A DNA stretch of 64,000 bases from contig NZ_BMED01000003.1 in assembly GCF_014636315.1 (NCBI RefSeq), forward strand, positions 496,001 through 560,000. Direction: 5' to 3'. The notes beneath the pieces were generated by a model. It was not told the DNA's origin. It worked only from the letters and a program-made list of their open reading frames with translations, and did no database searches. Source of the stretch: Parundibacterium terreum (GTDB taxonomy: Bacteria > Pseudomonadota > Gammaproteobacteria > Burkholderiales > Burkholderiaceae_D). The translations under genes and the position numbers were made by a program. Shown piece after piece: positions 1 to 64,000 of this stretch (position 1 is the first letter of the stretch; every line of letters begins with the position of its first letter).

Positions 1-1371
1 CCGAAACAGGTCGATAGGCCTGGCTAGTGTTCTTGAATGAACTTTAAGTGGATGAACATCGACAAAGAATTGGAGTAGACCTTTGCAGAGATCGCTAAAA
101 GTAATTCTTGCGCTCTCTCTCGGGTCCATCGGAATGCAGTTCGCGACAGGCTTGACCACTTTCCCTTGTGGTGGAAGATGGTGGCCGAGCTCACCGAAGA
201 ACCTTTCCACGCCAGGCTTAAACCAGGGCTGGCGCACAGGACAATACTGGATATCAGTATTTATCTCCAATGCGGCTGACACAAACTGGATTGAATGAAA
301 TTCAAGTCCGTTGTCCACCACATATAATTCGCCGACCCCGTAGCCGAACCATTCTTGAGTTAGAAAGGGGGCGTTGGAGGTAAATGCAGTCTTCGGCATT
401 AGCCCCACCTTCATTGCATTGAGGACCGCCGCCAGACCCGCGCCCGAGAACGAAATGTAAAATCCGACCAAATAGCCGCTGAACGCGTCGACGATGATGG
501 TAATGATAGGACGTCCCAGCGGTATGCCAGTTGAGTCGGCTATCACTACAAAGTCCAGGATAGTGTGATCTACCTCCAAACGTTGGAGTGCGCGCACTGC
601 TTGAGTTCCAGCCAGTGAATAGCGCCATTTATTTTTTGCGTAGCTGGCACCGTATCGATGGACGTCTCGATAGTAGGGGTCAACCTCGTTCACGCGTCGG
701 CGCAGCGTTGAGCTGCTCACGATCGTATCTTCTGCAGTAATTACGCCTTTTTGGGCCAGGTTTTCCAAATTCCTTCGCAAAATTGTTGCCGCGTTTTGCA
801 GAGATGGCCTGGTACGAATAAAGTAACTTTTTAGAAGTACCTTGTTAATTTCAGCTTCTACACTTTCAGAGTATTTTTTCAGGCGCTTTCTCTGAAAATT
901 TTTGGTGACAATGGCGGCAACATTTCCTCCAGACTCATCCCAGTCCCTTACCCAACTCATCGCCGTCGATGCGGTGGGTAGAGATTGTGTGTCACTCTCT
1001 TCGATCGGAAATTTTTTCAGCAATCGCTCGATGATTCGTCGTTGCCCACGAGATGCGCCATTTTTTTTAATCCATTTTATGATACGTACTCTGAAAAGCA
1101 GTTGTTCCTTATATTTTGCAGGTAAGGAATCAATGCTAGTCAAGAAGGACGGCGCGTCGGCGGTGGCGACATCCTTTGAATCTGAAGCGCCTACGACGTG
1201 AAGTTCATTGTTTAAAATCTGCTTAGTGACGTCAGCGATGGGCCATGTGTAACTTCGGCGCGTGATCGTATCTTCGAACTGCACTTGATTCTGCTCCAGT
1301 TGCCTGATGAATTCTAGCGTCTGGGTTCCACGCCGCAGCGTTAAGCCAACTTGGAATGCAAACATTCTCAT
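1..1371 (-). CDS. tnsB: Tn7-like transposase TnsB (partial, C-terminus beyond window)
   Basis: DDE-family transposase that joins transposon ends to target DNA, working with TnsA in Tn7-like elements. I translated the minus strand by hand: one frame is open from the ATG at 1371 to the window edge, giving 457 residues with no stop. The integrase core is complete: first Asp in EVDHT (residue 268), second Asp in VVDNG (353), Glu in GVERFF (389), a D-x84-D-x35-E spacing typical of the TnsB/Mu type. The N-terminal 250 residues are basic and helix-rich, as expected for end-binding domains. A TGA sits at 1381-1383 in this frame, so translation cannot begin further upstream; a second ATG at 1365 is also possible. 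An AAGAAG lies just before 1371. It overlaps tnsA by about 140 bases. tnsC and tniQ/tnsD would lie to the left, outside the window. Confidence 0.88.
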   Translation of the reverse strand, partial: MRMFAFQVGLTLRRGTQTLEFIRQLEQNQVQFEDTITRRSYTWPIADVTKQILNNELHVVGASDSKDVATADAPSFLTSIDSLPAKYKEQLLFRVRIIKWIKKNGASRGQRRIIERLLKKFPIEESDTQSLPTASTAMSWVRDWDESGGNVAAIVTKNFQRKRLKKYSESVEAEINKVLLKSYFIRTRPSLQNAATILRRNLENLAQKGVITAEDTIVSSSTLRRRVNEVDPYYRDVHRYGASYAKNKWRYSLAGTQAVRALQRLEVDHTILDFVVIADSTGIPLGRPIITIIVDAFSGYLVGFYISFSGAGLAAVLNAMKVGLMPKTAFTSNAPFLTQEWFGYGVGELYVVDNGLEFHSIQFVSAALEINTDIQYCPVRQPWFKPGVERFFGELGHHLPPQGKVVKPVANCIPMDPRESARITFSDLCKGLLQFFVDVHPLKVHSRTLARPIDLFR

Positions 1372-1993
1372 GATCTTCTTTCAGAAAATAGGGATTGATT
1401 AAGGTGTCAGGCGAGAGAGATATGTCATTCAGAAACGTAAGGAGGCGCCTGCCCAGAAAATGAAATACCACTGCGAGATTAACTTCGGCGGACCTCACTA
1501 GTTGCGAGATGGATTGAGGTTCTGATGTATTGAAAGATTTTTTCACCCGATCAAAAATCTCCGACGAGACAGAACTTCGAGCGTATCGAAGCAAGAGTTC
1601 GATGGTTTCAGGTAAATCGCCAACGTCAATCATTTGGTCAGTCACGACTAAGAAAGGGAGGTCTTTTTCCCGCAAAATCGGAATGATCTGGTCAAACATA
1701 TCGGCAAATTTAGCCACAAATTTTTCTGGCTTAACTTCGACGACAAATTTTTGCCCTGAGGATAAGGTGATCAAAAAATCCGGTGTATAGGATTTTTCGC
1801 AGTTGTCCCCATAGGCGATTTTGAATGGCTGATCAACTATCCTACTGACGCCTGGGGTGAGTAACATGCGTTGAACAAAGCGGCGCTCTAACTGACTCTC
1901 ATACTCAACGGGTTCAGGTTGCAGCCAAGTACATGCGACTAACCCCACTGTTCGATGCGGCGAGCGCGTTACGACCTTGCGTTTCGGCTTCAT
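1232..1993 (-). CDS. tnsA: Tn7-like transposition endonuclease TnsA
   Basis: TnsA makes the 5' strand cuts at transposon ends, allowing cut-and-paste movement together with TnsB. The 253-residue product has the TnsA N-terminal nuclease signature: YESQLERRF near residue 31, then YTPDF (Asp72) and VVEVKP (Glu86, Lys88), a PD-(D/E)xK active site. The C-terminal part (about 100-210) would be the winged-helix domain. The last 46 or so residues are read from DNA that also encodes the start of tnsB in another frame, an overlap far longer than the few bases usual for tnsA/tnsB. The tail may therefore be a read-through extension rather than a folded domain. The gene is transcribed leftward and is the first tns gene of the element. 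Its presence separates this element from Tn402/Tn5053-type transposons, which lack TnsA. Confidence 0.85.
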   Translation of the reverse strand: MKPKRKVVTRSPHRTVGLVACTWLQPEPVEYESQLERRFVQRMLLTPGVSRIVDQPFKIAYGDNCEKSYTPDFLITLSSGQKFVVEVKPEKFVAKFADMFDQIIPILREKDLPFLVVTDQMIDVGDLPETIELLLRYARSSVSSEIFDRVKKSFNTSEPQSISQLVRSAEVNLAVVFHFLGRRLLTFLNDISLSPDTLINPYFLKEDHENVCIPSWLNAAAWNPDARIHQATGAESSAVRRYDHAPKLHMAHR

Positions 1994-2029
1994 ATGTTGC
2001 CTTGCAATAATTTAGACAAAGAGGGGGCA

Positions 2030-2050
2030 GCCCCAATGAAAAATTGGGGC
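2030..2050. repeat. Inverted repeat (8-bp stem, 5-nt loop) upstream of tnsA
   Basis: GCCCCAAT, a GAAAA loop, then ATTGGGGC form a perfect hairpin 37 bases upstream of the tnsA start and downstream of the small regulator gene that reads toward tnsA. No clear U-run follows it on either strand, so it could be an operator, an attenuator or a weak terminator. Seen directly; the function is a guess. Confidence 0.5.
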
Positions 2051-2225
2051 GCAAGGGGGCTTGACAGGGGAAGTGTAGGAAGAGATACTTGACGCACCAC
2101 ACGTGGAGCATCGCTTCCATACTGCGCCGGTCTTGCTGTTTTGGAGATCGGCGTTTTTATTTTCTGACCATAGTTTATCCTTTCAAACTGTTAAAGGTGA
2201 TTCATGCATCGCCTGGGCTAGGTTT

Positions 2226-2444
2226 TTATTCCTCTCTTTTACTACCTTCGGATATTGGCTTAATGCCAAGTTTTACTGCGATATGGTGACTTTGTCCTCG
2301 CATTGCCTTACTTTTGCCGCTGAGAATCCGGTACACCATCTGCAGGTTAAATCCGTTAGATCGCGCCCAATCTGCCACGCTTTCCCCTCGTAATATGAAA
2401 TCTTCTCGCGCGCGGCGCACTAGGGCGGGGTCAAGCTGATACAT
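2226..2444 (-). CDS. Small helix-turn-helix DNA-binding protein, BcepMu gp16-like
   Basis: A 72-residue protein starting MYQLDPALVRRAREDF and containing ESVADWARSNGFNLQMVYRILSG in pieces typical of the phage-associated BcepMu gp16 family, small HTH regulators of Mu-like phages. I chose the ATG at 2444 because GGAG lies seven bases upstream; the longer open frame (to 2651) runs back through the divergent promoter and into the next gene and is unlikely. It is divergent from the XRE repressor at 2539, giving a cI/cro-like switch layout. It probably regulates its own operon or the tns genes it points toward, but there is no direct evidence for a target. Family assignment is from motif memory, not a search. 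Confidence 0.7.
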   Translation of the reverse strand: MYQLDPALVRRAREDFILRGESVADWARSNGFNLQMVYRILSGKSKAMRGQSHHIAVKLGIKPISEGSKREE

Positions 2445-2482
2445 ATCCACACTCCATATAGAAGAATTCAAAAAAATACAAA

Positions 2483-2532
2483 AGTATAAAATTGGATTCA
2501 TTTTATCAATATTAATGAGGAAGTGGTATACT
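2483..2532. promoter_or_regulatory. Divergent promoter region of the regulator pair
   Basis: Rightward, TTATCA (2503-2508) and TATACT (2527-2532) with an 18-base spacer form a sigma-70-like promoter whose predicted start falls at about 2539, the ATG of the XRE gene. Leftward, TTGATA (2509-2504) and TATACT (2488-2483) on the minus strand face the small HTH gene with a short 15-base spacer. The two -35 elements overlap, so occupancy of one should interfere with the other. Confidence 0.5.
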
Positions 2533-2538
2533 CTCATA

Positions 2539-2949
2539 ATGGAAAAAAGCGATCGCCAACAAAAGCTAGGTCGCCGGCTCAAGGAAGAGCGGGAGCGCCT
2601 TGGTATGACCCAAGCGGCTATGGCATCCGCGATTGGCGTCGGGCGACTCACTGGAATTCACTATGAATTAGGGGATAGAACCCCTACTGCTGATGTGCTG
2701 ATGAGGCTCCGAGAGGTTGGCGTAGATGTGGTGTACGTACTGACGGGAGATCGCCCAAATGAGCAGTTCGACATATCAGCAATGGAGCAAGCAGTCGAAT
2801 TGATGCTTGATTTGGTCATTAAGCTGGAAGCTCAGCCGGACAAACACGTCATGACCCAGGCGCTTCTACATTTTTATCGTTCTATCCTGTCTCAGCACTC
2901 TAAACTCGGCTCGGCACCAATTGCCGCTAGTACGGTAGAAGTGGACTGA
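2539..2949 (+). CDS. XRE-family (Cro/cI-type) transcriptional repressor
   Basis: A 136-residue regulator. The N-terminal HTH_3 domain (about residues 8-65) reads LGRRLKEERERLGMTQAAM and continues through an YELGDRTP turn, typical of phage and toxin-antitoxin repressors; the C-terminal half is helical and probably dimerises. The ATG at 2539 is preferred over the in-frame ATG at 2515 because the domain begins right after it and the predicted transcription start coincides with it. No Shine-Dalgarno sequence is placed for 2539, so the mRNA may be leaderless, as is lambda cI from PRM. It is divergent from the BcepMu gp16-like gene. The operator and regulon are unknown. Confidence 0.8.
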   Translation: MEKSDRQQKLGRRLKEERERLGMTQAAMASAIGVGRLTGIHYELGDRTPTADVLMRLREVGVDVVYVLTGDRPNEQFDISAMEQAVELMLDLVIKLEAQPDKHVMTQALLHFYRSILSQHSKLGSAPIAASTVEVD

Positions 2950-2966
2950 CAATCTGGCGCCGGACC

Positions 2967-3650
2967 ATGAGATTTCGTTTTTTTAGTTTTGTTCAGCTTT
3001 TAAAAAGACAACGGGATGCCCGATTTTTATCAAATGCTCTTTTGCATGCATTAGGATCCTTCCCTGCATTCACGGATTGGGAGCGGACCGTGCTCGCCAG
3101 GGCCGAGCAATATGTGCCTACCAGTTTTGAAATTCTTTTACACCCGATTAGATTTCTACGTTTCTACTATAAGCGGTCTAAATTTTTCGATTTGCTAAAC
3201 GAGACGCCTGGGGCCGAAGGGCTCGAAATTTCAATGTGTGAGTTGATCCACGCATATGCGCTATGCAGATATGGCGTTGGCTTGAATCGCGAATGGCTTG
3301 CCAGGATAGCGAGATGTCAGCATGAATTTCAACTCGCAGCGAAAGATGTCCGAAACTTCCTCGGTGATACCGTTGTGACGATATCCAGGCAGGGGGCGAT
3401 ATCTATTTCGCCACATGCTCTTGCTATCAGACGCGGTGGACTCGGTTTCATGTTGGTTACAGGATTGCCGGCAGCGCTATGTGCGTCGATTGGAGTAAGT
3501 TTCGTTTTTCGAGACGAGTGCGTTCCACGATGCGCCATCGTTGGTGCATGTGAGTTATTTTGGCTACTAAGCATCTTGAGCTGGGCGGGCTATAAATTAG
3601 GTTTCCGCTGCAAAGATTTTGCAAAAATGTCAAAGCTGATACTTCAGTAA
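2967..3650 (+). CDS. Hypothetical protein with C-terminal membrane segments
   Basis: A 227-residue protein I do not recognise. The first 150 residues are basic and aromatic-rich (FLRFYYKRSKFF) and look soluble. Residues about 155-175 (GGLGFMLVTGLPAALCASIG) and 188-208 (CAIVGACELFWLLSILSWAG) are two hydrophobic stretches that could span the membrane as a hairpin. It starts 17 bases after the XRE repressor gene on the same strand, so the two are probably co-transcribed. No clear ribosome binding site precedes the ATG at 2967. A repressor followed by a small membrane protein is a common layout in mobile-element accessory loci, but no function can be given. Confidence 0.6.
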   Translation: MRFRFFSFVQLLKRQRDARFLSNALLHALGSFPAFTDWERTVLARAEQYVPTSFEILLHPIRFLRFYYKRSKFFDLLNETPGAEGLEISMCELIHAYALCRYGVGLNREWLARIARCQHEFQLAAKDVRNFLGDTVVTISRQGAISISPHALAIRRGGLGFMLVTGLPAALCASIGVSFVFRDECVPRCAIVGACELFWLLSILSWAGYKLGFRCKDFAKMSKLILQ

Positions 3651-3764
3651 ACTCCCGCGTAGACCGTCAACACGAGATGCAAAGATGCAGAATCGGCTCC
3701 GCTAGCATGCGCATGCCGATGTCTAACAAGTGTTGGTTCATATTGACATAGGTAATGCAGTGCA

Positions 3765-4388
3765 ATGAAACCTATTATTGCTCTTGATGCTGACGGCGTT
3801 CTTCTTGATTACAACCTGGCCTACCGGCGCGCTTGGGATAAAGCGTTCAACACACTTCCGTCGGAGCGTGATCCATTGGCATATTGGCCTATCGATCGAT
3901 GGGACGTGCTTAAATTGGAAGGCAATGAGCTAGCTCACTTTCGAGCTTACTTCGATCAACAATTTTGGTCTGAAATTCCCGCTATCAGTGGGGCCGTCGA
4001 GGCATGTTTGGCATTGCGTAAAGCCGGCTATCAACTTGTTTGCGTCAGTGCGATGGACAAACGATATGAAGCGGCGCGTCTGAAAAACTTGCGAGATTGT
4101 GGTTTTCCAATCGAACGGGTAATCGTTACGGAAAGTCTCGAAAGTGTCATAAGCCCAAAAGCGGCGGCATTGAGGGAACTGCATCCAGTCGCGTTCGTCG
4201 ACGATTATTTGCCCTATCTGCGAGGAATACCCAATAATGTTCACGCTGCGCTAGTGCTTAGGGAGCCTAACGGTAGCCCAAACGTTGGGCCCGATCTAAT
4301 GCTGGCCCATTCCCAGCATGCCGATTTGATTGAGTTCTCCAGATGGTGGCTGGATTGTCGGGGGCCGGTACGAGAATTTCTCTTTTGA
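3765..4388 (+). CDS. HAD-superfamily hydrolase
   Basis: A 207-residue predicted phosphatase. Motif I is ALDADGVLLD at residues 6-15, with nucleophile and general-acid Asp separated by one residue; motif II is probably VSAMD (near 95) and motif IV AFVDDYLPYL (near 146), where two Asp bind Mg2+. The region between motif I and residue 75 is a small helical cap, as in subfamily I HAD enzymes. The substrate cannot be told from sequence; similar proteins hydrolyse phosphosugars or nucleotides. It lies alone on the plus strand between the regulator genes and the leftward TIR operon, with converging transcription. Confidence 0.78.
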   Translation: MKPIIALDADGVLLDYNLAYRRAWDKAFNTLPSERDPLAYWPIDRWDVLKLEGNELAHFRAYFDQQFWSEIPAISGAVEACLALRKAGYQLVCVSAMDKRYEAARLKNLRDCGFPIERVIVTESLESVISPKAAALRELHPVAFVDDYLPYLRGIPNNVHAALVLREPNGSPNVGPDLMLAHSQHADLIEFSRWWLDCRGPVREFLF

Positions 4389-4802
4389 ACGATCGAATTG
4401 ACACCGGTTCTTGACTCAGCGAATTACAATTTGGAGAATCGTTCTATTGCCATAGAGTGCGAGAGACGTAGAAAGATGTGCGACTATACCAACTTGCCAT
4501 ACTCTGTGAGCCATCAGACGAACAAGTTCATGACGTTGGACAAGATGCAGCCCATGCGGTGCAGCGTTCGGATTGCGACTTGGCCATGAAGTCGGATTGG
4601 ATGTCTGTCCTACAGAATTCAATACGGAACAAAGAATGTCTGCCACTGCGCCTTTCTTTGATACTGCCAACGTTCCCGCTCGACACTGTGACGACGTGAA
4701 TTTTTATGACATTGATTTTGCCCGTCTTTTCCATTCTCACCTAATCAGTATTAAAAGGAAGAAGTCTAAAATTTGATGCCATCACTGAGGTAGTCGCTTC
4801 GT
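4389..4802. other. Non-coding gap between converging genes
   Basis: About 410 bases between the HAD gene and the end of the TIR operon. Several short open frames overlap one another on both strands, but none has a ribosome binding site, codon regularity or a recognisable domain. I see no strong hairpin terminator or repeat here. Confidence 0.5.
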
Positions 4803-5459
4803 CTAGAACAGCGATCTCGTGCGGGGCGGAGAACCGTAAAGCTCTTCGATTTGCCTCAAGAACTGAGTCTGCCCGCCATAACTAGGATGCCGGACACAAA
4901 TCACTGGTACGGTGTCCGTAACACGATTAGCTGCGGCAGACGCGTCGTTGCCGATAGCAACAATACGAGATGGCCTCAACAATCCAATTAGTTCCTGGAG
5001 AAGCTCCTCGCCAGCGCAGCGTTCGCGGGCATTGTGCTGACGGTTTGTGAACGGGTGGTCTGCCTCGTGCGGGTGAAGTGGAAACACATTCCACAAGAAA
5101 ATCCGCGCATCAATTTGATCTAGCTTGCTCCAGATAACCGCTGCGGTCCGCTCCGCAATGGCGGAGCCCATCGTAGACCGCTTGGCAACAAAGTTCCAAC
5201 GCTTGGCATGCTGGTCGATATGAACGTCATCTGTCAATGCAAGTCCCGTCCGGCGCCCTCCGCGATATCCGAGGTCTCGTCCAATCCAAATCGCATCGAC
5301 TGGTTCATTTTCCGCCTGGTTCAGCATCGCCGATAAGGCTGCTGCGCGGCGACGGGGCGCGTCAGCACGATCATGTACTTCGCAACGATCGGAATATGGG
5401 TTAAAGCAGTTTTCAAACCGCAACGCGGCAACCGCTTTAACAAAAGGGTGTAATTTCAT
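4803..5459 (-). CDS. Uracil-DNA-glycosylase-superfamily protein
   Basis: A 218-residue protein and the last gene of the four-gene TIR operon. The UDG fold is suggested by three motifs: AIWIGRDLGYRGGRRTGLAL (about residues 56-75, motif A loop that binds the flipped base), WNVFPLHP (about 122-129, with the Asn-x-x-Pro pattern), and RHPSYGG (about 189-195, motif B loop that inserts into DNA). Canonical UDG removes uracil from DNA; distant members act on other bases or lack glycosylase activity. It overlaps the MazG-like gene by four bases (ATGA), so translation is coupled. In this context it might excise a modified or deaminated base from phage DNA; that is inference. Confidence 0.72.
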   Translation of the reverse strand: MKLHPFVKAVAALRFENCFNPYSDRCEVHDRADAPRRRAAALSAMLNQAENEPVDAIWIGRDLGYRGGRRTGLALTDDVHIDQHAKRWNFVAKRSTMGSAIAERTAAVIWSKLDQIDARIFLWNVFPLHPHEADHPFTNRQHNARERCAGEELLQELIGLLRPSRIVAIGNDASAAANRVTDTVPVICVRHPSYGGQTQFLRQIEELYGSPPRTRSLF

Positions 5460-6598
5460 TTTTTTGACTCAAACGCCTCATAGCGGATCGTGCGAAGCTC
5501 ACGGTTTCCGACAATCCAGCCACCTTGTGCATCTTTAATTTGACGGAAAACCGAATAACCGTCAAGTATAGCCTTTTCCCAGAGCTTCAGCGGACACTTT
5601 GCCACTTCATAGCCACTTACAAATTCACTAATAGTTTTCAGCATCCCTAGCGAAATTTTGTCTTGATTCTCAAAGAAATTGAGTTCCTTGGCTCGAGAAA
5701 ATATCCAAGCAGTCAGCCCTTCTTCGACGACTATTGCGCGGCCACCGTCTTGTTCCTCGTCATATGCAGGCTTGCTCTTGCGCTTGTGCTTGATCAATGC
5801 CCGCATGACGGGCGACCAGTGAAGAATAGCAGCATATGCAAAATGGAAAACATCATGAAATCGATACCCATCTCGGTCAGAGATGTTGTCTGTCAATGGA
5901 TCTCCTATAAAAACCCCTTGCCACTGCAGATAACTTCTTGCACTGCCTCGCTGATTGATGCGAATTCGGAATTCCCTGGGTAACCGCTCTTCGATTTCAA
6001 AATCCGCGTCAAAATCTATCAGCTCATCCAAATTTGGATCGAGAAAAGCTCCCCTGGCTTTGTACAAGTTGCTCCGCACAACATCTGAAAATTTTAGTTT
6101 CGCGGCGTGAAGTGCGCGAAGATAGTCACGCGCAAAACAGACGATTTCTGCACGCTTGGGAGAATTTCCTAGCAGTGCGGCAGCGGAACGACCAAGTTGA
6201 AAGAGTGTTGTATCTACTGAGTCGGTTGACGTTGGCACTGCCACATAGGCAACCCCCCCCTTAGCCAGATCGCTTGCTACACCAGCCGCCTTGAAATTAT
6301 CTAGCCTTGTAGCGTCGGTGAACAATTCATCAAGATGAATATTCAAGCGTCGACAGAGCGCAGCGAGATACCAAAGTGTATCTCCGAACTCTTCCTCCGC
6401 TGCTTTGGTATATTGAGGATAAGCTGTTTTTTCGCGAATGAGTTTCTTTGCGGTGGACATGATGCCGCCCACTTCGCCATAAAGGCCTTGCAGGATCGGA
6501 CTGATATCGGCTGGGTCAATTACATCGGTGTCGGCGATTTCAATCGCATAGTCCGACAGCAAAATTGAACCGCTATTTTGAATGATGGAATTAGCCAC
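5456..6598 (-). CDS. MazG-like nucleotide pyrophosphohydrolase with extra C-terminal domain
   Basis: A 380-residue protein. Residues 35-95 match the all-alpha MazG fold (LYGEVGG at 40-45, AAEEEFGDTLWYLAAL at 67-81), which hydrolyses NTPs or dNTPs to NMP and pyrophosphate. The usual ExxE...ExxD metal site is altered: Glu42 is present, the second Glu is Gly45, and Glu70 and Asp73 are intact. The remaining 280 residues contain a second set of metal-like motifs, HDVFH (248-252) and EEQDGGRAIVVEE (281-293). The start codon is GTG at 6598, inside the end of the Nmad2 gene (8-base overlap). A role in trimming a nucleotide pool or signal made or sensed by the other operon members is inferred. Confidence 0.75.
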   Translation of the reverse strand: MANSIIQNSGSILLSDYAIEIADTDVIDPADISPILQGLYGEVGGIMSTAKKLIREKTAYPQYTKAAEEEFGDTLWYLAALCRRLNIHLDELFTDATRLDNFKAAGVASDLAKGGVAYVAVPTSTDSVDTTLFQLGRSAAALLGNSPKRAEIVCFARDYLRALHAAKLKFSDVVRSNLYKARGAFLDPNLDELIDFDADFEIEERLPREFRIRINQRGSARSYLQWQGVFIGDPLTDNISDRDGYRFHDVFHFAYAAILHWSPVMRALIKHKRKSKPAYDEEQDGGRAIVVEEGLTAWIFSRAKELNFFENQDKISLGMLKTISEFVSGYEVAKCPLKLWEKAILDGYSVFRQIKDAQGGWIVGNRELRTIRYEAFESKK

Positions 6599-7217
6599 GC
6601 AGTGTCATCCATTCGTATGGCGGACCTTGGTAGCCGCTAACTTCAAAGTTTCGCACCCACTGAGCCAAGGCATCAAGCAACTTGGGCTCATCGAAACAAG
6701 AGCGCCCTATGCCGCTCTTACACAATGAGTGGCCCTGACTATCACGAAGTTCCAATGGAAATTTTGGTCCAATGCCGCCGAAGTATACGAAATCATCGCT
6801 CACTAAGACACGATTAACGCCGGTATCCCGCCGGACATGTTGGGGGTTGATTTGTCCATCTTGAAGCGAATGGAAGGAATCACGTTGTTGCCAACCGGCA
6901 CCTAGTCCATCGCGGAAATAGATGTTGTCTCCACAGCTTTGTTTCCTACTTCCATTGCGAAAGGGGTGTTTCGCTTGAAATCGAGGGTCCGTCGAATACG
7001 CATCGAATGTCATGGCCTCAGTTACTCGCATGGCATATACCAAGTGACCGCCGCGCCTGATACTGCGGTCATTACTTCCGCTGCCGACTACCCAATCACC
7101 AACATTCGCATGCTGGCGAATGCCTGGTTTGCACGTTGCAAGAGTGCAGTAGCCATAAAAGGGGTTCGGTGCAAACCCACTGTCATACCGTACTACATAT
7201 GAATAGATACGGGCCAT
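6591..7217 (-). CDS. Nmad2-type protein (nucleotide modification associated domain 2)
   Basis: A 208-residue single-domain protein. The start MARIYSYVVRYDSGFAPNPF, the GDWVVGSGS motif (about 41-49), GGHLVYAMRVTEAM (about 56-69), and the central GDNIYFRD and VLVSDDFVYFGG segments are what I know as the Nmad2 family, named from predicted phage and bacterial DNA-hypermodification gene neighbourhoods; its biochemical activity is not established as far as I know. The gene overlaps the TIR gene by one base (TAATG) and the MazG-like gene by eight, so all are one transcript. It may bind or process a modified nucleotide. The family call is from memory of the conserved motifs. Confidence 0.75.
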   Translation of the reverse strand: MARIYSYVVRYDSGFAPNPFYGYCTLATCKPGIRQHANVGDWVVGSGSNDRSIRRGGHLVYAMRVTEAMTFDAYSTDPRFQAKHPFRNGSRKQSCGDNIYFRDGLGAGWQQRDSFHSLQDGQINPQHVRRDTGVNRVLVSDDFVYFGGIGPKFPLELRDSQGHSLCKSGIGRSCFDEPKLLDALAQWVRNFEVSGYQGPPYEWMTLRG

Positions 7218-7684
7218 TAGCAGGGGTGACGTTTCAGCGAAACTGCTTCACATGGGCCGCCATCTGGCTTTTCCCAGCTGTCCTTGCCATTAATTGCATC
7301 GACGATGGCGTCACCATTCCATCCTACTAACGCGTCGGCGTACTCCTTCAATGCTTCCGGAAGATCGCATTCTTTTTCACCATGCTCCCAGACGCCGACA
7401 ATGCGCTTGCCCTGTTTAGCAGCATATTCGATTTCCCAGTTGACCCAGTCGCTGTTCTTCGTCTGTGGCGAAACATAGCAAATAAAAACACCCGCCCAAT
7501 TGATTGCTGGGGCAAGAATCTGGGTCTTTATGTAGTGCGGATCTTGTGCGTTGTTGAATTTTCCAGTATGGATGGACGAGTCGCGAATATCCATGCCTTT
7601 AGGTGCCAAGAGGTCCTTCAACTTTTTTAAGCCGCCATCATCCTTGTGGACATGACTGATAAATACGTTTTTTTGGTCCGCCAT
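7217..7684 (-). CDS. TIR-like domain protein (DUF1863/ThsB-like)
   Basis: A 155-residue protein formed almost entirely by one TIR-like domain: NVFISHVHKDD (6-16) is strand A and box 1, a central GVFICYVSP (65-73) is strand D, and WVNWEIEYAAK (80-90) is the helix carrying the probable catalytic Glu84; KRIVGVWEHG follows. This resembles the MTH538/DUF1863 group that includes ThsB of Thoeris, where TIR proteins make an NAD-derived signal; other TIR proteins destroy NAD. There is no ThsA homologue nearby. It is the first gene of a four-gene operon, with a strong AGGAG eight bases before the ATG. Its role as sensor, signal synthase or NADase is undetermined. Confidence 0.8.
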   Translation of the reverse strand: MADQKNVFISHVHKDDGGLKKLKDLLAPKGMDIRDSSIHTGKFNNAQDPHYIKTQILAPAINWAGVFICYVSPQTKNSDWVNWEIEYAAKQGKRIVGVWEHGEKECDLPEALKEYADALVGWNGDAIVDAINGKDSWEKPDGGPCEAVSLKRHPC

Positions 7685-8370
7685 GTTTTCTCCTGAGCAA
7701 GAATCCCCTGAACAGCGTTAATAATTTAGACTAATTAAGACGTATTTCCAGAACATATGAAACCAATTGTAACAATTTTTTAAATGTTGGCAAGAAATAA
7801 TTAGTAGGTTTATCACAATTTAGTAGCTAACGCACCTGCAGGCGAATCTAAGGGCCGACGGCAAAGTGAGAGATATTCTAAAATTCATCGTCATAAATGT
7901 CGTCCTCTAGATCCGAAGGAATTGGGATTTGAATGGTCGTACGCTCGGGTGGCAGTGTTCGTCAGGCAGTGGAATTAATATTCTCCCCAAATCAGACGGC
8001 AAGCTTTGCGCAAATGGGACAGTTGCGACCTATCGCTGACTATAGGCTCATTGACCGAATAGGTGTCTACGCGGGAGGTCGAAGTGACCCTTCGGAAAGA
8101 GAGTTAGTGAATGTTTACATAGTGGTAGTGATAGCGGGTGAGGGCGTATAAGTCGTTGTCGGGCAGTATCGGAGGAGGAAGCAGTTGAGGGTTTCCAGCC
8201 GCAATGCTCATGGCATCCTGGACCAGACGCAGGCGGGACTTGGGCCTGTTTCTTCAGTTACTAGTCCGATGCCGAGGAGAACCATTGCTGTTCTATCGTT
8301 TCGATATTTCCTTTTAATGGGATTTCCTCTGCTCTGAGTTCTTTAGAGGGAAGGCACGAGTAGTGCATGA
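7685..8370. other. Non-coding region upstream of the TIR operon
   Basis: About 690 bases. The first 150 are AT-rich and should hold the leftward promoter of the TIR operon; I could not single out a convincing -35/-10 pair. An open frame on the plus strand (7933-8151) has no ribosome binding site or recognisable domain and is not called. No repeats or strong hairpins were seen. Confidence 0.45.
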
Positions 8371-8863
8371 CTACAGGGTAATCGAGCGCATATATAGCGG
8401 GAGCAAATATGTGCGCTTGGCGTTTCGCCCTTGGCGCAATCCCATTCGGTCCATACCTGATAGACCATGGTCTAGATCGCGTTTCTCTTTTGCTCTCCGA
8501 TCATCTTCGCAAATTCGCCCATGAGGTTGGCTACGGGCGCTGCTGCCCTGTGAGAGTAGCCCAACGACAGTGCCTTTAAGAGCGCTGCCCAATGCCGTCC
8601 TTCAAGCGCCACAAGCGCTGAAGCCAGGGCCGCATTTAGCGAATTGTTTCCTGGGTATTTGAACAATGCCTGTATCCTTGCGCGGCACGGCCTGCCGGCG
8701 CCGCAGACCAGTTCAACAGATGCCGCCATTCCCTTGGTATCGTGTAGCTGAATCTGCTGCCGACGATCAGCACGCCTTCATCGCGCAGTGCGGCGACCAG
8801 TTCTGGGAAAACTGTAGTTGGGGTATTTTGGAGCTCTGAATTTTTCCAGTCAATTTGATCCAT
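8371..8863 (-). pseudogene. Possible gene remnant downstream of the ABC-3C ATPase
   Basis: Two overlapping leftward open frames lie here. One (8863-8636) starts MDQIDWKNSELQNT, overlaps the ATPase stop by 14 bases and reads VFPELVAALRDEGVLIVGSR; the other (about 8729-8472) continues in the next frame with ALFKYPGNNSLNAALASALV and ends EQKRNAI. Both have protein-like composition and adjoin, so they may be one gene broken by a frameshift, or a short real fourth gene followed by a relic. I recognise no family. A decayed fourth cistron of the ABC-3C operon is the simplest reading. Confidence 0.35.
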
Positions 8864-10679
8864 CGTTTACTGTTTCGATATTATCCCTTTGTTTTGGGAA
8901 AAAACCTTGCCTCTCATCGGAGGACGCACCGAAGAATTCAGTCGGTTTTAATAATGCTGCTGTCTCTTTTGTAATTAGCTCGTTTTCAAGAACGATAACT
9001 TGCCCAGGTCCGCTCCATTTAGCCAACCAGCCATAAAAAGAATCTCGTACAGTGGTTGGTGACACAGTAACGTCGGAGCTGTTAAGTGGGTCTGAATATG
9101 ATTTAATCGGTGAGTCAAGTACCACAAAGCCTAGGTGAGGATATCCCTTACCCAGGGCATGCCTCAGCAAAGCAATCGACATAGCAGCAAGGAAGATCGC
9201 TCTCTTGCCAGCACCGTAGCTTAGTCGTGCACGCCCATCGATTCGGATATCACATTCAATTGCGTCGACCTGGATTGAATCGATTTCAAGAAGCCCCCAC
9301 TGGTGCAAGAGTTCTTTAACGATGCCAGCAACAACAATAGCGTCTGATTCAGTATGACGTGAAAGGGGAGCGCTTTTAGCCGGCACGAGATTTTTTAAGC
9401 GTTGCAACTCTGCGTTTAGTCTTTCTAATTCCTCGAAAAGCTTTTCCTGAGAATACAATTCACTTCGAGAAATCGCCAGTGTTTTAGGGTCTACACTGAA
9501 CTCTTGCAAGCTAGCCTCCAATGCCTTTTTTTCTGATAGTTCAATTGCTTGAAGTTCGTCGTGTAACCGACGCTCTTCGTTTGAAAGATCAGATGATAGA
9601 GTCGTTTCCCTCTGGAGTGCTAGCGCGAGTCCCTTTTTCAATGCTTCAATTTTTGACGCTTCAGCTTTCATCGCCGCTCTTTGTTTCTTCGTAGCGCTGG
9701 CGGATAAGAAACTGCTATCCACCTGCTGCTCTACCGGTGTGTTGCAGAGTGAACAAGGATAATTGTCTAGCGTTTCAAAAACTGCGATTCCGTCACTAAT
9801 TGCAGCTAGTCTGTCCAAATCGCTCTGATATTTTTCTTCTAGAAGCATGAATCTGGAGGCCATCGCTTGTGAATATGCCAATTTTGTTTTGACGTTACTT
9901 AACTCTGACGATGTTCGGTTTAAAGCCTCACGTATCCCTTTCAGTTGTGTCGAACGCTCCCGTTGTTGATCCGAAAGGAGACTTAACGTAGCATCGACCC
10001 GTTTTAAAGCATCCTGTATATCTGCCTTACTGCTTCCATCGGGAATATCTGCGTTGACACGACGGAGGTCCCGCTCAATACTTAAAATGTTCGTGCTGGT
10101 TCTTAACTTTTCCTCTTTGGTTGGCGCCAGGACTATGGCTTTGTCATCTTGGCCAGTTAAAAATACACAAAATGCGGCACGACGTTGAGGTTGTTCGGTG
10201 TGGCTTCCAGCGGTTGAGTTCTCGCTAATCATTGTGGGTTGAGAAATCAAAAACCAGTGCCGCAGATCGCCTGAAGTTAGAGGGCCACGTTTCGACATTG
10301 ATCGAAGAATTTGCACTTTGGCGGCGCCAGCTAGCGACACTAGTAATGTGCCGATTTCGTCAGGGAGTGCCTCAGTGGATTCCAATTCATGGATTGCCGC
10401 GGCATAGACTTCTTCAGAGCCGCCGTTCAGTGCTTTTTTTATTGTGTAGGTCCCGCCGTCAGCGCTTCGGATTTGCAAGAACAGGGTGTCGTATCCTTTG
10501 TCTTGTGGAATTTCCTTCGGCCCACGCTCTCCCCCAAGGAGATACCATAGACAATCTCGAATATATGACTTTCCGGTATCGCTTGGTCCTCTAATCAGGG
10601 TGCCAGCGGGGCGAAATTCAATGACTGCATCCGGCACAGAAAATCCTCGGCACACCAATTGCTCTAATGCGATTGTCAT
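8850..10679 (-). CDS. ABC-3C system SMC/RecN-like ATPase
   Basis: A 609-residue ATPase with split ABC halves around a coiled coil. Walker A is GPSDTGKS (31-38); the middle (about 195-430) is heptad-rich with a CSLC pair (309-312) at the turn, like a Rad50 zinc hook or rubredoxin-type knuckle; the C-terminal half has a degenerate signature RLSYGAGKRAIFLAA, Walker B FVVLDSP and VIVLENE. Such ATPases form the conserved core of ABC-three-component systems, predicted to sense invading nucleic acid and license an effector. It overlaps the middle-component gene by four bases and is the last clear gene of the operon. Family background is from published classifications of ABC ATPases in conflict systems; its activity here is inferred. 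Confidence 0.82.
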   Translation of the reverse strand: MTIALEQLVCRGFSVPDAVIEFRPAGTLIRGPSDTGKSYIRDCLWYLLGGERGPKEIPQDKGYDTLFLQIRSADGGTYTIKKALNGGSEEVYAAAIHELESTEALPDEIGTLLVSLAGAAKVQILRSMSKRGPLTSGDLRHWFLISQPTMISENSTAGSHTEQPQRRAAFCVFLTGQDDKAIVLAPTKEEKLRTSTNILSIERDLRRVNADIPDGSSKADIQDALKRVDATLSLLSDQQRERSTQLKGIREALNRTSSELSNVKTKLAYSQAMASRFMLLEEKYQSDLDRLAAISDGIAVFETLDNYPCSLCNTPVEQQVDSSFLSASATKKQRAAMKAEASKIEALKKGLALALQRETTLSSDLSNEERRLHDELQAIELSEKKALEASLQEFSVDPKTLAISRSELYSQEKLFEELERLNAELQRLKNLVPAKSAPLSRHTESDAIVVAGIVKELLHQWGLLEIDSIQVDAIECDIRIDGRARLSYGAGKRAIFLAAMSIALLRHALGKGYPHLGFVVLDSPIKSYSDPLNSSDVTVSPTTVRDSFYGWLAKWSGPGQVIVLENELITKETAALLKPTEFFGASSDERQGFFPKQRDNIETVNDGSN

Positions 10680-11173
10680 GAATTTTTTACCTTTACGGCC
10701 GTCATTTCTATTTCAGCGCCCCACCGATGACCAAGCTCACTAAAGGTTTCGGTTAGGTTTAAAGAGTCAGTATCTCCGAATGTCTTGGCTGCCCAGGCGC
10801 ATCTATCACTTAGATGGCGCGCATATTTTGCACCAATTGAATCCACCAATGACCGGGAATTTTCGCCCGCAAAATATGTAATCCCTGTTTCATCGAGTTG
10901 CGCAGAAACCAGACCCTTTGTATTCATCAGATATAGCCCAGATTGTATGAGCTCTCTGCGACTATATAATTCATTCCCACGAAATGGAACTGGGGTATGC
11001 AAGCTTTCTGGTCCGTCAAAATCACCAGAATATACAATTGCGTAGTCCAGCAATACTAATTTTTGGAGGTCAGCTCCACGTGGGAAAAGACAACTAAGAA
11101 GATAGACCATACGCACGCCAAGCTCAAACGGCGAATTGAATGGAGGCGGCTGGCTTTTCTTTACTTTACCCAT
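10676..11173 (-). CDS. ABC-3C system middle component
   Basis: A 165-residue protein. FNSPFELGVRMVYLL (13-27) followed by ADLQKLVLLDYAIVYSG and a central VPFRGNELYSRRELIQSGL is the pattern of the ABC-3C middle component (MC2-like), a winged-helix adaptor found between effector and ATPase genes. It contains no catalytic motif that I can see. Overlaps of 13 bases with the effector and four with the ATPase indicate tight translational coupling and probable complex formation. It likely bridges the ATPase and the effector; this follows from the published description of such systems, not from anything provable in this sequence. Confidence 0.8.
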   Translation of the reverse strand: MGKVKKSQPPPFNSPFELGVRMVYLLSCLFPRGADLQKLVLLDYAIVYSGDFDGPESLHTPVPFRGNELYSRRELIQSGLYLMNTKGLVSAQLDETGITYFAGENSRSLVDSIGAKYARHLSDRCAWAAKTFGDTDSLNLTETFSELGHRWGAEIEMTAVKVKNS

Positions 11174-12222
11174 TTCATTTTCTCTTCATTCACCAAGTGA
11201 TGGCAGGCGCCTGGTAGGTCAGCCGGAAACAGTCGACGTGAAAGCGGATTATCGCTAATTTGTAAGGTAGATGCGTGGTTCAACACAGCATCGAGTCGGA
11301 CCATACCATTTTGATGCAACGGGCTGGACAACACTCGCTTCACGCCGGCATACACAGCTTCTAGAAGTTTTTCAAAATCTTCTGGATAGATATCACGGCG
11401 AAATCGCTTTAGCCCCTCTGCACTGTAAAATTCAGCTCGGCAACCTTGGAGATGTTCCCCGTACGCTTCTGATGAAAACGCGGCCTCCATATTGACACTA
11501 ACACTGGAATGTTCAGCGTAAACCTTCAAAAGTTCAGTCAAATAAATTTGCTCCATCACTGCCGGAACAGCTGGAGCTACAAGGACCTCTTCACGCGGCA
11601 CTTCAATGCCGAATAAAGCTTCATGTTTGACAGGATTCTTAGCGTGAAGGTCGATAAGATCTTTTACCGGATATTCCCGAATATTTGAAAATTCGAATGC
11701 GTTGAGAGCATCCATAGTATTTTTATCTAGGGGGAAGTTTTTTGTGTCAATACCCATTTTCCCATCGGTCCAAGCCTGCAGAAATTTTGCTTTTAGGGCA
11801 GTCGGCTTAGCAATCAAATCATGCAATGTTGGAGTGGTATTTTTTGGGGCGCAAACGTAATAGTTAGCGGGTGCTGGGAAAGTCCCTAGGCCAATGTGAT
11901 GGAATACTTTTGCCAGCTCGGGATATAAAATAGATTCGCCGATGGCGCTTTGGTAGCGTTTGCCTTGATATAGGTCCCATTCATCTTTGACTAAATCGGA
12001 TTGGTATCTGGCTTCAACGTCACGCCCAGCATCGCCAGCGCCACCTAACTTTGCGACGAACTGGTATTTTTTACCCACACCTAAATTTATCCGGCAGCAG
12101 TCCTCAATAAATCCTTCCCATTCGTCAGGGCTTAACAGGAGTATTAAAGATGATGGTGGATATTTTTCTTGGTTTAACCGTTGGCGACGCTTCACGTTCT
12201 GCTTTTTGGAGAGGGGATTCAA
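11161..12222 (-). CDS. ABC-3C system effector with restriction-endonuclease-like domain
   Basis: A 353-residue protein. Residues about 30-170 form a nuclease-like domain: EWEGFIEDCC (34-43), GGAGDAGRDVEA (60-71) with Asp68, and LYQGKRY (84-90) giving a D...QxK active site as in Mrr-type and other PD-(D/E)xK enzymes. The C-terminal half (about 230-350) begins EQIYLTELLKVYAEHSS and should be the conserved ABC-3C C-terminal domain that couples the effector to the ATPase complex. The start is TTG at 12222; GTG at 12195 is an alternative that keeps the nuclease domain. It is the first gene of the operon. DNA cleavage on activation is predicted from the motif, not shown. Confidence 0.8.
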   Translation of the reverse strand: MNPLSKKQNVKRRQRLNQEKYPPSSLILLLSPDEWEGFIEDCCRINLGVGKKYQFVAKLGGAGDAGRDVEARYQSDLVKDEWDLYQGKRYQSAIGESILYPELAKVFHHIGLGTFPAPANYYVCAPKNTTPTLHDLIAKPTALKAKFLQAWTDGKMGIDTKNFPLDKNTMDALNAFEFSNIREYPVKDLIDLHAKNPVKHEALFGIEVPREEVLVAPAVPAVMEQIYLTELLKVYAEHSSVSVNMEAAFSSEAYGEHLQGCRAEFYSAEGLKRFRRDIYPEDFEKLLEAVYAGVKRVLSSPLHQNGMVRLDAVLNHASTLQISDNPLSRRLFPADLPGACHHLVNEEKMKWVK

Positions 12223-12601
12223 TTAATTAATATCCTGCCAGAACGAAATGATAGAAGCCCGTTAATTAATGTACCGGCTTTTTTGTTCTTGTTAGTACGA
12301 TGGTTCGTGCATTATATGCTGGCAAAATGTCATGTCAAATAAATATGTAATGGCAGTCTTTGAATATAATTGACGCTACGGTATCTTGCCATAGATAAAT
12401 AAATTTAAAAATCACACAATCTCACAAAATGTGTCTTACAAACATTTCTAGTGATTTGATACGTTGTAATGATTCAATTTGTTGGTTTTAAAATTTCTTT
12501 TTGAAAAATCTCGAATACGTGGGGGGTAAAGCCTTCCAAAACGAGAAAATTCGATGGAATTTAGATACGCCTGTCAACCAAGGTAATTTTAGCTGTACAT
12601 G
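12223..12601. other. AT-rich non-coding region between the ABC-3C operon and the element end
   Basis: About 380 bases, strongly AT-rich, without a credible open frame. It must contain the leftward promoter for the ABC-3C operon and, if the Tn7-like end below is correct, the subterminal part of the transposon. I found no further clear copy of the 18-bp repeat within it. Confidence 0.5.
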
Positions 12602-12651
12602 AGTTCAGACTTAAGTGAACAAAGTTCAGACTTAAGTGAAAATCGACAACA
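12602..12651. repeat. Candidate Tn7-like transposon right end with two TnsB-site-like repeats
   Basis: Two exact copies of AGTTCAGACTTAAGTGAA lie at 12602-12619 and 12623-12640, a 21-base period. Eleven bases later the sequence GACAACA ends at 12651; read inward on the other strand the terminus is TGTTGTCGATTTTCACTTAA. Tn7-like ends start with TGT, carry an approximately eight-base tip and then closely spaced TnsB sites of about 20 bp, so position, spacing and tip all fit. The predicted five-base target duplication would be AATCC at 12652-12656. The left end is outside the window, so the match cannot be closed. An operator made of tandem sites is the alternative. Confidence 0.5.
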
Positions 12652-12706
12652 AATCCAAATCAAAAAACAACGTAAAACAGGCTTTCAAAAATTTTTCATT
12701 TGGTGC

Positions 12707-12735
12707 TTGCATAAATCACTGTTTTTTTATACAGT
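12707..12735 (+). promoter_or_regulatory. recA promoter with LexA (SOS) box
   Basis: TTGCAT (12707-12712) and TACAGT (12730-12735) are separated by 17 bases. A perfect LexA box, CTGTTTTTTTATACAG (12719-12734), overlaps the -10 element. LexA bound here would block RNA polymerase until RecA-stimulated self-cleavage during DNA damage. The candidate transposon end stops 55 bases upstream, leaving the promoter intact. Confidence 0.9.
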
Positions 12736-12849
12736 GTCGCCAGATGCAAAAGAACTGAGCAAAGCAATTAGCTCTGATGATCGATTTACATTAAATTGCA
12801 TGGTCGACAAGTTTTCTCGATACGCCGTGCACCACACCTGAAAGAATTT

Positions 12850-13884
12850 ATGGAAGACAGAAAACCTGATAACACCGAAAAAGGCAAAGCTCTCGCTGCT
12901 GCGCTGGCGCAGATAGAAAAGCAGTTCGGCAAAGGCTCGGTCATGCGTATGGCTGACGGCGCTGTTGTGGAAGAGGTGCAGGTTGTATCCACAGGTTCCC
13001 TTGGTTTGGATATCGCACTGGGTGTAGGCGGCTTGCCGCGTGGCCGCGTAGTTGAAATCTACGGTCCGGAATCCTCAGGTAAAACGACGCTGACATTGCA
13101 AGCCATTGCAGAAATGCAAAAACTGGGCGGCACTTGCGCGTTTATCGATGCAGAACATGCACTGGATGTTGGCTATGCGCAAAAGCTCGGCGTTAATTTG
13201 TCCGATCTGCTGATTTCTCAGCCGGACACCGGTGAACAGGCTTTGGAAATTACCGACGCCCTGGTTCGCTCCGGTAGCGTTGACCTGGTGGTAATCGACT
13301 CGGTAGCGGCATTGACGCCGCGCGCCGAGATCGAAGGCGACATGGGTGATTCCCTGCCAGGCTTGCAGGCACGTCTGATGTCCCAGGCTCTGCGTAAGCT
13401 GACCGGCAGCATCAAACGTACTAATACACTGGTGATCTTTATTAACCAGATTCGTATGAAGATCGGCGTGATGTTTGGTAGCCCTGAAACGACCACTGGC
13501 GGTAATGCGTTGAAATTCTACGCTTCCGTGCGTCTGGATATTCGTCGTACCGGCTCTATCAAGGCTGGTGACGAAGTGATCGGTAACGAAACCAAAGTCA
13601 AAGTCGTCAAGAATAAAGTTGCTCCTCCATTCAAGGAAGCTCACTTCGATATTCTTTATGGAGAAGGCACTTCCCGCGAAGGTGAAATTCTGGATCTGGG
13701 TGCCGATGCCAAGATCGTGGAAAAAGCGGGTGCATGGTATAGCTATAACGGCGAAAAAATCGGACAGGGCAAGGATAATGCACGTAATTTCCTGAAAGAA
13801 CATCCTGAACTGGCTTATGAAATCGAAAACAAAGTACGTGAAAGCCTGGGCGTGCCTTTGTTGCCGGAAAATGTCAGTGCCTGA
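12850..13884 (+). CDS. recA: Recombinase RecA
   Basis: Strand-exchange ATPase for homologous recombination and co-protease for LexA cleavage. The 344-residue product matches the family length. [20 protein letters not shown] begins near residue 14, Walker A is GPESSGKTT (about 71-79), [11 protein letters not shown] is Walker B, and the L2 region and [14 protein letters not shown] follow. The ATG at 12850 is chosen over the in-frame start at 12796 because the upstream 18 residues do not look like RecA; GAAAGAA is a weak ribosome binding site. It is preceded by a LexA box and followed by a strong terminator, with recX next. Confidence 0.98.
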
Positions 13885-13928
13885 TTGTTGAATCCGGACT
13901 GTTGTTGAAGTAGCCTTCAACATCGTGG

Positions 13929-13969
13929 CGCCGACCAATCCCTAGCAGGATTGGTCGGCGTTTGATTTT
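13929..13969 (+). terminator. Rho-independent terminator after recA
   Basis: A 13-bp perfect stem, CGCCGACCAATCC (13929-13941) with GGATTGGTCGGCG (13948-13960), has a six-base loop and is followed by TTTGATTTT. It separates recA from recX, so recX would be expressed by read-through at a lower level, as in E. coli. Confidence 0.9.
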
Positions 13970-13995
13970 GGGCGTCGCGTTAATTATCTTGGACT

Positions 13996-14454
13996 ATGGC
14001 CAAATTGCAGATCAGCCTGAAGGCGAGGGCACTTAGATATTTATCCATGCGTGAGCACAGCCGCATGGAGCTGGCGCGCAAACTGTCCCGCTATGCAGAA
14101 GAGGGCGACGATATAGAGGCTTTGCTGGATATGCTGGAGGCGGCTAAATATCTGTCTGCCGAACGCTTTTCCGACTCCTTGGTGCATCGCCGTTCGGCAC
14201 GCTTCGGCAATAACCGCATCATTGCTGAATTGCAAAGCCATGGTTTGCCGGCTGAGGAGATAGGCCGGGTCAAAGGCGAGCTGGTGGAATCCGAAGCAGA
14301 GCGCGCGATTGATACCCTGCACAGGAAATTCCCGGCTTCCCCCATAGATCATGCAGAGCGTGCAAAACATGCAAGATTCCTGCAGCAGCGTGGATTTTCC
14401 AGCCGCGCGATACAAACGGCAATGCGCGCACCGCGCGATGTGGATGAATTTTGA
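13996..14454 (+). CDS. recX: RecA regulator RecX
   Basis: RecX binds the RecA filament and limits its extension. The 152-residue product starts [20 protein letters not shown], a typical RecX first three-helix repeat (RAL..L..REHSR.EL..KL), and carries further repeats with [16 protein letters not shown] and [16 protein letters not shown]. It lies directly downstream of recA on the same strand, separated by the hairpin terminator. Confidence 0.93.
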
Positions 14455-14689
14455 CCTTGCCTCCAATCGCTTGAAATCCTGACAAATATTCTTGTCAAAA
14501 CAGCTCGCAGACATGCTGTTTTCCGCGGCGCAAAACGCCGAAAACTGACACAGCAGGTGAGTTAGTCGCCTAGCTGTGCTAAACTCCTATGGTTTTTTGC
14601 AGCGCCGCAAGAGCGGCTGCTACCGTAGAAGCTGCGGTGGCGACACGCAATTGTGGCTCTTTTATACTGAATAGCCGCCTGCAGGCATT

Positions 14690-15262
14690 ATGCCCTTATC
14701 ACCTTCCACTACCCGCCGTGCGCTCAAGCATACGCGCGCAATTACCATTGAGGCGTTTGCTCGCGACGATGGGTTATGGGATCTTGACGCCCACATCACC
14801 GATATGAAGACCCGCGATATCAAACTCGCATCGGGGATACGTCCTATCGGTTCCGCTTTACATGATCTGACCCTGCGCATCACTATCGACACTGGCTTGA
14901 CCATTGTCGATGCCGAGGCTGTGTCGGATGCCGTTCCTTATCCTGGTTTTTGCAATACGATAGGCCCGGATTATAAGAAGCTGATAGGCTTGAACCTGTT
15001 AAAACAGTTCCGTCAGGGTGTTAAGGAAAGAATGTCTGGTATTCATGGCTGCACGCACCTGACAGAGTTGGCGCAAATTCTGCCGACTGCTGCGGTGCAG
15101 GCATTTGCCGGCGAAGTGATTGATACGCGAGACGGAGCAAGCAGTTCCGAGCAAGCTAAACAACCGTTTCAACTCGATCGTTGCCATGCGCTGCGCCTGG
15201 ATGGGCCGGCGGTTGCGCAATATTACCCGCGGTGGGCGATTAAACCATCCTCCGCGAATTAG
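14690..15262 (+). CDS. DUF2889 family protein
   Basis: A 190-residue protein of unknown function. The pattern RAITIEAFARDDGLWDLDAH near residues 15-35, followed by a beta-rich segment with LTLRITIDTGLTIVDAEAV and a terminal GIHGCTHLTEL, is that of DUF2889, common in beta- and alphaproteobacteria. The conserved GCTHL could bind a metal. It lies between recX and sucC with gaps on both sides, so it may have its own promoter. Confidence 0.82.
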   Translation: MPLSPSTTRRALKHTRAITIEAFARDDGLWDLDAHITDMKTRDIKLASGIRPIGSALHDLTLRITIDTGLTIVDAEAVSDAVPYPGFCNTIGPDYKKLIGLNLLKQFRQGVKERMSGIHGCTHLTELAQILPTAAVQAFAGEVIDTRDGASSSEQAKQPFQLDRCHALRLDGPAVAQYYPRWAIKPSSAN

Positions 15263-15330
15263 TCCAATTAGTTCGTTGTATAGACGATTAATTTTTATTA
15301 TTACTACCTCAGTGTCTGAAGGGAACTCGT

Positions 15331-16500
15331 ATGAAAATCCATGAGTATCAGGGTAAAGAAATCCTCCGCAAATTCGGAGTGACAGTACCGCGCGGTATTC
15401 CATGTCTGACCGTTGATGAAGCAGTCAAAGCGGCAGAAACGCTAGGCGGCCCAGTATGGGTTGTGAAAGCCCAAATCCACGCCGGTGGCCGTGGTAAAGG
15501 CGGCGGCGTTAAAGTCGCAAAATCCCTGGAACAAGTCAGGGAATATGCGAACGCGATTCTCGGCATGCAACTGGTAACCCATCAGACCAGCCCTGAAGGT
15601 CAAAAAGTACGCCGCCTGCTGATCGAAGAAGGCGCGGACATCAAGAAAGAACTGTACGTCAGTATGGTGACTGACCGTGTCAGCCAGCGCGTTGTGTTGA
15701 TGGCATCCAGCGAAGGCGGGATGGACATTGAAGAAGTCGCTGAAAAACACCCAGAACTGATCCACTCCATCGCGATTGATCCGGGCACAGGCCTGCAAGA
15801 TGCAGAAGCCGATGATATCTCCCGCAAGATCGGCGTGCCTGACGCGTCTATCGCTGATGCGCGCGTGCAATTGCAAGGCCTGTACAAAGCCTTCATGGAA
15901 ACCGACTGCTCGCTGGCTGAGATCAATCCTTTGATCCTGACCGGTTCCGGCAAAGTAATCGCTCTGGACGCCAAGTTCAACTTCGACGCCAATGCACTGT
16001 TCCGTCAACCGGAAATCGTTGCCTACCGCGATCTGGACGAAGAAGATCCAGCTGAAATCGAAGCATCCAAATTCGACCTGGCATACATCTCCCTGGACGG
16101 CAATATCGGCTGTCTGGTCAATGGCGCAGGCCTGGCGATGGCGACAATGGACACGATCAAGTTGTTCGGCGGCGAACCAGCCAACTTCCTGGACGTAGGC
16201 GGCGGCGCGACTGCAGAGAAAGTCACTGAAGCGTTCAAGATCATGTTGAAAAACCCAGGCCTGAAAGCCATCCTGGTCAACATCTTCGGCGGCATCATGC
16301 GTTGCGACGTGATTGCAGAAGGCGTTATCACTGCATCCAAGGCAGTGTCCCTGCAAGTACCACTGGTCGTTCGCATGAAAGGCACTAACGAAGAAATCGG
16401 TAAGCAAATGCTGGCCGACTCCGGTTTGCCTATCATCGCCGCAGACACCATGGAAGAAGCAGCGCAGAAAGTTGTTGCTGCTGCAGCCCAAGCTAAATAA
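15331..16500 (+). CDS. sucC: Succinate-CoA ligase (ADP-forming) subunit beta
   Basis: The beta subunit binds nucleotide and succinate and, with SucD, converts succinyl-CoA to succinate with ATP formation in the TCA cycle. The 389-residue product shows the ATP-grasp start [17 protein letters not shown], the [16 protein letters not shown] loop (about 46-61), EINPLILT, and the C-terminal ligase segment [23 protein letters not shown] precedes the ATG. It is followed by sucD after 15 bases, forming an operon that ends at a hairpin near 17,426. Confidence 0.98.
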
Positions 16501-16515
16501 TCGCAAGGAAAAGAT

Positions 16516-17397
16516 ATGTCTATCCTGATCAATAAAGACACAAAAGTCATTACCCAAGGTATTACCGGCAAGACCGGCCAATTTCACACACGCATGTGTC
16601 GCGATTACGCTAACGGCAAGAATTGCTTCGTCGCCGGCGTAAACCCGAAAAAAGCGGGTGAAGATTTCGAAGGCATTCCTATTTTCGCTAACGTCAGCGA
16701 AGCCAAGGCTGCTACCGGCGCAACAGTTTCCGTGATCTACGTTCCGCCAGCAGGCGCTGCGGCAGCAATTTGGGAAGCGGTAGAAGCCGACCTGGATCTG
16801 GCCATCTGTATCACTGAAGGCATTCCTGTCCGCGACATGATGATGTTGAAAGACCGCATGGCAAAAGCCGGCAGCAAAACCAAGCTGCTCGGACCTAACT
16901 GCCCAGGCCTGATCACTCCGGACGAAATCAAGATCGGCATCATGCCAGGTCACATCCACCGTAAAGGCCGTATCGGCGTGGTATCCCGCTCCGGTACATT
17001 GACTTATGAAGCAGTGGGTCAATTGACTGCACTGGGTCTGGGTCAATCTTCTGCTGTTGGTATCGGCGGCGATCCTATCAACGGTCTGAAGCATATCGAC
17101 ATCATGAAAGCATTCAATGATGATCCTGATACTGATGCTGTGATCATGATCGGTGAAATCGGCGGCCCGGACGAAGCCAATGCTTCCTACTGGGTACGCG
17201 ACAACATGAAGAAGCCGGTAGTCGGTTTCATCGCTGGTGTGACTGCGCCTCCAGGCAAACGTATGGGCCACGCCGGTGCGCTGATCTCCGGCGGCGCCGA
17301 CACGGCACAAGCCAAGCTGGACATCATGGAAGAATGCGGTATCAAAGCAACCAAGAACCCGTCTGAAATGGCGCGTTTGCTGAAAGCGATGCTGTAA
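16516..17397 (+). CDS. sucD: Succinate-CoA ligase subunit alpha
   Basis: The alpha subunit binds CoA and carries the phosphohistidine. The 293-residue product has the CoA-binding Rossmann segment [12 protein letters not shown] (about 14-25) and the active-site region [21 protein letters not shown], in which the His of MGHAG is phosphorylated. An AAGGA ribosome binding site precedes the ATG. It is the second gene of the sucCD operon. Confidence 0.98.
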
Positions 17398-17425
17398 TTT
17401 GCTTTTAGTTGTTGTTTGAAAGAAG

Positions 17426-17452
17426 CAGGGAGCTCAGGCTCCCTGTTTTTTT
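17426..17452 (+). terminator. Rho-independent terminator after sucCD
   Basis: CAGGGAGC (17426-17433), a four-base loop, GCTCCCTG (17438-17445), then a run of seven T. It closes the sucCD transcript. Confidence 0.92.
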
Positions 17453-17614
17453 ATGCTCGCTATTGAATTCGTCCAGTAAAAACTGGTTTGTGCGGTACAG
17501 CGTACAGACCGCGAAGTGCGTTTTGCTTTAAATGGGATAGGCTGAGCATCGCTCATTTTGCCCGGAGTACGCTATCCTTGGTTTTTCAATCATCTTTCAG
17601 GCCGTACACGACGC

Positions 17615-18334
17615 ATGGAGTTTTTGCTTGATCTCAACTGGTGGGCAGTAGGGCAAATTGTCTTGATCGACATCATGCTGGGTGGCGACAACGCCATCGT
17701 CATTGCACTCGCGTGCCGCAACTTGCCGCCGCATCTGCGCTTGCGCGGCATCATCTGGGGCACGATAGGGGCGATTGCACTTCGCATTGCCTTGCTGGCT
17801 TTTGCCGTGACGGTGCTGCAATTGCCCTATGTAAAGCTGATCGGTGGCATGCTGCTGCTCTGGATTGCGTATAAATTGTTGCAGGAAGATGGCACAGGCC
17901 ACGATGAGATAACAGCCTCCGATCGTTTGCTGACAGCCATCAAGACCATCATGATCGCCGACGTGGTGATGAGTATGGACAATGTGGTGGCAGTGGCCAG
18001 TGCGGCCGAGCAGGTGGGGGGTGAAAACCAGTTTGCGTTGGTGATCTTTGGCATCCTCGTCAGCCTCCCTATCGTGGTATGGGGAAGCACCCTGGTATTG
18101 GCACTGATGCAGCGCTTTCCGGTCATTATTGTGATGGGCGCTGCCTTGCTAGGTTACCTGGGAGCCGCGATGGCATGTGCAGATGTGGTTATAGAGCATG
18201 CGCTTGAAGCAAAGTTGAATCATCTGTTTGTAACAATACCCTTGCTTGATGGTAAGCTTAGCGTACCTGGATTATTGGGTGCAATCGCTGTAATAGTTTG
18301 TGCTTTTGCCGTTAAATACAGGAAGACGGCCTAA
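17615..18334 (+). CDS. TerC-family integral membrane protein
   Basis: A 239-residue protein with about seven membrane segments. LIDIMLGGDNAIVIALACRN in the first pair of helices and IMIADVVMSMDNVVAVASAA in the middle carry the paired acidic motifs (GGDN and MSMDN) that define the TerC/YjbE/Alx group; members export manganese or contribute to tellurite resistance. The ATG at 17615 is preferred because it immediately precedes the first helix; the open frame runs further back only through a non-ATG codon. It is followed closely by the PP2C gene. Confidence 0.88.
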   Translation: MEFLLDLNWWAVGQIVLIDIMLGGDNAIVIALACRNLPPHLRLRGIIWGTIGAIALRIALLAFAVTVLQLPYVKLIGGMLLLWIAYKLLQEDGTGHDEITASDRLLTAIKTIMIADVVMSMDNVVAVASAAEQVGGENQFALVIFGILVSLPIVVWGSTLVLALMQRFPVIIVMGAALLGYLGAAMACADVVIEHALEAKLNHLFVTIPLLDGKLSVPGLLGAIAVIVCAFAVKYRKTA

Positions 18335-18357
18335 ATTTTAATTATTTACCCATATTC

Positions 18358-19164
18358 ATGCCTTTTCAGCACGTATTAGAGTTCAGCGGACTGAGCGACA
18401 TAGGACAGGTTAGAACGCACAATGAAGATGCTTTCGAGATCTGCCCCGAGTCGAGCTTTGTCGTGCTCGCGGATGGCATGGGGGGGTATAACGCGGGCGA
18501 AGTGGCCAGCACTATCACGACCGACGTCATTGCCAAGGCGCTCAAGTCCAAGCTTGGTTCGCAATGGAGCAGCTTGTTCCCCACCTCGGCTAATACGCTG
18601 AGGCGCTGGATCCATGATGCCATCCAGGCTGCCAATGACAGTGTCATTGATGCAGCGCAGCTTAATTCTGAATATGCGGGCATGGGAACGACGGTGGTCG
18701 TGGCCCATTTCCATCAGGATGTCTTGCTGGTCGGGCATGTCGGCGATTCGCGTGCTTATCGCTACCGGGCGGATTATCTGACGCAGATTACCCATGACCA
18801 TTCGGTATTGCAGGCACAGATTGATGCTGGCCTGATCAGCGAAGAGCACGCCCAGTTTTCTCCGATCAAGAACCTGATCACCCGCGCGGTCGGAGTCCAG
18901 CATGAGATGGAAATCGATATCATGGAACATGCGCTGGAGCAGGGGGATATCTATCTGCTTTGCTCCGACGGATTGACCGATATGCTCAATCATGATGAAA
19001 TTCATGCCATCATGACGCAGTTTTCCGTAAATCTTGAGGAGTGTTGCCGAGCGCTGATCCACGGTGCGAATGCCCGCGGAGGCCGCGACAATATTTCAGT
19101 CATATTATGCCGCGTCAAGGAACTGCGCCAGCGCTCCTTGATTGACCACATTTTTGCCAGTTAA
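18358..19164 (+). CDS. PP2C-type serine/threonine phosphatase
   Basis: A 268-residue Mn/Mg-dependent protein phosphatase. The metal-binding motifs are in order: GQVRTHNEDAF (17-27), VLADGMGGYNAGEVAS (36-51), GHVGDSRAYRYR (about 126-137), LCSDGLTDML (about 202-211) and GGRDNISVILC near the end. There is no membrane segment. Bacterial PP2C enzymes of this size reverse Hanks-type kinase phosphorylation. It starts 23 bases after the terC-like gene and is followed 35 bases later by the FHA protein, a phosphothreonine reader, which suggests they act on one signalling route; no kinase gene lies in the window. Confidence 0.93.
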   Translation: MPFQHVLEFSGLSDIGQVRTHNEDAFEICPESSFVVLADGMGGYNAGEVASTITTDVIAKALKSKLGSQWSSLFPTSANTLRRWIHDAIQAANDSVIDAAQLNSEYAGMGTTVVVAHFHQDVLLVGHVGDSRAYRYRADYLTQITHDHSVLQAQIDAGLISEEHAQFSPIKNLITRAVGVQHEMEIDIMEHALEQGDIYLLCSDGLTDMLNHDEIHAIMTQFSVNLEECCRALIHGANARGGRDNISVILCRVKELRQRSLIDHIFAS

Positions 19165-19199
19165 GCGTTGATCACCAATAAAACACCCATAAGAGAAAA

Positions 19200-19817
19200 A
19201 TGGTCAAAATCATCGTCACCTATAACGGTCTGATCCAGCAAGAGCTGAGCTTCTTCAAGCCTCGCGTTACGATAGGCCGGCGCGCCAGCAATGATGTCGT
19301 CATCGACCATCTTACCGTAAGCGGCCAGCATGCGGCGGTAGATACTACGTCGCAGGGATCATTCATTCTCGACCTGGGTAGCACCAACGGTACCATGATC
19401 AACGGCCAGCCCATCAAAAAGCATCTGCTGCAAACTGATGACACGGTCGATATCGGCAAATACAAGCTGCGCTTTAAAATAGAGGCGGACGAACCGGCCA
19501 ATCCGGCGCCTGTCATATCCAGGGTCAATGAAAGCTCGGCATCCGCGGCTACGCTACCCATTGCCAAGATTAAAGTGCTGACAGGTACCAACGAGGGGCG
19601 GGAACTGACGCTGAATAAGCCGGTGACGACCTTGGGCAGCCCCGGCGTGCTGGTCGCCGCGATTACGCGGCAGCAGGATGCTTATTACATTGCGCATGTA
19701 GAGGGAACTATTTTCCCCAAGGTGAATGATCTGTCTATCGATACGCAGCCGTTCAAGCTGGAGAATGGCGATGTGATTGATTTTTCGGGGACGCGGATGG
19801 CGTTTCGCTTGGAGTGA
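19200..19817 (+). CDS. FHA-domain protein
   Basis: A 205-residue protein with an N-terminal forkhead-associated domain (about 5-95) that binds phosphothreonine peptides: VTIGRRASNDVVI (24-36), VSGQHAAV and LDLGSTNGTMINGQPI (about 59-74) are the recognition loops. Residues 115-205 form a second beta-rich half with a LTLNKPVTTLGSPG segment that resembles a degenerate FHA fold. It follows the PP2C gene. Its partner proteins are unknown. Confidence 0.92.
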   Translation: MVKIIVTYNGLIQQELSFFKPRVTIGRRASNDVVIDHLTVSGQHAAVDTTSQGSFILDLGSTNGTMINGQPIKKHLLQTDDTVDIGKYKLRFKIEADEPANPAPVISRVNESSASAATLPIAKIKVLTGTNEGRELTLNKPVTTLGSPGVLVAAITRQQDAYYIAHVEGTIFPKVNDLSIDTQPFKLENGDVIDFSGTRMAFRLE

Positions 19818-19929
19818 GTTGATAAGGCGGACTAGGTTCACCTGGCTTAGATGTTTCTATATCCTCAGCATATTTGAATACCAAGAACGCCTGCACTTAC
19901 AAGTACTAGCCCTCCCTAACAGTAAACAA

Positions 19930-20949
19930 TTAATCGCCCGCTCGAACTTGATCCGCCAGGAGCTTTCTAAAGTGCAGGACTTTTTCTTCATCCGCCGCTA
20001 AAAACTTTGGTCTGTCAGCTTCGTAAAAATCGGGATTGATGCGCTTGCATATTTCGTGATCTTCTTTGAATACCTGCCGGTTCATGGCTGCTGACGACTC
20101 AAAAAAATGCTGCAATGCGTTTGCCGCCGCCTCGTTCTTGGCAACGCCCTTGAGCAAACGGCTAAAGAAAAAGGTTCTGTTCTTTTCCGCTGACGGGAAA
20201 AAATTCTGCAGCGAGTAAGAGTAGCCAAAAGTAGATGAAAGCATAGTAAAAGGGAACATATAGATGCTCATATATCCCTCGTACTGTTCATCGATTTTGA
20301 AGAGTTTATTGATCGCTCGTAATTTCTTATTGATACCCGCATTTTCTATTGGCGAATACCAAACCGAAGTCCAAGGATTGATTTCATTTTTTCCGTCCGC
20401 CAGATCCAATTGGCCTAGTGAATTAGGATGGATATACGATACGTGTAAGGGCTCTAAAGCATTTTCAATTGCGATTTTCCAATTACATTCATAGGCATAG
20501 GTATCGATGTCGGAGCGGCCGCTGATATTGAAGGAGATCGACGCGATATGCTCGAATTCCGGACCGAGCTGCTCCTCAAGAGATAGTTTCGGGCTTACTG
20601 AAACAAATAAAAAATCCGCGCACCACTCTGATTTTAAAATATTTAAGCGGGCATTTTTTAATTCAGTCTCTTCGTACTTTTCTCTACAGGGTACATGCAT
20701 GGCGCCGGCTTGATAGGACCAACCGTGATAGGGACAGCTAATGGCGCCCACACCATGAGATTCCACAAAAAACCGCGTTCCCCTATGCGGACACAAGTTA
20801 TCAAAAACAACGATCTCTCCACCATCATTAAATAAAGAGACTTCCTGGTCCAACCAGTTTAATTTGAGATAGTGTCCGGGTTCGGGCAATTCAGTCCTGT
20901 GGCATAGCAAGTGCCAAAACTCATCACGCAATTGCTGGTTGTTCGTCAT
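19930..20949 (-). CDS. Rieske [2Fe-2S] oxygenase, large-subunit type
   Basis: A 339-residue non-haem iron oxygenase. The Rieske cluster ligands are Cys53-x-His55 (CPHRG) and Cys72-x2-His75 (CPYHGW). The mononuclear iron site is N163-A-L-E166-P-L-H169-x4-H174; family members usually have Asp where Glu166 stands, the residue that bridges electron transfer between subunits. It is the last gene of the acyl/acetyl operon and overlaps the NeuD-like gene by four bases (ATGA). The context suggests hydroxylation or dealkylation of a fatty-acyl or sugar intermediate. No reductase gene is nearby, so general cellular electron donors would be needed. Confidence 0.85.
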   Translation of the reverse strand: MTNNQQLRDEFWHLLCHRTELPEPGHYLKLNWLDQEVSLFNDGGEIVVFDNLCPHRGTRFFVESHGVGAISCPYHGWSYQAGAMHVPCREKYEETELKNARLNILKSEWCADFLFVSVSPKLSLEEQLGPEFEHIASISFNISGRSDIDTYAYECNWKIAIENALEPLHVSYIHPNSLGQLDLADGKNEINPWTSVWYSPIENAGINKKLRAINKLFKIDEQYEGYMSIYMFPFTMLSSTFGYSYSLQNFFPSAEKNRTFFFSRLLKGVAKNEAAANALQHFFESSAAMNRQVFKEDHEICKRINPDFYEADRPKFLAADEEKVLHFRKLLADQVRAGD

Positions 20950-21575
20950 AAAGTTTTTGCCGGCGAAGAGTAAACGGTGGCGCCTTCCTTGACGCGTCTT
21001 ACTACAATAGCGCCTGCTCCTATTTTTGAAAATGCGCCTACTTCGACCTTTGGCAGGACCGACGCGTTGGAGCCGATAAAAACTCCGGCGCCTATCTTGA
21101 CGTAGCCCGTAATGTCCACGTGGGAACTAATAGTCGAGCCTTCGCCAACGAAGACGTCATGGCCAATACTGGAGCAGAAATTTATAGTGACGAAATCGGA
21201 AATGCTGCTATCGGCCGATGCCATGGAAAATGGGCAAAGGATTATACCTCTCCCCAATTTCGCGGTGCGCGCGATAACTGCAGTGGGATGTATGAAGCTG
21301 AAAAACTCTGCTCCGCGTAGTTCCAGTTCGTGGGCAATGCGGAGTTTTTCTTTAGGGTCGCCTATTGCGACAATAAAAACATCATCTATGCGAGGCAAGT
21401 AATCGGAAATTTTCCCTAATACAGGGTAAGGATAGCTCTGATTCAATGCCGGAGCGATCGCCAAAGTGTCATCAATAAATCCGGCGATTCGTATCTTGTC
21501 AGACACTATCGATTCCAAATGGCTTGCAATTTCTCTGCCAAATCCGCCCGCGCCTGCAATGACAATATTTTTCAA
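20946..21575 (-). CDS. NeuD/PglD-family sugar O/N-acyltransferase
   Basis: A 209-residue enzyme starting at TTG (21575), chosen because AAGGA lies just upstream and the product then begins KNIVIAGAGGFGREIASHLE, the Rossmann-like PglD_N domain; the longer frame to 21749 lies inside the SDR gene. The C-terminal part is a left-handed beta-helix of hexapeptide repeats with SSIGHDVFVGEGS supplying the catalytic His, and GAGVFIGSNASVLP. Family members transfer an acyl group from acyl-CoA (or acyl-ACP) to an aminosugar nucleotide. Its position after the ACP and ketoacyl synthase genes suggests that the acyl donor is made by the same operon. Confidence 0.85.
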   Translation of the reverse strand: MKNIVIAGAGGFGREIASHLESIVSDKIRIAGFIDDTLAIAPALNQSYPYPVLGKISDYLPRIDDVFIVAIGDPKEKLRIAHELELRGAEFFSFIHPTAVIARTAKLGRGIILCPFSMASADSSISDFVTINFCSSIGHDVFVGEGSTISSHVDITGYVKIGAGVFIGSNASVLPKVEVGAFSKIGAGAIVVRRVKEGATVYSSPAKTL

Positions 21576-21585
21576 TTTTAATTCC

Positions 21586-22347
21586 TTAGCGGGCCAGATA
21601 GCCGCCGTCCACCGACCACGTGGATCCTGTGATCCAACGGCCAGCATCTGAGAAGAGAAATGCAGCAACCTGAGCGATATCGATTGGTTGGCCAAAGCCA
21701 AGCAAGTGTTTGTCTTCGTATGTCTGTATAGACGCGTCAGGAGTTGCACGAATGAGGCGTTGGTGCATTTCTGTTACGACGGCACCGGCAGCGATGCTGT
21801 TGACACGGATGCGCCGCGGAGCAAATTCGACCGACAATGACTTTACCATCCCATCAATCGCAGCCTTGGCAGCAGAATAAATGCTCATCCCGGCTTGCCC
21901 GCTTTGAGCTGCTACGGAGGACATGAAAATCAGGGCTGAATTGTCTTGCATTACTCCTCGCATGGCAGCGCCGCGCGATAGGGCCAAAGCACTTTTGACG
22001 CTGGAGGAAAAAACTTCATCGAATTGCTTGGCCTTGGATAATTTTAGTGGCCGGACAAGTTCAATCCCGGCGGCATGAAAAATGCCAGAGAGCGGCCGGT
22101 CGTCTGCAGTTATCGTTTTCATGAAATCGGAAATATTGTCTTCTCCGGTCAGGTCAAATTGTTCTGCAACATGTCCATCGCCTTCCAGCAATGACAGGGT
22201 TTCATTTAAGCGGATTTGGTCCCTGCCGGTAATAACTAATACTGCACCATGGCTCGCCAATAAAATTGCAGTGGCTCGGCCTATTCCTGATGAGGCTCCG
22301 GTTACCAGGATACGGTGATTCTGGAGAAGCTCGCGGTTAAAAATCAT
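21586..22347 (-). CDS. SDR-family oxidoreductase (FabG-like)
   Basis: A 253-residue short-chain dehydrogenase. The NAD(P)-binding TGASSGIG is at residues 16-23, the catalytic Ser near 143, Tyr157 and Lys161 (YSAAK), and the C-terminal GSTWSVDGGYL is classical. Next to two ketoacyl-ACP synthases and an ACP it most likely reduces the beta-keto group of the nascent acyl chain, though it could act on a sugar. It ends 10 bases before the TTG start of the NeuD-like gene. Confidence 0.88.
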   Translation of the reverse strand: MIFNRELLQNHRILVTGASSGIGRATAILLASHGAVLVITGRDQIRLNETLSLLEGDGHVAEQFDLTGEDNISDFMKTITADDRPLSGIFHAAGIELVRPLKLSKAKQFDEVFSSSVKSALALSRGAAMRGVMQDNSALIFMSSVAAQSGQAGMSIYSAAKAAIDGMVKSLSVEFAPRRIRVNSIAAGAVVTEMHQRLIRATPDASIQTYEDKHLLGFGQPIDIAQVAAFLFSDAGRWITGSTWSVDGGYLAR

Positions 22348-22358
22348 CGCTATAGTCT

Positions 22359-23417
22359 TTATATTTCTATCAGCTTGTTAACTGACATTGAGTTCATATC
22401 CAGCAAGGCGGCAGACCATGAGTAACCTACGCCGAAACCTATCATCGCCACGGGGCCTCCAGTCTTGGCAATTGCCGGCAATTGATCTGCTATCAACAGA
22501 GGAATGGATGCACTGGAAGTATTTCCGAACCGGTTGATATTAATCGGTGCACGCTCAGCCGGAATTTTTGTTTTTTTTATGATGTGCTTCAGCATGAAAT
22601 TGTTGGCCTGGTGAAAAAGGAAGGCATCGACCTGCATGCTGGAATAACCGGAAAAAGAGAGTAAATCATTCACCAGAGGAGGCACGCTCTTCAACGTGAA
22701 ATTAAAAACCTCGCTTCCGTCCATAAACAGGCGAGAAGTGTCAGCGTTGGCGAGGCGCGGATCATTATGCTGATATTTTTTGCATGCACCCTCGGGTATC
22801 ATCAGATGCCGCTCGCCGCCACCGTCTGTACCGAGAATAAAATAGGAATCTTTAGCACTTTCGTCATACTCAAGTGCAGTAGCTGACCCTGCGTCGCCGA
22901 ATAATAAGGCGGTTGCCCGGTCTTCAGGACTAAGCACCTTGCTTATGGTATCCCCAACGAGAAGCAGCACTCTTTTGATGGATAGCCCATCCAGCAATTT
23001 TGCAGCAAGCCACAAGCCGTAAACATAGCCTGAACAGCCAAGATTGACGTCAAATGCTACACATGCCTTGCCTAGCTGCAGACGTCCCTGCAATGCGCAG
23101 GCCGTGGCCGGCAATCTATAATCCGGCGTCTGTGTCACAAAAATTAATGCGTCTACGCTTTCTTTGGACCATGCAAGATCCTCAAGCAAAACCTCAGCAG
23201 AGGACTGGCACAAGTCGGCGGTTGTTTGATCCTCACGGGCTTTTCGGCGTGAGGTGACACCTATCATTTTGGTGATGTCGGCTACCGCTTCCTCGCCCAG
23301 GCTTTCATGGAATGCTTCGTTGAATATTTCCTCTTTGGGCAGCGCGCATACCAAGCCTTTTACAGAAAATTTGTCTAGCTTTATTGAAAGCCCGGATGCA
23401 AATTTTTGCTCAGGCAT
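22359..23417 (-). CDS. 3-oxoacyl-ACP synthase III-like protein (second copy)
   Basis: A 352-residue thiolase-fold condensing enzyme. The Cys of LGCSGYVYGL, the His of LFHQANNFML and the Asn of NRFGNTSSASIP make up the KAS III Cys-His-Asn triad, so it should be active. The ATG at 23417 is preferred to the GTG at 23423 because AAGGGTG is well placed. It lies directly after the ACP gene. Together with the first copy it probably makes a short 3-oxoacyl or branched acyl-ACP for sugar modification. Two KAS III-like genes with a dedicated ACP also occur in the P. aeruginosa a-type flagellin glycosylation island. Confidence 0.9.
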   Translation of the reverse strand: MPEQKFASGLSIKLDKFSVKGLVCALPKEEIFNEAFHESLGEEAVADITKMIGVTSRRKAREDQTTADLCQSSAEVLLEDLAWSKESVDALIFVTQTPDYRLPATACALQGRLQLGKACVAFDVNLGCSGYVYGLWLAAKLLDGLSIKRVLLLVGDTISKVLSPEDRATALLFGDAGSATALEYDESAKDSYFILGTDGGGERHLMIPEGACKKYQHNDPRLANADTSRLFMDGSEVFNFTLKSVPPLVNDLLSFSGYSSMQVDAFLFHQANNFMLKHIIKKTKIPAERAPININRFGNTSSASIPLLIADQLPAIAKTGGPVAMIGFGVGYSWSAALLDMNSMSVNKLIEI

Positions 23418-23419
23418 GA

Positions 23420-23641
23420 TCACCCTTTCTTGCTTTCCACTAAAGCAAGAATATCGGCAATTTTTTCACACTTTGCCAGCGACTGGCCGTCAAGCATGGT
23501 GTTATAAATATCGTCAACGAGCGCCATCGTCGAGACGATTGACAGCGAGTCCCATGCATAGTCGGCCAGGCTCAACTGTGGATTAACTTTATCGACATCA
23601 ACTTCGAGAATTTCTGCCATACCTTCAAAAAATTCATTCAT
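23420..23641 (-). CDS. Dedicated acyl carrier protein
   Basis: A 73-residue acidic four-helix ACP. The phosphopantetheine site is Asp31-Ser32-Leu33 in the sequence YAWDSLS. It is sandwiched between two ketoacyl-ACP synthase genes and ends three bases before the ATG of the second. It is distinct from the housekeeping AcpP (the conserved GADSLD is absent) and presumably carries the acyl intermediate of this operon only. Confidence 0.88.
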   Translation of the reverse strand: MNEFFEGMAEILEVDVDKVNPQLSLADYAWDSLSIVSTMALVDDIYNTMLDGQSLAKCEKIADILALVESKKG

Positions 23642-23678
23642 TACTGGACCTTCATTAAATTGGAAATTCTTGGCAAGT

Positions 23679-24701
23679 TTAGAAAAGTTCGACTATGGTT
23701 CCTCCCCATGAGTAACCAACTCCAAAGCCCAATAGTACGGCGACGTCGCCTGATCTTACCTGGCCCTTTTCTTTTGCTCTTGCTATAGCAATCGGAATTG
23801 TCGAAGAGACGGTATTGCCTACAGTATCCATCTCTATTATAAATTTCTCCGGCGGAATTTTTATTTTTTTTCGTAAGGCTTCCAGCATGAATTGATTGGC
23901 CTGATGGAAGATCACGTGATCGATGTCGTCCATGGTTTTACCGGCTGACTCGAGAAGCTGCCGAAAAACCTTGGGGACAGAGGATAAGGTGAAATTCATG
24001 ACTTCCGGACCATCCATAAACAAATTCATTTTGCTGCGCGTGTTGCCTGAGCCATCCGTATATTCGGCCGCTACCCCCATTTGATGCCGTTCGCGAAACC
24101 CTCCGGACGGCACGATCAGATTTTTTGCGCCAGCTCCATCGGTGCCCAGAACAAATGGCCCCAGCTTTGAATGGGCGCTTTCGACCGAGGAGATCAGTGT
24201 CGCGGCGGCACCATCTCCGAATAAGGTCCTGACACTGCGGTCCTGGGGGTGGATAAGCTTGGAATACGTATCGCTGGTTAGTAACAATACGTTTTTTGCT
24301 ATGCCTGTTTCTATTAGTCCCTTGCACAGCGACAGTCCGTATACATAGCCGGAGCACCCTATATTGATATCCAGTGCTGCACAGGATGTTGGCAGATTCA
24401 AGCGGTCTTGCAGCAGGCAGGCACTGCTGGGCAAGAAGTGGTCAGGGGTCTGGCTGCAAAAAATCAGAAAATCAATACCTGATTTTTCTATATTGTTTGA
24501 GTCAAAAAGTTTGTTTGCTGCAAAATATGCTAAATCCGCAGCGGTCTCACCTTCTCCCGCAATATGCCTTTCGTATATGCCGGTTTTCTCAAATATTTTG
24601 TCTGCCGACCACTCGTGAAATACTTCTGCCAAGGCTTGGTTGGATAAGACGCCGTTTGGCAGATGGTATTCGATCGCCAAAATTTTTGCAGAAGTGGGCA
24701 T
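23679..24701 (-). CDS. 3-oxoacyl-ACP synthase III-like protein (first copy)
   Basis: A 340-residue KAS III-like enzyme and the first gene of the operon. The catalytic triad is intact: Cys in IGCSGYVYGL, His in IFHQANQFML, Asn in DTVGNTVSSTIP. It shares the overall pattern of the copy at 22359, suggesting an old duplication or a pair with different acyl specificity. The operon order in transcription is KAS, ACP, KAS, SDR, acyltransferase, Rieske oxygenase. The promoter should lie in the gap to the right (24,702-25,094). Confidence 0.9.
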   Translation of the reverse strand: MPTSAKILAIEYHLPNGVLSNQALAEVFHEWSADKIFEKTGIYERHIAGEGETAADLAYFAANKLFDSNNIEKSGIDFLIFCSQTPDHFLPSSACLLQDRLNLPTSCAALDINIGCSGYVYGLSLCKGLIETGIAKNVLLLTSDTYSKLIHPQDRSVRTLFGDGAAATLISSVESAHSKLGPFVLGTDGAGAKNLIVPSGGFRERHQMGVAAEYTDGSGNTRSKMNLFMDGPEVMNFTLSSVPKVFRQLLESAGKTMDDIDHVIFHQANQFMLEALRKKIKIPPEKFIIEMDTVGNTVSSTIPIAIARAKEKGQVRSGDVAVLLGFGVGYSWGGTIVELF

Positions 24702-25094
24702 GTTATTTATTTTGCAATATCCGTCAATTGGCTACTATTATTTCCATGATTTCCAGGCTGCGATACTCACCGGCTGGTTCGCGGCTACTCTTTGCCTGTG
24801 CGATCAATTTTTCTTTAGGAGAAATGACCCTAAATTGACCGCGATCAGCGATAGCATTAATGCATCCATCAACAGCGAATCGGCGCATGAAAACTTGTCG
24901 CTCCTCGTAATAGTTGATTGTAAGACAGATAAACCTGATCGGGTGTCAAAAAAGGTGCATGATGCTGGGGATCTTACGAAATACCACTTTTCGGATTTTG
25001 TTTTCATGGACAAGATCGGATGAAAATCAGACAATCCTCTTCTACTTAATTGCCTAGTGGCTATTTTCTTATTACTTCTCATTCGTGCCATGAA
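24702..25094. other. Divergent intergenic region
   Basis: About 390 bases between the leftward acyl operon and the rightward flippase gene, so it should hold both promoters. Open frames cross it on both strands but none resembles a known protein. No strong hairpin was seen. Confidence 0.45.
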
Positions 25095-26615
25095 ATGACT
25101 CCATTGCTGCGCAATATAGTCGCCAACTATGCAAGCCAACTATACGTCATCCTGATTGGCTTGGCGGTGGTGCCTCTATATATAAAATATATGGGGATGG
25201 AGGCTTATGGCGTAATTGGTTTTTTTGCGATGCTGCAATCGTGGATGACTTTGCTGGACTTGGGCCTGTCTCCGACCTTGGGTCGTGAAGCCAGTAAATT
25301 AAAGGCCGGTGTAACAAGTCCAGGTGTTTTGAAGTTATTTCTGCGCTTCCTCGAAATACTGTTTTCGTTGACGGCTCTGCTGATCGTTGCATTATCGTGG
25401 ATACTGGGGTCATGGATTGCGACGTACTGGCTCAAGCTGGAGTCCCTAAGCCCCTCTGATGTGGCTCTATGTGTGGTCTTGGTCGCCTGCATCATCAGCT
25501 TGCGCCTGTTGTCGGGCATTTACCGCGGTGGATTGCTGGGCATGGAGCGCCAGGTTGTCGCCAACGTAATAGCCGTCATCGCGGCGACACTTAAATCGGT
25601 TGCGGTATTGCCGTTGCTGATCTGGATAACCCCTTCTATACTTGCTTTTTTCCTGTTCCAGCTCATCGCCGCTATTGTCGAAATCTTTTTGATGCGAATG
25701 GCATTCATCAAGGTAATACCGAGTGCCGGAATTGAAAAATTTCGATGGAAGCTATTACAAGGGCCTTTGCGTTTTGGCGCTGGACTGGCATTCTTGAGTG
25801 CGGTCTGGATCGTCATCAGCCAATCCGATAAACTCATACTGTCCCATATCCTGCCGATGCAGAATTATGGTGAATTTATGCTGGCGACGTCGGTGGCTTG
25901 GGGGGCATACTCTCTAATCTCTCCGCTACAGCAAGCAGTGCTTCCACGTCTGGTCGTGCTTTTTGAGCAGAATCAGCACGACAAATTTACTCTTTTGTAC
26001 CGGCAGACGACGATGCTGATGGCGGCTATCTTGGCGGGTGTTGCCGGCGCCATGGCGGCATATCCAGAGCATGTTCTGTTTGCCTGGACGGGCAATGCAA
26101 CAGTGGCAGCGAGGGCTGCCGAAATATTAAGATGGTATGTATCAGGCAGCAGTTTCATGGCGCTTGCCGGAATGGCTTATGTGCTGCAGCATGCACGGGG
26201 TGATTTGCGAATGCACATCAGGGGTAATTTGCTGAATGTATTTATCTTGGTTCCATCTACAATCGTCTTGACGTTGAAGTTTGGAGCGATAGGGGCCGCA
26301 ATCACCTGGGCGGGGACGAATCTCTTTTTCTTGATTGTCTGGACTCGCATTGTTCATAAAAAATTCCTGCCGGAAATCGCCAATAGCTGGCTGTTTAAAG
26401 ACGTTTTTCCTGCAGTGCTTATCGGGGCCTTAGTCGTTATTATTGGATTCCAGGTCGATTGGCCTATGTCGTCCCGGCTGACTTCGTTTATTGGCCTCGT
26501 GATGTTAGTGGTGCTTATCAGTGGGCTCACTTTATTAATTCATCAGGAAACTAAAAGGATGATGTCCTCATACTTAAAAGGGATCCTTAGATTTTTATGC
26601 ACAAAGAACGCTTGA
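25095..26615 (+). CDS. Oligosaccharide flippase (Wzx-like, MOP superfamily)
   Basis: A 506-residue polytopic membrane protein with about 12-14 hydrophobic helices. The start MTPLLRNIVANYASQLYVIL and YMGMEAYGVIGFFAML are typical of lipid-linked oligosaccharide flippases. It would move undecaprenyl-linked glycan to the periplasm for PglL or surface assembly. The ATG at 25095 is chosen because it begins at the first conserved helix. It overlaps the following glycosyltransferase by 19 bases. Confidence 0.87.
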   Translation: MTPLLRNIVANYASQLYVILIGLAVVPLYIKYMGMEAYGVIGFFAMLQSWMTLLDLGLSPTLGREASKLKAGVTSPGVLKLFLRFLEILFSLTALLIVALSWILGSWIATYWLKLESLSPSDVALCVVLVACIISLRLLSGIYRGGLLGMERQVVANVIAVIAATLKSVAVLPLLIWITPSILAFFLFQLIAAIVEIFLMRMAFIKVIPSAGIEKFRWKLLQGPLRFGAGLAFLSAVWIVISQSDKLILSHILPMQNYGEFMLATSVAWGAYSLISPLQQAVLPRLVVLFEQNQHDKFTLLYRQTTMLMAAILAGVAGAMAAYPEHVLFAWTGNATVAARAAEILRWYVSGSSFMALAGMAYVLQHARGDLRMHIRGNLLNVFILVPSTIVLTLKFGAIGAAITWAGTNLFFLIVWTRIVHKKFLPEIANSWLFKDVFPAVLIGALVVIIGFQVDWPMSSRLTSFIGLVMLVVLISGLTLLIHQETKRMMSSYLKGILRFLCTKNA

Positions 26616-27559
26616 AGATATCAGTTTGCATTGTCACTTACAATCACGCTGCTTACATTCACGATTGCCTGTCCAGCGTGCTTGCCCAGCACGTCGATGC
26701 TGAACTGGAAATCCTGGTTGGAGATGATTGCTCCTCTGATGAAACAAGATTGCTCATTCGCGAATTTTCTGAAAAATATCCGGATGTGATTTACCCGGTT
26801 TTTCACAAAGAAAACGTCGGCAGCACACGTAATTACCAATACTTGGTCAATCAAGCCAGTGGTGATTATATTGCTCACCTGGATGGAGACGATTTCTGGC
26901 TGCCTGGAAAATTGCAAGCGCAATTAAGTTTTCTGGAAAAAAACCAGCGCTGTTCCGCTGTCTATGCCAATGCAATTGTCATCAACAATTCCGGCGAACT
27001 GGTTGCCAGGTTCAATGGCGAATTACCGTCTCAATTTGACTTGAACTACCTGATAAACAAGGGTAATTTCCTCAATGCCAGTTCCCTGATGTATAGGGCG
27101 CAATGCAAGCATATTTATCTGCAAGAGCAGGGCCAAGTATTGGATTTCCACGCACATGTTTTGCTGGCTAGCCAAGGCGATCTTGGCTATGTCAATAAGT
27201 CATTGGTGGTTTACAGGCTCAATTCGACGTCATCCATGACCACAGCCAGAAGAGATTTATTGATGGAGCTGTATTGGAAAGGGATATTGAGTGCCTGGAA
27301 ACTGGGGGCAGATGAAAAGGCTTTGCGCCATTGCATGATAGGATTTTATAGAAGCCTGATCAGGTCTGCCCTGACACGAGGCAGGCTTAAAGAGGCACTA
27401 CAGGTGTCTGACGCAATGACTGCAGAATGCCCTTTGGTGACAAGAAAACTATTCATTTTGTCTGCAATGACTTTACCATTCTATGTGGCTAAAGAAATAT
27501 ACCGCATGCTGGGGCGGCGTATCTTCAAAGGCGGAGCAGAAATTTTATTTGATCGTTAA
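26597..27559 (+). CDS. Family 2 glycosyltransferase
   Basis: A 320-residue GT-A enzyme. ISVCIVTYNHAAYIHDCLSS opens the nucleotide-sugar binding fold (8-27), VGDDCSSDET is the first acidic motif, and LDGDDFW (about 94-100) is the DxD site that binds metal and sugar nucleotide. The C-terminal third is helical. It overlaps the flippase gene by 19 bases, so the two are co-translated, which supports a role in building the flipped oligosaccharide. Confidence 0.9.
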   Translation: MHKERLKISVCIVTYNHAAYIHDCLSSVLAQHVDAELEILVGDDCSSDETRLLIREFSEKYPDVIYPVFHKENVGSTRNYQYLVNQASGDYIAHLDGDDFWLPGKLQAQLSFLEKNQRCSAVYANAIVINNSGELVARFNGELPSQFDLNYLINKGNFLNASSLMYRAQCKHIYLQEQGQVLDFHAHVLLASQGDLGYVNKSLVVYRLNSTSSMTTARRDLLMELYWKGILSAWKLGADEKALRHCMIGFYRSLIRSALTRGRLKEALQVSDAMTAECPLVTRKLFILSAMTLPFYVAKEIYRMLGRRIFKGGAEILFDR

Positions 27560-27685
27560 TGAGTGGGTGATACGGTTTAAACCTGAGTAGCCCAGTTTCA
27601 ATTTTCGGAGCTCGCGGGGCCTTTTTAGCTATCTCGCGAGTCAATTGATATCGACAGTTGCGTTGGCCGGTAATTGAGCTTGTGT

Positions 27686-28711
27686 CTATCGAACCTCGGG
27701 CAAGCCATGTCGCCAAAGCATGCTAAGTTTGTAGGGGATAAGATCGAATACCGACAGGAATTTTTTTATGCCGATATGCGGATGTGCCTGGATTTTGCGA
27801 CGTAGTTGCCGCAGTCTTTTTCTTTCTATCCACTGAGCTTTGATGCAAGCCCAATAGATGTCTTTGTATAGGCTTGTCTTGCCCTTCAGCATGGCCAAAA
27901 TCACTCCCTCCATCAGCAACAGGCCAAGATGCAGTGGGAAAATGATGTGAAATACCGGGGCCGGATATGTGAGGGCCATCACAAAAGTTTTATTGCGCTC
28001 AGAGATAACACGGCGCGTCAGCTTGGTTGCCAGACGATTGTTGACTATCTTCCCGCCTCCCAGGCTTTGGCCCACCCAATGCCTGAAACCCGAATCCGGT
28101 AGCGCCATTACGGTATAACCGTATAATCTTGCCAGACAGCATAGATACATGTCTTCCGCCAAAGATCCGAACCAATCCGGGAAGCCTCCCAGCTCCTCCC
28201 AGAGGGAGCTGGGTAGCCACAGGCAAGCGCCGATGATCATCCCGATCTCTTGCTGTGACGGATCAAGATTGGGTATCGGATTTAAAAAAGGGTCGAACCG
28301 GCTTCCGATGTCTATCAGGCTCCCAGTCGCGGCATCGTATTGAGGTAGCCCGAGAATTGCCGGTGTGGCGGCCTGCTCCGCTTCCGTATATAAAGCGGAA
28401 AGTGCATCGGGAAAAAGCTCGGCATCATTATTCAGCAGCAGGATATAACGGCCTCTGGCGACCTTTGCCATGCGGTTGTTGGAAATGCAGAATCCGACAT
28501 TTGTTTCGCTGACGATCAATACGACATCCGGATAATGTTCGCGAATATAGTCGGCGGAGCCATCGTTCGAAGCATCGTCATGCACAATAATTTCAACTAC
28601 CTGTTCAAAATCTTGTGCCATTACCGAACGAATGCAATTGTCGATAACCTTCATGCCGTTATAGTTGGCGATGCAAATCGAGCAAACGGGAGACGGGCCG
28701 TGCGACATCAT
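27686..28711 (-). CDS. Family 2 glycosyltransferase (rhamnosyltransferase-like)
   Basis: A 341-residue GT2 enzyme. CSICIANYNGMKVIDNCIRS (10-29) and VHDDASNDGS begin the fold and LLLNNDAEL is the degenerate DxD typical of WbbL-like rhamnosyltransferases. A hydrophobic stretch (FHIIFPLHLGLLLMEGVILA) near residue 260 may be a membrane anchor. Its start overlaps the end of the GT4 gene (ATGATG/TGA), making a leftward operon with the two glycosyltransferases to its right. Confidence 0.88.
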   Translation of the reverse strand: MMSHGPSPVCSICIANYNGMKVIDNCIRSVMAQDFEQVVEIIVHDDASNDGSADYIREHYPDVVLIVSETNVGFCISNNRMAKVARGRYILLLNNDAELFPDALSALYTEAEQAATPAILGLPQYDAATGSLIDIGSRFDPFLNPIPNLDPSQQEIGMIIGACLWLPSSLWEELGGFPDWFGSLAEDMYLCCLARLYGYTVMALPDSGFRHWVGQSLGGGKIVNNRLATKLTRRVISERNKTFVMALTYPAPVFHIIFPLHLGLLLMEGVILAMLKGKTSLYKDIYWACIKAQWIERKRLRQLRRKIQAHPHIGIKKFLSVFDLIPYKLSMLWRHGLPEVR

Positions 28712-29892
28712 GGGTGTTCTGTGATCGGAAGCAAGTCGTTCGGTTTTAGCAAGGGGCTGACGATATTGCTTAGTTTTTCCCCAAATGATGCCCAGCTAAA
28801 AGCGTTGGCGAATTGCTTGCAACTGTCTTTGCTGATCTGGCTTTCGCCACTCAAGTATCGAAGTATGGTTTTGCTCATTTGCTGATAGTCGTTTGGAGGC
28901 ACCAGATAACCCGATACGCCTTCTGCAATTGCGTCCGGAACGCCTCCTGCTGCAAAGCCCACCGTGGGTAAGCCGTGTGCCGCTGCTTCCACCGCTACCA
29001 TCCCAAAACCTTCGACATCTCCTGGTAAATCAAGTACTGGGAAAAGCAGTAATTGGCTTGCACTATATGCCTGAGACAGCCGCGCATCGTCAATCCTGCC
29101 TAGAAGCTTCACGTGGGAGGCGAGATTCATTTGCTGAATCGTTTCAGTCAGTTGAATGCCTATGCCTTGTTTCGCACTGAGAGCATCAGTGGCTTCGCCA
29201 CCCACAATTAGCAACAGGATGTCGGGCTGCTGACGCACCAGATCCGGCATGCAGTTAACGATAAATTGATATAAACCCTTGCGCTCTGTTAGTCTGCCGA
29301 CAGAAAGCAAGATGGGCCTGTCGCCGGCCTCTATCGCCTGTCGAAATGCCGCAGGTTCAATATCCTCAGGAACATCCATCTCTACCCCTGGATGCAAAAT
29401 ATGAAGCCGCCTTGCATCAATACTATGTGCCAGGGCCAGTCTCGCAGTGTTGCTACTGTTGGTGATTAAAGTGGTGCTTGCCCGTATCGCAGGCAAAAAT
29501 ATGCTTTTATAAAGCACGTGGCTGGTAACGATATCCAGTCCATGCAAATAAGTGATCAGCGGTATGCCGAGGCGTCGTGCGATCAAAAAACCTGCAGGAG
29601 CAGTTGCGCCGCTGCCGCACAAGATCAGGTCGGGCCGAAAAGACATACCCATTTGCCATGCGGCGCGGATGCTACCCATCACAAAGGCGCTTTTGGGTGC
29701 GGTAGGAAAGGTGGCGACTGTCGCAGCTTCAGCATTGAGGTAACTGGCGCAGCCTTCCGGCCCGGCAACGGCCATGGCGTATCTCTTGCCGAGCTCCAGA
29801 AAGATGTGATGATTTAATTTTTCCATACCGCCGATCAACGGCGGAAGATTGCGGGTGACCAGCAAGATGCGTGGTTGATCGGCTAGAGCCAT
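28708..29892 (-). CDS. Family 4 glycosyltransferase (GT-B fold)
   Basis: A 394-residue GT4 enzyme. The N-terminal Rossmann domain opens RILLVTRNLPPLIGGMEKLN with the GG acceptor loop; the C-terminal donor domain has LLSVGRLTERKG and the E-x7-E motif EGFGMVAVEAAAHG with a following GGVPDAI. It is the middle gene of a three-glycosyltransferase leftward operon and probably adds one sugar of the pilin or surface glycan on the cytoplasmic face. Confidence 0.9.
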   Translation of the reverse strand: MALADQPRILLVTRNLPPLIGGMEKLNHHIFLELGKRYAMAVAGPEGCASYLNAEAATVATFPTAPKSAFVMGSIRAAWQMGMSFRPDLILCGSGATAPAGFLIARRLGIPLITYLHGLDIVTSHVLYKSIFLPAIRASTTLITNSSNTARLALAHSIDARRLHILHPGVEMDVPEDIEPAAFRQAIEAGDRPILLSVGRLTERKGLYQFIVNCMPDLVRQQPDILLLIVGGEATDALSAKQGIGIQLTETIQQMNLASHVKLLGRIDDARLSQAYSASQLLLFPVLDLPGDVEGFGMVAVEAAAHGLPTVGFAAGGVPDAIAEGVSGYLVPPNDYQQMSKTILRYLSGESQISKDSCKQFANAFSWASFGEKLSNIVSPLLKPNDLLPITEHP

Positions 29893-29901
29893 GAGCGGGT
29901 T

Positions 29902-30759
29902 TCAATCATTGCTGTCTTTGTAATTCAAGGCGGTGATCTGTTCAGAGACCAAACCTATCAAGAATACAAAGATTGCGGAGAGAAACATCAATGCACTCAT
30001 ATTGGTAAAGCGGTGAAAACTGAGAAAGGTATAGAGATAGTAGCCTACTCCCGTCATGAAGAACGAAAGGCTGATAGGCAGAAAAAGCTTCAGCGGTGAA
30101 TAAAGTGTCCCGATCTTAAAAATAATCAGCAGGAAACGGAAGCCGTCTTTCATCGGGCTAATGTGGCTTTTTCCTATCCTCTTCGGCGCTTCTATCTCGA
30201 TATAGGTGACCCCGTAGCCAGCCCTGAAAAAGCTCATCGTGATAGTGGTCGGATAAGAAAAACCGTTTGGTAGCAGATAAAGAAACTGCTTAAACTTTAC
30301 GGCTTTCACTGCACGGAAACCGGAAGTCAGGTCGCTGACCTTTTGATCGACCATCCAACTGGCCAAGCGGTTGTAAAAACCATTTGCCGCAGCACGATGG
30401 ACGCCGGCCTGAGATTTTCTGGTGCGCGCACCCACAACCATATCAAAGCCCTCAGCCAGCTTTGCCAGCAGCCTCGGAATATCTTCAGGTTTATGCTGTC
30501 CATCTGCATCCATGAACACCAGCACATCCCCAGTCGCTGCGCGCGCACCTGTTTTAATCGCTGCGCCATTTCCTTTGCTATAAGGGTGGGAGATCGCACG
30601 TACTCCATGTTCCTTGCAAATCTGAACGGTATTATCGCTTGACCCATCATCAACAATGATGACCTCGGCGAAGCCTGCATGAAGTTTGAGCGCAGGAAGC
30701 AGGCTTACCAGGGAGGCGGCTTCGTTTTTGGCGGGGATAATGATACTAATCGATGTCAT
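29902..30759 (-). CDS. Polyprenyl-phosphate glycosyltransferase, DPM1-like with C-terminal membrane segments
   Basis: A 285-residue GT2 enzyme. SISIIIPAKNEAASLVSLLP (3-22), EVIIVDDGSSDNT and VFMDADGQHKPEDIPRL are the DPM1/ArnC-type motifs; VSDLTSGFRAVKA follows. Two hydrophobic helices at about 220-240 and 252-272 anchor it. Such enzymes charge undecaprenyl or dolichyl phosphate with a sugar that is then used in the periplasm. The neighbouring TMTC-like gene, which would use a lipid-phosphate sugar, fits that role. Confidence 0.9.
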   Translation of the reverse strand: MTSISIIIPAKNEAASLVSLLPALKLHAGFAEVIIVDDGSSDNTVQICKEHGVRAISHPYSKGNGAAIKTGARAATGDVLVFMDADGQHKPEDIPRLLAKLAEGFDMVVGARTRKSQAGVHRAAANGFYNRLASWMVDQKVSDLTSGFRAVKAVKFKQFLYLLPNGFSYPTTITMSFFRAGYGVTYIEIEAPKRIGKSHISPMKDGFRFLLIIFKIGTLYSPLKLFLPISLSFFMTGVGYYLYTFLSFHRFTNMSALMFLSAIFVFLIGLVSEQITALNYKDSND

Positions 30760-30768
30760 TGGCCTGAT

Positions 30769-32724
30769 TCAGATTTTATTGTTTATAGTGGCGAGTTTTT
30801 GAGACAAGATATCAAGTTCAGTTGCATATTTCTTCAGTTTATCAAGTTTCCGCATTTCGACCAATGCCTCCTTTGCCTCCTGTGTATGGCCGGATGCTAT
30901 GCAAAATTTAATCAAGGTCATCCTGTAATCCAGTTGCCCCGGATTATTCCTGACGGTCTCTTGCATGACCTGTAGCGCTTTAGGGTAGTCTGCCGCGACA
31001 TTCACCAGATAGTAGCTGTAAGCGGAGAGTATTGAGGCCCTATTACTTTGCGTTGTTAGTTCGTTGCTTAAACTGGCCTGCATCAAGCCTTCAATCTGCT
31101 CATTGGAGATTTTGCAGATCTTGTCCGCTCTACAGGTAACGAGGGAGATTAATAAATCAGCGGTACTCGAAGCCAGCGGCGAGTATTGTAGGCGATGCCG
31201 TAATTGATCTACCCATTGCGGTTCGATCGGGTGATTCCTGATCGCGCTTAATTTGATCATTCCGACCAAGCCGCTTGATGAGTTGGGATTGAGAGACGAC
31301 GCTTTCTCGTAATAGCTGAGGGCTGTCGCATAATTTCTCGCCATGGCCTCTTGATCTGGCGTCGTGATGCTGCCATACATGGTCCCCATCTCGAGGCTGG
31401 CTTGGGCAGAGTTGGGGTGGTGTCTGGCTTCTGCCGTATACAAGTCGAAAGGGTTGGCCCAATCCGTTGAACGGGAATAGGTCGTAACCGCAAACAAGGC
31501 AATCAAGGCCAGTCCGATAATTCTCCTTATTTGCAGGGTAGAGACGTGAACTTGCGGGAGAAGCAAATAATAAGACGCGGCGAAAATCGGGCCAAGCATA
31601 GGCAGGTAGTTGCGATGTTCATGCGCGATTTCCAGCCCGAAAATAGTTGATTCAAGAATGTGGCCAGCGAAAAAAAATAATATCCCGAACGATAGCACCG
31701 GTGCCTTTTTTCTTGCCACGAATGCACCGAATATCAGCAGGGCTATTACTGCCATTGAGGTCGCTGTGGTGACAGGATCAAACAGTCCGTGTGAGTAAGC
31801 TATATCGTCGTGGTACAAGCCTAGCTCGGAGATGTTAGGCAGAAGAATCAGCTTCAGGTAAAAACACAAAACCCGGGATTCTGTCATTACCCGTTCGGCA
31901 AGCGTGAAGTCTCGGATCAGGTAGGTGGCAGTTATCCACTGAGGATGGAAAGCGCTATAAGCAATGGCGGCAGCGGCCGGAACGGCAACGCATACTGTAA
32001 ATAAGGCGATTAACAGTTTGCGGCCGGCCTGCTCTTTAGCGTCAAAATTCAAAAGCGTCAGTTCAGTAACGAGCAGCAGCAATGGCAGTAGCGCCCCTGT
32101 CTCTTTGCTCAGCGTTGCCAAGGGGGTAAAAATAAGTACGCTGGCAATAACCAGCAATTTGCCCGAGTCGCCTTCAAGGAGCTTCAATCGCCCATATAGA
32201 TAGGCGGCCATGCCCCAAATGCAAAACAAGGCAGACAGTGAAGTCATGCGTTGCACAACATACAGTATGCTGGTGAGGCAAAGCGGATGGAGCAGCCAGG
32301 CAGTCGTGACGAAAATGCTGATCAAGTCTTGTTGTTGTTTTGATAGCGATGAGCACGTGCGTATTTGAAGAATTCTTAAAATAGATGCGCTGACGCAGAA
32401 TATTCCCAAGCCACACAACAAATGAATAAGAACATTGATGAGTTTGAAATAATAATTGTTGTAGCCGTTGGCGTAGTGATTCAATGCAAACGTCAGCATG
32501 CTGATGGGGCGGCTGAGCGGCCCGCTTGCACTTGAGAATGCTGCCTGCCGCAGAGTCGCAAAATGGAGATCCTGGATAGCAATGCCGGGATTCTTAACGA
32601 TGTTTGGAGCGTCGTCAAAAACGAAGGGGCCATACAATCCGGGTTGGTAGACCAGGAAAGTCAGTCCAATCAAAATTGCCATTGCGATCAACAGGTAAAT
32701 ACTTCGGTACTTGACGGTTTGCAT
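30769..32724 (-). CDS. TMTC-like multi-pass membrane protein with C-terminal TPRs
   Basis: A 651-residue protein. The first 400 residues contain about nine hydrophobic helices; after the first comes GPFVFDDAPNIVKNPGI, where the Asp37-Asp38 pair corresponds to the acidic pair of GT-C enzymes such as eukaryotic TMTC O-mannosyltransferases. The last 230 residues are helical TPR-like repeats (ASLEMGTMYGS, ALSYYEKASSLNPNSSSGL). Bacterial relatives are mostly unstudied. It lies 122 bases downstream of pilA behind a terminator and 10 bases before the DPM1-like gene, so it could use that enzyme's polyprenyl-phosphate sugar to glycosylate a periplasmic protein such as pilin. That role is inference. 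Confidence 0.8.
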   Translation of the reverse strand: MQTVKYRSIYLLIAMAILIGLTFLVYQPGLYGPFVFDDAPNIVKNPGIAIQDLHFATLRQAAFSSASGPLSRPISMLTFALNHYANGYNNYYFKLINVLIHLLCGLGIFCVSASILRILQIRTCSSLSKQQQDLISIFVTTAWLLHPLCLTSILYVVQRMTSLSALFCIWGMAAYLYGRLKLLEGDSGKLLVIASVLIFTPLATLSKETGALLPLLLLVTELTLLNFDAKEQAGRKLLIALFTVCVAVPAAAAIAYSAFHPQWITATYLIRDFTLAERVMTESRVLCFYLKLILLPNISELGLYHDDIAYSHGLFDPVTTATSMAVIALLIFGAFVARKKAPVLSFGILFFFAGHILESTIFGLEIAHEHRNYLPMLGPIFAASYYLLLPQVHVSTLQIRRIIGLALIALFAVTTYSRSTDWANPFDLYTAEARHHPNSAQASLEMGTMYGSITTPDQEAMARNYATALSYYEKASSLNPNSSSGLVGMIKLSAIRNHPIEPQWVDQLRHRLQYSPLASSTADLLISLVTCRADKICKISNEQIEGLMQASLSNELTTQSNRASILSAYSYYLVNVAADYPKALQVMQETVRNNPGQLDYRMTLIKFCIASGHTQEAKEALVEMRKLDKLKKYATELDILSQKLATINNKI

Positions 32725-32796
32725 GGGGCCGATATGTTTGCGCGGTGAAGCGGATTTTAGGGTGATGAAAATCGTAAGAGTATATTTCTACAAGCG

Positions 32797-32827
32797 AAAA
32801 AAAAGGAGTCCAGACGGACTCCTTTTT
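32797..32827. terminator. Bidirectional-looking terminator after pilA
   Basis: GGAGTCC (32805-32811), a four-base loop, GGACTCC (32816-32822), flanked by A-runs on the left and T-runs on the right, so a U-tract follows the hairpin on either strand. On the minus strand it ends the pilA transcript before the TMTC-like gene. Confidence 0.9.
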
Positions 32828-32846
32828 GAGGAAAGCTGCTAACTAA

Positions 32847-33326
32847 TTATACTTTTGGCAGATATTTTGCTGGTACTGTACCTGTAACAGACCATGTCAG
32901 GCCGCTACCTGCTGCGCAAGTACCGTTATAGATGATCGTTGCATTATCAGGTACGTTGTTGCCGATAGCATTGTATACGATAGTGATAGTACCGCCAGCA
33001 TTGGCTGCTGAACCGACTGCCGTAACATTTTTTACGTATTTATTGTCAGTGATAGAAGTATATTGTGGCAGACCCAGCGATAAATTGCCGAAAGTAGCTG
33101 TCAATGTACCTTCGCTGCAAGCAACGCCCATTGCTGTCATTGCTGGGCTAGCCAGACTTGGACCAGCGGAAACTTTAGCTTTAACTGTGTAATCTTGGTA
33201 AGCAGGAATAGCTACTGCTGCCAGAATACCGATAATCGCTACAACGATCATCAATTCGATCAGCGTGAAGCCCTTTTGTGCTGCTTTTACTGCCTTCATG
33301 GAAAGGCTGCGTTGTGTTGCGTTCAT
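32847..33326 (-). CDS. pilA: Type IV major pilin PilA
   Basis: A 159-residue prepilin. The leader [19 protein letters not shown] ends in the glycine cut by prepilin peptidase, followed by [20 protein letters not shown], the hydrophobic alpha-1 helix with Glu5. The C-terminal region carries two cysteines ([19 protein letters not shown]) that probably form the D-region disulfide. An AGGAG lies seven bases upstream of the ATG at 33326; an internal Met at position 10 is possible. There is no C-terminal Ser, so P. aeruginosa PilO-type glycosylation at that residue cannot occur. A sigma-54 promoter lies upstream. Confidence 0.96.
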
Positions 33327-33391
33327 AGCGAACTCCTGTAAGGTGATGATGGTGAAACAATTCTGTTATGTGTTACTGCCCCAGCTTAGTC

Positions 33392-33407
33392 AGCAAATAC
33401 CATGCCT
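33392..33407 (-). promoter_or_regulatory. Sigma-54 promoter of pilA
   Basis: On the minus strand the sequence is AGGCATGGTATTTGCT, against the consensus TGGCACGN4TTGCW, with GG and GC separated by exactly ten bases. Transcription would start near 33,381, giving an untranslated leader of about 55 bases. pilA is RpoN- and PilSR-dependent in other proteobacteria; the PilSR genes are not in the window. Confidence 0.8.
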
Positions 33408-33720
33408 GAAGGCATTTAAATGTATTTTTACTTATTTTTATTAAAAACTGGCAAAAATAACAGCATATCCATGGCTGTTTTTTTGAGATTTTCTCATTTT
33501 CAGCTCATTGAGTTGACAAAAAATGTCACAACTGACGAATTTTGGCGCTGCATGAAAGGTGTGCCGGGCTTCTGCGGCTGTTGTGAGTCGTTTTGGGCAC
33601 ATTGAAATATTTGCAAACAATGACTCAAAATAGGTGATGAAGTACCTTAAATACTTTAAGTATGGAAAAACTTATATTGCTATCATGCTGACTTTGACCG
33701 TTACAGCCCTTTAAAGAACA
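33408..33720. other. AT-rich intergenic region between pilA and the pglL-like gene
   Basis: About 310 bases upstream of both divergent genes. It should contain the activator (PilR-type) site for pilA and the promoter of the oligosaccharyltransferase gene; I could not assign either exactly. No coding frame is convincing. Confidence 0.45.
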
Positions 33721-35436
33721 ATGCCCGCCGAAAAACACATCCATCGTTCTTTAGCGCTCTTTGGATTGCTGCTAGTTGCATCCTATATCCACCCCATTCA
33801 TATCCATCCGTTCCGTACGTATTACCACGACGCGTTGGCGATATTGGGTCTATTGCTAGGGCTGATGTTTTTAACCGCCCCCCAAAAGACTGCCTGGCAT
33901 ATACCGGGAATTGTATGGATACCCCTGGCAATTGTGATGTTGATTGCTGCCCAGTTATTGTTTGGCATTATTGAACACCGCTGGGAGCTTGTGCTTGCCG
34001 TTGTTTACCTGGCACTGGCAGCGCTGGCGATGGTGTATGGCGCCAGTGTGGCGGCGACGCCTGAGGGCGAGCGAAAAATCTGCCTGACGCTGGCAAGCGG
34101 CTTCCTGCTGGCGGGATTGTTGTCTGTAATTATGCAGAATACGCAATTTCTGGGCCTCGATCTTTCGCCTGTAGTGATGTTTATGTCCCACCATACGGCG
34201 GCGGTATTCCGTCCGTATGCCAACGTGGCTCAGCCTAACCAGCTTGCATTATTGCTGTGCATGGCGCTTGCGTCCGTTTGGTGGTTGTACCGCCAGGCCC
34301 GCCTGCCGGCGGCTGCTGCTGCGACGCTCGCCTTATTATTAGTATGGGGGCTCAGCCTTACCCAGTCCCGCATAGGCTGGATTATTGCCCCTGCGTTTAT
34401 TTTTATATTGTGGCCGCGCGCTGCCCAGGAAAAGCCAGTCGGCAAATTCCTGTTGCTGAGTTTGCTCTTTGCTTATATGGGCTTTGTGCTGGCGATGCCC
34501 GCATTGGCAGCATTGGTCGGGGTAGATGCCAGTTCGGTGACAGAGCATATCGGTGGCCGCTCTGAGCGCACTGTACTGATGCAGCAAGCCTTGCGGATGA
34601 GTCTGGAGCATCCCTGGTTTGGCGTCGGCTGGTTTGGTTTTGGTTCGGAGCAGGTGCGTATCGCTGCTGACTTCACGCCGACAACCTATGCCGAGCATTC
34701 GCATAACTTGGTGCTTAATTTTGCCGCGGAGCTGGGCTGGCCTGCGACGATAGCGCTGGGCGCGGCGTTGTTTGCCTGGTTTTTCAGCATCTATCGCCAT
34801 GCAGGCGATTCCGCTTCGTTGCGTTTTGCCGGCATGATCTTCGGCGCCACCCTGGTACACAGTATGGTGGAGTTCCCTTTATGGTATGCCTTCGTACTAA
34901 TCCCCGTTGCCGTACTAATGGGGATGGTGCATCAAATACACTGGCTTACCGCACCGGTGAAGGTCGCACACGGTGCTGTCATTACGGCGGCCAGCGTAGC
35001 TATTTTTGTCATGGCGCTGATGACGCTGGATTATCAGAGAGTACAGGATGGTTTCAAGGCTCTGCGCCTGCAAAAGGAGGGGTATAGCTATGACAAACAG
35101 GCTTTGCTAAAGCCCGAATGGACCTTATATCCTTATTTTTTCGATTATTTCAAGCTGATGGGCGTGCAGCCGCACGAAGGCATGTCTGCGGCAGAGATCG
35201 CTTTTGTAGAAGGTGCAAGCCGTCGCTTTGGTTTTGTGCATACGCTCAATACCATGGCGGAAGTCTATGTGTTAAACGGCCAGCCCAAGCAGGCCTTACG
35301 CACGATGATCACTTTGCAGCACCTGCACCCTTTTTCCTATAATGCCTATTACGATTATTGGAAGGCCAAGGGAGCGGTCGATCCTCTTCGATACGGATTT
35401 GTATTTGAGCGGCTTCCCGCGAGGATGAAAGATTAG
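33721..35436 (+). CDS. pglL: PglL/PilO-type protein O-oligosaccharyltransferase
   Basis: A 571-residue membrane protein with about 11-12 helices. The Wzy_C-type region contains GLSLTQSRIGWIIAPAFIF, ERTVLMQQALRMSLEHPWFG, and TYAEHSHNLVLNFAAELGW, the periplasmic His-containing loop needed for transfer. The C-terminal 140 residues are a soluble PglL-specific domain (GASRRFGFVHTLNTMAEVYV). Such enzymes move a lipid-linked glycan to Ser/Thr of pilins and other periplasmic proteins. It is divergent from pilA, a common arrangement for pilin-specific transferases. Annotators may also label it O-antigen ligase. Confidence 0.88.
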   Translation: MPAEKHIHRSLALFGLLLVASYIHPIHIHPFRTYYHDALAILGLLLGLMFLTAPQKTAWHIPGIVWIPLAIVMLIAAQLLFGIIEHRWELVLAVVYLALAALAMVYGASVAATPEGERKICLTLASGFLLAGLLSVIMQNTQFLGLDLSPVVMFMSHHTAAVFRPYANVAQPNQLALLLCMALASVWWLYRQARLPAAAAATLALLLVWGLSLTQSRIGWIIAPAFIFILWPRAAQEKPVGKFLLLSLLFAYMGFVLAMPALAALVGVDASSVTEHIGGRSERTVLMQQALRMSLEHPWFGVGWFGFGSEQVRIAADFTPTTYAEHSHNLVLNFAAELGWPATIALGAALFAWFFSIYRHAGDSASLRFAGMIFGATLVHSMVEFPLWYAFVLIPVAVLMGMVHQIHWLTAPVKVAHGAVITAASVAIFVMALMTLDYQRVQDGFKALRLQKEGYSYDKQALLKPEWTLYPYFFDYFKLMGVQPHEGMSAAEIAFVEGASRRFGFVHTLNTMAEVYVLNGQPKQALRTMITLQHLHPFSYNAYYDYWKAKGAVDPLRYGFVFERLPARMKD

Positions 35437-35554
35437 TCCAGGCAATGAAATTCGGGGGCGTTTATCCGAAACGAATTAATGTTGCACTTTGGTATTTATT
35501 TAAGTTACGGTAGAATCAATTTGTCTTTTTTTTAACACACTACACTGGCTCACT

Positions 35555-35848
35555 ATGTTCAATTGGTTTGATTCCTCAGAGGCTAAAACATTTGGCGATT
35601 CTCTTGCCGGGTTTTACATCGAACGTTCTGCTGCGCATCTTAAAGCGAGCAAGAAGAAAAAAGGCCAAAAAACCGGTGAAACTATCGACAAGATGTTTCA
35701 GCAGGTGGCGCAATTCAGGGCAGCGCATAAGCTGAACATTTATAAAAAAGCCAAGCTTGGGAATGCGTTCAAATGGCGCCTTCTGGAAGCTGGTTACGAC
35801 AGTGAATTCGTCAATGAGCTGACGCATATGCTGATGGTCAGACTCTGA
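35555..35848 (+). CDS. Small conserved hypothetical protein
   Basis: A 97-residue basic protein (MFNWFDSSEAKTFGDSLAGF...) with a lysine-rich segment (KASKKKKGQKTG) and predicted helices. No membrane segment or metal motif. It lies 24 bases before the TPR/GT41 gene and is probably co-transcribed, which hints at a shared role in glycosylation or in handling its acceptor. I do not recognise a family. Confidence 0.65.
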   Translation: MFNWFDSSEAKTFGDSLAGFYIERSAAHLKASKKKKGQKTGETIDKMFQQVAQFRAAHKLNIYKKAKLGNAFKWRLLEAGYDSEFVNELTHMLMVRL

Positions 35849-35872
35849 ACGATTTTCCGGATAAACCAGCGC

Positions 35873-38701
35873 ATGTTTAAATGGCTAGGCAGCTTATTTC
35901 AATCAGGGCGATCACCGGATCAACGGCAGTCTGTCGTTGTGGAATCGAAAGACCTACCTCCGATAAATAATCTATTGGCAAACGCCGCGGCCTTTAAGAA
36001 AAAAGGCGACGATTGCTTTGATGCAGGGGATTTGCGAGGCGCGGAAACGAATTACGGGCAGGCGATTGCCGCTGATCCTGGCAATGCCGCTGCATACAAT
36101 AATCTGGGTCTGGTTTTAATGCAGCAACGCCGCTTTGACGAAGCCGAAAGCAGCGTCAAGAAAGCCGTAGAATTAAATCCTCGTTTATTCGACGCATTCT
36201 ATATTCTAGGAATGATTGCGCATGAACAGGGCAAGTTGCGCGAAGCAGTTGGGTACCTGATCAATGCGACGGAAATTAAATCCGATTTTTCTGAAGCCTT
36301 CAATTATGCCGGTAACTTGTTGCTGGAATTGGGCGATCGCACTCAAGCTGAAGCTGCTTATCGCAGCGCTGTCTCGACGAATCCCAATAATGCCCAGTCC
36401 CTCTACAATCTTGCCGGCGTCATCCAGGAGCAAGGCAGGCGCGGTGAGGCAATCGGCTACTACCGTCGGGCGCTGGCCCTGTCGCCTACTTTCAACACTG
36501 CACGTCTAAATATGGTGCACCAGTTACAGCAATTATGTGATTGGCAAGATATTGATTCAAATACGGCGCTGGTTCGTCAATATGTGCGAGAAGCTCCTTT
36601 CGACCAGGACGGCCGCGACTCTCCCTTTGCATTTTTGGCCTTGCCGGGCACTACCGCCTATGAGCAAAAAATGTGCGCCGAAAGATGGACCAAGGGCAGT
36701 TATCGGCTACTGGCAGTGCAGGGTGCTCAGCTTGGCTTTCGCTACGACTGGCCCGCCAACCCCAGGATTAAAATAGGATATTTGTCTGCCGACTTTCATA
36801 TGCATGCTACGGCAGTGCTGATGGCAGAAATATTTGAGCTGCATGATAAGCAGCGTTTTCACGTTACTGCTTACTCTTACGGGCCAGACGACCAAAGCGA
36901 AATGCGCTCAAGGCTGCAAGGCGCATTCGATGAGTTTGTCCATGTCGGAAATGAGTCCCTGGTCGACACGGCCAAGCGCATTCATGCAGATCATATAGAC
37001 ATCCTGGTAGACCTGAAGGGATACACCGGCGACACCCGTAGCGGAATATTGGCTTTGCGCCCCGCACCTGTCCAGGTCAATTACCTAGGATACCCCGGAA
37101 CCATGGGGGCTGATTTTGTCGATTACCTGATCGCCGACCGCTTCATCATTCCAAACGACAGCAGGCAGTTCTATACAGAAAAAGTCATGTATCTGCCCGA
37201 TTCTTATCAGCCCAATGATAGAACGAGGCCAAGGCCGGATGCACCAAGCCGCTCTTCGCAGCAATTGCCTGCGGGTGAAATGGTGTTTTGCTGTTTTAAT
37301 CAAACCTATAAAATTTCGCCTGGAATGTTCGACGTCTGGTGCAAATTGCTGGATGCGGTGCCGGGCAGCGTGTTGTGGCTGCTCTCCAATACTTCAGTCG
37401 TAGAAGAAAATCTAAAGCAAGAAGCCAGCAAGCGCGGTGTGGATAGCGGACGGCTGATTTTTGCCCCAAGGGTCAAAATGGATGAGCATCTTGCGCGCCT
37501 GCAGTGTGCCGATCTCTTCTTGGACACTATCCCTTACAACGCCCACACGACCTGCAGCGAAGCCTTGTGGATGGGCTTGCCCGTGGTCACCTGTGCCGGT
37601 GAGTCTTTTGCATCCAGGGTCGCAGGCAGCTTATTGACTACTCTGGGAGTTCCAGAGCTTGTTACCTATACACTGGAAGAGTATTTTGCGCTGGCGTTGG
37701 AGCTTGCAACCGATGCAGAGAAGCGCGCCGGCATTCGTCAGAAGATCAACGCCGGCAGGAGCGCCAGTCCTCTATTTGATAGCGAAAAATTTACTCGCAA
37801 TCTGGAGGCTGTTTATGATGCGATGCTTGTCGACCACAAGGAAAGTAAGGGATATTTTCAGATTGTGATCGTCAGCCCGGCAAATTATGCGCATAGTCAG
37901 GCGTTTGAGGAGGTGGCGCAGACGCTGCAGCACGGCTTGAGCAGGTTGGCAATACATGCGACCATCTCCCGCAACGCTTATTCCCGGAACGGGCGAAACA
38001 TCATTCTCGGTTCGAATCTCCTCACACCGGATGAGATTGCCTGGATACCTGCAGGTTCCATCATTTACAACCTTGAGCAAATTTATCAGGGCTCCCCATG
38101 GCTGACTCCCAATTTGATTGAAATTTTGGGGAAATTTGAAATTTGGGACTACAGCCCAAGGAATGTGGAAACAATACGAGCTCTGGTTCCCGGTTCGAGA
38201 GTCAAATACGTTCCTGTCGGATATGTCAAGGAATTGACCCGGATACAGGCTGCGCAGCAAGAAGATATTGACGTATTGTTCTATGGTTCCGTCAATGAGC
38301 GGCGCCAGAATATCTTGAATGAGCTGGCGAGCCGCGGCGTAAAAGTAAAAGCAGTATTCGGCGTTTATGGAGAGGAGCGAGACGCCTTGATCGGAAGGGC
38401 GAAGCTGATCTTGAATATGCGGCTTTATGAAAGCGATATTTTCGAAATTGTCCGCGTTTCCTACTTGCTTGCGAACCAGAAAACCGTGGTATCGGAATGC
38501 AGCGATTCGACAGATATTGAGCCGGATATGCGTAATGCGGTTGCTTTGACACCGTACTCCCGCATCGCAGATACTTGCCTGGAATTACTCAAGGATGCAG
38601 AAAAACGCAGGAGCATCGCGGAGCAGGGATTCAAGATCATGGCAGCACGGCCGGAGGAGGCATATCTGCGCTCTGCGCTTGATCTGCCGCTAAATAGCTA
38701 G
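35873..38701 (+). CDS. TPR protein with GT41 (O-GlcNAc transferase-like) and second glycosyltransferase domain
   Basis: A 942-residue fusion. Residues about 35-210 are five or so TPRs (GNAAAYNNLGLVLMQQRRFD and similar). Residues about 290-650 are the GT41 catalytic region: IGYLSADFHMHATAV, KGYTGDTRSGI followed by RPAPVQVNYLGYPGTMGADF, and YNAHTTCSEALWMGLPVVT, the donor-binding signature of OGT/SPINDLY enzymes. Residues about 660-940 form a second GT-B-like half (NIILGSNLLTPDEIAWIP, DVLFYGSVNERRQNIL, YESDIFEIVRVSYLLAN) that looks like a separate glycosyltransferase. It probably glycosylates cytoplasmic Ser/Thr, for example of flagellin or pilin precursors, and may extend the sugar; the substrate is not known. 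Confidence 0.87.
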   Translation: MFKWLGSLFQSGRSPDQRQSVVVESKDLPPINNLLANAAAFKKKGDDCFDAGDLRGAETNYGQAIAADPGNAAAYNNLGLVLMQQRRFDEAESSVKKAVELNPRLFDAFYILGMIAHEQGKLREAVGYLINATEIKSDFSEAFNYAGNLLLELGDRTQAEAAYRSAVSTNPNNAQSLYNLAGVIQEQGRRGEAIGYYRRALALSPTFNTARLNMVHQLQQLCDWQDIDSNTALVRQYVREAPFDQDGRDSPFAFLALPGTTAYEQKMCAERWTKGSYRLLAVQGAQLGFRYDWPANPRIKIGYLSADFHMHATAVLMAEIFELHDKQRFHVTAYSYGPDDQSEMRSRLQGAFDEFVHVGNESLVDTAKRIHADHIDILVDLKGYTGDTRSGILALRPAPVQVNYLGYPGTMGADFVDYLIADRFIIPNDSRQFYTEKVMYLPDSYQPNDRTRPRPDAPSRSSQQLPAGEMVFCCFNQTYKISPGMFDVWCKLLDAVPGSVLWLLSNTSVVEENLKQEASKRGVDSGRLIFAPRVKMDEHLARLQCADLFLDTIPYNAHTTCSEALWMGLPVVTCAGESFASRVAGSLLTTLGVPELVTYTLEEYFALALELATDAEKRAGIRQKINAGRSASPLFDSEKFTRNLEAVYDAMLVDHKESKGYFQIVIVSPANYAHSQAFEEVAQTLQHGLSRLAIHATISRNAYSRNGRNIILGSNLLTPDEIAWIPAGSIIYNLEQIYQGSPWLTPNLIEILGKFEIWDYSPRNVETIRALVPGSRVKYVPVGYVKELTRIQAAQQEDIDVLFYGSVNERRQNILNELASRGVKVKAVFGVYGEERDALIGRAKLILNMRLYESDIFEIVRVSYLLANQKTVVSECSDSTDIEPDMRNAVALTPYSRIADTCLELLKDAEKRRSIAEQGFKIMAARPEEAYLRSALDLPLNS

Positions 38702-38797
38702 CATGCATTTAGCTCGAACTCATTTACTTGTGAAACGGGTTCCGGGGCATGCACATGCTGCCGTAGTGGCATCGATATGATGGTTTATAGTGGGCGC

Positions 38798-39322
38798 TTA
38801 CTGGTCAATCAAACTGACCCAGTCCCCCGATTTGCCACCATGCTTTTCCAGCACCCGCACGTCGCCCATCACCATGCCGCGGTCTACGGCCTTGCACATA
38901 TCGTAGATGGTCAGCAGGCCGACCTGTACCGCCGTCAGGGCTTCCATCTCTACGCCGGTCTTGCCGACAGTCTCCACTTGGGCGGTGCAGATGACGCTGG
39001 CTTTTGCTTCGTCGATGCTAAAATCCACCGCGACGCGGGTCAGGGCCAGCGGATGGCATAGCGGGATCAGGTCGGAGGTGCGTTTGGCGGCCATGATCGC
39101 GGCGATGCGCGCGATGCCCAGCACATCTCCTTTCTTGGCGTTGCCCTGCTGGATGATGGACAGCGTTTCCGGTTTCATGCGGATATGGCCGCTGGCAATG
39201 GCGATGCGATGGGTCTCTTTTTTTTCTGCTACATCGACCATATGCGCCTGGCCGGTGCTGTCAAAATGACTCAGCTCGCCAGTCGGGGCCGCGGCTGGAT
39301 TGTTTTTGGATTGTGTTGCCAT
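38798..39322 (-). CDS. moaC: Cyclic pyranopterin monophosphate synthase MoaC
   Basis: MoaC converts 3',8-cH2GTP to cyclic pyranopterin monophosphate in molybdenum cofactor synthesis. The 174-residue product has [20 protein letters not shown] near its start, [13 protein letters not shown] (about 85-97) and [20 protein letters not shown], with the conserved Glu and Lys of the active site. The ATG at 39322 is preferred over the TTG one codon upstream. Confidence 0.97.
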
Positions 39323-39389
39323 CAATGAAAGTATGAAACAATAGGTGAATAAATAAGGAACATCTTGCCTCTGAAAGTATCATAGCACT

Positions 39390-40943
39390 GTGAAACCCTC
39401 ATTCCTTATGTCTAAATTGAAATTATTGCCGGCATGCCTGAGCGCCGCTGCGCTTGCCGGAGTTTGCCTGTTCTCGGTGGCCACTGCACCGGGCAATGTA
39501 TTTGCACAAAGCCTGCCCACCCTGGGCGATACCGAGCGCGAAGACCTGTCTCCCTTGATGGAGCGCAAGCTGGGCGAGCAGATCATGCAGAGCATCAGAG
39601 TCGACCCGGATTATCTGGATGATGGCCCGGTACTTGAATATCTGAACAAGCTCGGTAACTCCCTGTTGGCAACCCGGCCGGAGGCGAGGGGGGAGGCCAT
39701 TTACAACTTTGAGTTTTTTGCCGTGCGTGACCCGGTGTTGAATGCCTTTGCCTTGCCCGGAGGCTTCATCGGCATGCATTCCGGCCTGATCCTGGCGGCG
39801 CAGACCGAGTCTGAACTGGCTTCTGTCATGGGGCATGAAATCGGCCACGTGGCGCAGCGGCATATCGCGCGCATGATAGGCAGCCAGGGGCGGGATGCGC
39901 TGATTCCGTTGGCGGCCTTGATATTGGCAGCGCTGGCGGCCAAATCTAGCCCGGATGCGGCGATGGCTCTGGCGATGGGTGGCCAGGGTGTGGCGATTCA
40001 GCGCCAGCTCAATTTCAGCCGTGACGCGGAACGCGAAGCAGACCGGGTCGGCTTCCAGATCTTGCGCGACGCCGGTTATGACACCTCGGGCATGGTGGCT
40101 TTCTTCGGCCGCCTGCAGGCATCCACCCGCAATTACAACGACACTGCACCGGCCTATCTGCGCAGCCATCCGCTGACCACGGAGAGGATAGCCGACATCC
40201 AGGCGCGGCAGGTGGACCAGCGCTACAAGCAGCACGTCGACGGCCTGGACTTTTTCCTGATCCAGGCCAGGGTAAGGGTCTTGCAGGATGTAGGTACCCA
40301 GGGTCTGATTGATACGGCGGTCATTTTTGATCAGCAGTTGAAGGGACAGAGAGAGATAGACAAGATTACTGCCAGATATGGCCTGGCTTTTATCGCCTAC
40401 CTGCAGCATGACTATGCGAAGGCCGATACCTTACTGAAAGAAGTGATTAAACAGGTGCAGCAAAATCCTAAATACAAGAATGTATTCAAGGAAACCAGCG
40501 CTTTTGCGGATCTGTCTATCGATATCAAGATCGCCAACAAGCAGCCTGACCTGGCCGTCAAGGAAGCAGAAGAGGCGATGCAGTTGTTGCCTTTATCGCG
40601 CGGCATTGCCCAGCAATATGCGGAAGCCTTGCTGGCCGCCAAGCGGGAAGAGGATGCGGCCCGTTTTTTACGGGACCAGGTGCAACTGTACCGGCAAGAG
40701 CCCAGCTTGTACAAGCTGCTGGCAAAGGCCTACTCAGCCCAGGGCAAGCAGGCGCTGGAGCACATGTCGCTGGCAGAGTCTTATGCATTGAACGGTGCAC
40801 TGCCGGCTGCGATACAGCAACTGGACATCGCCCGTCGCTCGCCGGATGCGCAATATTATGACCAGGCGGTCATTGATGCACGCGAGCGCGAGTGGAAAGA
40901 AAAGCGCAAGCAGGAAGTGGAAGACGAGAAAAAACGTAAATAG
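39390..40943 (+). CDS. bepA: M48-family periplasmic metalloprotease, BepA-like
   Basis: A 517-residue secreted protease. A signal peptide (about residues 8-40, ending NVFAQS) precedes the zinc domain with HEIGH (about 150-154) and EREADR, the third ligand. The C-terminal 200 residues are TPR-like, as in E. coli BepA, which degrades or rescues stalled outer-membrane proteins such as LptD. The start is GTG at 39390 or ATG at 39408; neither has a strong ribosome binding site. It is divergent from moaC. Confidence 0.9.
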   Translation: MKPSFLMSKLKLLPACLSAAALAGVCLFSVATAPGNVFAQSLPTLGDTEREDLSPLMERKLGEQIMQSIRVDPDYLDDGPVLEYLNKLGNSLLATRPEARGEAIYNFEFFAVRDPVLNAFALPGGFIGMHSGLILAAQTESELASVMGHEIGHVAQRHIARMIGSQGRDALIPLAALILAALAAKSSPDAAMALAMGGQGVAIQRQLNFSRDAEREADRVGFQILRDAGYDTSGMVAFFGRLQASTRNYNDTAPAYLRSHPLTTERIADIQARQVDQRYKQHVDGLDFFLIQARVRVLQDVGTQGLIDTAVIFDQQLKGQREIDKITARYGLAFIAYLQHDYAKADTLLKEVIKQVQQNPKYKNVFKETSAFADLSIDIKIANKQPDLAVKEAEEAMQLLPLSRGIAQQYAEALLAAKREEDAARFLRDQVQLYRQEPSLYKLLAKAYSAQGKQALEHMSLAESYALNGALPAAIQQLDIARRSPDAQYYDQAVIDAREREWKEKRKQEVEDEKKRK

Positions 40944-40973
40944 GGGTGCAGGGAAGGAAGCTCCTGCCGGGCT

Positions 40974-41606
40974 TCAATCTGCTTGCGGAGCGGATACAAA
41001 GTTAAAGCGTTGCGCCAGTTCAGGCAGTTCTGCATGCTGTACATCAATTTGCCGGTGATAGGGCGCATTCAGTCTCATTGTCAGTACGCCTGCCGCTTCT
41101 CCGACTGCTTCGCCGGCTGTCTTGTCCTGCAGATTCAGCCACTCCAGCAATTGTTCATCGTCGATATGCTTGCCGTCCAGCCTTAACAGGGCCAGGCAGG
41201 CCGCCATGTCGCGGTCATCCACCTGGGCCAGGATTTCGCCGGTTTGCAAAATCAGGCGGCCCTCCTTCGTCATCCAGGCTCGCTCCACGTCGTCCAATGG
41301 CGTGCCGGTGTGCAAGACAAAGCCCTGGTCAGGAGTATTGTGCGCGACATAGGGTGTAGCTTCCAGGTTGATATACACCCGTTGCGGGCCGTTCTGGAAA
41401 TACCAGCGTCCCTGCGCATCATGCTGATAGTTGCGATTGATAAAGCCTAATAGTGTGGCGTGCGCAATCTTGTCGCCAGGCAGTTTCAGCGCCTGCGCGC
41501 GCTCATCCCGCATGCGCCATACGCCGCGCGCATCCAGCGCCAGCCAGCCATAGCAATGAGGCACATTCGGCCAACGGGCCATCGCTTGTTTGACTATCTC
41601 ATCCAT
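40974..41606 (-). CDS. Conserved hypothetical protein (proteobacterial, DUF-type)
   Basis: A 210-residue protein. The start is placed at the ATG at 41606, preceded by AGGAG; the longer frame is not supported. The sequence VKQAMARWPNVPHCYGWLAL (about 5-24), then GRWYFQNGPQRVYINLEATP (about 86-105), is conserved in betaproteobacterial proteins of unknown function. No signal peptide or membrane helix. It lies downstream of the YheT-like gene in the same direction. Confidence 0.75.
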   Translation of the reverse strand: MDEIVKQAMARWPNVPHCYGWLALDARGVWRMRDERAQALKLPGDKIAHATLLGFINRNYQHDAQGRWYFQNGPQRVYINLEATPYVAHNTPDQGFVLHTGTPLDDVERAWMTKEGRLILQTGEILAQVDDRDMAACLALLRLDGKHIDDEQLLEWLNLQDKTAGEAVGEAAGVLTMRLNAPYHRQIDVQHAELPELAQRFNFVSAPQAD

Positions 41607-41648
41607 GGTGAACTCCTGTGCGAACTTCCGGATCAAAGATCAAGCCCG

Positions 41649-42605
41649 CTAAGACTTGCCGTCGAAGAAGTGCAATATTTTCCGGGGCAACCAGTCTATG
41701 CTGCCCGGCACATTGCCTGCCGCAAAGCCGACGTGGCCGCCATATGCCGGATATTCCAGTATGACTTTTGAAGATGCTTTGCGCGGCAGATGTTCTCCGG
41801 GCAGGAAGGGATCATTCTGTGCATTCAGCACCAGCGTAGGCAAGGTGATATCTGTCAGTATATGCTTTGCGCTGGCCCTGTCCCAGTAATCCTCGGTATT
41901 GCGGTAGCCATGCAGGGGTGCGGTCACGACATTGTCGAATTCGTACAGGTTGCTGGCACGCATCAGCGCTTCGCGGTCAAACAGCCCTGGAAACTGTTCC
42001 AGTTTCTGCAGGCATTTCGGCTTCAGCGTCTTCAGGAACATGCGGGTGTACACCATATTGAAGCCGTGCGACAGCGATGCACCGCCTTGCGCCAGATCCA
42101 GGGGGGCAGAGACGGACACTGCTGCGTCTATCATTTCTGCCTGGTGCTGCGATTCGCCTATCCAGCGCAGCAAGGCATTGCCGCCCAGAGATACGCCGCT
42201 GGCGAAGAATTTACCGTCAGGATGTTGACTGCGATAGATCTGGTGCAGGCGGCGTATGATCCAGTCCACTTCTTGCGCATCGCCGGAATGATAGAAACGC
42301 GGCGCATTATTCAGTTGGCCGGAGCAGCCGCGAAAGTGCGGCACCGCGCCGGACCAGCCACGCTCCTGCAGCATGGCCATCAGTGCACGCGCGTAATGGC
42401 TATCGGAAGAACCTTCGAGTCCGTGGAACAGGACCACAAACGGCTGGCCGGGTTTGCCGTCGACAAAATCGACGTCGATGAAATCACCGTCCGGCGTATC
42501 CCAGCGCTCACGCCGGAATGTAACAACAGGTTTGCGGATGAACAGGGCAGGGTAGATGGTTTGCAGATGCCCGGTTGGCAACCAGCGAGGCGCTTGATAA
42601 TTCAT
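41649..42605 (-). CDS. yheT: YheT-family alpha/beta hydrolase
   Basis: A 318-residue hydrolase. It starts with PRWLPTGHLQTIYPALF, characteristic of the YheT/ABHD1-3 group, followed by VVLFHGLEGSSDSHYARALM (oxyanion region), GVSLGGNALLRW (nucleophile Ser in G-x-S-x-G), NDPFLP (Asp) and GGHVGF (His). The substrate in bacteria is unknown; eukaryotic relatives act on lipids. It stands between the hypothetical gene and the NTF2-like gene on the same strand. Confidence 0.9.
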   Translation of the reverse strand: MNYQAPRWLPTGHLQTIYPALFIRKPVVTFRRERWDTPDGDFIDVDFVDGKPGQPFVVLFHGLEGSSDSHYARALMAMLQERGWSGAVPHFRGCSGQLNNAPRFYHSGDAQEVDWIIRRLHQIYRSQHPDGKFFASGVSLGGNALLRWIGESQHQAEMIDAAVSVSAPLDLAQGGASLSHGFNMVYTRMFLKTLKPKCLQKLEQFPGLFDREALMRASNLYEFDNVVTAPLHGYRNTEDYWDRASAKHILTDITLPTLVLNAQNDPFLPGEHLPRKASSKVILEYPAYGGHVGFAAGNVPGSIDWLPRKILHFFDGKS

Positions 42606-42645
42606 TGTTCCAGACTAAATCCTAATGCTGATGCAGACTTGCTCA

Positions 42646-43077
42646 TTAATGCAATACGCTGGCCTTGAATAAATCCGGTGGTGCCTTGCCGGCGGCAATA
42701 GACGCGTGATGGGTCGCAATTCTCCAGCCATGCGGTGTTTTGACATACACGTTAGTGGCCAGAATATGGGCGTCCTGCGGTGCTTCGCCGCCGCTATCGA
42801 CTTCTTCCAGCACGCTATGCACCGAACTTAGCATGTTGTGCGTGGCATGCAGTTGCGTCGGCCGTATGTGTACGCTGCCGCGCTCGAAGATGGCTTCCCA
42901 GGATGCGCGTATGGCTGCATGACCGATCAGCCGGGGTGCGCCAGGGTGGATGCAGACAACCTCTTCATCTTCAGCCCACAAGGCCATCAGGCCATCCAGG
43001 TCGGCGCGGCTCAGTGCATCGTAAAACGCCGCTTCTACTTCATCGGCGCTTCCATTCAACTGTTTTTTAACGGGCAT
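42646..43077 (-). CDS. SnoaL/NTF2-like domain protein
   Basis: A 143-residue protein with the cone-shaped NTF2 fold: ADEVEAAFYDALSRADLDGL, LWAEDEEVVCIHPGAPRLIG (about 37-56) and NVYVKTPHGWRIATHHAS near the end. Proteins of this type bind small hydrophobic ligands or act as isomerases; the specific function is unknown. It is followed 40 bases later by yheT. Confidence 0.88.
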   Translation of the reverse strand: MPVKKQLNGSADEVEAAFYDALSRADLDGLMALWAEDEEVVCIHPGAPRLIGHAAIRASWEAIFERGSVHIRPTQLHATHNMLSSVHSVLEEVDSGGEAPQDAHILATNVYVKTPHGWRIATHHASIAAGKAPPDLFKASVLH

Positions 43078-43138
43078 GGGGTAGCTGCGTTGGTTTAGGA
43101 TAACCGGCCGCCTGGTCGGGCGGCCCGGAATCAGGGGA

Positions 43139-43339
43139 TCAGTGACCCTTGATCACTTCGCCTGCCGCCAGCTTGTACTGGGTGCCGCAATACGCGCAGG
43201 TTGCGGCGCCGCCGTGCGACAGATCGAGATAAACGCGCGGGTGGGACGACCACAAAGGCATGGCCGGGTTGGGGCAATGCGCAGGCAGGTCTTTGGCTTT
43301 CAGTTCTACAACGGCTAAAGGCGCGGTAGTCGCTTGCAT
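43139..43339 (-). CDS. Small zinc-finger protein (zf-CHCC/NDUFS6-like)
   Basis: A 66-residue protein. HCPNPAMPLWSSHPRVYLDL followed by ATCAYCGTQYKL gives the Cys-x-His...Cys-x2-Cys arrangement of the zf-CHCC family, related to the NDUFS6 subunit of complex I. The ATG at 43339 has GGAG upstream; the longer frame is not supported. Its bacterial role is unclear, though it often lies near respiratory or housekeeping genes. Confidence 0.87.
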   Translation of the reverse strand: MQATTAPLAVVELKAKDLPAHCPNPAMPLWSSHPRVYLDLSHGGAATCAYCGTQYKLAAGEVIKGH

Positions 43340-43504
43340 GGTGTTCTCCAGTTTCAATTGAGGCAAAAGTGCATGATATGCTAATTGCGTGATTTTAACG
43401 GATAGCCAACCCGGAGTCAGCATTGAACTGTTTTCCTAGGTAAAATAGCAAGTTGCCCTTGCTTGCCTCTGAGTACGGGGCGCATGGTAACTATAAGGAC
43501 GGGC

Positions 43505-44251
43505 ATGGCGGAGACTGTGAGTACGGAGATGGAGAAGGCTGCCTATCGCGAGGCGGTTAAGACAGGAATTCCTACCTTATTCGGTGTCGGCGCCTGGGGC
43601 CTGGTGGTCGGTGTAGCGATGATCAAGGCCGGGCTGACCGTGCCATTGGCGCTCGGCATGACCTTTCTGGTATTTGCCGGCTCGGCCCAGTTGGCATCCC
43701 TGCCGCTGATTGCCGCCCATGCGCCTGCCTGGGTCATTTTTCTTACAGCGTTGGTGGTCAATCTGCGCTTCGTGATTTTTTCGGCGATCCTGGCGCCGCA
43801 TTTCTCTTATCTTCCATGGCGGCAGCGCGCATGGCTAGGCTATCTGTCAGGGGATATCTCGGTGGGTCTGTTCATGTACCGTTACCCGGAACCCGGTTTC
43901 GACCAGCGCAAGCTGCCGTATCTGAAAGGCCTGATCTTTCCTAACTGGACTGCGTGGCAGGTGGGCTCGGTGATCGGCATCCTGCTGGGTAGCCAGGTTC
44001 CTACCAGTTGGGGGCTGGGGTTTGCCGGTACGCTGGCTATTCTGTGCATCATGTTGCCGCTGGTGATGAACAAGGCGGCACTGGTCGGCGTTGCGGTGGC
44101 CGGTGCGATTGCGCTGGCGAGTGTCAATATGCCGTACAAGCTGGGTTTGCTGATTTCGGTACTGGCCGGCATGGCGGTGGCGATGGCAGTGGAAGAGTGG
44201 CTGGAAAAACGCCATGCCGATGCGGTTGATAACGGCAAGGGGCAGGCATGA
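43505..44251 (+). CDS. azlC: AzlC-family branched-chain amino acid exporter, large subunit
   Basis: A 248-residue membrane protein with about six or seven helices (GIPTLFGVGAWGLVVGVAMI, FLVFAGSAQLASLPLIAAHA). FAGSAQ and LVVNLRFVIFSA are AzlC signatures. The ATG at 43505 has AAGGA six bases upstream and is preferred to the earlier non-ATG start. It overlaps azlD by four bases (ATGA); the two subunits form a two-component amino-acid exporter. Confidence 0.93.
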   Translation: MAETVSTEMEKAAYREAVKTGIPTLFGVGAWGLVVGVAMIKAGLTVPLALGMTFLVFAGSAQLASLPLIAAHAPAWVIFLTALVVNLRFVIFSAILAPHFSYLPWRQRAWLGYLSGDISVGLFMYRYPEPGFDQRKLPYLKGLIFPNWTAWQVGSVIGILLGSQVPTSWGLGFAGTLAILCIMLPLVMNKAALVGVAVAGAIALASVNMPYKLGLLISVLAGMAVAMAVEEWLEKRHADAVDNGKGQA

Positions 44252-44571
44252 GCGAACTGGAAATCTGGATCGTGGTTGTGCTGCTGGCAGTGGCAACCTT
44301 CATCGCCCGCAGCTCTTTCTGGCTGGTAGGGCATCATATCAACCTGCCCAAACGGGTGCAGGAAGCGCTGCGCTATGCGCCTGCCTGCGCGCTGGCGGCG
44401 ATTATCCTGCCGGACTTAATGCTGAGCAACGGCGAGCTCGATGTCGCAGTCAGTAACCCGCGCCTGGTGGCCGGTGTTGCTGCAACGGCTTTTTTCCTGG
44501 TGAAACGCAATATGCTGATGACCATCTTCTTCGGCATGGCGGTATATACCTATGTGCGCCTGGGCTTATAG
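44248..44571 (+). CDS. azlD: AzlD-family branched-chain amino acid exporter, small subunit
   Basis: A 107-residue protein with three or four hydrophobic helices, including IWIVVVLLAVATFIARSSFW at the start and ALRYAPACALAAIILPDL, the AzlD signature. It is translationally coupled to azlC and would form the transporter with it. Confidence 0.92.
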   Translation: MSELEIWIVVVLLAVATFIARSSFWLVGHHINLPKRVQEALRYAPACALAAIILPDLMLSNGELDVAVSNPRLVAGVAATAFFLVKRNMLMTIFFGMAVYTYVRLGL

Positions 44572-44719
44572 CCGGATTTCGCCGCTATTTTGCCTGTGAG
44601 TCAATGTTCATTGTTTTTGTGATAATAAATATTGCGCAGCAAGTACGAAAACCATGTAGTCCTGACGGTGGCTTTGGTAAAATACTGGTCTTATCCCTTT
44701 TTCACCCACCGCCACCTCC

Positions 44720-45910
44720 ATGCAATTCAATCGACTCAGCGACCTGATCGCCGCCAATCAACTCCAGGGCAAGCGTGTTTTCATCCGTGCAGATTTGAAC
44801 GTTCCACAAGATGATAGCGGCAATATCACCGAAGATACGCGCATACGGGCATCGGTTCCGGCGATCAAGGCGGCCTTGCAGGCAGGTGCTGCAGTCATGG
44901 TCACGTCCCACCTGGGGCGTCCGACCGAAGGCGAGTTCAAGCCGGAAGATTCGCTGGCGCCGGTCGCCAAGCGCCTGTCCGAGTTGCTGGGCGTGGATGT
45001 GCCGCTGCTGCAGAACTGGTTAGACGGCGTTGATGTAGCTGCCGGCCATGTTGTATTGCTGGAAAACTGCCGCGTCAACAAAGGCGAAAAGAAAAATGAC
45101 GACACGCTGGCGCAAAAAATGGCAGCGCTGTGCGATGTCTATGTGAACGACGCGTTCGGCACTGCGCATCGCGCGGAAGCGACCACACACGGCATTGCCA
45201 AATACGCAAAGATTGCCTGTGCCGGTCCTCTGCTCTCTGCAGAGCTGGATGCGCTGGGCAAGGCGCTGGGCCAGCCGGCCCGGCCGCTGGTGGCGATCGT
45301 TGCCGGTTCCAAGGTGTCCAGCAAGCTGACCATCCTGAAATCGCTGGCTGACAAGGTCGATAACCTGATTGTCGGCGGCGGCATTGCCAATACCTTCATG
45401 CTGGCAGCCGGCCTGAAGATAGGTAAATCACTGGCAGAGGCGGATCTGGTCGATGAAGCAAAAGCGATTATCGATATGATGGCCAAGCGTGGCGCGTCGG
45501 TGCCTATCCCTAGCGACGTCGTCTGCGCGAAAGAGTTTTCTCCCACAGCGGTGGCAACGGTGAAATCCGTTGATGCGGTGGAAGCCGACGACATGATCCT
45601 GGACATCGGACCGACTACAGCGGCAACCTTGGCGGCGCAGATCAAGCAGGCCGGCACGATAGTCTGGAACGGCCCGGTAGGCGTGTTTGAATTTGACCAG
45701 TTCGGTAACGGTACCAAGGTATTGGCGCAGGCGATTGCAGAATCCAAAGGCTTCTCCATTGCCGGCGGCGGCGACACGCTGGCAGCGATTGCCAAATACA
45801 AGGTCACGGACAAGGTCGGCTATATCTCTACAGGCGGCGGCGCTTTCTTGGAGTTCCTGGAAGGCAAGACCCTGCCGGCAGTAGAAATCTTGCTGCAAAG
45901 AGCAAAATAA
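44720..45910 (+). CDS. pgk: Phosphoglycerate kinase
   Basis: Glycolytic transfer of phosphate from 1,3-bisphosphoglycerate to ADP. The 396-residue product has [13 protein letters not shown] (about 20-32), [10 protein letters not shown] (about 60-69), [10 protein letters not shown] and [15 protein letters not shown], all canonical. It is followed by pyk and fba on the same strand, a run typical of Burkholderiales. Confidence 0.98.
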
Positions 45911-46007
45911 TCACGCCGCCTCATGTCGCTTATGGCGTGAGTTCAGTACGGTATTTTGTACGGTATCAGTAAAACATAGTACAAACAGCACAAAAAATTT
46001 AGGAGAC

Positions 46008-47441
46008 TTGATGTTACGCGGAACAAAAATCGTTGCAACAATTGGCCCAGCTTCCAGCGACCCGGCGGTATTGAAACGCATGCTGTTGGCAGGCGTGAAT
46101 GTCGTGCGTCTGAATTTCTCGCACGGCAAGGCGCAGGACCATATTGACAGGGCAACGATGGTGCGTGCAGTGGCGGCAGAGTGCGGGCGCGAAATCGCCA
46201 TCATGGCTGATCTGCAGGGACCGAAGATTCGCATCGGCAAGTTTGAAAACGGCAAGATAGAAATCAATAACGGCGACAAGTTCATTCTGGATGCAGAATG
46301 CCCGATGGGCAACCAGGAACGTGTAGGCCTGGATTACAAGGCCCTGCCGCGTGACGTGCGGACTAATGACGTGCTGTTGTTGAACGACGGCTTGATCGTG
46401 CTGGTGGTAGACAAGATCGTCGGCAGCGAGATCCATACGACGGTCAGGATAGGCGGCGAGCTGTCCAATAATAAGGGCATCAACCGCCAGGGCGGCGGAT
46501 TGACTGCGCCTGCGCTGACGGCCAAGGATATGGAAGATATCAAGACTGCGATGTCTTTCCAGGCCGACTATATCGCCGTGTCCTTCCCAAAGAATGCGAC
46601 TGACATGGAAATGGCGCGCCAGTTGTCCAATATCGCCGGCGAGGCCTATGGCCATAAGCCGATGATGATCGCCAAGATAGAGCGCGCCGAAGCGATTCCG
46701 CTGCTGCAGGAAATCCTGGATGCGTCGGACGGCATCATGGTGGCGCGTGGCGATCTGGCGGTGGAAGTCGGCAATGCCGCTGTGCCTGCGTTGCAAAAAC
46801 GCATGATCAAGATGGCGCGCGCTTCCAACAAGGTGGCGATTACGGCGACCCAGATGATGGAGTCGATGATTTTCAATGCTGTGCCTACCCGCGCTGAAGT
46901 GTCCGACGTTGCCAATGCGGTGCTGGACGGCACAGACGCGGTGATGACTTCGGCGGAAACAGCGTCCGGTAAATATCCGGTGGAAACTGTGGAAGCGATG
47001 GCAGCCATCTGCCTGGAGGCGGAAGCCTTCCAGGAGTGCAAGCTGGATGCCGATTTCATGAACCAGACCTTTACCCGCATCGATCAGTCGATTGCTTACG
47101 GTGCGCTGTTCACGGCTTACCATCTGCGCGTGAAGGCGATTGCTGCGCTGACAGAGTCCGGCTCCACCACCCTGTGGATGAGCCGGCACATGATCGATAT
47201 TCCATTGTTTGCGCTGACGCCAAGTATCGCGACCCAGCGCAAAGCGGCCTTGTACCGCAATGTGCAGACATTTGAATTGCCGGCCTCGACCGACCGTGAT
47301 GTTGTCTTGAAAGCGGCAGAAAATCTGTTGCTGGAAAACGGCGTGGTCAACAAGGGCGACATGATCGTCGTGACCTGGGGTGAACCCATGGGCGAAGTCG
47401 GCGGCACCAACTCGCTGAAAATTGTCAGGGTGGGTGAGTAG
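46008..47441 (+). CDS. pyk: Pyruvate kinase
   Basis: Converts phosphoenolpyruvate and ADP to pyruvate and ATP. The 477-residue product begins RGTKIVATIGPASSDPAVLK, has NVVRLNFSHGKAQDH, the cation/PEP site IAKIERAEAI and MVARGDLAVEVG, then ATQMMESMI. AGGAG precedes the ATG. It lies between pgk and fba. Confidence 0.98.
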   Translation: MMLRGTKIVATIGPASSDPAVLKRMLLAGVNVVRLNFSHGKAQDHIDRATMVRAVAAECGREIAIMADLQGPKIRIGKFENGKIEINNGDKFILDAECPMGNQERVGLDYKALPRDVRTNDVLLLNDGLIVLVVDKIVGSEIHTTVRIGGELSNNKGINRQGGGLTAPALTAKDMEDIKTAMSFQADYIAVSFPKNATDMEMARQLSNIAGEAYGHKPMMIAKIERAEAIPLLQEILDASDGIMVARGDLAVEVGNAAVPALQKRMIKMARASNKVAITATQMMESMIFNAVPTRAEVSDVANAVLDGTDAVMTSAETASGKYPVETVEAMAAICLEAEAFQECKLDADFMNQTFTRIDQSIAYGALFTAYHLRVKAIAALTESGSTTLWMSRHMIDIPLFALTPSIATQRKAALYRNVQTFELPASTDRDVVLKAAENLLLENGVVNKGDMIVVTWGEPMGEVGGTNSLKIVRVGE

Positions 47442-47570
47442 CAGGAATACAGAGCCAGCGAAGCGCACACGGTGCCTTAGGTGCCATAGCGCCTGAGTTG
47501 CAATAGCAGCGTCAGTAGCTTGCCTCTGGTTCTAAAGGTTTTTTAATTGTAGTACCTCGGGAGAATTACT

Positions 47571-48635
47571 ATGCCACTCGTATCCATGCGCCAATTGCTG
47601 GACCACGCCGCCGAAAACGGCTATGGCTTGCCAGCGTTTAACGTCAACAACCTGGAACAGGTTACTGCGATCATGCAGGCCGCCGATGAAGTCGGCGCAC
47701 CGGTGATCATGCAGGCGTCTGCCGGTGCCCGCAAATATGCAGGCGAAGCTTTCCTGCGCCACCTGATCTCTGCAGCGGTAGAAGCGTATCCGCATATCCC
47801 TGTGGTCATGCATCAGGATCACGGCCAGTCGCCGGCAGTCTGCATGGCGGCGATCAAGTCCGGCTTTACGTCGGTGATGATGGACGGCTCCCTGATGGAA
47901 GACGGCAAGAGCGTCGCCAGCTATGAATACAATGTGGAAGTGTCGCGCAAGGTCGTGGAATTCTCACACGCTATCGGCGTCACGGTAGAAGCGGAGCTGG
48001 GCGTGCTCGGTTCGCTGGAAACCATGATGGGCGACAAGGAAGACGGCCACGGTGCTGACGGAAAAATGACCCGCGAGCAATTGCTGACCGACGTTGCGCA
48101 AGCGGCCGATTTCGTCAAGCTGACTCAATGCGACGCCTTGGCGATTGCCATCGGTACTTCGCACGGCGCCTACAAGTTTTCCCGCAAGCCTACCGGCGAT
48201 ATCCTGGCGATAGACCGCATCAAGGAAATCCATGCACGCATCCCGAATACGCATCTGGTGATGCATGGTTCTTCCTCTGTACCGCAAGAATTGCTGGAAG
48301 AAATCCGCGAATTCGGCGGCGACATGAAAGAAACCTACGGTGTGCCGGTAGAAGAAATCGTGATCGGCATCAAGCACGGCGTGCGCAAGATCAATATCGA
48401 TACCGATATCCGTCTGGCAATGACCGGTGCAATCCGCCGCTACCTGTTTGAAAATCCAGGCAAGTTCGATCCGCGCGATTACCTGAAGCCGGCGCGTGAA
48501 GCCGCCAAACTGGTCTGCAAGGCGCGCTACCTGTCCTTCGGTTGCGAAGGCCAGGCAGGCAAGATCAAGCCGCTGCCACTGGAAAAAGTGGCAGAGCAGT
48601 ACAAGAAAGGCAGCTTGGCGCAAATCGTCAACTAA
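47571..48635 (+). CDS. fba: Class II fructose-bisphosphate aldolase
   Basis: Zinc-dependent cleavage of fructose 1,6-bisphosphate. The 354-residue product has [20 protein letters not shown] near the start, [10 protein letters not shown] (zinc His), [33 protein letters not shown] and [17 protein letters not shown]. It resembles the Calvin-cycle-type aldolase of autotrophs (CbbA-like) in length. GGGAG precedes the ATG, and a hairpin terminator follows. Confidence 0.97.
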
Positions 48636-48647
48636 GCAGCATAGCAA

Positions 48648-48682
48648 GCCGGGGCGCAAGAATTTGCGCCCTCGGCATTTTT
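48648..48682 (+). terminator. Rho-independent terminator after fba
   Basis: GCCGGGGCGCAA pairs with TTGCGCCCTCGGC around a short loop, with one bulged base, and is followed by ATTTTT. It ends the fba transcript before purC. Confidence 0.75.
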
Positions 48683-48713
48683 GGCAGCATTCTGTTTTAC
48701 TGAAATTATTTCC

Positions 48714-49610
48714 ATGACTACGCAACTTCAATCCACACTCAAATCCCTGCCACTGCTGGGCCGCGGCAAAGTACGCGACAACTATGCGGTCGGCGAAGAC
48801 AAGCTGTTGATCGTGACCAGCGATCGCCTGTCTGCCTTTGACGTGATCATGTCCGAACCTATCCCTGACAAGGGCCGCGTGCTGAACCAGATGGCTAATT
48901 TCTGGTTCGACAAGCTGGGCCATATCGTGCCCAACCATCTGACTGGTATTGCCCCTGAGTCCGTGGTTTCCGCTGACGAAGTGGCGCAAGTGCGCGGCCG
49001 CGCAGTTGTGGCGAAACGCCTGAAACCTATCCTGGTGGAAGCTGTTGTGCGCGGTTACATCATTGGTTCCGGTTGGAAGGATTACCAGGAAACCGGCGCC
49101 ATTTGCGGCATCAAGCTGCCGGAAGGCCTGCGTCAGGCCGACAAGCTTGCCGCTCCCATCTTTACGCCCGCAGCCAAGGCGGACATGGGTGAGCATGATG
49201 AGAACATCAGCTTTTCCGACATGGAAGCGCGCATAGGCAAGGAACTCGCCGCCAAGATGCGCGACATCAGCATACAACTGTATAGCGAAGCCGCCGACTA
49301 CGCCGCTACCCGCGGCATCATTATTGCCGATACCAAGTTTGAGTTCGGCCTGGATGACAATGGCGTGCTGCACCTGATGGATGAAGTGCTGACTGCCGAT
49401 TCTTCCCGTTTCTGGCCTGCCGATTCCTATGCGCCGGGCATGTCTCCTCCTTCCTTCGACAAGCAGTTTGTACGTGACTATCTGGAAACCATCACCAGCT
49501 GGAAAAAATCGGCTCCTGCTCCTGCCTTGCCGGACGAGGTTGTCGCCAAGACTGCAGCCAAATACCGCGAAGCGCTGGAGCGCCTGACCGGTGAAACCCT
49601 GAAGGATTGA
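48714..49610 (+). CDS. purC: SAICAR synthetase (phosphoribosylaminoimidazole-succinocarboxamide synthase)
   Basis: Purine-pathway ligation of aspartate to CAIR. The 298-residue product has [38 protein letters not shown] (about 44-61), [15 protein letters not shown] and [13 protein letters not shown] [14 protein letters not shown], all conserved. The ATG at 48714 is preferred; the longer upstream frame overlaps the terminator. It overlaps purE by one base (TGATG). Confidence 0.97.
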
Positions 49611-50113
49611 TGATGACAGCGCCAACTAACGCGCCGCTGGTCGGCATCGTCATGGGGTCTTCCTCCGACTGGGAAGTGATGCAGAATGCGGTCGCCGTGT
49701 TACAAGAGTTCGGCATCGCGTTTGAGGCGCAAGTCGTGTCTGCCCACCGCATGCCGGATGAAATGTTCAGCTATGCAGAAACTGCAAGAGACCGCGGTCT
49801 GCGTGCAATCATCGCCGGTGCCGGTGGCGCTGCCCACCTGCCGGGCATGATTGCGGCAAAGACCATCGTTCCGGTACTCGGCGTGCCGGTCCCTTCCAAA
49901 TACCTGCGCGGCGAAGACTCCTTGCTGTCCATCGTGCAAATGCCCAAAGGCATACCGGTAGCGACCTTCGCAATCGGCGAGGCGGGCGCGGCAAATGCGG
50001 CGTTGGCTGCGATTGCAATGCTGGCTACAACCGATGCTGTACTGGCGAGCCGTTTGCTGGACTACCGCGAAAGACAGACCCAGGTTGCCAGGAATATGAA
50101 GCTGCCGGTCTGA
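49610..50113 (+). CDS. purE: N5-carboxyaminoimidazole ribonucleotide mutase
   Basis: PurE moves the carboxyl group from N5-CAIR to CAIR. The 167-residue product has [14 protein letters not shown] (11-24), [16 protein letters not shown] and [16 protein letters not shown], the class I PurE signature with the active His of AHR. It starts within the stop of purC and is followed by purK. Confidence 0.97.
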
Positions 50114-50320
50114 TCCCTGCTTTGGTGTTCGTAGTCATGGTGGTCATGTAGCACTGCAGCCGGCATTCAACGGGTACTTGGCCGCTAAGCAGTCGGAACC
50201 GCAGTGCTGCTGCAAGAATAGAAATCCGGAAATCCTCTCCGCTCGCGGTGCAAGGGTTCTTCCACATATTTTTTCTCACGTTTTTTCTCGCAAATAGCCT
50301 TTGTGAACAGGCTCAAGAAA

Positions 50321-51529
50321 ATGGCAACAACTCAAAATCAAACCGCAAGAACGGCGCATCTCCCTACCGAATCAGAGCAAACCTGGCTGGGTATTATGGG
50401 CGGCGGCCAGTTGGGCCGCATGTTCGCGCACGCTGCTCAGGCAATGGGCTACAAGGTCGCTGTGCTGGAGCCGCAGGCGGATTGCCCGGCCGGCCAGGTT
50501 GCGGACAGGCACATACAAGCTGCCTATACGGACGAAGCGGCATTGGCGGAACTGGCTGCGCTGTCGGTCGCGGTCACGACGGAATTTGAAAATGTGCCGG
50601 CACATAGCCTGGCTTTCCTGGCGGAGCGCACCTTTGTTGCACCAAGCGCCGCCTGTGTTTCCATTGCACAGGACCGCGTGGCTGAGAAACAGTTTTTTAC
50701 GCGCGTCGGCGCCGCAACCCAAGTGTTACCGGCACCGCATGCAGTGATCACCAGTAGCGGTGATATCGATGCTGCCGGCGCCGAACTGTTGCCGGGCATA
50801 CTGAAAACGGCACGCATGGGCTATGACGGTAAGGGACAGGTCAGGGTTAAAACGCTGGAAGAATTGCATGCGGCATATGCAGGCATGAATGGCGTGGTCT
50901 GCGTGCTGGAAAAAATGCTGCCGCTGGCCTATGAGATTTCGGTACTGGTAGCGCGCGGCGTGGATGGCGAAGCGGTGGTGTATCCGATTGCAGAGAACGT
51001 GCACAGGGACGGCATTCTGTTCACGACCACGGTGCCCAGCCAGAACGTGTCCGCAAGCATAGCGGAAACCGCGCAGAAGGCGGCGCTGGAAATCATTGCC
51101 GAGATGGGCTATGTCGGCGTGCTGTGCATAGAATTTTTCGTGCTGCAGGATGGCTCGCTGGTGGTCAATGAAATGGCGCCGCGTCCGCATAATAGCGGCC
51201 ACTACACGATGGACGCGTGCATCACCAGCCAGTTTGCGCAGCAGGCGCGCGCGATTGCACAGTTGCCTTTGGGCGATGTACGCCAGCATTCACCGACAGT
51301 GATGCTGAATATCCTGGGCGATATCTGGTTTGAAGGTGCGTCAGACACTACGCGTGAGCCGGCCTGGGACCAGGTTCTGGCCTTGCGCGGTGCGCATCTG
51401 CATTTATACGGCAAGGCAGAAGCCAGGCGCGGCCGCAAGATGGGTCATGTGACCTTCGTGGCCACCACGATGGAACTGGCGCAAGCCAATTTGCAGCAGG
51501 CTTGCCGCATCCTCGGCATTCCAGCGTAA
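50321..51529 (+). CDS. purK: N5-carboxyaminoimidazole ribonucleotide synthase
   Basis: ATP-dependent carboxylation of AIR, supplying PurE. The 402-residue ATP-grasp product has [20 protein letters not shown] at its start, [22 protein letters not shown] and [19 protein letters not shown]. Start is ATG at 50321; a GTG at 50303 is an alternative. The purE-purK gap is about 200 bases with no evident feature. Confidence 0.96.
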
Positions 51530-51545
51530 TTGCGAATGAGATCGT

Positions 51546-52595
51546 GTGAATGAGATCGTGATGCAAGAAAACCAGCAACAGCAGCAAGTTATCCAGCATG
51601 CGGCCAGGCAATTGGAGGCCGGCATGCTGGTCGCCTTTCCTACCGAGACCGTATACGGCCTCGGTGCCGATGCGGAAAATCCGGATGCAGTGGCGCGTAT
51701 TTATGCCGCCAAGGGCAGACCCTCGAATCATCCTGTCATCGTCCATGTAACACCGGAAGCGGACCTGAGCTATTGGGCCACGGATATCCCGCCACAGGCG
51801 CAGCAATTGATTGCGGCATTCTGGCCGGGGCCGCTGACGCTGATTTTGAAGCGCGCCAGCCATATTCCCGATGCGGTGTCGGGTGGACAGGATTCGGTAG
51901 GCTTGCGCTGTCCTTCGCATCCGGTGGCGCAGGCATTATTGCGCAGCTTCAAAGGGGGCAAGGGCGGGGTAGCCGCACCTTCCGCCAACAAGTTTGGCCA
52001 TGTTAGCCCTACCACTGCTCAGCATGTGATCGATGAGTTTCCTGATGAGACCGGAGTGGGTGGCGCGATCGCTGCAGTGCTGGATGGCGGCCAGAGCGAG
52101 GTCGGTATCGAATCCACTATCGTCGATCTGACGCGGCTGGCAACGCATGGCCCGGTGCTGTTGCGCCCTGGCGATATCAGCGCTGCGCAATTGGCCGAGG
52201 TGCTGGGCGTGATGCCGGCAGCGCCGGATTTCGCCGCCCCGCGCGCTTCCGGCACCCTGGATGCGCACTATGCGCCGAATACCCCGGTGGTTCTGGTGGC
52301 TTCTGATGCGCTGGCATCTACCATGCAGCAATTGAAGGAAGCCGGTCGCAGTTTTGCTCTGATGTCCCATGGCCAGCACGGCAAGACCGAGGCATTGGCA
52401 CACCTGATGCTGCCGGCCGAGCCGCATGGCTACGCACATGATTTGTATGCCGATCTGCGCGCGCTGGATGCAGCGCATGCCGACGTTATCCTGGTAGAGG
52501 CATTGCCGGATGATAGGGAATGGCAGGGCGTGAACGACCGCTTGCGCCGCGCTGCATTTGATTCCAGGGACGTGCTTGGCAGCTTGCTAGCCTGA
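51546..52595 (+). CDS. tsaC: Threonylcarbamoyl-AMP synthase, Sua5 type
   Basis: Makes threonylcarbamoyl-AMP for t6A modification of ANN-decoding tRNAs. The 349-residue product has the YrdC domain, AFPTETVYGLGADAENPDAV (about 35-54), KGRPSNHPVIVHV and GGQSEVGIESTIVDLT, followed by a Sua5 C-terminal domain (ASGTLDAHYAPNTPVVLV onward); that extra domain distinguishes it from short TsaC. Start is GTG at 51546 or ATG at 51561. It follows purK by 16 bases. Confidence 0.93.
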   Translation: MNEIVMQENQQQQQVIQHAARQLEAGMLVAFPTETVYGLGADAENPDAVARIYAAKGRPSNHPVIVHVTPEADLSYWATDIPPQAQQLIAAFWPGPLTLILKRASHIPDAVSGGQDSVGLRCPSHPVAQALLRSFKGGKGGVAAPSANKFGHVSPTTAQHVIDEFPDETGVGGAIAAVLDGGQSEVGIESTIVDLTRLATHGPVLLRPGDISAAQLAEVLGVMPAAPDFAAPRASGTLDAHYAPNTPVVLVASDALASTMQQLKEAGRSFALMSHGQHGKTEALAHLMLPAEPHGYAHDLYADLRALDAAHADVILVEALPDDREWQGVNDRLRRAAFDSRDVLGSLLA

Positions 52596-52632
52596 ACGGT
52601 ACTGTGCAGCGTTACTGCTAAGGCCACTGGTA

Positions 52633-52893
52633 TTACTTGTACCTGAGCTTCATGCCCAGTATAAACAGCGATAGCATGAAGGTGATGAAGTTGGCGATGA
52701 TGATGGGCCAGGAATTGGTCAGTACGCCATAGGCCAGCCACATCGCCACGCCGGTAGTCAGGATGATATACATACCCAGCGAAACACCTTCTGCCCGCTT
52801 GCGCTTCCAGGTCAGCCAGGCCTGTGGGATATAGGCTATCGTGGTCATGCAAGCGGCGATGTAGCCGACCAGGTCGGCAGGGATAGCGTTCAT
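52633..52893 (-). CDS. SemiSWEET/PQ-loop sugar transporter
   Basis: An 86-residue protein with three membrane helices: LVGYIAACMTTIAYIPQAWL (the PQ motif), GMYIILTTGVAMWLAYGVL and WPIIIANFITFMLSLFILGM. This is one triple-helix bundle that dimerises to a facilitative sugar carrier. It shares one base with the following flavin reductase gene on the same strand. Confidence 0.92.
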   Translation of the reverse strand: MNAIPADLVGYIAACMTTIAYIPQAWLTWKRKRAEGVSLGMYIILTTGVAMWLAYGVLTNSWPIIIANFITFMLSLFILGMKLRYK

Positions 52894-53408
52894 CAGGCTG
52901 GTTTGCCGCTAGGGGGCAGGAACTGGCCGGCATGGAAGATCAGCGGTGCCTGGTGCGTGAATTCGCAATGTTCCACTTCGCCAACGAAGATCACGTGATC
53001 CCCTTCCGGATAACGGCTGCGGTTGTGGCATTCGAACCAGGCCGATACACCGTTCAGTATGGGGTGGCCGGTGCGCGATAGCGAAAATTCAACGCCGTCG
53101 AAGCGGTTTTTCTTGCGGCTGGCAAACTGCTCGGCCAGATGCGCCTGATTCTCTGACAGCACATTCACGACATAGTGAGAATTGCCGGTAAAGGCAGGCA
53201 TGCTGCTGGCGACATTGCCCAGGCTCCACAGCACCAGCGGCGGGTCCAGCGACACCGAGTTGAAGGAGCTGGCCGTCAACCCCAGAAACGTGCCGTCCGC
53301 CAGCGTGGTGGTAATGACGGTAATGCCGGTGGCAAATTGCGAGAGCGCGTTACGGAAATGCCGGCTGTCAAAATCACGTTTTGCGGCGCGAGGGGAGCGA
53401 GTGTGCAT
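52893..53408 (-). CDS. Flavin reductase family protein
   Basis: A 171-residue FMN-binding split-barrel. FRNALSQFATGITVITTTLA (18-37), GLTASSFNSVSLDPPLVLWS and FECHNRSRYPEGDHVIFVGE are the family motifs. Such enzymes supply reduced flavin to monooxygenases. The ATG at 53408 is preferred because the domain starts close by; the upstream frame has no support. It precedes the SemiSWEET gene on the minus strand. Confidence 0.9.
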   Translation of the reverse strand: MHTRSPRAAKRDFDSRHFRNALSQFATGITVITTTLADGTFLGLTASSFNSVSLDPPLVLWSLGNVASSMPAFTGNSHYVVNVLSENQAHLAEQFASRKKNRFDGVEFSLSRTGHPILNGVSAWFECHNRSRYPEGDHVIFVGEVEHCEFTHQAPLIFHAGQFLPPSGKPA

Positions 53409-53611
53409 CAGAATTCCAGATTTATTTTTGCCATTATGCCAAAGAAACAGCCACTTGGGCCACATGGACGGGCAAAGCATGGGATGAAGCAATGGGCCGC
53501 ATATGTTAAACTTGCGCCCTTAGCCGGCGTCTGGAATGAGGGTAAGTCCCTGATTTACCGGCGCAAATTGTGAAGCCCGGCGGGCATCATTGTTAAATTG
53601 GATCATTAAAT

Positions 53612-53995
53612 ATGTCTAAAATGCAATTATTTCGTCGCTTCATACTGATATTAGCCATGGGCAGCAGCTTGCTGTCCATGCAGGCGGAGGCGAGAACCTT
53701 TCCTGCCAACGTCAAGCGCGGGATATTGAAGTCCGCTGCGGCGCCGCAAATCGTGATCAACGATAAATTGATGGCGACCACACCGGCAACCCGGATCTAC
53801 AACGACGCCAACCTGATCGTGATGCCGGCCTACCTTGGGTCCGCCAGCAAAGTAGTCAACTACACATTGAATACAGTAGGCCAGGTAGACAAAATCTGGA
53901 TATTGACCGATGCGGAAGCCAGCGTCGCAGTGCCCAAGACAGATACGGACACCGCCACGGTGGTCAGGCCGGTACAAAAAATTAAGGTGTACTAG
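53612..53995 (+). CDS. Secreted hypothetical protein
   Basis: A 127-residue protein with a signal peptide (FRRFILILAMGSSLLSMQAE, cut near residue 28). The mature part is a small beta-rich domain with GILKSAAAPQIVINDKLM and NYTLNTVGQVDKIWIL. I do not recognise the family. It stands alone between the leftward flavin reductase and miaB. Confidence 0.78.
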   Translation: MSKMQLFRRFILILAMGSSLLSMQAEARTFPANVKRGILKSAAAPQIVINDKLMATTPATRIYNDANLIVMPAYLGSASKVVNYTLNTVGQVDKIWILTDAEASVAVPKTDTDTATVVRPVQKIKVY

Positions 53996-54050
53996 TCTGG
54001 CTCAGGCGTTCTGCGGCGCGTTCGTTGCACCATTTTGATTAAAGAAATAC

Positions 54051-55400
54051 ATGCAAAAAAAGATATACATCAAGACCTTCGGCTGCCAGATGAACGAGTA
54101 TGACTCGGACAAGATGGCGGACGTGTTGAATGCTTCCGACGGCATGATCAAGACCGACAGGCCGGAAGATGCAGACGTGATCTTGCTTAACACTTGCAGT
54201 GTGCGCGAAAAAGCGCAGGAAAAGGTGTTTTCAGACCTGGGTCGTTTGCGTGAATTGAAACTGAAGAAACCGGATCTGGTGATTGGTGTCGGCGGCTGCG
54301 TGGCCTCGCAGGAAGGTGATGCCATCGTCAAGCGCGCGCCTTATGTGGATGTTGTGTTTGGTCCGCAAACCTTGCACCGCTTGCCGCAGCTGCTGGATGC
54401 ACGCCGTGATACCGGCCGTTCGCAAGTGGACATCAGCTTTCCCGAAATAGAAAAATTCGACCATCTGCCGCCGGCCAAAGTAGAGGGTTCCTCTGCCTTC
54501 GTGTCCATCATGGAAGGCTGCAGCAAGTATTGCAGTTACTGCGTGGTCCCTTACACCCGTGGTGAGGAAGTATCGCGCCGCTTTGAAGATGTGCTGGCGG
54601 AAGTCGCCGGTCTGGCAGAGCAGGGCATCAAGGAAATTTCCTTGCTCGGTCAAAACGTTAATGCGTATCGCGGCCAGATGGCAGACGGCGAGATCGCCGA
54701 TTTTGCCTTGCTGATTGAATACATTGCCGAGTTCCCGCAGATAGAGCGGATACGCTTTGTCACCAGCCATCCCAAGGAATTTACGCAGCGCCTGATCGAT
54801 ACCTATGCCAAAGTGCCGAAACTGGTGAATCACCTGTATCTGCCGGCCCAGCATGGATCGGACCGTATCCTGTCCGCGATGAAGCGCGGCTATACGGCGA
54901 TCGAATATAAATCGGTATTGCGCCGCTTGCGCCAGGTGCGCCCGGATATGTCGGTGTCCTCCGACTTCATCGTCGGCTTCCCCGGCGAGACGGAAGAAGA
55001 TTTCAACGCGCTGATGAAACTGATAGACGACATCGGTTTTGACAACAGCTTCAGCTTTATCTTCAGCCCGCGCCCAGGCACGCCCGCAGCCAATCTGCAG
55101 GATGATACGCCGCATGCCGTCAAGCTGAGGCGCTTGCAGCAGTTGCAGGCCGTCATCGATGGCAATACCAAAAAATACAGCAATGCGATGATAGGTACGG
55201 TGCAGCGCATTCTGGTGGAAGGACCTTCGGTCAAAGACCCGAATGAGCTGCAAGGCCGTACAGAAAACAATCGCGTCGTGAATTTTGCCGGCCCGGCCAG
55301 CCTGGTGGGGCAACTGGTAGACACGCGGATTACAGAGTCCTATAACTACTCCCTGCGCGGCGAATTGCTGCCGTCCGGAGTGGAACAGGCGGCAGCTTGA
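54051..55400 (+). CDS. miaB: tRNA-2-methylthio-N6-dimethylallyladenosine synthase MiaB
   Basis: Radical-SAM methylthiotransferase acting on i6A37 of tRNA. The 449-residue product has the UPF0004 domain ([20 protein letters not shown]), [12 protein letters not shown], the radical-SAM Cys triplet in [10 protein letters not shown], and a C-terminal TRAM domain (about 380-440). It opens a conserved run with phoH, ybeY, corC and lnt downstream. Confidence 0.97.
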
Positions 55401-55419
55401 CCGGCATGCGGGGTGCCGC

Positions 55420-55752
55420 ATGAAGCAGTGGCTGATCTTGGCGCTGGCCATCGTGGCGGAAGTCACGGCGACATCAATGCTGAAAGCCTCCGACGGTTTT
55501 ACCCGCATATGGCCATCGGTGATCGTCGTGCTGGGCTATGCTGTTTCGTTCTATTGCCTGTCACTGACGGTACGCGTAATGCCTATCGGCATTGTTTATG
55601 CGATCTGGTCCGGCGTCGGCGTGACCTTGATCACGCTGTTTGCCTGGCTGTTTTATAAACAGGCACTGGATTTGCCGGCCATACTGGGCATGAGCCTGAT
55701 CGTGGCCGGTGTTATTGTATTGAATGTCTTTTCGAAATCGATAGAGCACTAA
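55420..55752 (+). CDS. Small multidrug resistance (SMR) efflux protein
   Basis: A 110-residue four-helix protein: WLILALAIVAEVTATSMLKA has Glu14-equivalent in AEVTATS, followed by YAVSFYCLSLTVRVMPIGIV and YAIWSGVGVTLITLFAWLFY. These are EmrE/Qac-type signatures; it would export cationic or guanidinium compounds. It lies 20 bases after miaB. Confidence 0.92.
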   Translation: MKQWLILALAIVAEVTATSMLKASDGFTRIWPSVIVVLGYAVSFYCLSLTVRVMPIGIVYAIWSGVGVTLITLFAWLFYKQALDLPAILGMSLIVAGVIVLNVFSKSIEH

Positions 55753-55818
55753 ATAGAGCATACGCATCCTGCTATCTGTGCCACATTAACCTGATACGCA
55801 TACCTAGAGTTCACACTT

Positions 55819-56901
55819 TTGAAAACCAAAACCCCGGTTCCTGTTCTGCATTTCATTCCCCAGCCTCTGGACAATACCAGGCTCGCGCATTTGTGCGGTC
55901 CGCTGGATGAGAACCTACGCCAGATATCAGCGGCGCTGGATGTCAGCATTTTCCGCCGCGGCGAGAAATTCATCGTCAGCGGCACTAATGCCGACAAGGC
56001 GCTGGAAATGCTGGAGCATTTTTATGCACTGGCAAAAAAAATCATTTCCATTGACGAAGTGCAACTGGCCCTGGTCGAGCAGCGTGCCAGCAATTCGCTG
56101 AAGCAATTGCCCAAAGTGGATACCGGCGAAGCGATTGTGGCGGCAGAAGAACTGGACCCGGATGTGGACGTGGAAAGTCCGGTACTGAAGACGCGCCGCA
56201 GCGATCTGCGCGGCCGCACGCCGCACCAGAACCACTACCTGAAAGCGATCGTCGAGCACGATATTACTTTCGGCATAGGGCCTGCCGGTACCGGCAAGAC
56301 CTATCTGGCGGTGGCCTGCGCGGTCGATGCGCTGGAACGCGATGCGGTCAAGCGCATCGTGCTGACTCGTCCTGCGGTAGAGGCTGGCGAGCGCCTGGGT
56401 TTCCTGCCGGGCGATCTGGCGCAAAAGGTCGATCCTTATCTGCGTCCCTTGTATGATGCCTTGTACGATTTGCTGGGTTTCGACCGTACCCAAAAGATGT
56501 TTGAGAAGCAGGCGATAGAGATTGCGCCGCTGGCTTATATGCGCGGGCGCACCCTGAACCATGCCTTTATCATCCTGGATGAAGCGCAAAACACCACTCC
56601 GGAACAGATGAAGATGTTCCTGACGCGTATAGGCTTCGGCAGCAAGGCCGTGGTCACCGGCGACGTCACGCAGATCGATTTGCAGCGCGGCCAAAAAAGC
56701 GGCCTGATCGATGCCTGCCAGATACTGGAAAACGTGCGCGGTATCGCCTTCAACCGCTTTACCAGCGCCGATGTGGTGCGCCACCCTCTGGTTGGCCGCA
56801 TCGTTGACGCGTATGAGGCTTCCAGTGCCCACACTGCCAATATCGGCATCCTGAAACAAGCTACCCCTTTAAGTTCCGCCCATCATGGCCGTAAAAAATA
56901 A
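55819..56901 (+). CDS. phoH: PhoH-family ATPase (PhoH/YbeZ)
   Basis: A 360-residue P-loop ATPase. The N-terminal KH-like region precedes [20 protein letters not shown] (Walker A near residue 155) and [20 protein letters not shown] (Walker B). The partner YbeY is encoded next with a 17-base overlap, as in most proteobacteria. The start appears to be TTG at 55819. It helps YbeY in rRNA processing and RNA quality control. Confidence 0.95.
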
Positions 56902-57337
56902 ACTGACGCTGTCCGTCCAATATCCCGATCCCCGCCTGCAGAAGATCTTGCCCCGTCCCTTGCTGCGCAAGGCGGTCCAGGCCACCTTGTTTGCACCGGC
57001 CGAATTGACCCTGCGCTTTGTCGATGCCGAGGAAGGCCGCACCCTGAACCGCGATTACCGCGGCAAGGACTATGCAACCAATGTGCTGACTTTTGCCTAT
57101 ACCGAAGATGAAGACGCCGAGGTGACCCAGGCCGACATCATCCTGTGTACCGATGTATTGCAAAAAGAAGCGGCAGAGCAAAAGAAGTCGGTAGAGCATC
57201 ATGCCATCCATCTGGTTGTGCACGGCGTATTGCATGCGCAGGGTTATGATCATGAAACGGATGAAGAAGCGGAAGAAATGGAAGGTATAGAGGCCGAAAT
57301 ACTGGAGACTCTGGGCATTTCCAATCCTTATAAATAA
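56885..57337 (+). CDS. ybeY: Endoribonuclease YbeY
   Basis: Metal-dependent RNase for 16S rRNA maturation and ribosome quality control. The 150-residue product has [20 protein letters not shown] (about 57-76) and [20 protein letters not shown], the H-x3-H-x5-H zinc motif. It overlaps the end of phoH. Confidence 0.96.
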
Positions 57338-57492
57338 GTCAGCCTATAAGTGAGCGCCAGCTTACCAAATTGGGTTGCCTGAAGGAAAAATGGTGGAATT
57401 AGCTACGCGATTTACTATTTTTTTGTCACAATCGGGGCCAAACCGGGATTTGTTGTATCCTGTAGGATTGAAACAACGGCGCCCCGCCTACT

Positions 57493-58383
57493 ATGCAAGA
57501 GCACTCTAGTAACGTCAGAACTTCTGACGTTAAACCCCACAGGTCATTGTTTGAACGCTTGACCGCACTCATTTCCCCTGAACCAGAGAATCGCACCGAA
57601 CTGCTGGAAGTCCTGCACGATGCGCACGAACGCAATCTGATCGACGCTGATGCCCTGGCGATGATAGAAGGCGTATTCCAGGTTTCCGATCTTTCTGCCC
57701 GCGACATCATGGTGCCCCGCGCGCAGATGGATGTGATCGATCTTTCCAAACCGATAGAAGAGTGGATGCCGGAGGTGTTGTCCACCGCCCACTCCCGTTT
57801 TCCGGTAGTCGATGGCGACCGGGACAAGGTGATAGGCATCCTGCTGGCCAAGGATCTGCTGCGCTATTACGCGGAAGAACCATTTGAGGTGCGCGATATG
57901 CTGCGCCCGGTCGTCTATATTCCTGAATCCAAGCGCCTGAACATCCTGCTGCGCGATTTCCGCGCCAACCGCAACCACATTGCAATGGTGGTGGATGAAT
58001 ACGGCGGCATTGCCGGCCTGATCACGATAGAAGACGTGCTGGAGCAAATTGTCGGCGACATCGAAGACGAGCATGATTTTGATGAAGAAGAAGACAATAT
58101 CATTGCCGTTGACGGCAATGGCCACGGCAAGCGCTGGAGGGTCAAGGGCCTGACCGAGATAGAGCAGTTCAATTCCATGCTGGGAACCAATTTCTCGGAT
58201 GAGGATGTGGACACCATAGGCGGTTTTGTTGCCAATCATCTGGCCAGGGTACCGCACAAGGGCGATGAGTTCGATATAGAGCATATCCATTTCGAAGTCT
58301 TGCGTGCGGATGCGCGCCAGGTACAGGTATTGCTGGTGGAAAAACGCCAGTTGCTGCTGGACCTGATAGACGACAACGACTAA
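57493..58383 (+). CDS. corC: CorC/HlyC-family protein with two CBS domains
   Basis: A 296-residue soluble protein. After a variable N-terminus come two CBS domains (about 65-125 with [20 protein letters not shown]; about 130-185 with [20 protein letters not shown]) and the C-terminal CorC_HlyC domain (about 205-290). It lacks membrane helices. It is linked to Mg/Co homeostasis in E. coli and is encoded directly before lnt. Confidence 0.94.
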
Positions 58384-58475
58384 TCCATAGCGAACCGATA
58401 GCAAGATCGTAAGCCAGGGGCTGCCACAACAGCCCTTTACCAAAAATAATACAAAAATAACAGGAAAGCTCAGCC

Positions 58476-60029
58476 TTGACATCCCAGACTGTGCCAGCAT
58501 CCCGCAGCCGTTTCTCCCATCCTCTTTGGCCATTCGCCGCCGCCTTGCTGGCGGGCTGTGCCAGTGTGCTGGCCTTTGCTCCCTACAATCTGTGGCCGGT
58601 GCAGATACTTTGCCTGGCGCTGGTATTTCACCTCGGCTGGCGCAGTACCTCGGTCAAGCGGGCGTTATTGTTGGGATGGTGCTATGGCTTCGCGTACTTG
58701 TACCTGGGCGTGTCATGGCTCTTGATTGCCCTGACCCGTTTTGGCGGCATGCCGATCTGGATATCGGCGCCTGCGCTGGCCTTGCTGGTGGCGTATATGG
58801 CGATCTACTCTGGCCTGGTGCTGGGCGGCGCAGTATGGCTCAGGCAGCGCTGGCGCATAGGCGACCGCACCGGCCTGCTGCTGGTCATGCCGGCCTTGTG
58901 GGCCGTGGGAGAATGCCTGCGCAACTGGCTGTTTACTGGTTTTCCCTGGGTATCAATCGGCTACGCGCATACCAGCAGTCCGCTGGCAGGCTATGCTGCT
59001 GTGGTCGGCGTGTACGGTGTGGGCTGGGTCGTGGCGCTTATTGCTGCCTGCCTTGCCTGCTGGTCGCACAAAAAATTGACGCTGCCGCTGATCATGCTGG
59101 TCCTGGTGGTCGGCTCCGGTTTGCGAACCATACAATGGACGCACGCCAGCGGCAATCCTATTTCAGTGCGCCTGCTGCAAGGCAATGTGGCACAGGATAT
59201 GAAGTTTGACGAGGCGCACCTGGTCCAGTCACTGGAAATGTACCGCGACATGATAGTTGCCGCGCCGGCAGATCTGATCGCTACGCCGGAAACTGCGATG
59301 CCTTTGCCATCCACCCAATTGCCGCCGGACTACCTGCCGTTGATCAGGGATTTTGCGCATTCCACCAACAGCCATGTGGTGCTCGGCATCTTTGCTACCG
59401 ATGGCCCGGGTAAGTATTCGAATAGCGTGCTGGGTTTTTCTCCAGATGCAAAGCCGGATCAGAACTACCGTTACGATAAACATCATTTGGTACCGTTTGG
59501 CGAATTCATTCCCACCGGTTTCCACTGGTTTGTGGACCTGATGCATATCCCTATCGGTGACCTGACCAGCGCGGGCTTGCAGCAAGCTCCTTTCCAGGTC
59601 AAGGACCAGAGCGTGATGCCCAACATCTGCTATGAAGACGTATTCGGCGGCGAGATCGCAGCGCAGTTGAATGCGCAGCGTGCTGCCGGCGGCAAGGTCG
59701 CCAGCATCTTGCTGAATGTATCCAACATGGCCTGGTATGGTGATTCCAGCGCGATACCGCAGCACTTACAGATATCCACGATGCGGGTACTGGAAACCGG
59801 CAGGCCGATGATACGCTCGACCAATACCGGCGCGACCGCCGTGATCGATGCACAAGGCATAGTCCGCGCCAAGCTGGATTACAACACGCTGGGCAGCCTG
59901 CGCTCCAGCGTGCAGGGCACCAGCGGCATGACGCCGTATATCCTACTAGGCGGCAATACGATAGTGATCGTGCTGGCCTTGCTGGCACTGGCTTTAGCCT
60001 GGTTTATCGGACGCCGCAGATCTCAGTGA
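58476..60029 (+). CDS. lnt: Apolipoprotein N-acyltransferase
   Basis: Adds the third acyl chain to the N-terminal cysteine of lipoproteins. The 517-residue product has about six membrane helices at the start and a periplasmic nitrilase domain: IATPETAMP (catalytic Glu), a Lys in YDKHHLVPFGEFIP, and NICYEDVFGG (Cys). The start is TTG at 58476, preceded by AGGAAA. It follows corC and ends at a terminator near 60,073. Confidence 0.95.
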   Translation: MTSQTVPASRSRFSHPLWPFAAALLAGCASVLAFAPYNLWPVQILCLALVFHLGWRSTSVKRALLLGWCYGFAYLYLGVSWLLIALTRFGGMPIWISAPALALLVAYMAIYSGLVLGGAVWLRQRWRIGDRTGLLLVMPALWAVGECLRNWLFTGFPWVSIGYAHTSSPLAGYAAVVGVYGVGWVVALIAACLACWSHKKLTLPLIMLVLVVGSGLRTIQWTHASGNPISVRLLQGNVAQDMKFDEAHLVQSLEMYRDMIVAAPADLIATPETAMPLPSTQLPPDYLPLIRDFAHSTNSHVVLGIFATDGPGKYSNSVLGFSPDAKPDQNYRYDKHHLVPFGEFIPTGFHWFVDLMHIPIGDLTSAGLQQAPFQVKDQSVMPNICYEDVFGGEIAAQLNAQRAAGGKVASILLNVSNMAWYGDSSAIPQHLQISTMRVLETGRPMIRSTNTGATAVIDAQGIVRAKLDYNTLGSLRSSVQGTSGMTPYILLGGNTIVIVLALLALALAWFIGRRRSQ

Positions 60030-60064
60030 TCTTGTGATGATTGCTTGGCCGCAGTGTTTTGCAA

Positions 60065-60096
60065 AGAAAAAAGGAGACCAAGGTCTCCTTTTTTTT
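60065..60096. terminator. Bidirectional terminator between lnt and the TonB-dependent receptor
   Basis: GGAGAC (60073-60078), a CAAG loop, GTCTCC (60083-60088), preceded by A-runs and followed by a run of T. The two genes converge here, and the hairpin can serve both strands. Confidence 0.92.
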
Positions 60097-60113
60097 ATGA
60101 GCGTACCGGTGAC

Positions 60114-62543
60114 CTATAAACTCGCCTTGAACTCTATGCCGACCATGCGCGGCGCGGTGATCGACGCAAATGGCGTGCCGAAGGATGCGGTGATATTGCT
60201 GACGTTATACACATAGCGCTTGTCGAACAGGTTATTGGCAAAGATCGACACTCCCCAGCTTTGGCTGTCATTGGTCCAGCCTATGCGGGCATCGGTACGC
60301 TGCATGGCGGAGCCGACGGTGAACCTGGGTGTGCGCAGGCAGGAGCCTTGTGCCACGGAATCGTCATTGCAGCGCGTTGCGCCTGTGTAGGCATGCTGCA
60401 TGGTCAGGTTCAGGTGGCCACCGGCGATGTTATGCCAGGTGTAATCGAAACCTGTTGCTGCACTCCATTTGGGTGTTCCCACCGGCTGGCCGCTGAGGTT
60501 GGTACCGTCATTGGCAACATAGTCCTTGTACTTCTGGTCTATGTATTCGGTGGTCAGGTACATGCGCAGCGCCGGCATGGGCTGCCAGCGTGCTTCCAGG
60601 TCAAAGCCATTGGCTTTCTGGTCGCTGCTGACGACCTGATAAGCCGGCACACCGACAGAATTGCCGCCAGCAACCAGACTCAGAGATTGCAGATTGGTAA
60701 ACTTGTACGAGAATACCGACGCATTCAGAACCAGATGGTAGTCGCGCAAATTACTCTTGATGCCGGCCTCGTAGTTCCACACTTCTTCCGGATCGTATTT
60801 GCTGCCTATCTGCAAGGTGTTGTAGCCGCCGGACTGATAACCCTTGGATACCGAGCCGTAGAACATCACATCGGGCGTCAGGTGGTAGTCAAGCAGTACG
60901 CGCGGGCTGGTATCGTTCCACTGGCGCTTGGTGGAGTAGGGAGCCAGCGCCGCACCGGCATTGGAGATCAACTGGTTGGTACTCATCAGCGACTGTATCA
61001 GCGCAGCCTGATCCGCCGAAATGGCCCCGGCCTGTACCAGCCCGGGGAAGAAACCCACCTGGTTGAACAGAGCCAGCGAGCCGTCGACACCGGGAGAAAT
61101 GCGGGTCGGTGCATACCAGCTGAATTCTTTTTCGTCACGCGAGAAACGTATGCCGGTAGTCAGGTTCATTTTCGGGGTCAGGTGCCAGATCGCATCGCCA
61201 TAGACGGCATAGGCTTTGTTATCGCCGCGATTGAACATATTCTCTTGCCAGGTATTGCCGAACAGATTGACCGGCAGGCCGAACTGCTGTGCGGCCCCGT
61301 TCAGCAAACTGTAGACCGGCAGGCCTGCCACATTGTTGAACAGCGTATCAAAGGAGTCGGTATACGTATTGATCTGGCTGTTTTGCCTGGCTTTCTCCGA
61401 GAAATAGCTGGCGCCTGCCAGCCAGTCCACTGTGTCGTTCTTTCCGGATAATTTGAACTCTTGCTGCCAGGTGGTATTGCTTTCTATGTTGGCCGTATCC
61501 AGATAGGTTTGTATGCGGTTGGTGCCGTCTTCGTCTTCGCGGTTCACCGAATTGAAATGGCGATACGCAGTGGTGGAATTAAAGGTCGCCCAGCCGAATG
61601 GTTTTTCTATCCTGAGCGTGACGCCGTCGAATTTCTTGGCTTCGCGATTGCCGACTGCGTCGTTATACAAGGGGCCGGTGCGCGGATCGACGTAAGTGGA
61701 TGGATCAGGCGGGAAGCTTGGCAAGGCGCCGGGCGCTGCCGGCTGTATCAGCGAAATCGCCGGGCGCGCCCTGGTGTTGAGGAATTCATGTTCCCATGAA
61801 AGCAGCAGTTTGGTTTCCGCCGGCGCATTCAGCAGCAGGGTAGCGCGAGTGCCCCAGTCGTTATCGCCTTTATACTTTTGTCCAGTAGCCGCATCAGTAT
61901 TCCAGCCGTCGCTTTTGCTGCCGACCGCGCTGAAGCGCAATGCGGCCTTGTCTCCCAGCGGAACATTGATGACGCCATCCACATACTGCGTGCCGTATTT
62001 ACCCAGCCTGGCAGTGATATCGGCTTCGAAAGTACGCGTAGGCTCCTTGGTGATGACGGAGATCGCGCCGGCGGCACTATTGCGGCCGAATAGCGTGCCT
62101 TGCGGGCCTTTCAGCACTTCCACCCTTTGCACATCATTGAAGGTCATCAGCGCGCCGCCGGTCTTGCCGGAATACACCCCGTCCACATAGACGCCTACCG
62201 GCGAATCCGTGCCTATGCCGAAATCAGAAGTGCCTATGCCGCGCAGTGTATAGTAAGGCTGGGTAGGCTGGTTGCCGTCCACATTTAGGCCGGGGATATA
62301 GCCGTTGATCGAAGACAGATTGGTTGCCGCCAGCTTGGATATCTGGTCTGCGCTGAGAATTTGCATCGCAATCGGCACGGCCTGCGCCGATTGCGAACGG
62401 CTTTGGGCGGTAACGACCACGGTAGCAATATCGTCGTCGGCCAGGGCTGCACTGGAGACACCGAGGCTAGCCACGCCGGCGATGCCGGAGCCTAGCAGAG
62501 CTTGTGAAATACTGATGACCAGTTTGCGCTTATTCATTTTCAT
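60114..62543 (-). CDS. TonB-dependent outer-membrane receptor
   Basis: An 809-residue porin-like receptor. A signal peptide (cut near SAALA/D) is followed by the plug domain: DIATVVVTAQSRSQSAQAVP (TonB-box region), GYIPGLNVDG, LRGIGTSDFGIGTDSPVGVY, and VEVLKGPQGTLFGRNSAAGA. The rest is a 22-strand barrel ending in the aromatic/hydrophobic GIEFKASL. GGAG precedes the ATG. It resembles receptors for large, unidentified substrates (the ones with EVLKGPQGTLFGRN). It is the last gene of a leftward set with the diheme lipoprotein. Confidence 0.93.
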   Translation of the reverse strand: MKMNKRKLVISISQALLGSGIAGVASLGVSSAALADDDIATVVVTAQSRSQSAQAVPIAMQILSADQISKLAATNLSSINGYIPGLNVDGNQPTQPYYTLRGIGTSDFGIGTDSPVGVYVDGVYSGKTGGALMTFNDVQRVEVLKGPQGTLFGRNSAAGAISVITKEPTRTFEADITARLGKYGTQYVDGVINVPLGDKAALRFSAVGSKSDGWNTDAATGQKYKGDNDWGTRATLLLNAPAETKLLLSWEHEFLNTRARPAISLIQPAAPGALPSFPPDPSTYVDPRTGPLYNDAVGNREAKKFDGVTLRIEKPFGWATFNSTTAYRHFNSVNREDEDGTNRIQTYLDTANIESNTTWQQEFKLSGKNDTVDWLAGASYFSEKARQNSQINTYTDSFDTLFNNVAGLPVYSLLNGAAQQFGLPVNLFGNTWQENMFNRGDNKAYAVYGDAIWHLTPKMNLTTGIRFSRDEKEFSWYAPTRISPGVDGSLALFNQVGFFPGLVQAGAISADQAALIQSLMSTNQLISNAGAALAPYSTKRQWNDTSPRVLLDYHLTPDVMFYGSVSKGYQSGGYNTLQIGSKYDPEEVWNYEAGIKSNLRDYHLVLNASVFSYKFTNLQSLSLVAGGNSVGVPAYQVVSSDQKANGFDLEARWQPMPALRMYLTTEYIDQKYKDYVANDGTNLSGQPVGTPKWSAATGFDYTWHNIAGGHLNLTMQHAYTGATRCNDDSVAQGSCLRTPRFTVGSAMQRTDARIGWTNDSQSWGVSIFANNLFDKRYVYNVSNITASFGTPFASITAPRMVGIEFKASL

Positions 62544-62610
62544 ACGGTGTCTCCGGTTTTTGTCATTTGAAAACGCTGAAAATATCTCGCTCCTACTGAT
62601 GAAATGAGTT

Positions 62611-63813
62611 CTAGTCTTGTGGCTGGCACTGCCCGGGCATGGCGGCGATCCACTCCTTGATCAGTTGAACTCCTTCCTTGTGTACGCTATTTCTTCCCAG
62701 TTCAGGCATCATCAGGCCGGTCTCATCCGAGTTCAGGCGAAAGGGCATGATGGAGTGTTCCGGCTGGCCGGGGAGGATGTCGAATTTGTTATTGCCAGTA
62801 CCGCGGCCTGCCGCTACCGGTGGTTTGCAGATGCCCAGGTGCAGGTCGGCCGGCGCGCTGATTTCCAGATGCAGCGCAGTGGTGTTCGCCGCTCCTTTCG
62901 AGTTGTGGCAGTGCGCGCAATTGATATCCAGGTAGGCCCGGGCGCGCGCGTCCAGCGTCTGGGTGGTGTCGCTCCAGTTGGCATTGTGCGGCACGGTCTT
63001 GATATCCGGCAGCCCTGTCAGGTAGCCTATCTTGACCAGATGCTGCAACTGGTTTTCATCGATGCCGTCATAGGTGTAGTTGCGATTCAGGTGTCTTGCC
63101 TTGGGGCCTATGGGTTCAAACTGGCGCAGCTTGATATCCGCGACGTGGCAACTGGCGCACTGGTTAACGTTAGGTACCACATAGGTCAGAGGTACTTTTA
63201 CCCTGTCGGTCGAGGCTAGTTGCAGGGCCACTTGTCCACCCGTCCTTTGCAGGATCGCTTCGGTCTGTTCTTCATTCCAGATGTAGGGCAAGGCGACCCA
63301 GCCGTCCGCCCTGTGCACCAGCAAGCGGGTTTCTATCAGGCGCACGCCATCCAGGTTCAGGTCCGCATTGATAAAGTCGCCCGAGGTATCCGTCACGCGC
63401 AAGACCGCATGCGATTCCTTCGCCTCTCCCGCCAGGCGCGGATAGTAAAAAGTCTTGGAGATGATGGTGCCTACCGGGAAATCAAACGAGGCATCTGCCT
63501 TGTAGTTCGCGGGAGTGCCTTTGGGCATCCATATCGTGCGCAGCTTGTGCGCATAGTCGGTGAACAACGGCGTATTCAAATCGTAAGGCGTTACTCCTTC
63601 GTTCAAGATCAGTCTGCCGCTGTCGGCGGCCATCAGATGCCATTCACTCAGGCGCTCCGGCCTGCCGTCGGCATGGAAGCTGACCGGCTCTTGCTTGCGA
63701 GAGCAGGCGCTAATTGAGCTTAGGACTAAAACTGCTAGGGCCAGGTACAGGACAAAATCAAACGTTTGTTTCTTGAAAGGGGAAAAATGGCTGCGTACTA
63801 AATTCTTAAACAT
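62611..63813 (-). CDS. SO_2930-family diheme c-type cytochrome lipoprotein
   Basis: A 400-residue lipoprotein. The lipobox SSISAC puts the lipidated Cys at residue 37. Two haem-c motifs are present, CASCH (in NQCASCHVAD) and CAHCH (in NCAHCHNSKG), with TPYDLNTPLFTDYAHKLRTI near the start and FLPF-like IMPFRLNSDETGLMMPELG near the end. This is the pattern of the SO_2930 family, whose members are paired with a parallel beta-helix protein. The gene follows that partner (at the window edge) by three bases. Electron-transfer function is inferred from the haem motifs. Confidence 0.9.
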   Translation of the reverse strand: MFKNLVRSHFSPFKKQTFDFVLYLALAVLVLSSISACSRKQEPVSFHADGRPERLSEWHLMAADSGRLILNEGVTPYDLNTPLFTDYAHKLRTIWMPKGTPANYKADASFDFPVGTIISKTFYYPRLAGEAKESHAVLRVTDTSGDFINADLNLDGVRLIETRLLVHRADGWVALPYIWNEEQTEAILQRTGGQVALQLASTDRVKVPLTYVVPNVNQCASCHVADIKLRQFEPIGPKARHLNRNYTYDGIDENQLQHLVKIGYLTGLPDIKTVPHNANWSDTTQTLDARARAYLDINCAHCHNSKGAANTTALHLEISAPADLHLGICKPPVAAGRGTGNNKFDILPGQPEHSIMPFRLNSDETGLMMPELGRNSVHKEGVQLIKEWIAAMPGQCQPQD

Positions 63814-63816
63814 GCA

Positions 63817-64000
63817 CTATCCCTTTGCTGTCGCATTCTCTGCCAATTGCGGAATGCTGACCGGTTTTAACTTGGGCAATTCGCAGCGGTAAGCAGCGGA
63901 ATCGTTTTTTGGATTTTTATATTTATTCGGGCCATCCACGTTCAACACACTGACGTCGCCGTTTTGCACGCACAGGCGGTCATTGGCGGGGATTGCGCCG
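63817..64000 (-). CDS. Parallel beta-helix domain protein, SO_2929-like (partial, 3' end only)
   Basis: I translated the minus strand by hand: an open frame enters from the right edge and ends at TAG (63819-63817), three bases before the diheme gene's ATG. The visible C-terminus contains ANDRLCVQNGDVSVLNVDG and AAYRCELPKLKPVSIPQLAE, with two cysteines, as in the parallel beta-helix partners of SO_2930-type cytochromes. Its start lies outside the window. Confidence 0.75.
   Translation of the reverse strand, partial: GAIPANDRLCVQNGDVSVLNVDGPNKYKNPKNDSAAYRCELPKLKPVSIPQLAENATAKG

Follow-up and report, generated by a model that had tools for sequence, protein, structure and literature searches.

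Comparative analysis of bacterial loci showed that, as judged from sequence, a TIR protein of the ThsB family is co-inherited with an Nmad2 (nucleotide modification associated domain 2) protein, a MazG-MazG_C protein and a UDG-fold protein, usually in the vicinity of putative SLOG-type readers. We propose, with a probability of roughly 0.55, that the operon encoding these proteins is a Thoeris-type input module, in which the TIR protein would signal to a SLOG reader once the nucleotide/base module has been triggered. We favor this reading because of the recurrence of the four genes (61/80 loci), their co-divergence, the ThsB match, the F8/E84 pair, the loci with an adjoining ThsA, the enrichment of STALD, the non-overlapping occurrence of SLOG3, SLOG2 and ThsA, the ThsA and TIRs found in this genome, and the tendency of the reader to go with the TIR. 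It is weakened by loci with a degenerate TIR, by one locus with patatin and another TIR only (L102), by the general clustering of defence genes, by the kinship of the loci and by profiles built from the same 80 loci. If the reading holds, the finding would matter because one system would unite two hitherto separate antiviral strategies, namely signalling by NAD-derived molecules and the attack of DNA glycosylases on phage genomes with modified bases.

Organization of the operon and its surroundings

The window, i.e., the whole stretch analyzed, comprises 64,000 nt of Parundibacterium terreum (NZ_BMED01000003.1, positions 496,001–560,000 of the forward strand). According to its ORF list, the four operon genes are intact, point leftward and overlap by 1, 8 and 4 bases. 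The TIR gene (7217–7684, minus strand) encodes 155 amino acids of the ThsB family and matched PF08937 (1.6e-21), and is followed by the genes for Nmad2 (6591–7217, minus strand; 208 amino acids; PF18753, 4.7e-73), MazG/MazG_C (5456–6598, minus strand; 380 amino acids, GTG start; MazG_C PF18722, 3.3e-82) and the UDG-superfamily protein (4803–5459, minus strand; 218 amino acids; PF03167, 6.3e-6 and 26.8 bits at a cut-off of 24.3). An AGGAG ribosome-binding site was read from the sequence at the operon head, ahead of the TIR start codon (7690–7694, minus strand). Gene overlaps, AGGAG site and the four families (TIR-like, Nmad2, MazG-like and UDG-like) had all been described in a first-pass annotation, with which the ORF coordinates and the Pfam, PADLOC and profile matches agree. 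NCBIfam held no family for any of the four proteins, and promoter and terminator scans gave scores at shuffle level.

The adjoining conflict system mentioned in that annotation was assigned by Pfam and PADLOC profiles to a separate Lamassu/ABC-3C system (LmuABC; 8850–12222, minus strand), composed of LmuB (8850–10679; 2.3e-138), LmuC (10676–11173; 3e-50) and LmuA (11161–12222; 5.6e-88), all on the minus strand. Left of the operon, a TnsA-like gene (1232–1993, minus strand; Pfam) belongs to a Tn7-like gene set that runs beyond the window: a TnsB-like gene, named by position and by eye and without a Pfam match, spans the left edge, and TniB and two TniQ genes lie farther left. Tn7-like genes are thus present, but when 44 kb were searched for transposon ends, none of the inverted repeats was convincing, so that the earlier term transposon-borne is left unsupported for the operon itself.

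Recurrence and co-inheritance of the four genes

Recurrence was counted over the best 80 of 552 Nmad2 relatives, whose loci are related. All four genes were found in the same order and on the same strand in 61 of these 80 loci, and the TIR gene was immediately upstream of Nmad2 in 76. Moreover, the TIR–Nmad2 junction was −1 base in 40/61 loci and the MazG–UDG junction −4 in 41/61. On account of this conserved order and strand and of the recurring junctions, the operon is, on sequence evidence, a real recurrent unit beyond what chance would be expected to yield. Some loci scored as incomplete correspond to contig ends; conversely, the full loci include L100, where the MazG frame is split in two, and three in which UDG starts 79 to 1068 bases past the MazG stop. 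The four proteins co-diverge (r 0.85–0.95), with 0 of 2000 permutations reaching values as high. The operon is spread over three proteobacterial classes, the TIR-Nmad2 pair occurs also in further phyla, and MazG_C is patchy (8 of 294 family genomes, 7 of them above cut-off). Two of the checks proposed in the first-pass annotation, co-occurrence of the families in unrelated genomes and defence surroundings, gave positive results, the latter in the form of defence-type genes around the recurring operons.

With respect to a phage origin, 50,697 phage records queried with Nmad2, MazG and UDG gave no Nmad2 or UDG match and one weak MazG match. Eight Nmad2 relatives were found on viral contigs, three of them with all four genes (L138, L140, L143). 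Comparison with PHROGs gave matches for only two of the four operon proteins, MazG and the TIR, the latter with unknown function.

The TIR protein and the SLOG-type readers

The TIR protein matched the PADLOC ThsB model PDLC00418 over its full length (residues 1–155 of 155, 4.4e-92). It carries Phe8 and Glu84 where catalytic residues are expected, and Cys155 is its C-terminal residue; in the alignment of 77 TIRs, window included, F8 was present in 75, E84 in 76 and C155 in 77. By position in the protein, we equated F8/E84 with F6/E81 of Staphylococcus aureus ThsB2, the mutation of which disrupted immunity (PMC12578639). The operon TIR is thus a ThsB-family protein with a predicted catalytic Phe/Glu pair. 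Among solved structures, the sequence search retrieved one TIR protein (8wcf, 8.6e-5).

The first-pass annotation had set Thoeris aside as no ThsA was present, which does not stand: besides the full-length ThsB match, this genome encodes ThsA just outside the window, and ThsA adjoins the operon in 5/61 loci. The local ThsA (3.4e-199; window positions −9539 to −8106) lies past the Tn7-like genes, 12.9 kb from the operon and on the same strand, with three further TIRs beside it. Its own three TIRs, and its location 12.9 kb off behind transposition genes, count against a functional link here.

Across the full loci, a SLOG-type reader gene was located at most about 8 kb from the operon in 51/61 cases. 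The readers were of three kinds with zero overlap, TIR + SLOG cluster 3 (SLOG3, 30 loci), TIR + SLOG cluster 2 (SLOG2, 15 loci) and ThsA (6 loci). SLOG3 mostly lay 16–700 bp downstream in convergent orientation, SLOG2 was divergent and upstream by about 1.3 kb in 12/19, and ThsA was found 30–74 bp past UDG in three of six. ThsA directly adjoins the four genes in L088, L090, L091, L092 and L097: it starts 30, 74 and 73 bp past UDG in L088, L091 and L092, respectively, its annotated start overlaps UDG in L097, and in L090 it ends about 50 bp ahead of the TIR gene. STALD and SIR2 domains were confirmed for the ThsA proteins of L088, L090 and L097, loci where the flank profiles detected no other TIR. 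Such natural five-gene loci allow a direct test in Escherichia coli. Further, STALD was found in 7/48 operon-bearing genomes vs. 4/397 sampled genomes (Fisher p=2.6e-5), a test that took in 50 of the 61 full loci, with L093 left out and L060 and L079 sharing one genome.

As the flank profiles themselves derive from the best 80 of 552 loci, unknown reader types would be missed; in L014, for instance, they did not match a protein encoded 3 kb off that is annotated as belonging to the SIR2 family. L102 has no SLOG match and hence falls outside the 51 loci. Patatin neighbors were found in nine loci, and Pfam analysis of four of them revealed SLOG cluster 2 in L055, L069 and L076, not in L102. Six of the 61 loci had no profiled reader or membrane protein: L061, L065 and L068 end at contig ends, L096 and L127 have another TIR, and L093 has a sub-threshold patatin match.

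The proposed input module would operate as follows. Upon infection, the MazG_C/UDG pair would act either on an unusual nucleotide or on a base of the phage DNA; Nmad2 would sense what is produced, or the enzymes once engaged, and then free the TIR, which would convert NAD into a cyclic ADP-ribose-type signal; finally, the SLOG reader would execute NAD depletion or another type of shut-down. In this genome, the reader would most likely be the ThsA 12.9 kb away. A narrower version, which we regard as doubtful, is a Thoeris branch gated by a MazG_C/UDG product given to TIR-Nmad2, possibly onto Cys155, and served by interchangeable SLOG readers; Cys155 would then be a carrier or acceptor thiol that gates signal synthesis.

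The Nmad2, MazG_C and UDG-like proteins

For Nmad2, the search of solved structures returned only two chance-level matches (E 0.28). The MazG protein combines a MazG-like all-alpha NTP pyrophosphatase domain (approximately residues 10–95) with MazG_C (residues 193–375). By itself, the N-terminus had no Pfam match; its family profile matched all-alpha NTP pyrophosphatases (2q5z, 2.3e-7; 2q73; DCTPP1, 2.2e-4), in keeping with a predicted MazG-type fold. Of the positions that we take to be the acidic metal ligands of the domain (E42, 45, E70 and D73), E42, E70 and D73 are kept, and position 45 is Gly in the window and Gly, Ser, Ala or Glu in 48, 19, 3 and 2 of 72 sequences, respectively. One of the four acidic ligands expected from MazG/DCTPP1, the Glu after GEVG, is thus replaced in 70/72, which leaves the predicted site short of the full set.

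The UDG-like protein carries the GRDLGYRGGRRTG and RHPSYGG motifs. In the alignment (n=63), R61-D62-L63-G64 was present in all sequences and H191 in 62, the remaining one being a gap; GRD62LG is presumably the counterpart of the E. coli UDG D64 motif. The UDG-fold domain with its conserved acid and His motifs argues for membership of the UDG superfamily, and the profile gave no match to solved chains at E≤0.01. We infer that this protein may excise modified pyrimidines.

Rearranged loci and alternative readings

Rearranged and divergent loci showed a two-by-two architecture, in which TIR-Nmad2 would form a signalling half and MazG_C-UDG a nucleotide half. In L029, TIR-Nmad2 is accompanied by TIR417-SLOG2 and MazG_C-UDG is absent, and MazG_C-UDG pairs occur without a TIR in L015, L016, L034, L035, L036 and L040, where the flank profiles detected a reader in 0/6; therefore, the reader seems to go with the TIR. 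Six loci with a degenerate TIR (L014, L037, L046, L049, L140, L143) keep Nmad2, MazG_C and UDG, and no reader was detected in them by the flank profiles, so that these genes can persist without TIR signalling. Their four genes are on one strand in five loci, divergent in L046, and contiguous in L037, L140 and L143. The near-C-terminal TIR cysteine is kept even in these loci; under the doubtful narrower version above, this tail, conserved in TIRs that lack the catalytic Glu, would point to an additional function of the TIR-fold protein, independent of its NAD chemistry. By eye, the genes flanking L037 resemble those of ordinary metabolism.

Both the TIR-less pairs and the degenerate-TIR loci would fit a direct base-excision and nucleotide-pool defence, with UDG excising a modified phage base in a Brig-like manner, MazG_C clearing the modified dNTP and TIR-Nmad2 serving as a scaffold or secondary suicide switch. 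The invariance of R61/D62 (63/63) fits this reading as well, as do Brig1 and Brig3, described as UDG-superfamily proteins that are sole antiphage effectors (PMC11078745, PMC13160076). Nevertheless, we consider it unlikely in view of the SLOG-type readers near 51/61 four-gene loci, the nearly invariant catalytic TIR residues and the MazG site without one expected acidic ligand (70/72).

The operon could also be a self-contained abortive system, in which the TIR, released by Nmad2, depletes NAD itself and the nearby readers are independent neighbors. TIRs with NADase activity are known in phage defence (PMC12847820), the four genes are tightly coupled, and six of 61 loci have no profiled reader or membrane protein, three of these at contig ends. 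However, the ThsB proteins of Thoeris have been described as producing a signal (PMC11204291), and the reader types show no overlap and tend to fixed positions, which makes this reading quite improbable.

Very little weight is given to a modification guard, whereby a modified pyrimidine, in the nucleotide pool or in host DNA, would be made or edited by the partner enzymes and TIR-Nmad2 would attack upon a wrong or missing mark. It draws on TIR-Nmad2 pairs located with thymidylate synthase, O-methyltransferase and 5-hmdU DNA kinase (L050) or with 5-hmdU kinase and radical SAM (L053), and on Nmad2 without a detected TIR (L030, L031, L032, L033, L051). Yet, Pfam revealed no thymidylate synthase, 5-hmdU kinase or other modification-making enzyme in the window operon, which would thus not qualify as a base hypermodification cluster, and the genome gave no 5-hmdU kinase match, a search in which 14 control genomes were also silent.

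Finally, defence genes do cluster and the single domains have housekeeping relatives, but it is scarcely credible that unrelated modules came together in a defence island by chance, or that the genes serve plain nucleotide housekeeping: the order and strand conserved in 61/80 loci and the co-divergence contradict both a chance gene order and housekeeping sanitation, and overlaps kept over three proteobacterial classes, TIR-Nmad2 in further phyla and the patchy presence of MazG_C point the same way.

Comparison with described systems

The operon resembles Thoeris in the ThsB-family TIR with its catalytic pair, in the ThsA adjoining the four genes in 5/61 loci, and in the ThsA elsewhere in this genome or other SLOG-type genes at other loci. 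It departs from Thoeris in that the descriptions compared, in the parts considered, mention no Nmad2, MazG_C or UDG partner, and in that 12.9 kb separate the operon from the ThsA of this genome, which has TIRs of its own. Further, the ThsB trigger in the one published case considered here is a capsid protein (PMC12578639); if the operons feed Thoeris-type readers, TIR signalling would be triggerable by base-excision or nucleotide-pool enzymes.

The first-pass annotation, partly supported overall, had called the system possibly undescribed, which holds only in part. A nucleotide-modification-associated domain is listed along with MazG, MazG-C and UDG in systems predicted in the 2026 DefensePredictor paper, so the non-TIR domains are partly in print already, as a prediction (PMC13092281). 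These same uncommon domains were called defensive by a machine-learning model; those of Fig. 6F are stated to be unvalidated, and NMAD, thymidylate synthase and 5-hmdU kinase are also among the terms explained in the legend of Fig. 3C, which deals with validated systems. In this comparison by text and legends, the word TIR is absent from the main text (PMC13092281).

Compared by superfamily, Brig1 and Brig3 likewise place a UDG-superfamily protein in defence islands, and Brig1 lies near a ThsA-like gene (PMC11078745), but each is sufficient alone (PMC11078745, PMC13160076). The house-cleaning pyrophosphatases DCTPP1 and MazG share the N-terminal domain by profile match (2q5z, DCTPP1), in contrast to the operon protein with its Gly, Ser or Ala for the Glu after GEVG (70/72) and its fused MazG_C. 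The L050 and L053 loci have the same TIR-Nmad2 pair and conserved Cys tail, with hypermodification-type enzymes in place of the nucleotide half.

The operon and its protein families

Reading of the open reading frames in the window bore out the four overlapping, leftward genes described in the first-pass annotation, which encode a TIR protein (7217-7684), an Nmad2 protein (6591-7217), a MazG protein (5456-6598) and a UDG-like protein (4803-5459). The TIR/Nmad2 junction reads TAATG and the MazG/UDG junction ATGA; the MazG protein starts at a GTG codon at 6598 on the reverse strand and overlaps Nmad2 by 8 bases. The stretch of approximately 1.1 kb separating the operon from the Lamassu genes (7695-8849) contained no convincing gene. 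The profile searches proposed at that stage returned ThsB_TIR, Nmad2, MazG_C and UDG, respectively, in Pfam. In PADLOC, the TIR was a full-length ThsB match and the other three proteins had no match, and none of the four was matched in NCBIfam. The family profile of the MazG protein matched solved all-alpha NTP pyrophosphatases, DCTPP1 among them.

Alignments were inspected for the presumed catalytic residues of TIR, UDG and MazG, some of these roles being taken from published work. F8 and E84 of the TIR were present in 75 and 76 of the 77 aligned sequences. R61, D62, L63 and G64 of the UDG occurred in 63/63 rows and H191 in 62, the other row being a gap. In MazG, E42, E69/E70 and D73 are retained, but position 45, a Glu in the solved enzymes, is Gly, Ser or Ala in 70/72, so that NTP hydrolysis by this protein appears plausible but not assured.

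Recurrence and co-inheritance of the four genes

The four-gene unit is real, widespread and co-inherited. An Nmad2 alignment scanned against 84,980 species genomes yielded 552 relatives, and counts given out of 80 or 61 loci refer to the best 80 of these. The anticipated co-occurrence was found in 61 of the 80, which carry all four genes (full loci). A TIR lay directly upstream of Nmad2 in 76/80, with MazG_C and UDG on the same strand in 71/80 and 62/80; several loci short of four genes were contig ends. Judged by record title, full loci came from alpha-, beta- and gammaproteobacteria, and partial or divergent ones included Acidobacteriota, Chloroflexota, Planctomycetes and Poribacteria. Gene junctions were mostly as tight as those of the window. 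Pairwise sequence distances correlated among the four proteins (r 0.85-0.95, with 0/2000 permutations reaching any of these values). Nmad2 relatives occurred in 17 plasmid records, 11 of which had a TIR directly upstream by tblastn; a divergent TIR was detected by profile or BLAST comparison in a further three (L014, L046 and L049). The contiguous four-gene order was present in Tistrella, Cupriavidus, Beijerinckia and Mesorhizobium. Distribution is patchy: counting the window's own genome, MazG_C was detected in 8/294 genomes of its family (7 over the cut-off), and MazG_C and Nmad2 in 4/398 and 6/398 genomes of a phylum sample. The unit, with TIR-SLOG3 neighbours, is also carried by a contig from a viral collection (L138), which may be a mobile element or part of a prophage.

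The operon had been put forward as possibly undescribed, which is only partly right. No description of TIR-Nmad2-MazG_C-UDG was found among the open-licence literature matches listed, mostly titles and abstract starts. The domains are partly anticipated in print by DefensePredictor (PMC13092281): its predicted, unvalidated systems include MazG, MazG-C, a nucleotide-modification-associated domain and UDG, its newly validated defence domains include thymidylate synthase and 5-hydroxymethyluracil kinase, and NMAD is also defined in its validated-systems legend. The present analysis adds the ThsA/SLOG link of the four-gene unit and the TIR cysteine tail.

The operon is a TIR-Nmad2 pair joined to a MazG_C-UDG pair, since the pairs are rearranged in some loci and each is also found without the other. 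The order is MazG_C-UDG-TIR-Nmad2 in L143, and the pairs are divergent or on opposite strands in L046, L047 and L133. TIR-Nmad2 accompanies a 5-hmdU kinase and a radical SAM protein in Parabacteroides (L053), and a thymidylate synthase, an annotated O-methyltransferase and a 5-hmdU kinase in Sinorhizobium (L050). MazG_C-UDG occurs without TIR-Nmad2 in L015, L016, L034, L035, L036 and L040.

A different neighbourhood of MazG_C recurs in L015, L016, L017 and L018, comprising an HTH protein and ImmA/IrrE and, in some cases, an acyl carrier protein, a C1 peptidase, a thymidylate synthase or a nucleotide kinase; this is probably a separate nucleotide-centred system. An Nmad2 without a detected TIR was observed in a genome of the same phylum (G299; L031:6729-8242), next to a protein that, by eye, we take to resemble Nmad3.

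Association with ThsA and SLOG readers

The likeliest reading of the operon is a Thoeris-type input module that responds to a putative nucleotide- or base-related trigger. Thoeris had initially been dismissed because no ThsA was present; this exclusion was not supported, as the window ends too early. A ThsA gene (PDLC00407, 3.4e-199; STALD, 1e-73; SIR2) lies just beyond its edge at 486461-487894 of the same contig (G000:C3), on the operon's strand and 12.9 kb from the UDG stop, separated from the operon by Tn7-like transposition genes. Three TIRs follow it, with ThsB matches that are strong for two and weak for the last (8.7e-5), and together they form a Thoeris locus just left of the window (L135:606-3894). 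Published work on Thoeris reports that more than half of the systems have multiple diverse ThsB copies, and that S. aureus ThsB proteins sense capsid (PMC12578639). A TIR-NB-ARC-TPR protein is encoded divergently from this locus, outside the window (L135:4117-7020). Two TniQ-like pairs, L137:6468-8161 (named by eye) and L135:8750-13993, also lie left of the window, one accompanied by TniB, TnsB-like and TnsA genes; the Tn7-like elements are possibly nested or tandem.

Elsewhere, ThsA neighboured 6/61 full loci. It directly follows UDG in L088 (30 bp), L091 (74 bp), L092 (73 bp) and L097 (overlapping start), and directly precedes TIR in L090. In L080 it is upstream of TIR by about 2.2 kb and accompanied by two additional TIRs. 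STALD and SIR2 were confirmed in L088, L090 and L097, where flank profiles detected no TIR besides the operon's; Pfam assigned five other L088 and two L097 proteins to restriction, methylase, integrase, ApeA, HAD or no match. A second TIR follows ThsA in L091 and L092. STALD was present in 7/48 operon-bearing genomes vs. 4/397 sampled phylum genomes, the window's excluded (Fisher p=2.6e-5, kinship ignored; six of the seven were alphaproteobacteria by title).

Most other full loci carried alternative neighbours presumed to read the TIR signal, with domain content read from representative loci: TIR + SLOG cluster 3 (PF18180) in 30/61 and TIR + SLOG cluster 2 (PF18163) in 15/61. SLOG3, SLOG2 and ThsA were mutually exclusive, their union covering 51/61 full loci, or 19/26 after dropping operons at least 80% identical. 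The background for the two SLOG families was 6/219 and 4/219 genomes above the cut-off. Neither was found in the window genome, in searches where one set of controls was silent; positives in the 219-genome sample show that such a search does detect them. A patatin-family neighbour occurred in 9/61, adjoining SLOG3 or SLOG2 in 8.

Three full loci without a SLOG reader (L101, 6781-7467; L104; L118) encode, directly upstream of TIR, a small protein that is membrane-bound by eye and without a Pfam match; one likewise membrane-bound by eye lies just upstream of TIR in L133. This putative membrane protein is a possible alternative effector. The remaining seven comprise three ending at contig ends, L102 (patatin and TIR, no SLOG match), and L093, L096 and L127, which show another TIR or a patatin match below threshold. 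Readers seem to go with the TIR, judging from L029, where TIR-Nmad2 and TIR-SLOG2 occur without MazG_C-UDG, and from flank profiles of the TIR-less MazG_C-UDG loci, with readers in 0/6.

Loci with degenerate TIRs

A purely signalling role is opposed by six loci (L014, L049, L046, L037, L140 and L143) in which the TIR lost Phe, Glu or both and Nmad2, MazG_C and UDG were kept; these show that the four genes can persist for another purpose. Position 84 still aligns with a Glu in L014 and L049, but the other motif residues are lost. Flank profiles detected readers in 0/6 of these loci. Relatedness, and the use of profiles derived from the full loci, confound the contrast with 51/61 (Fisher p=8e-5). 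It fits a joint loss of signalling and reader. The genes on either side of L037 appear metabolic by eye. A SIR2 family protein is annotated 3 kb from L014 and is unmatched by the ThsA profile.

A conserved cysteine at the TIR C-terminus

All 77 aligned TIRs, the window's included (C-terminus at 7217-7234), have a Cys at or within 4 residues of the C-terminus, a conservation exceeding that of the catalytic Glu. It is the last residue in 56/77, usually preceded by basic residues, and recurs in nine further TIRs, the six degenerate ones included. As a guess, it might contact Nmad2 through a metal or a covalent bond, or serve a carrier role. Cys29 of Nmad2 was invariant across 50 alignment rows.
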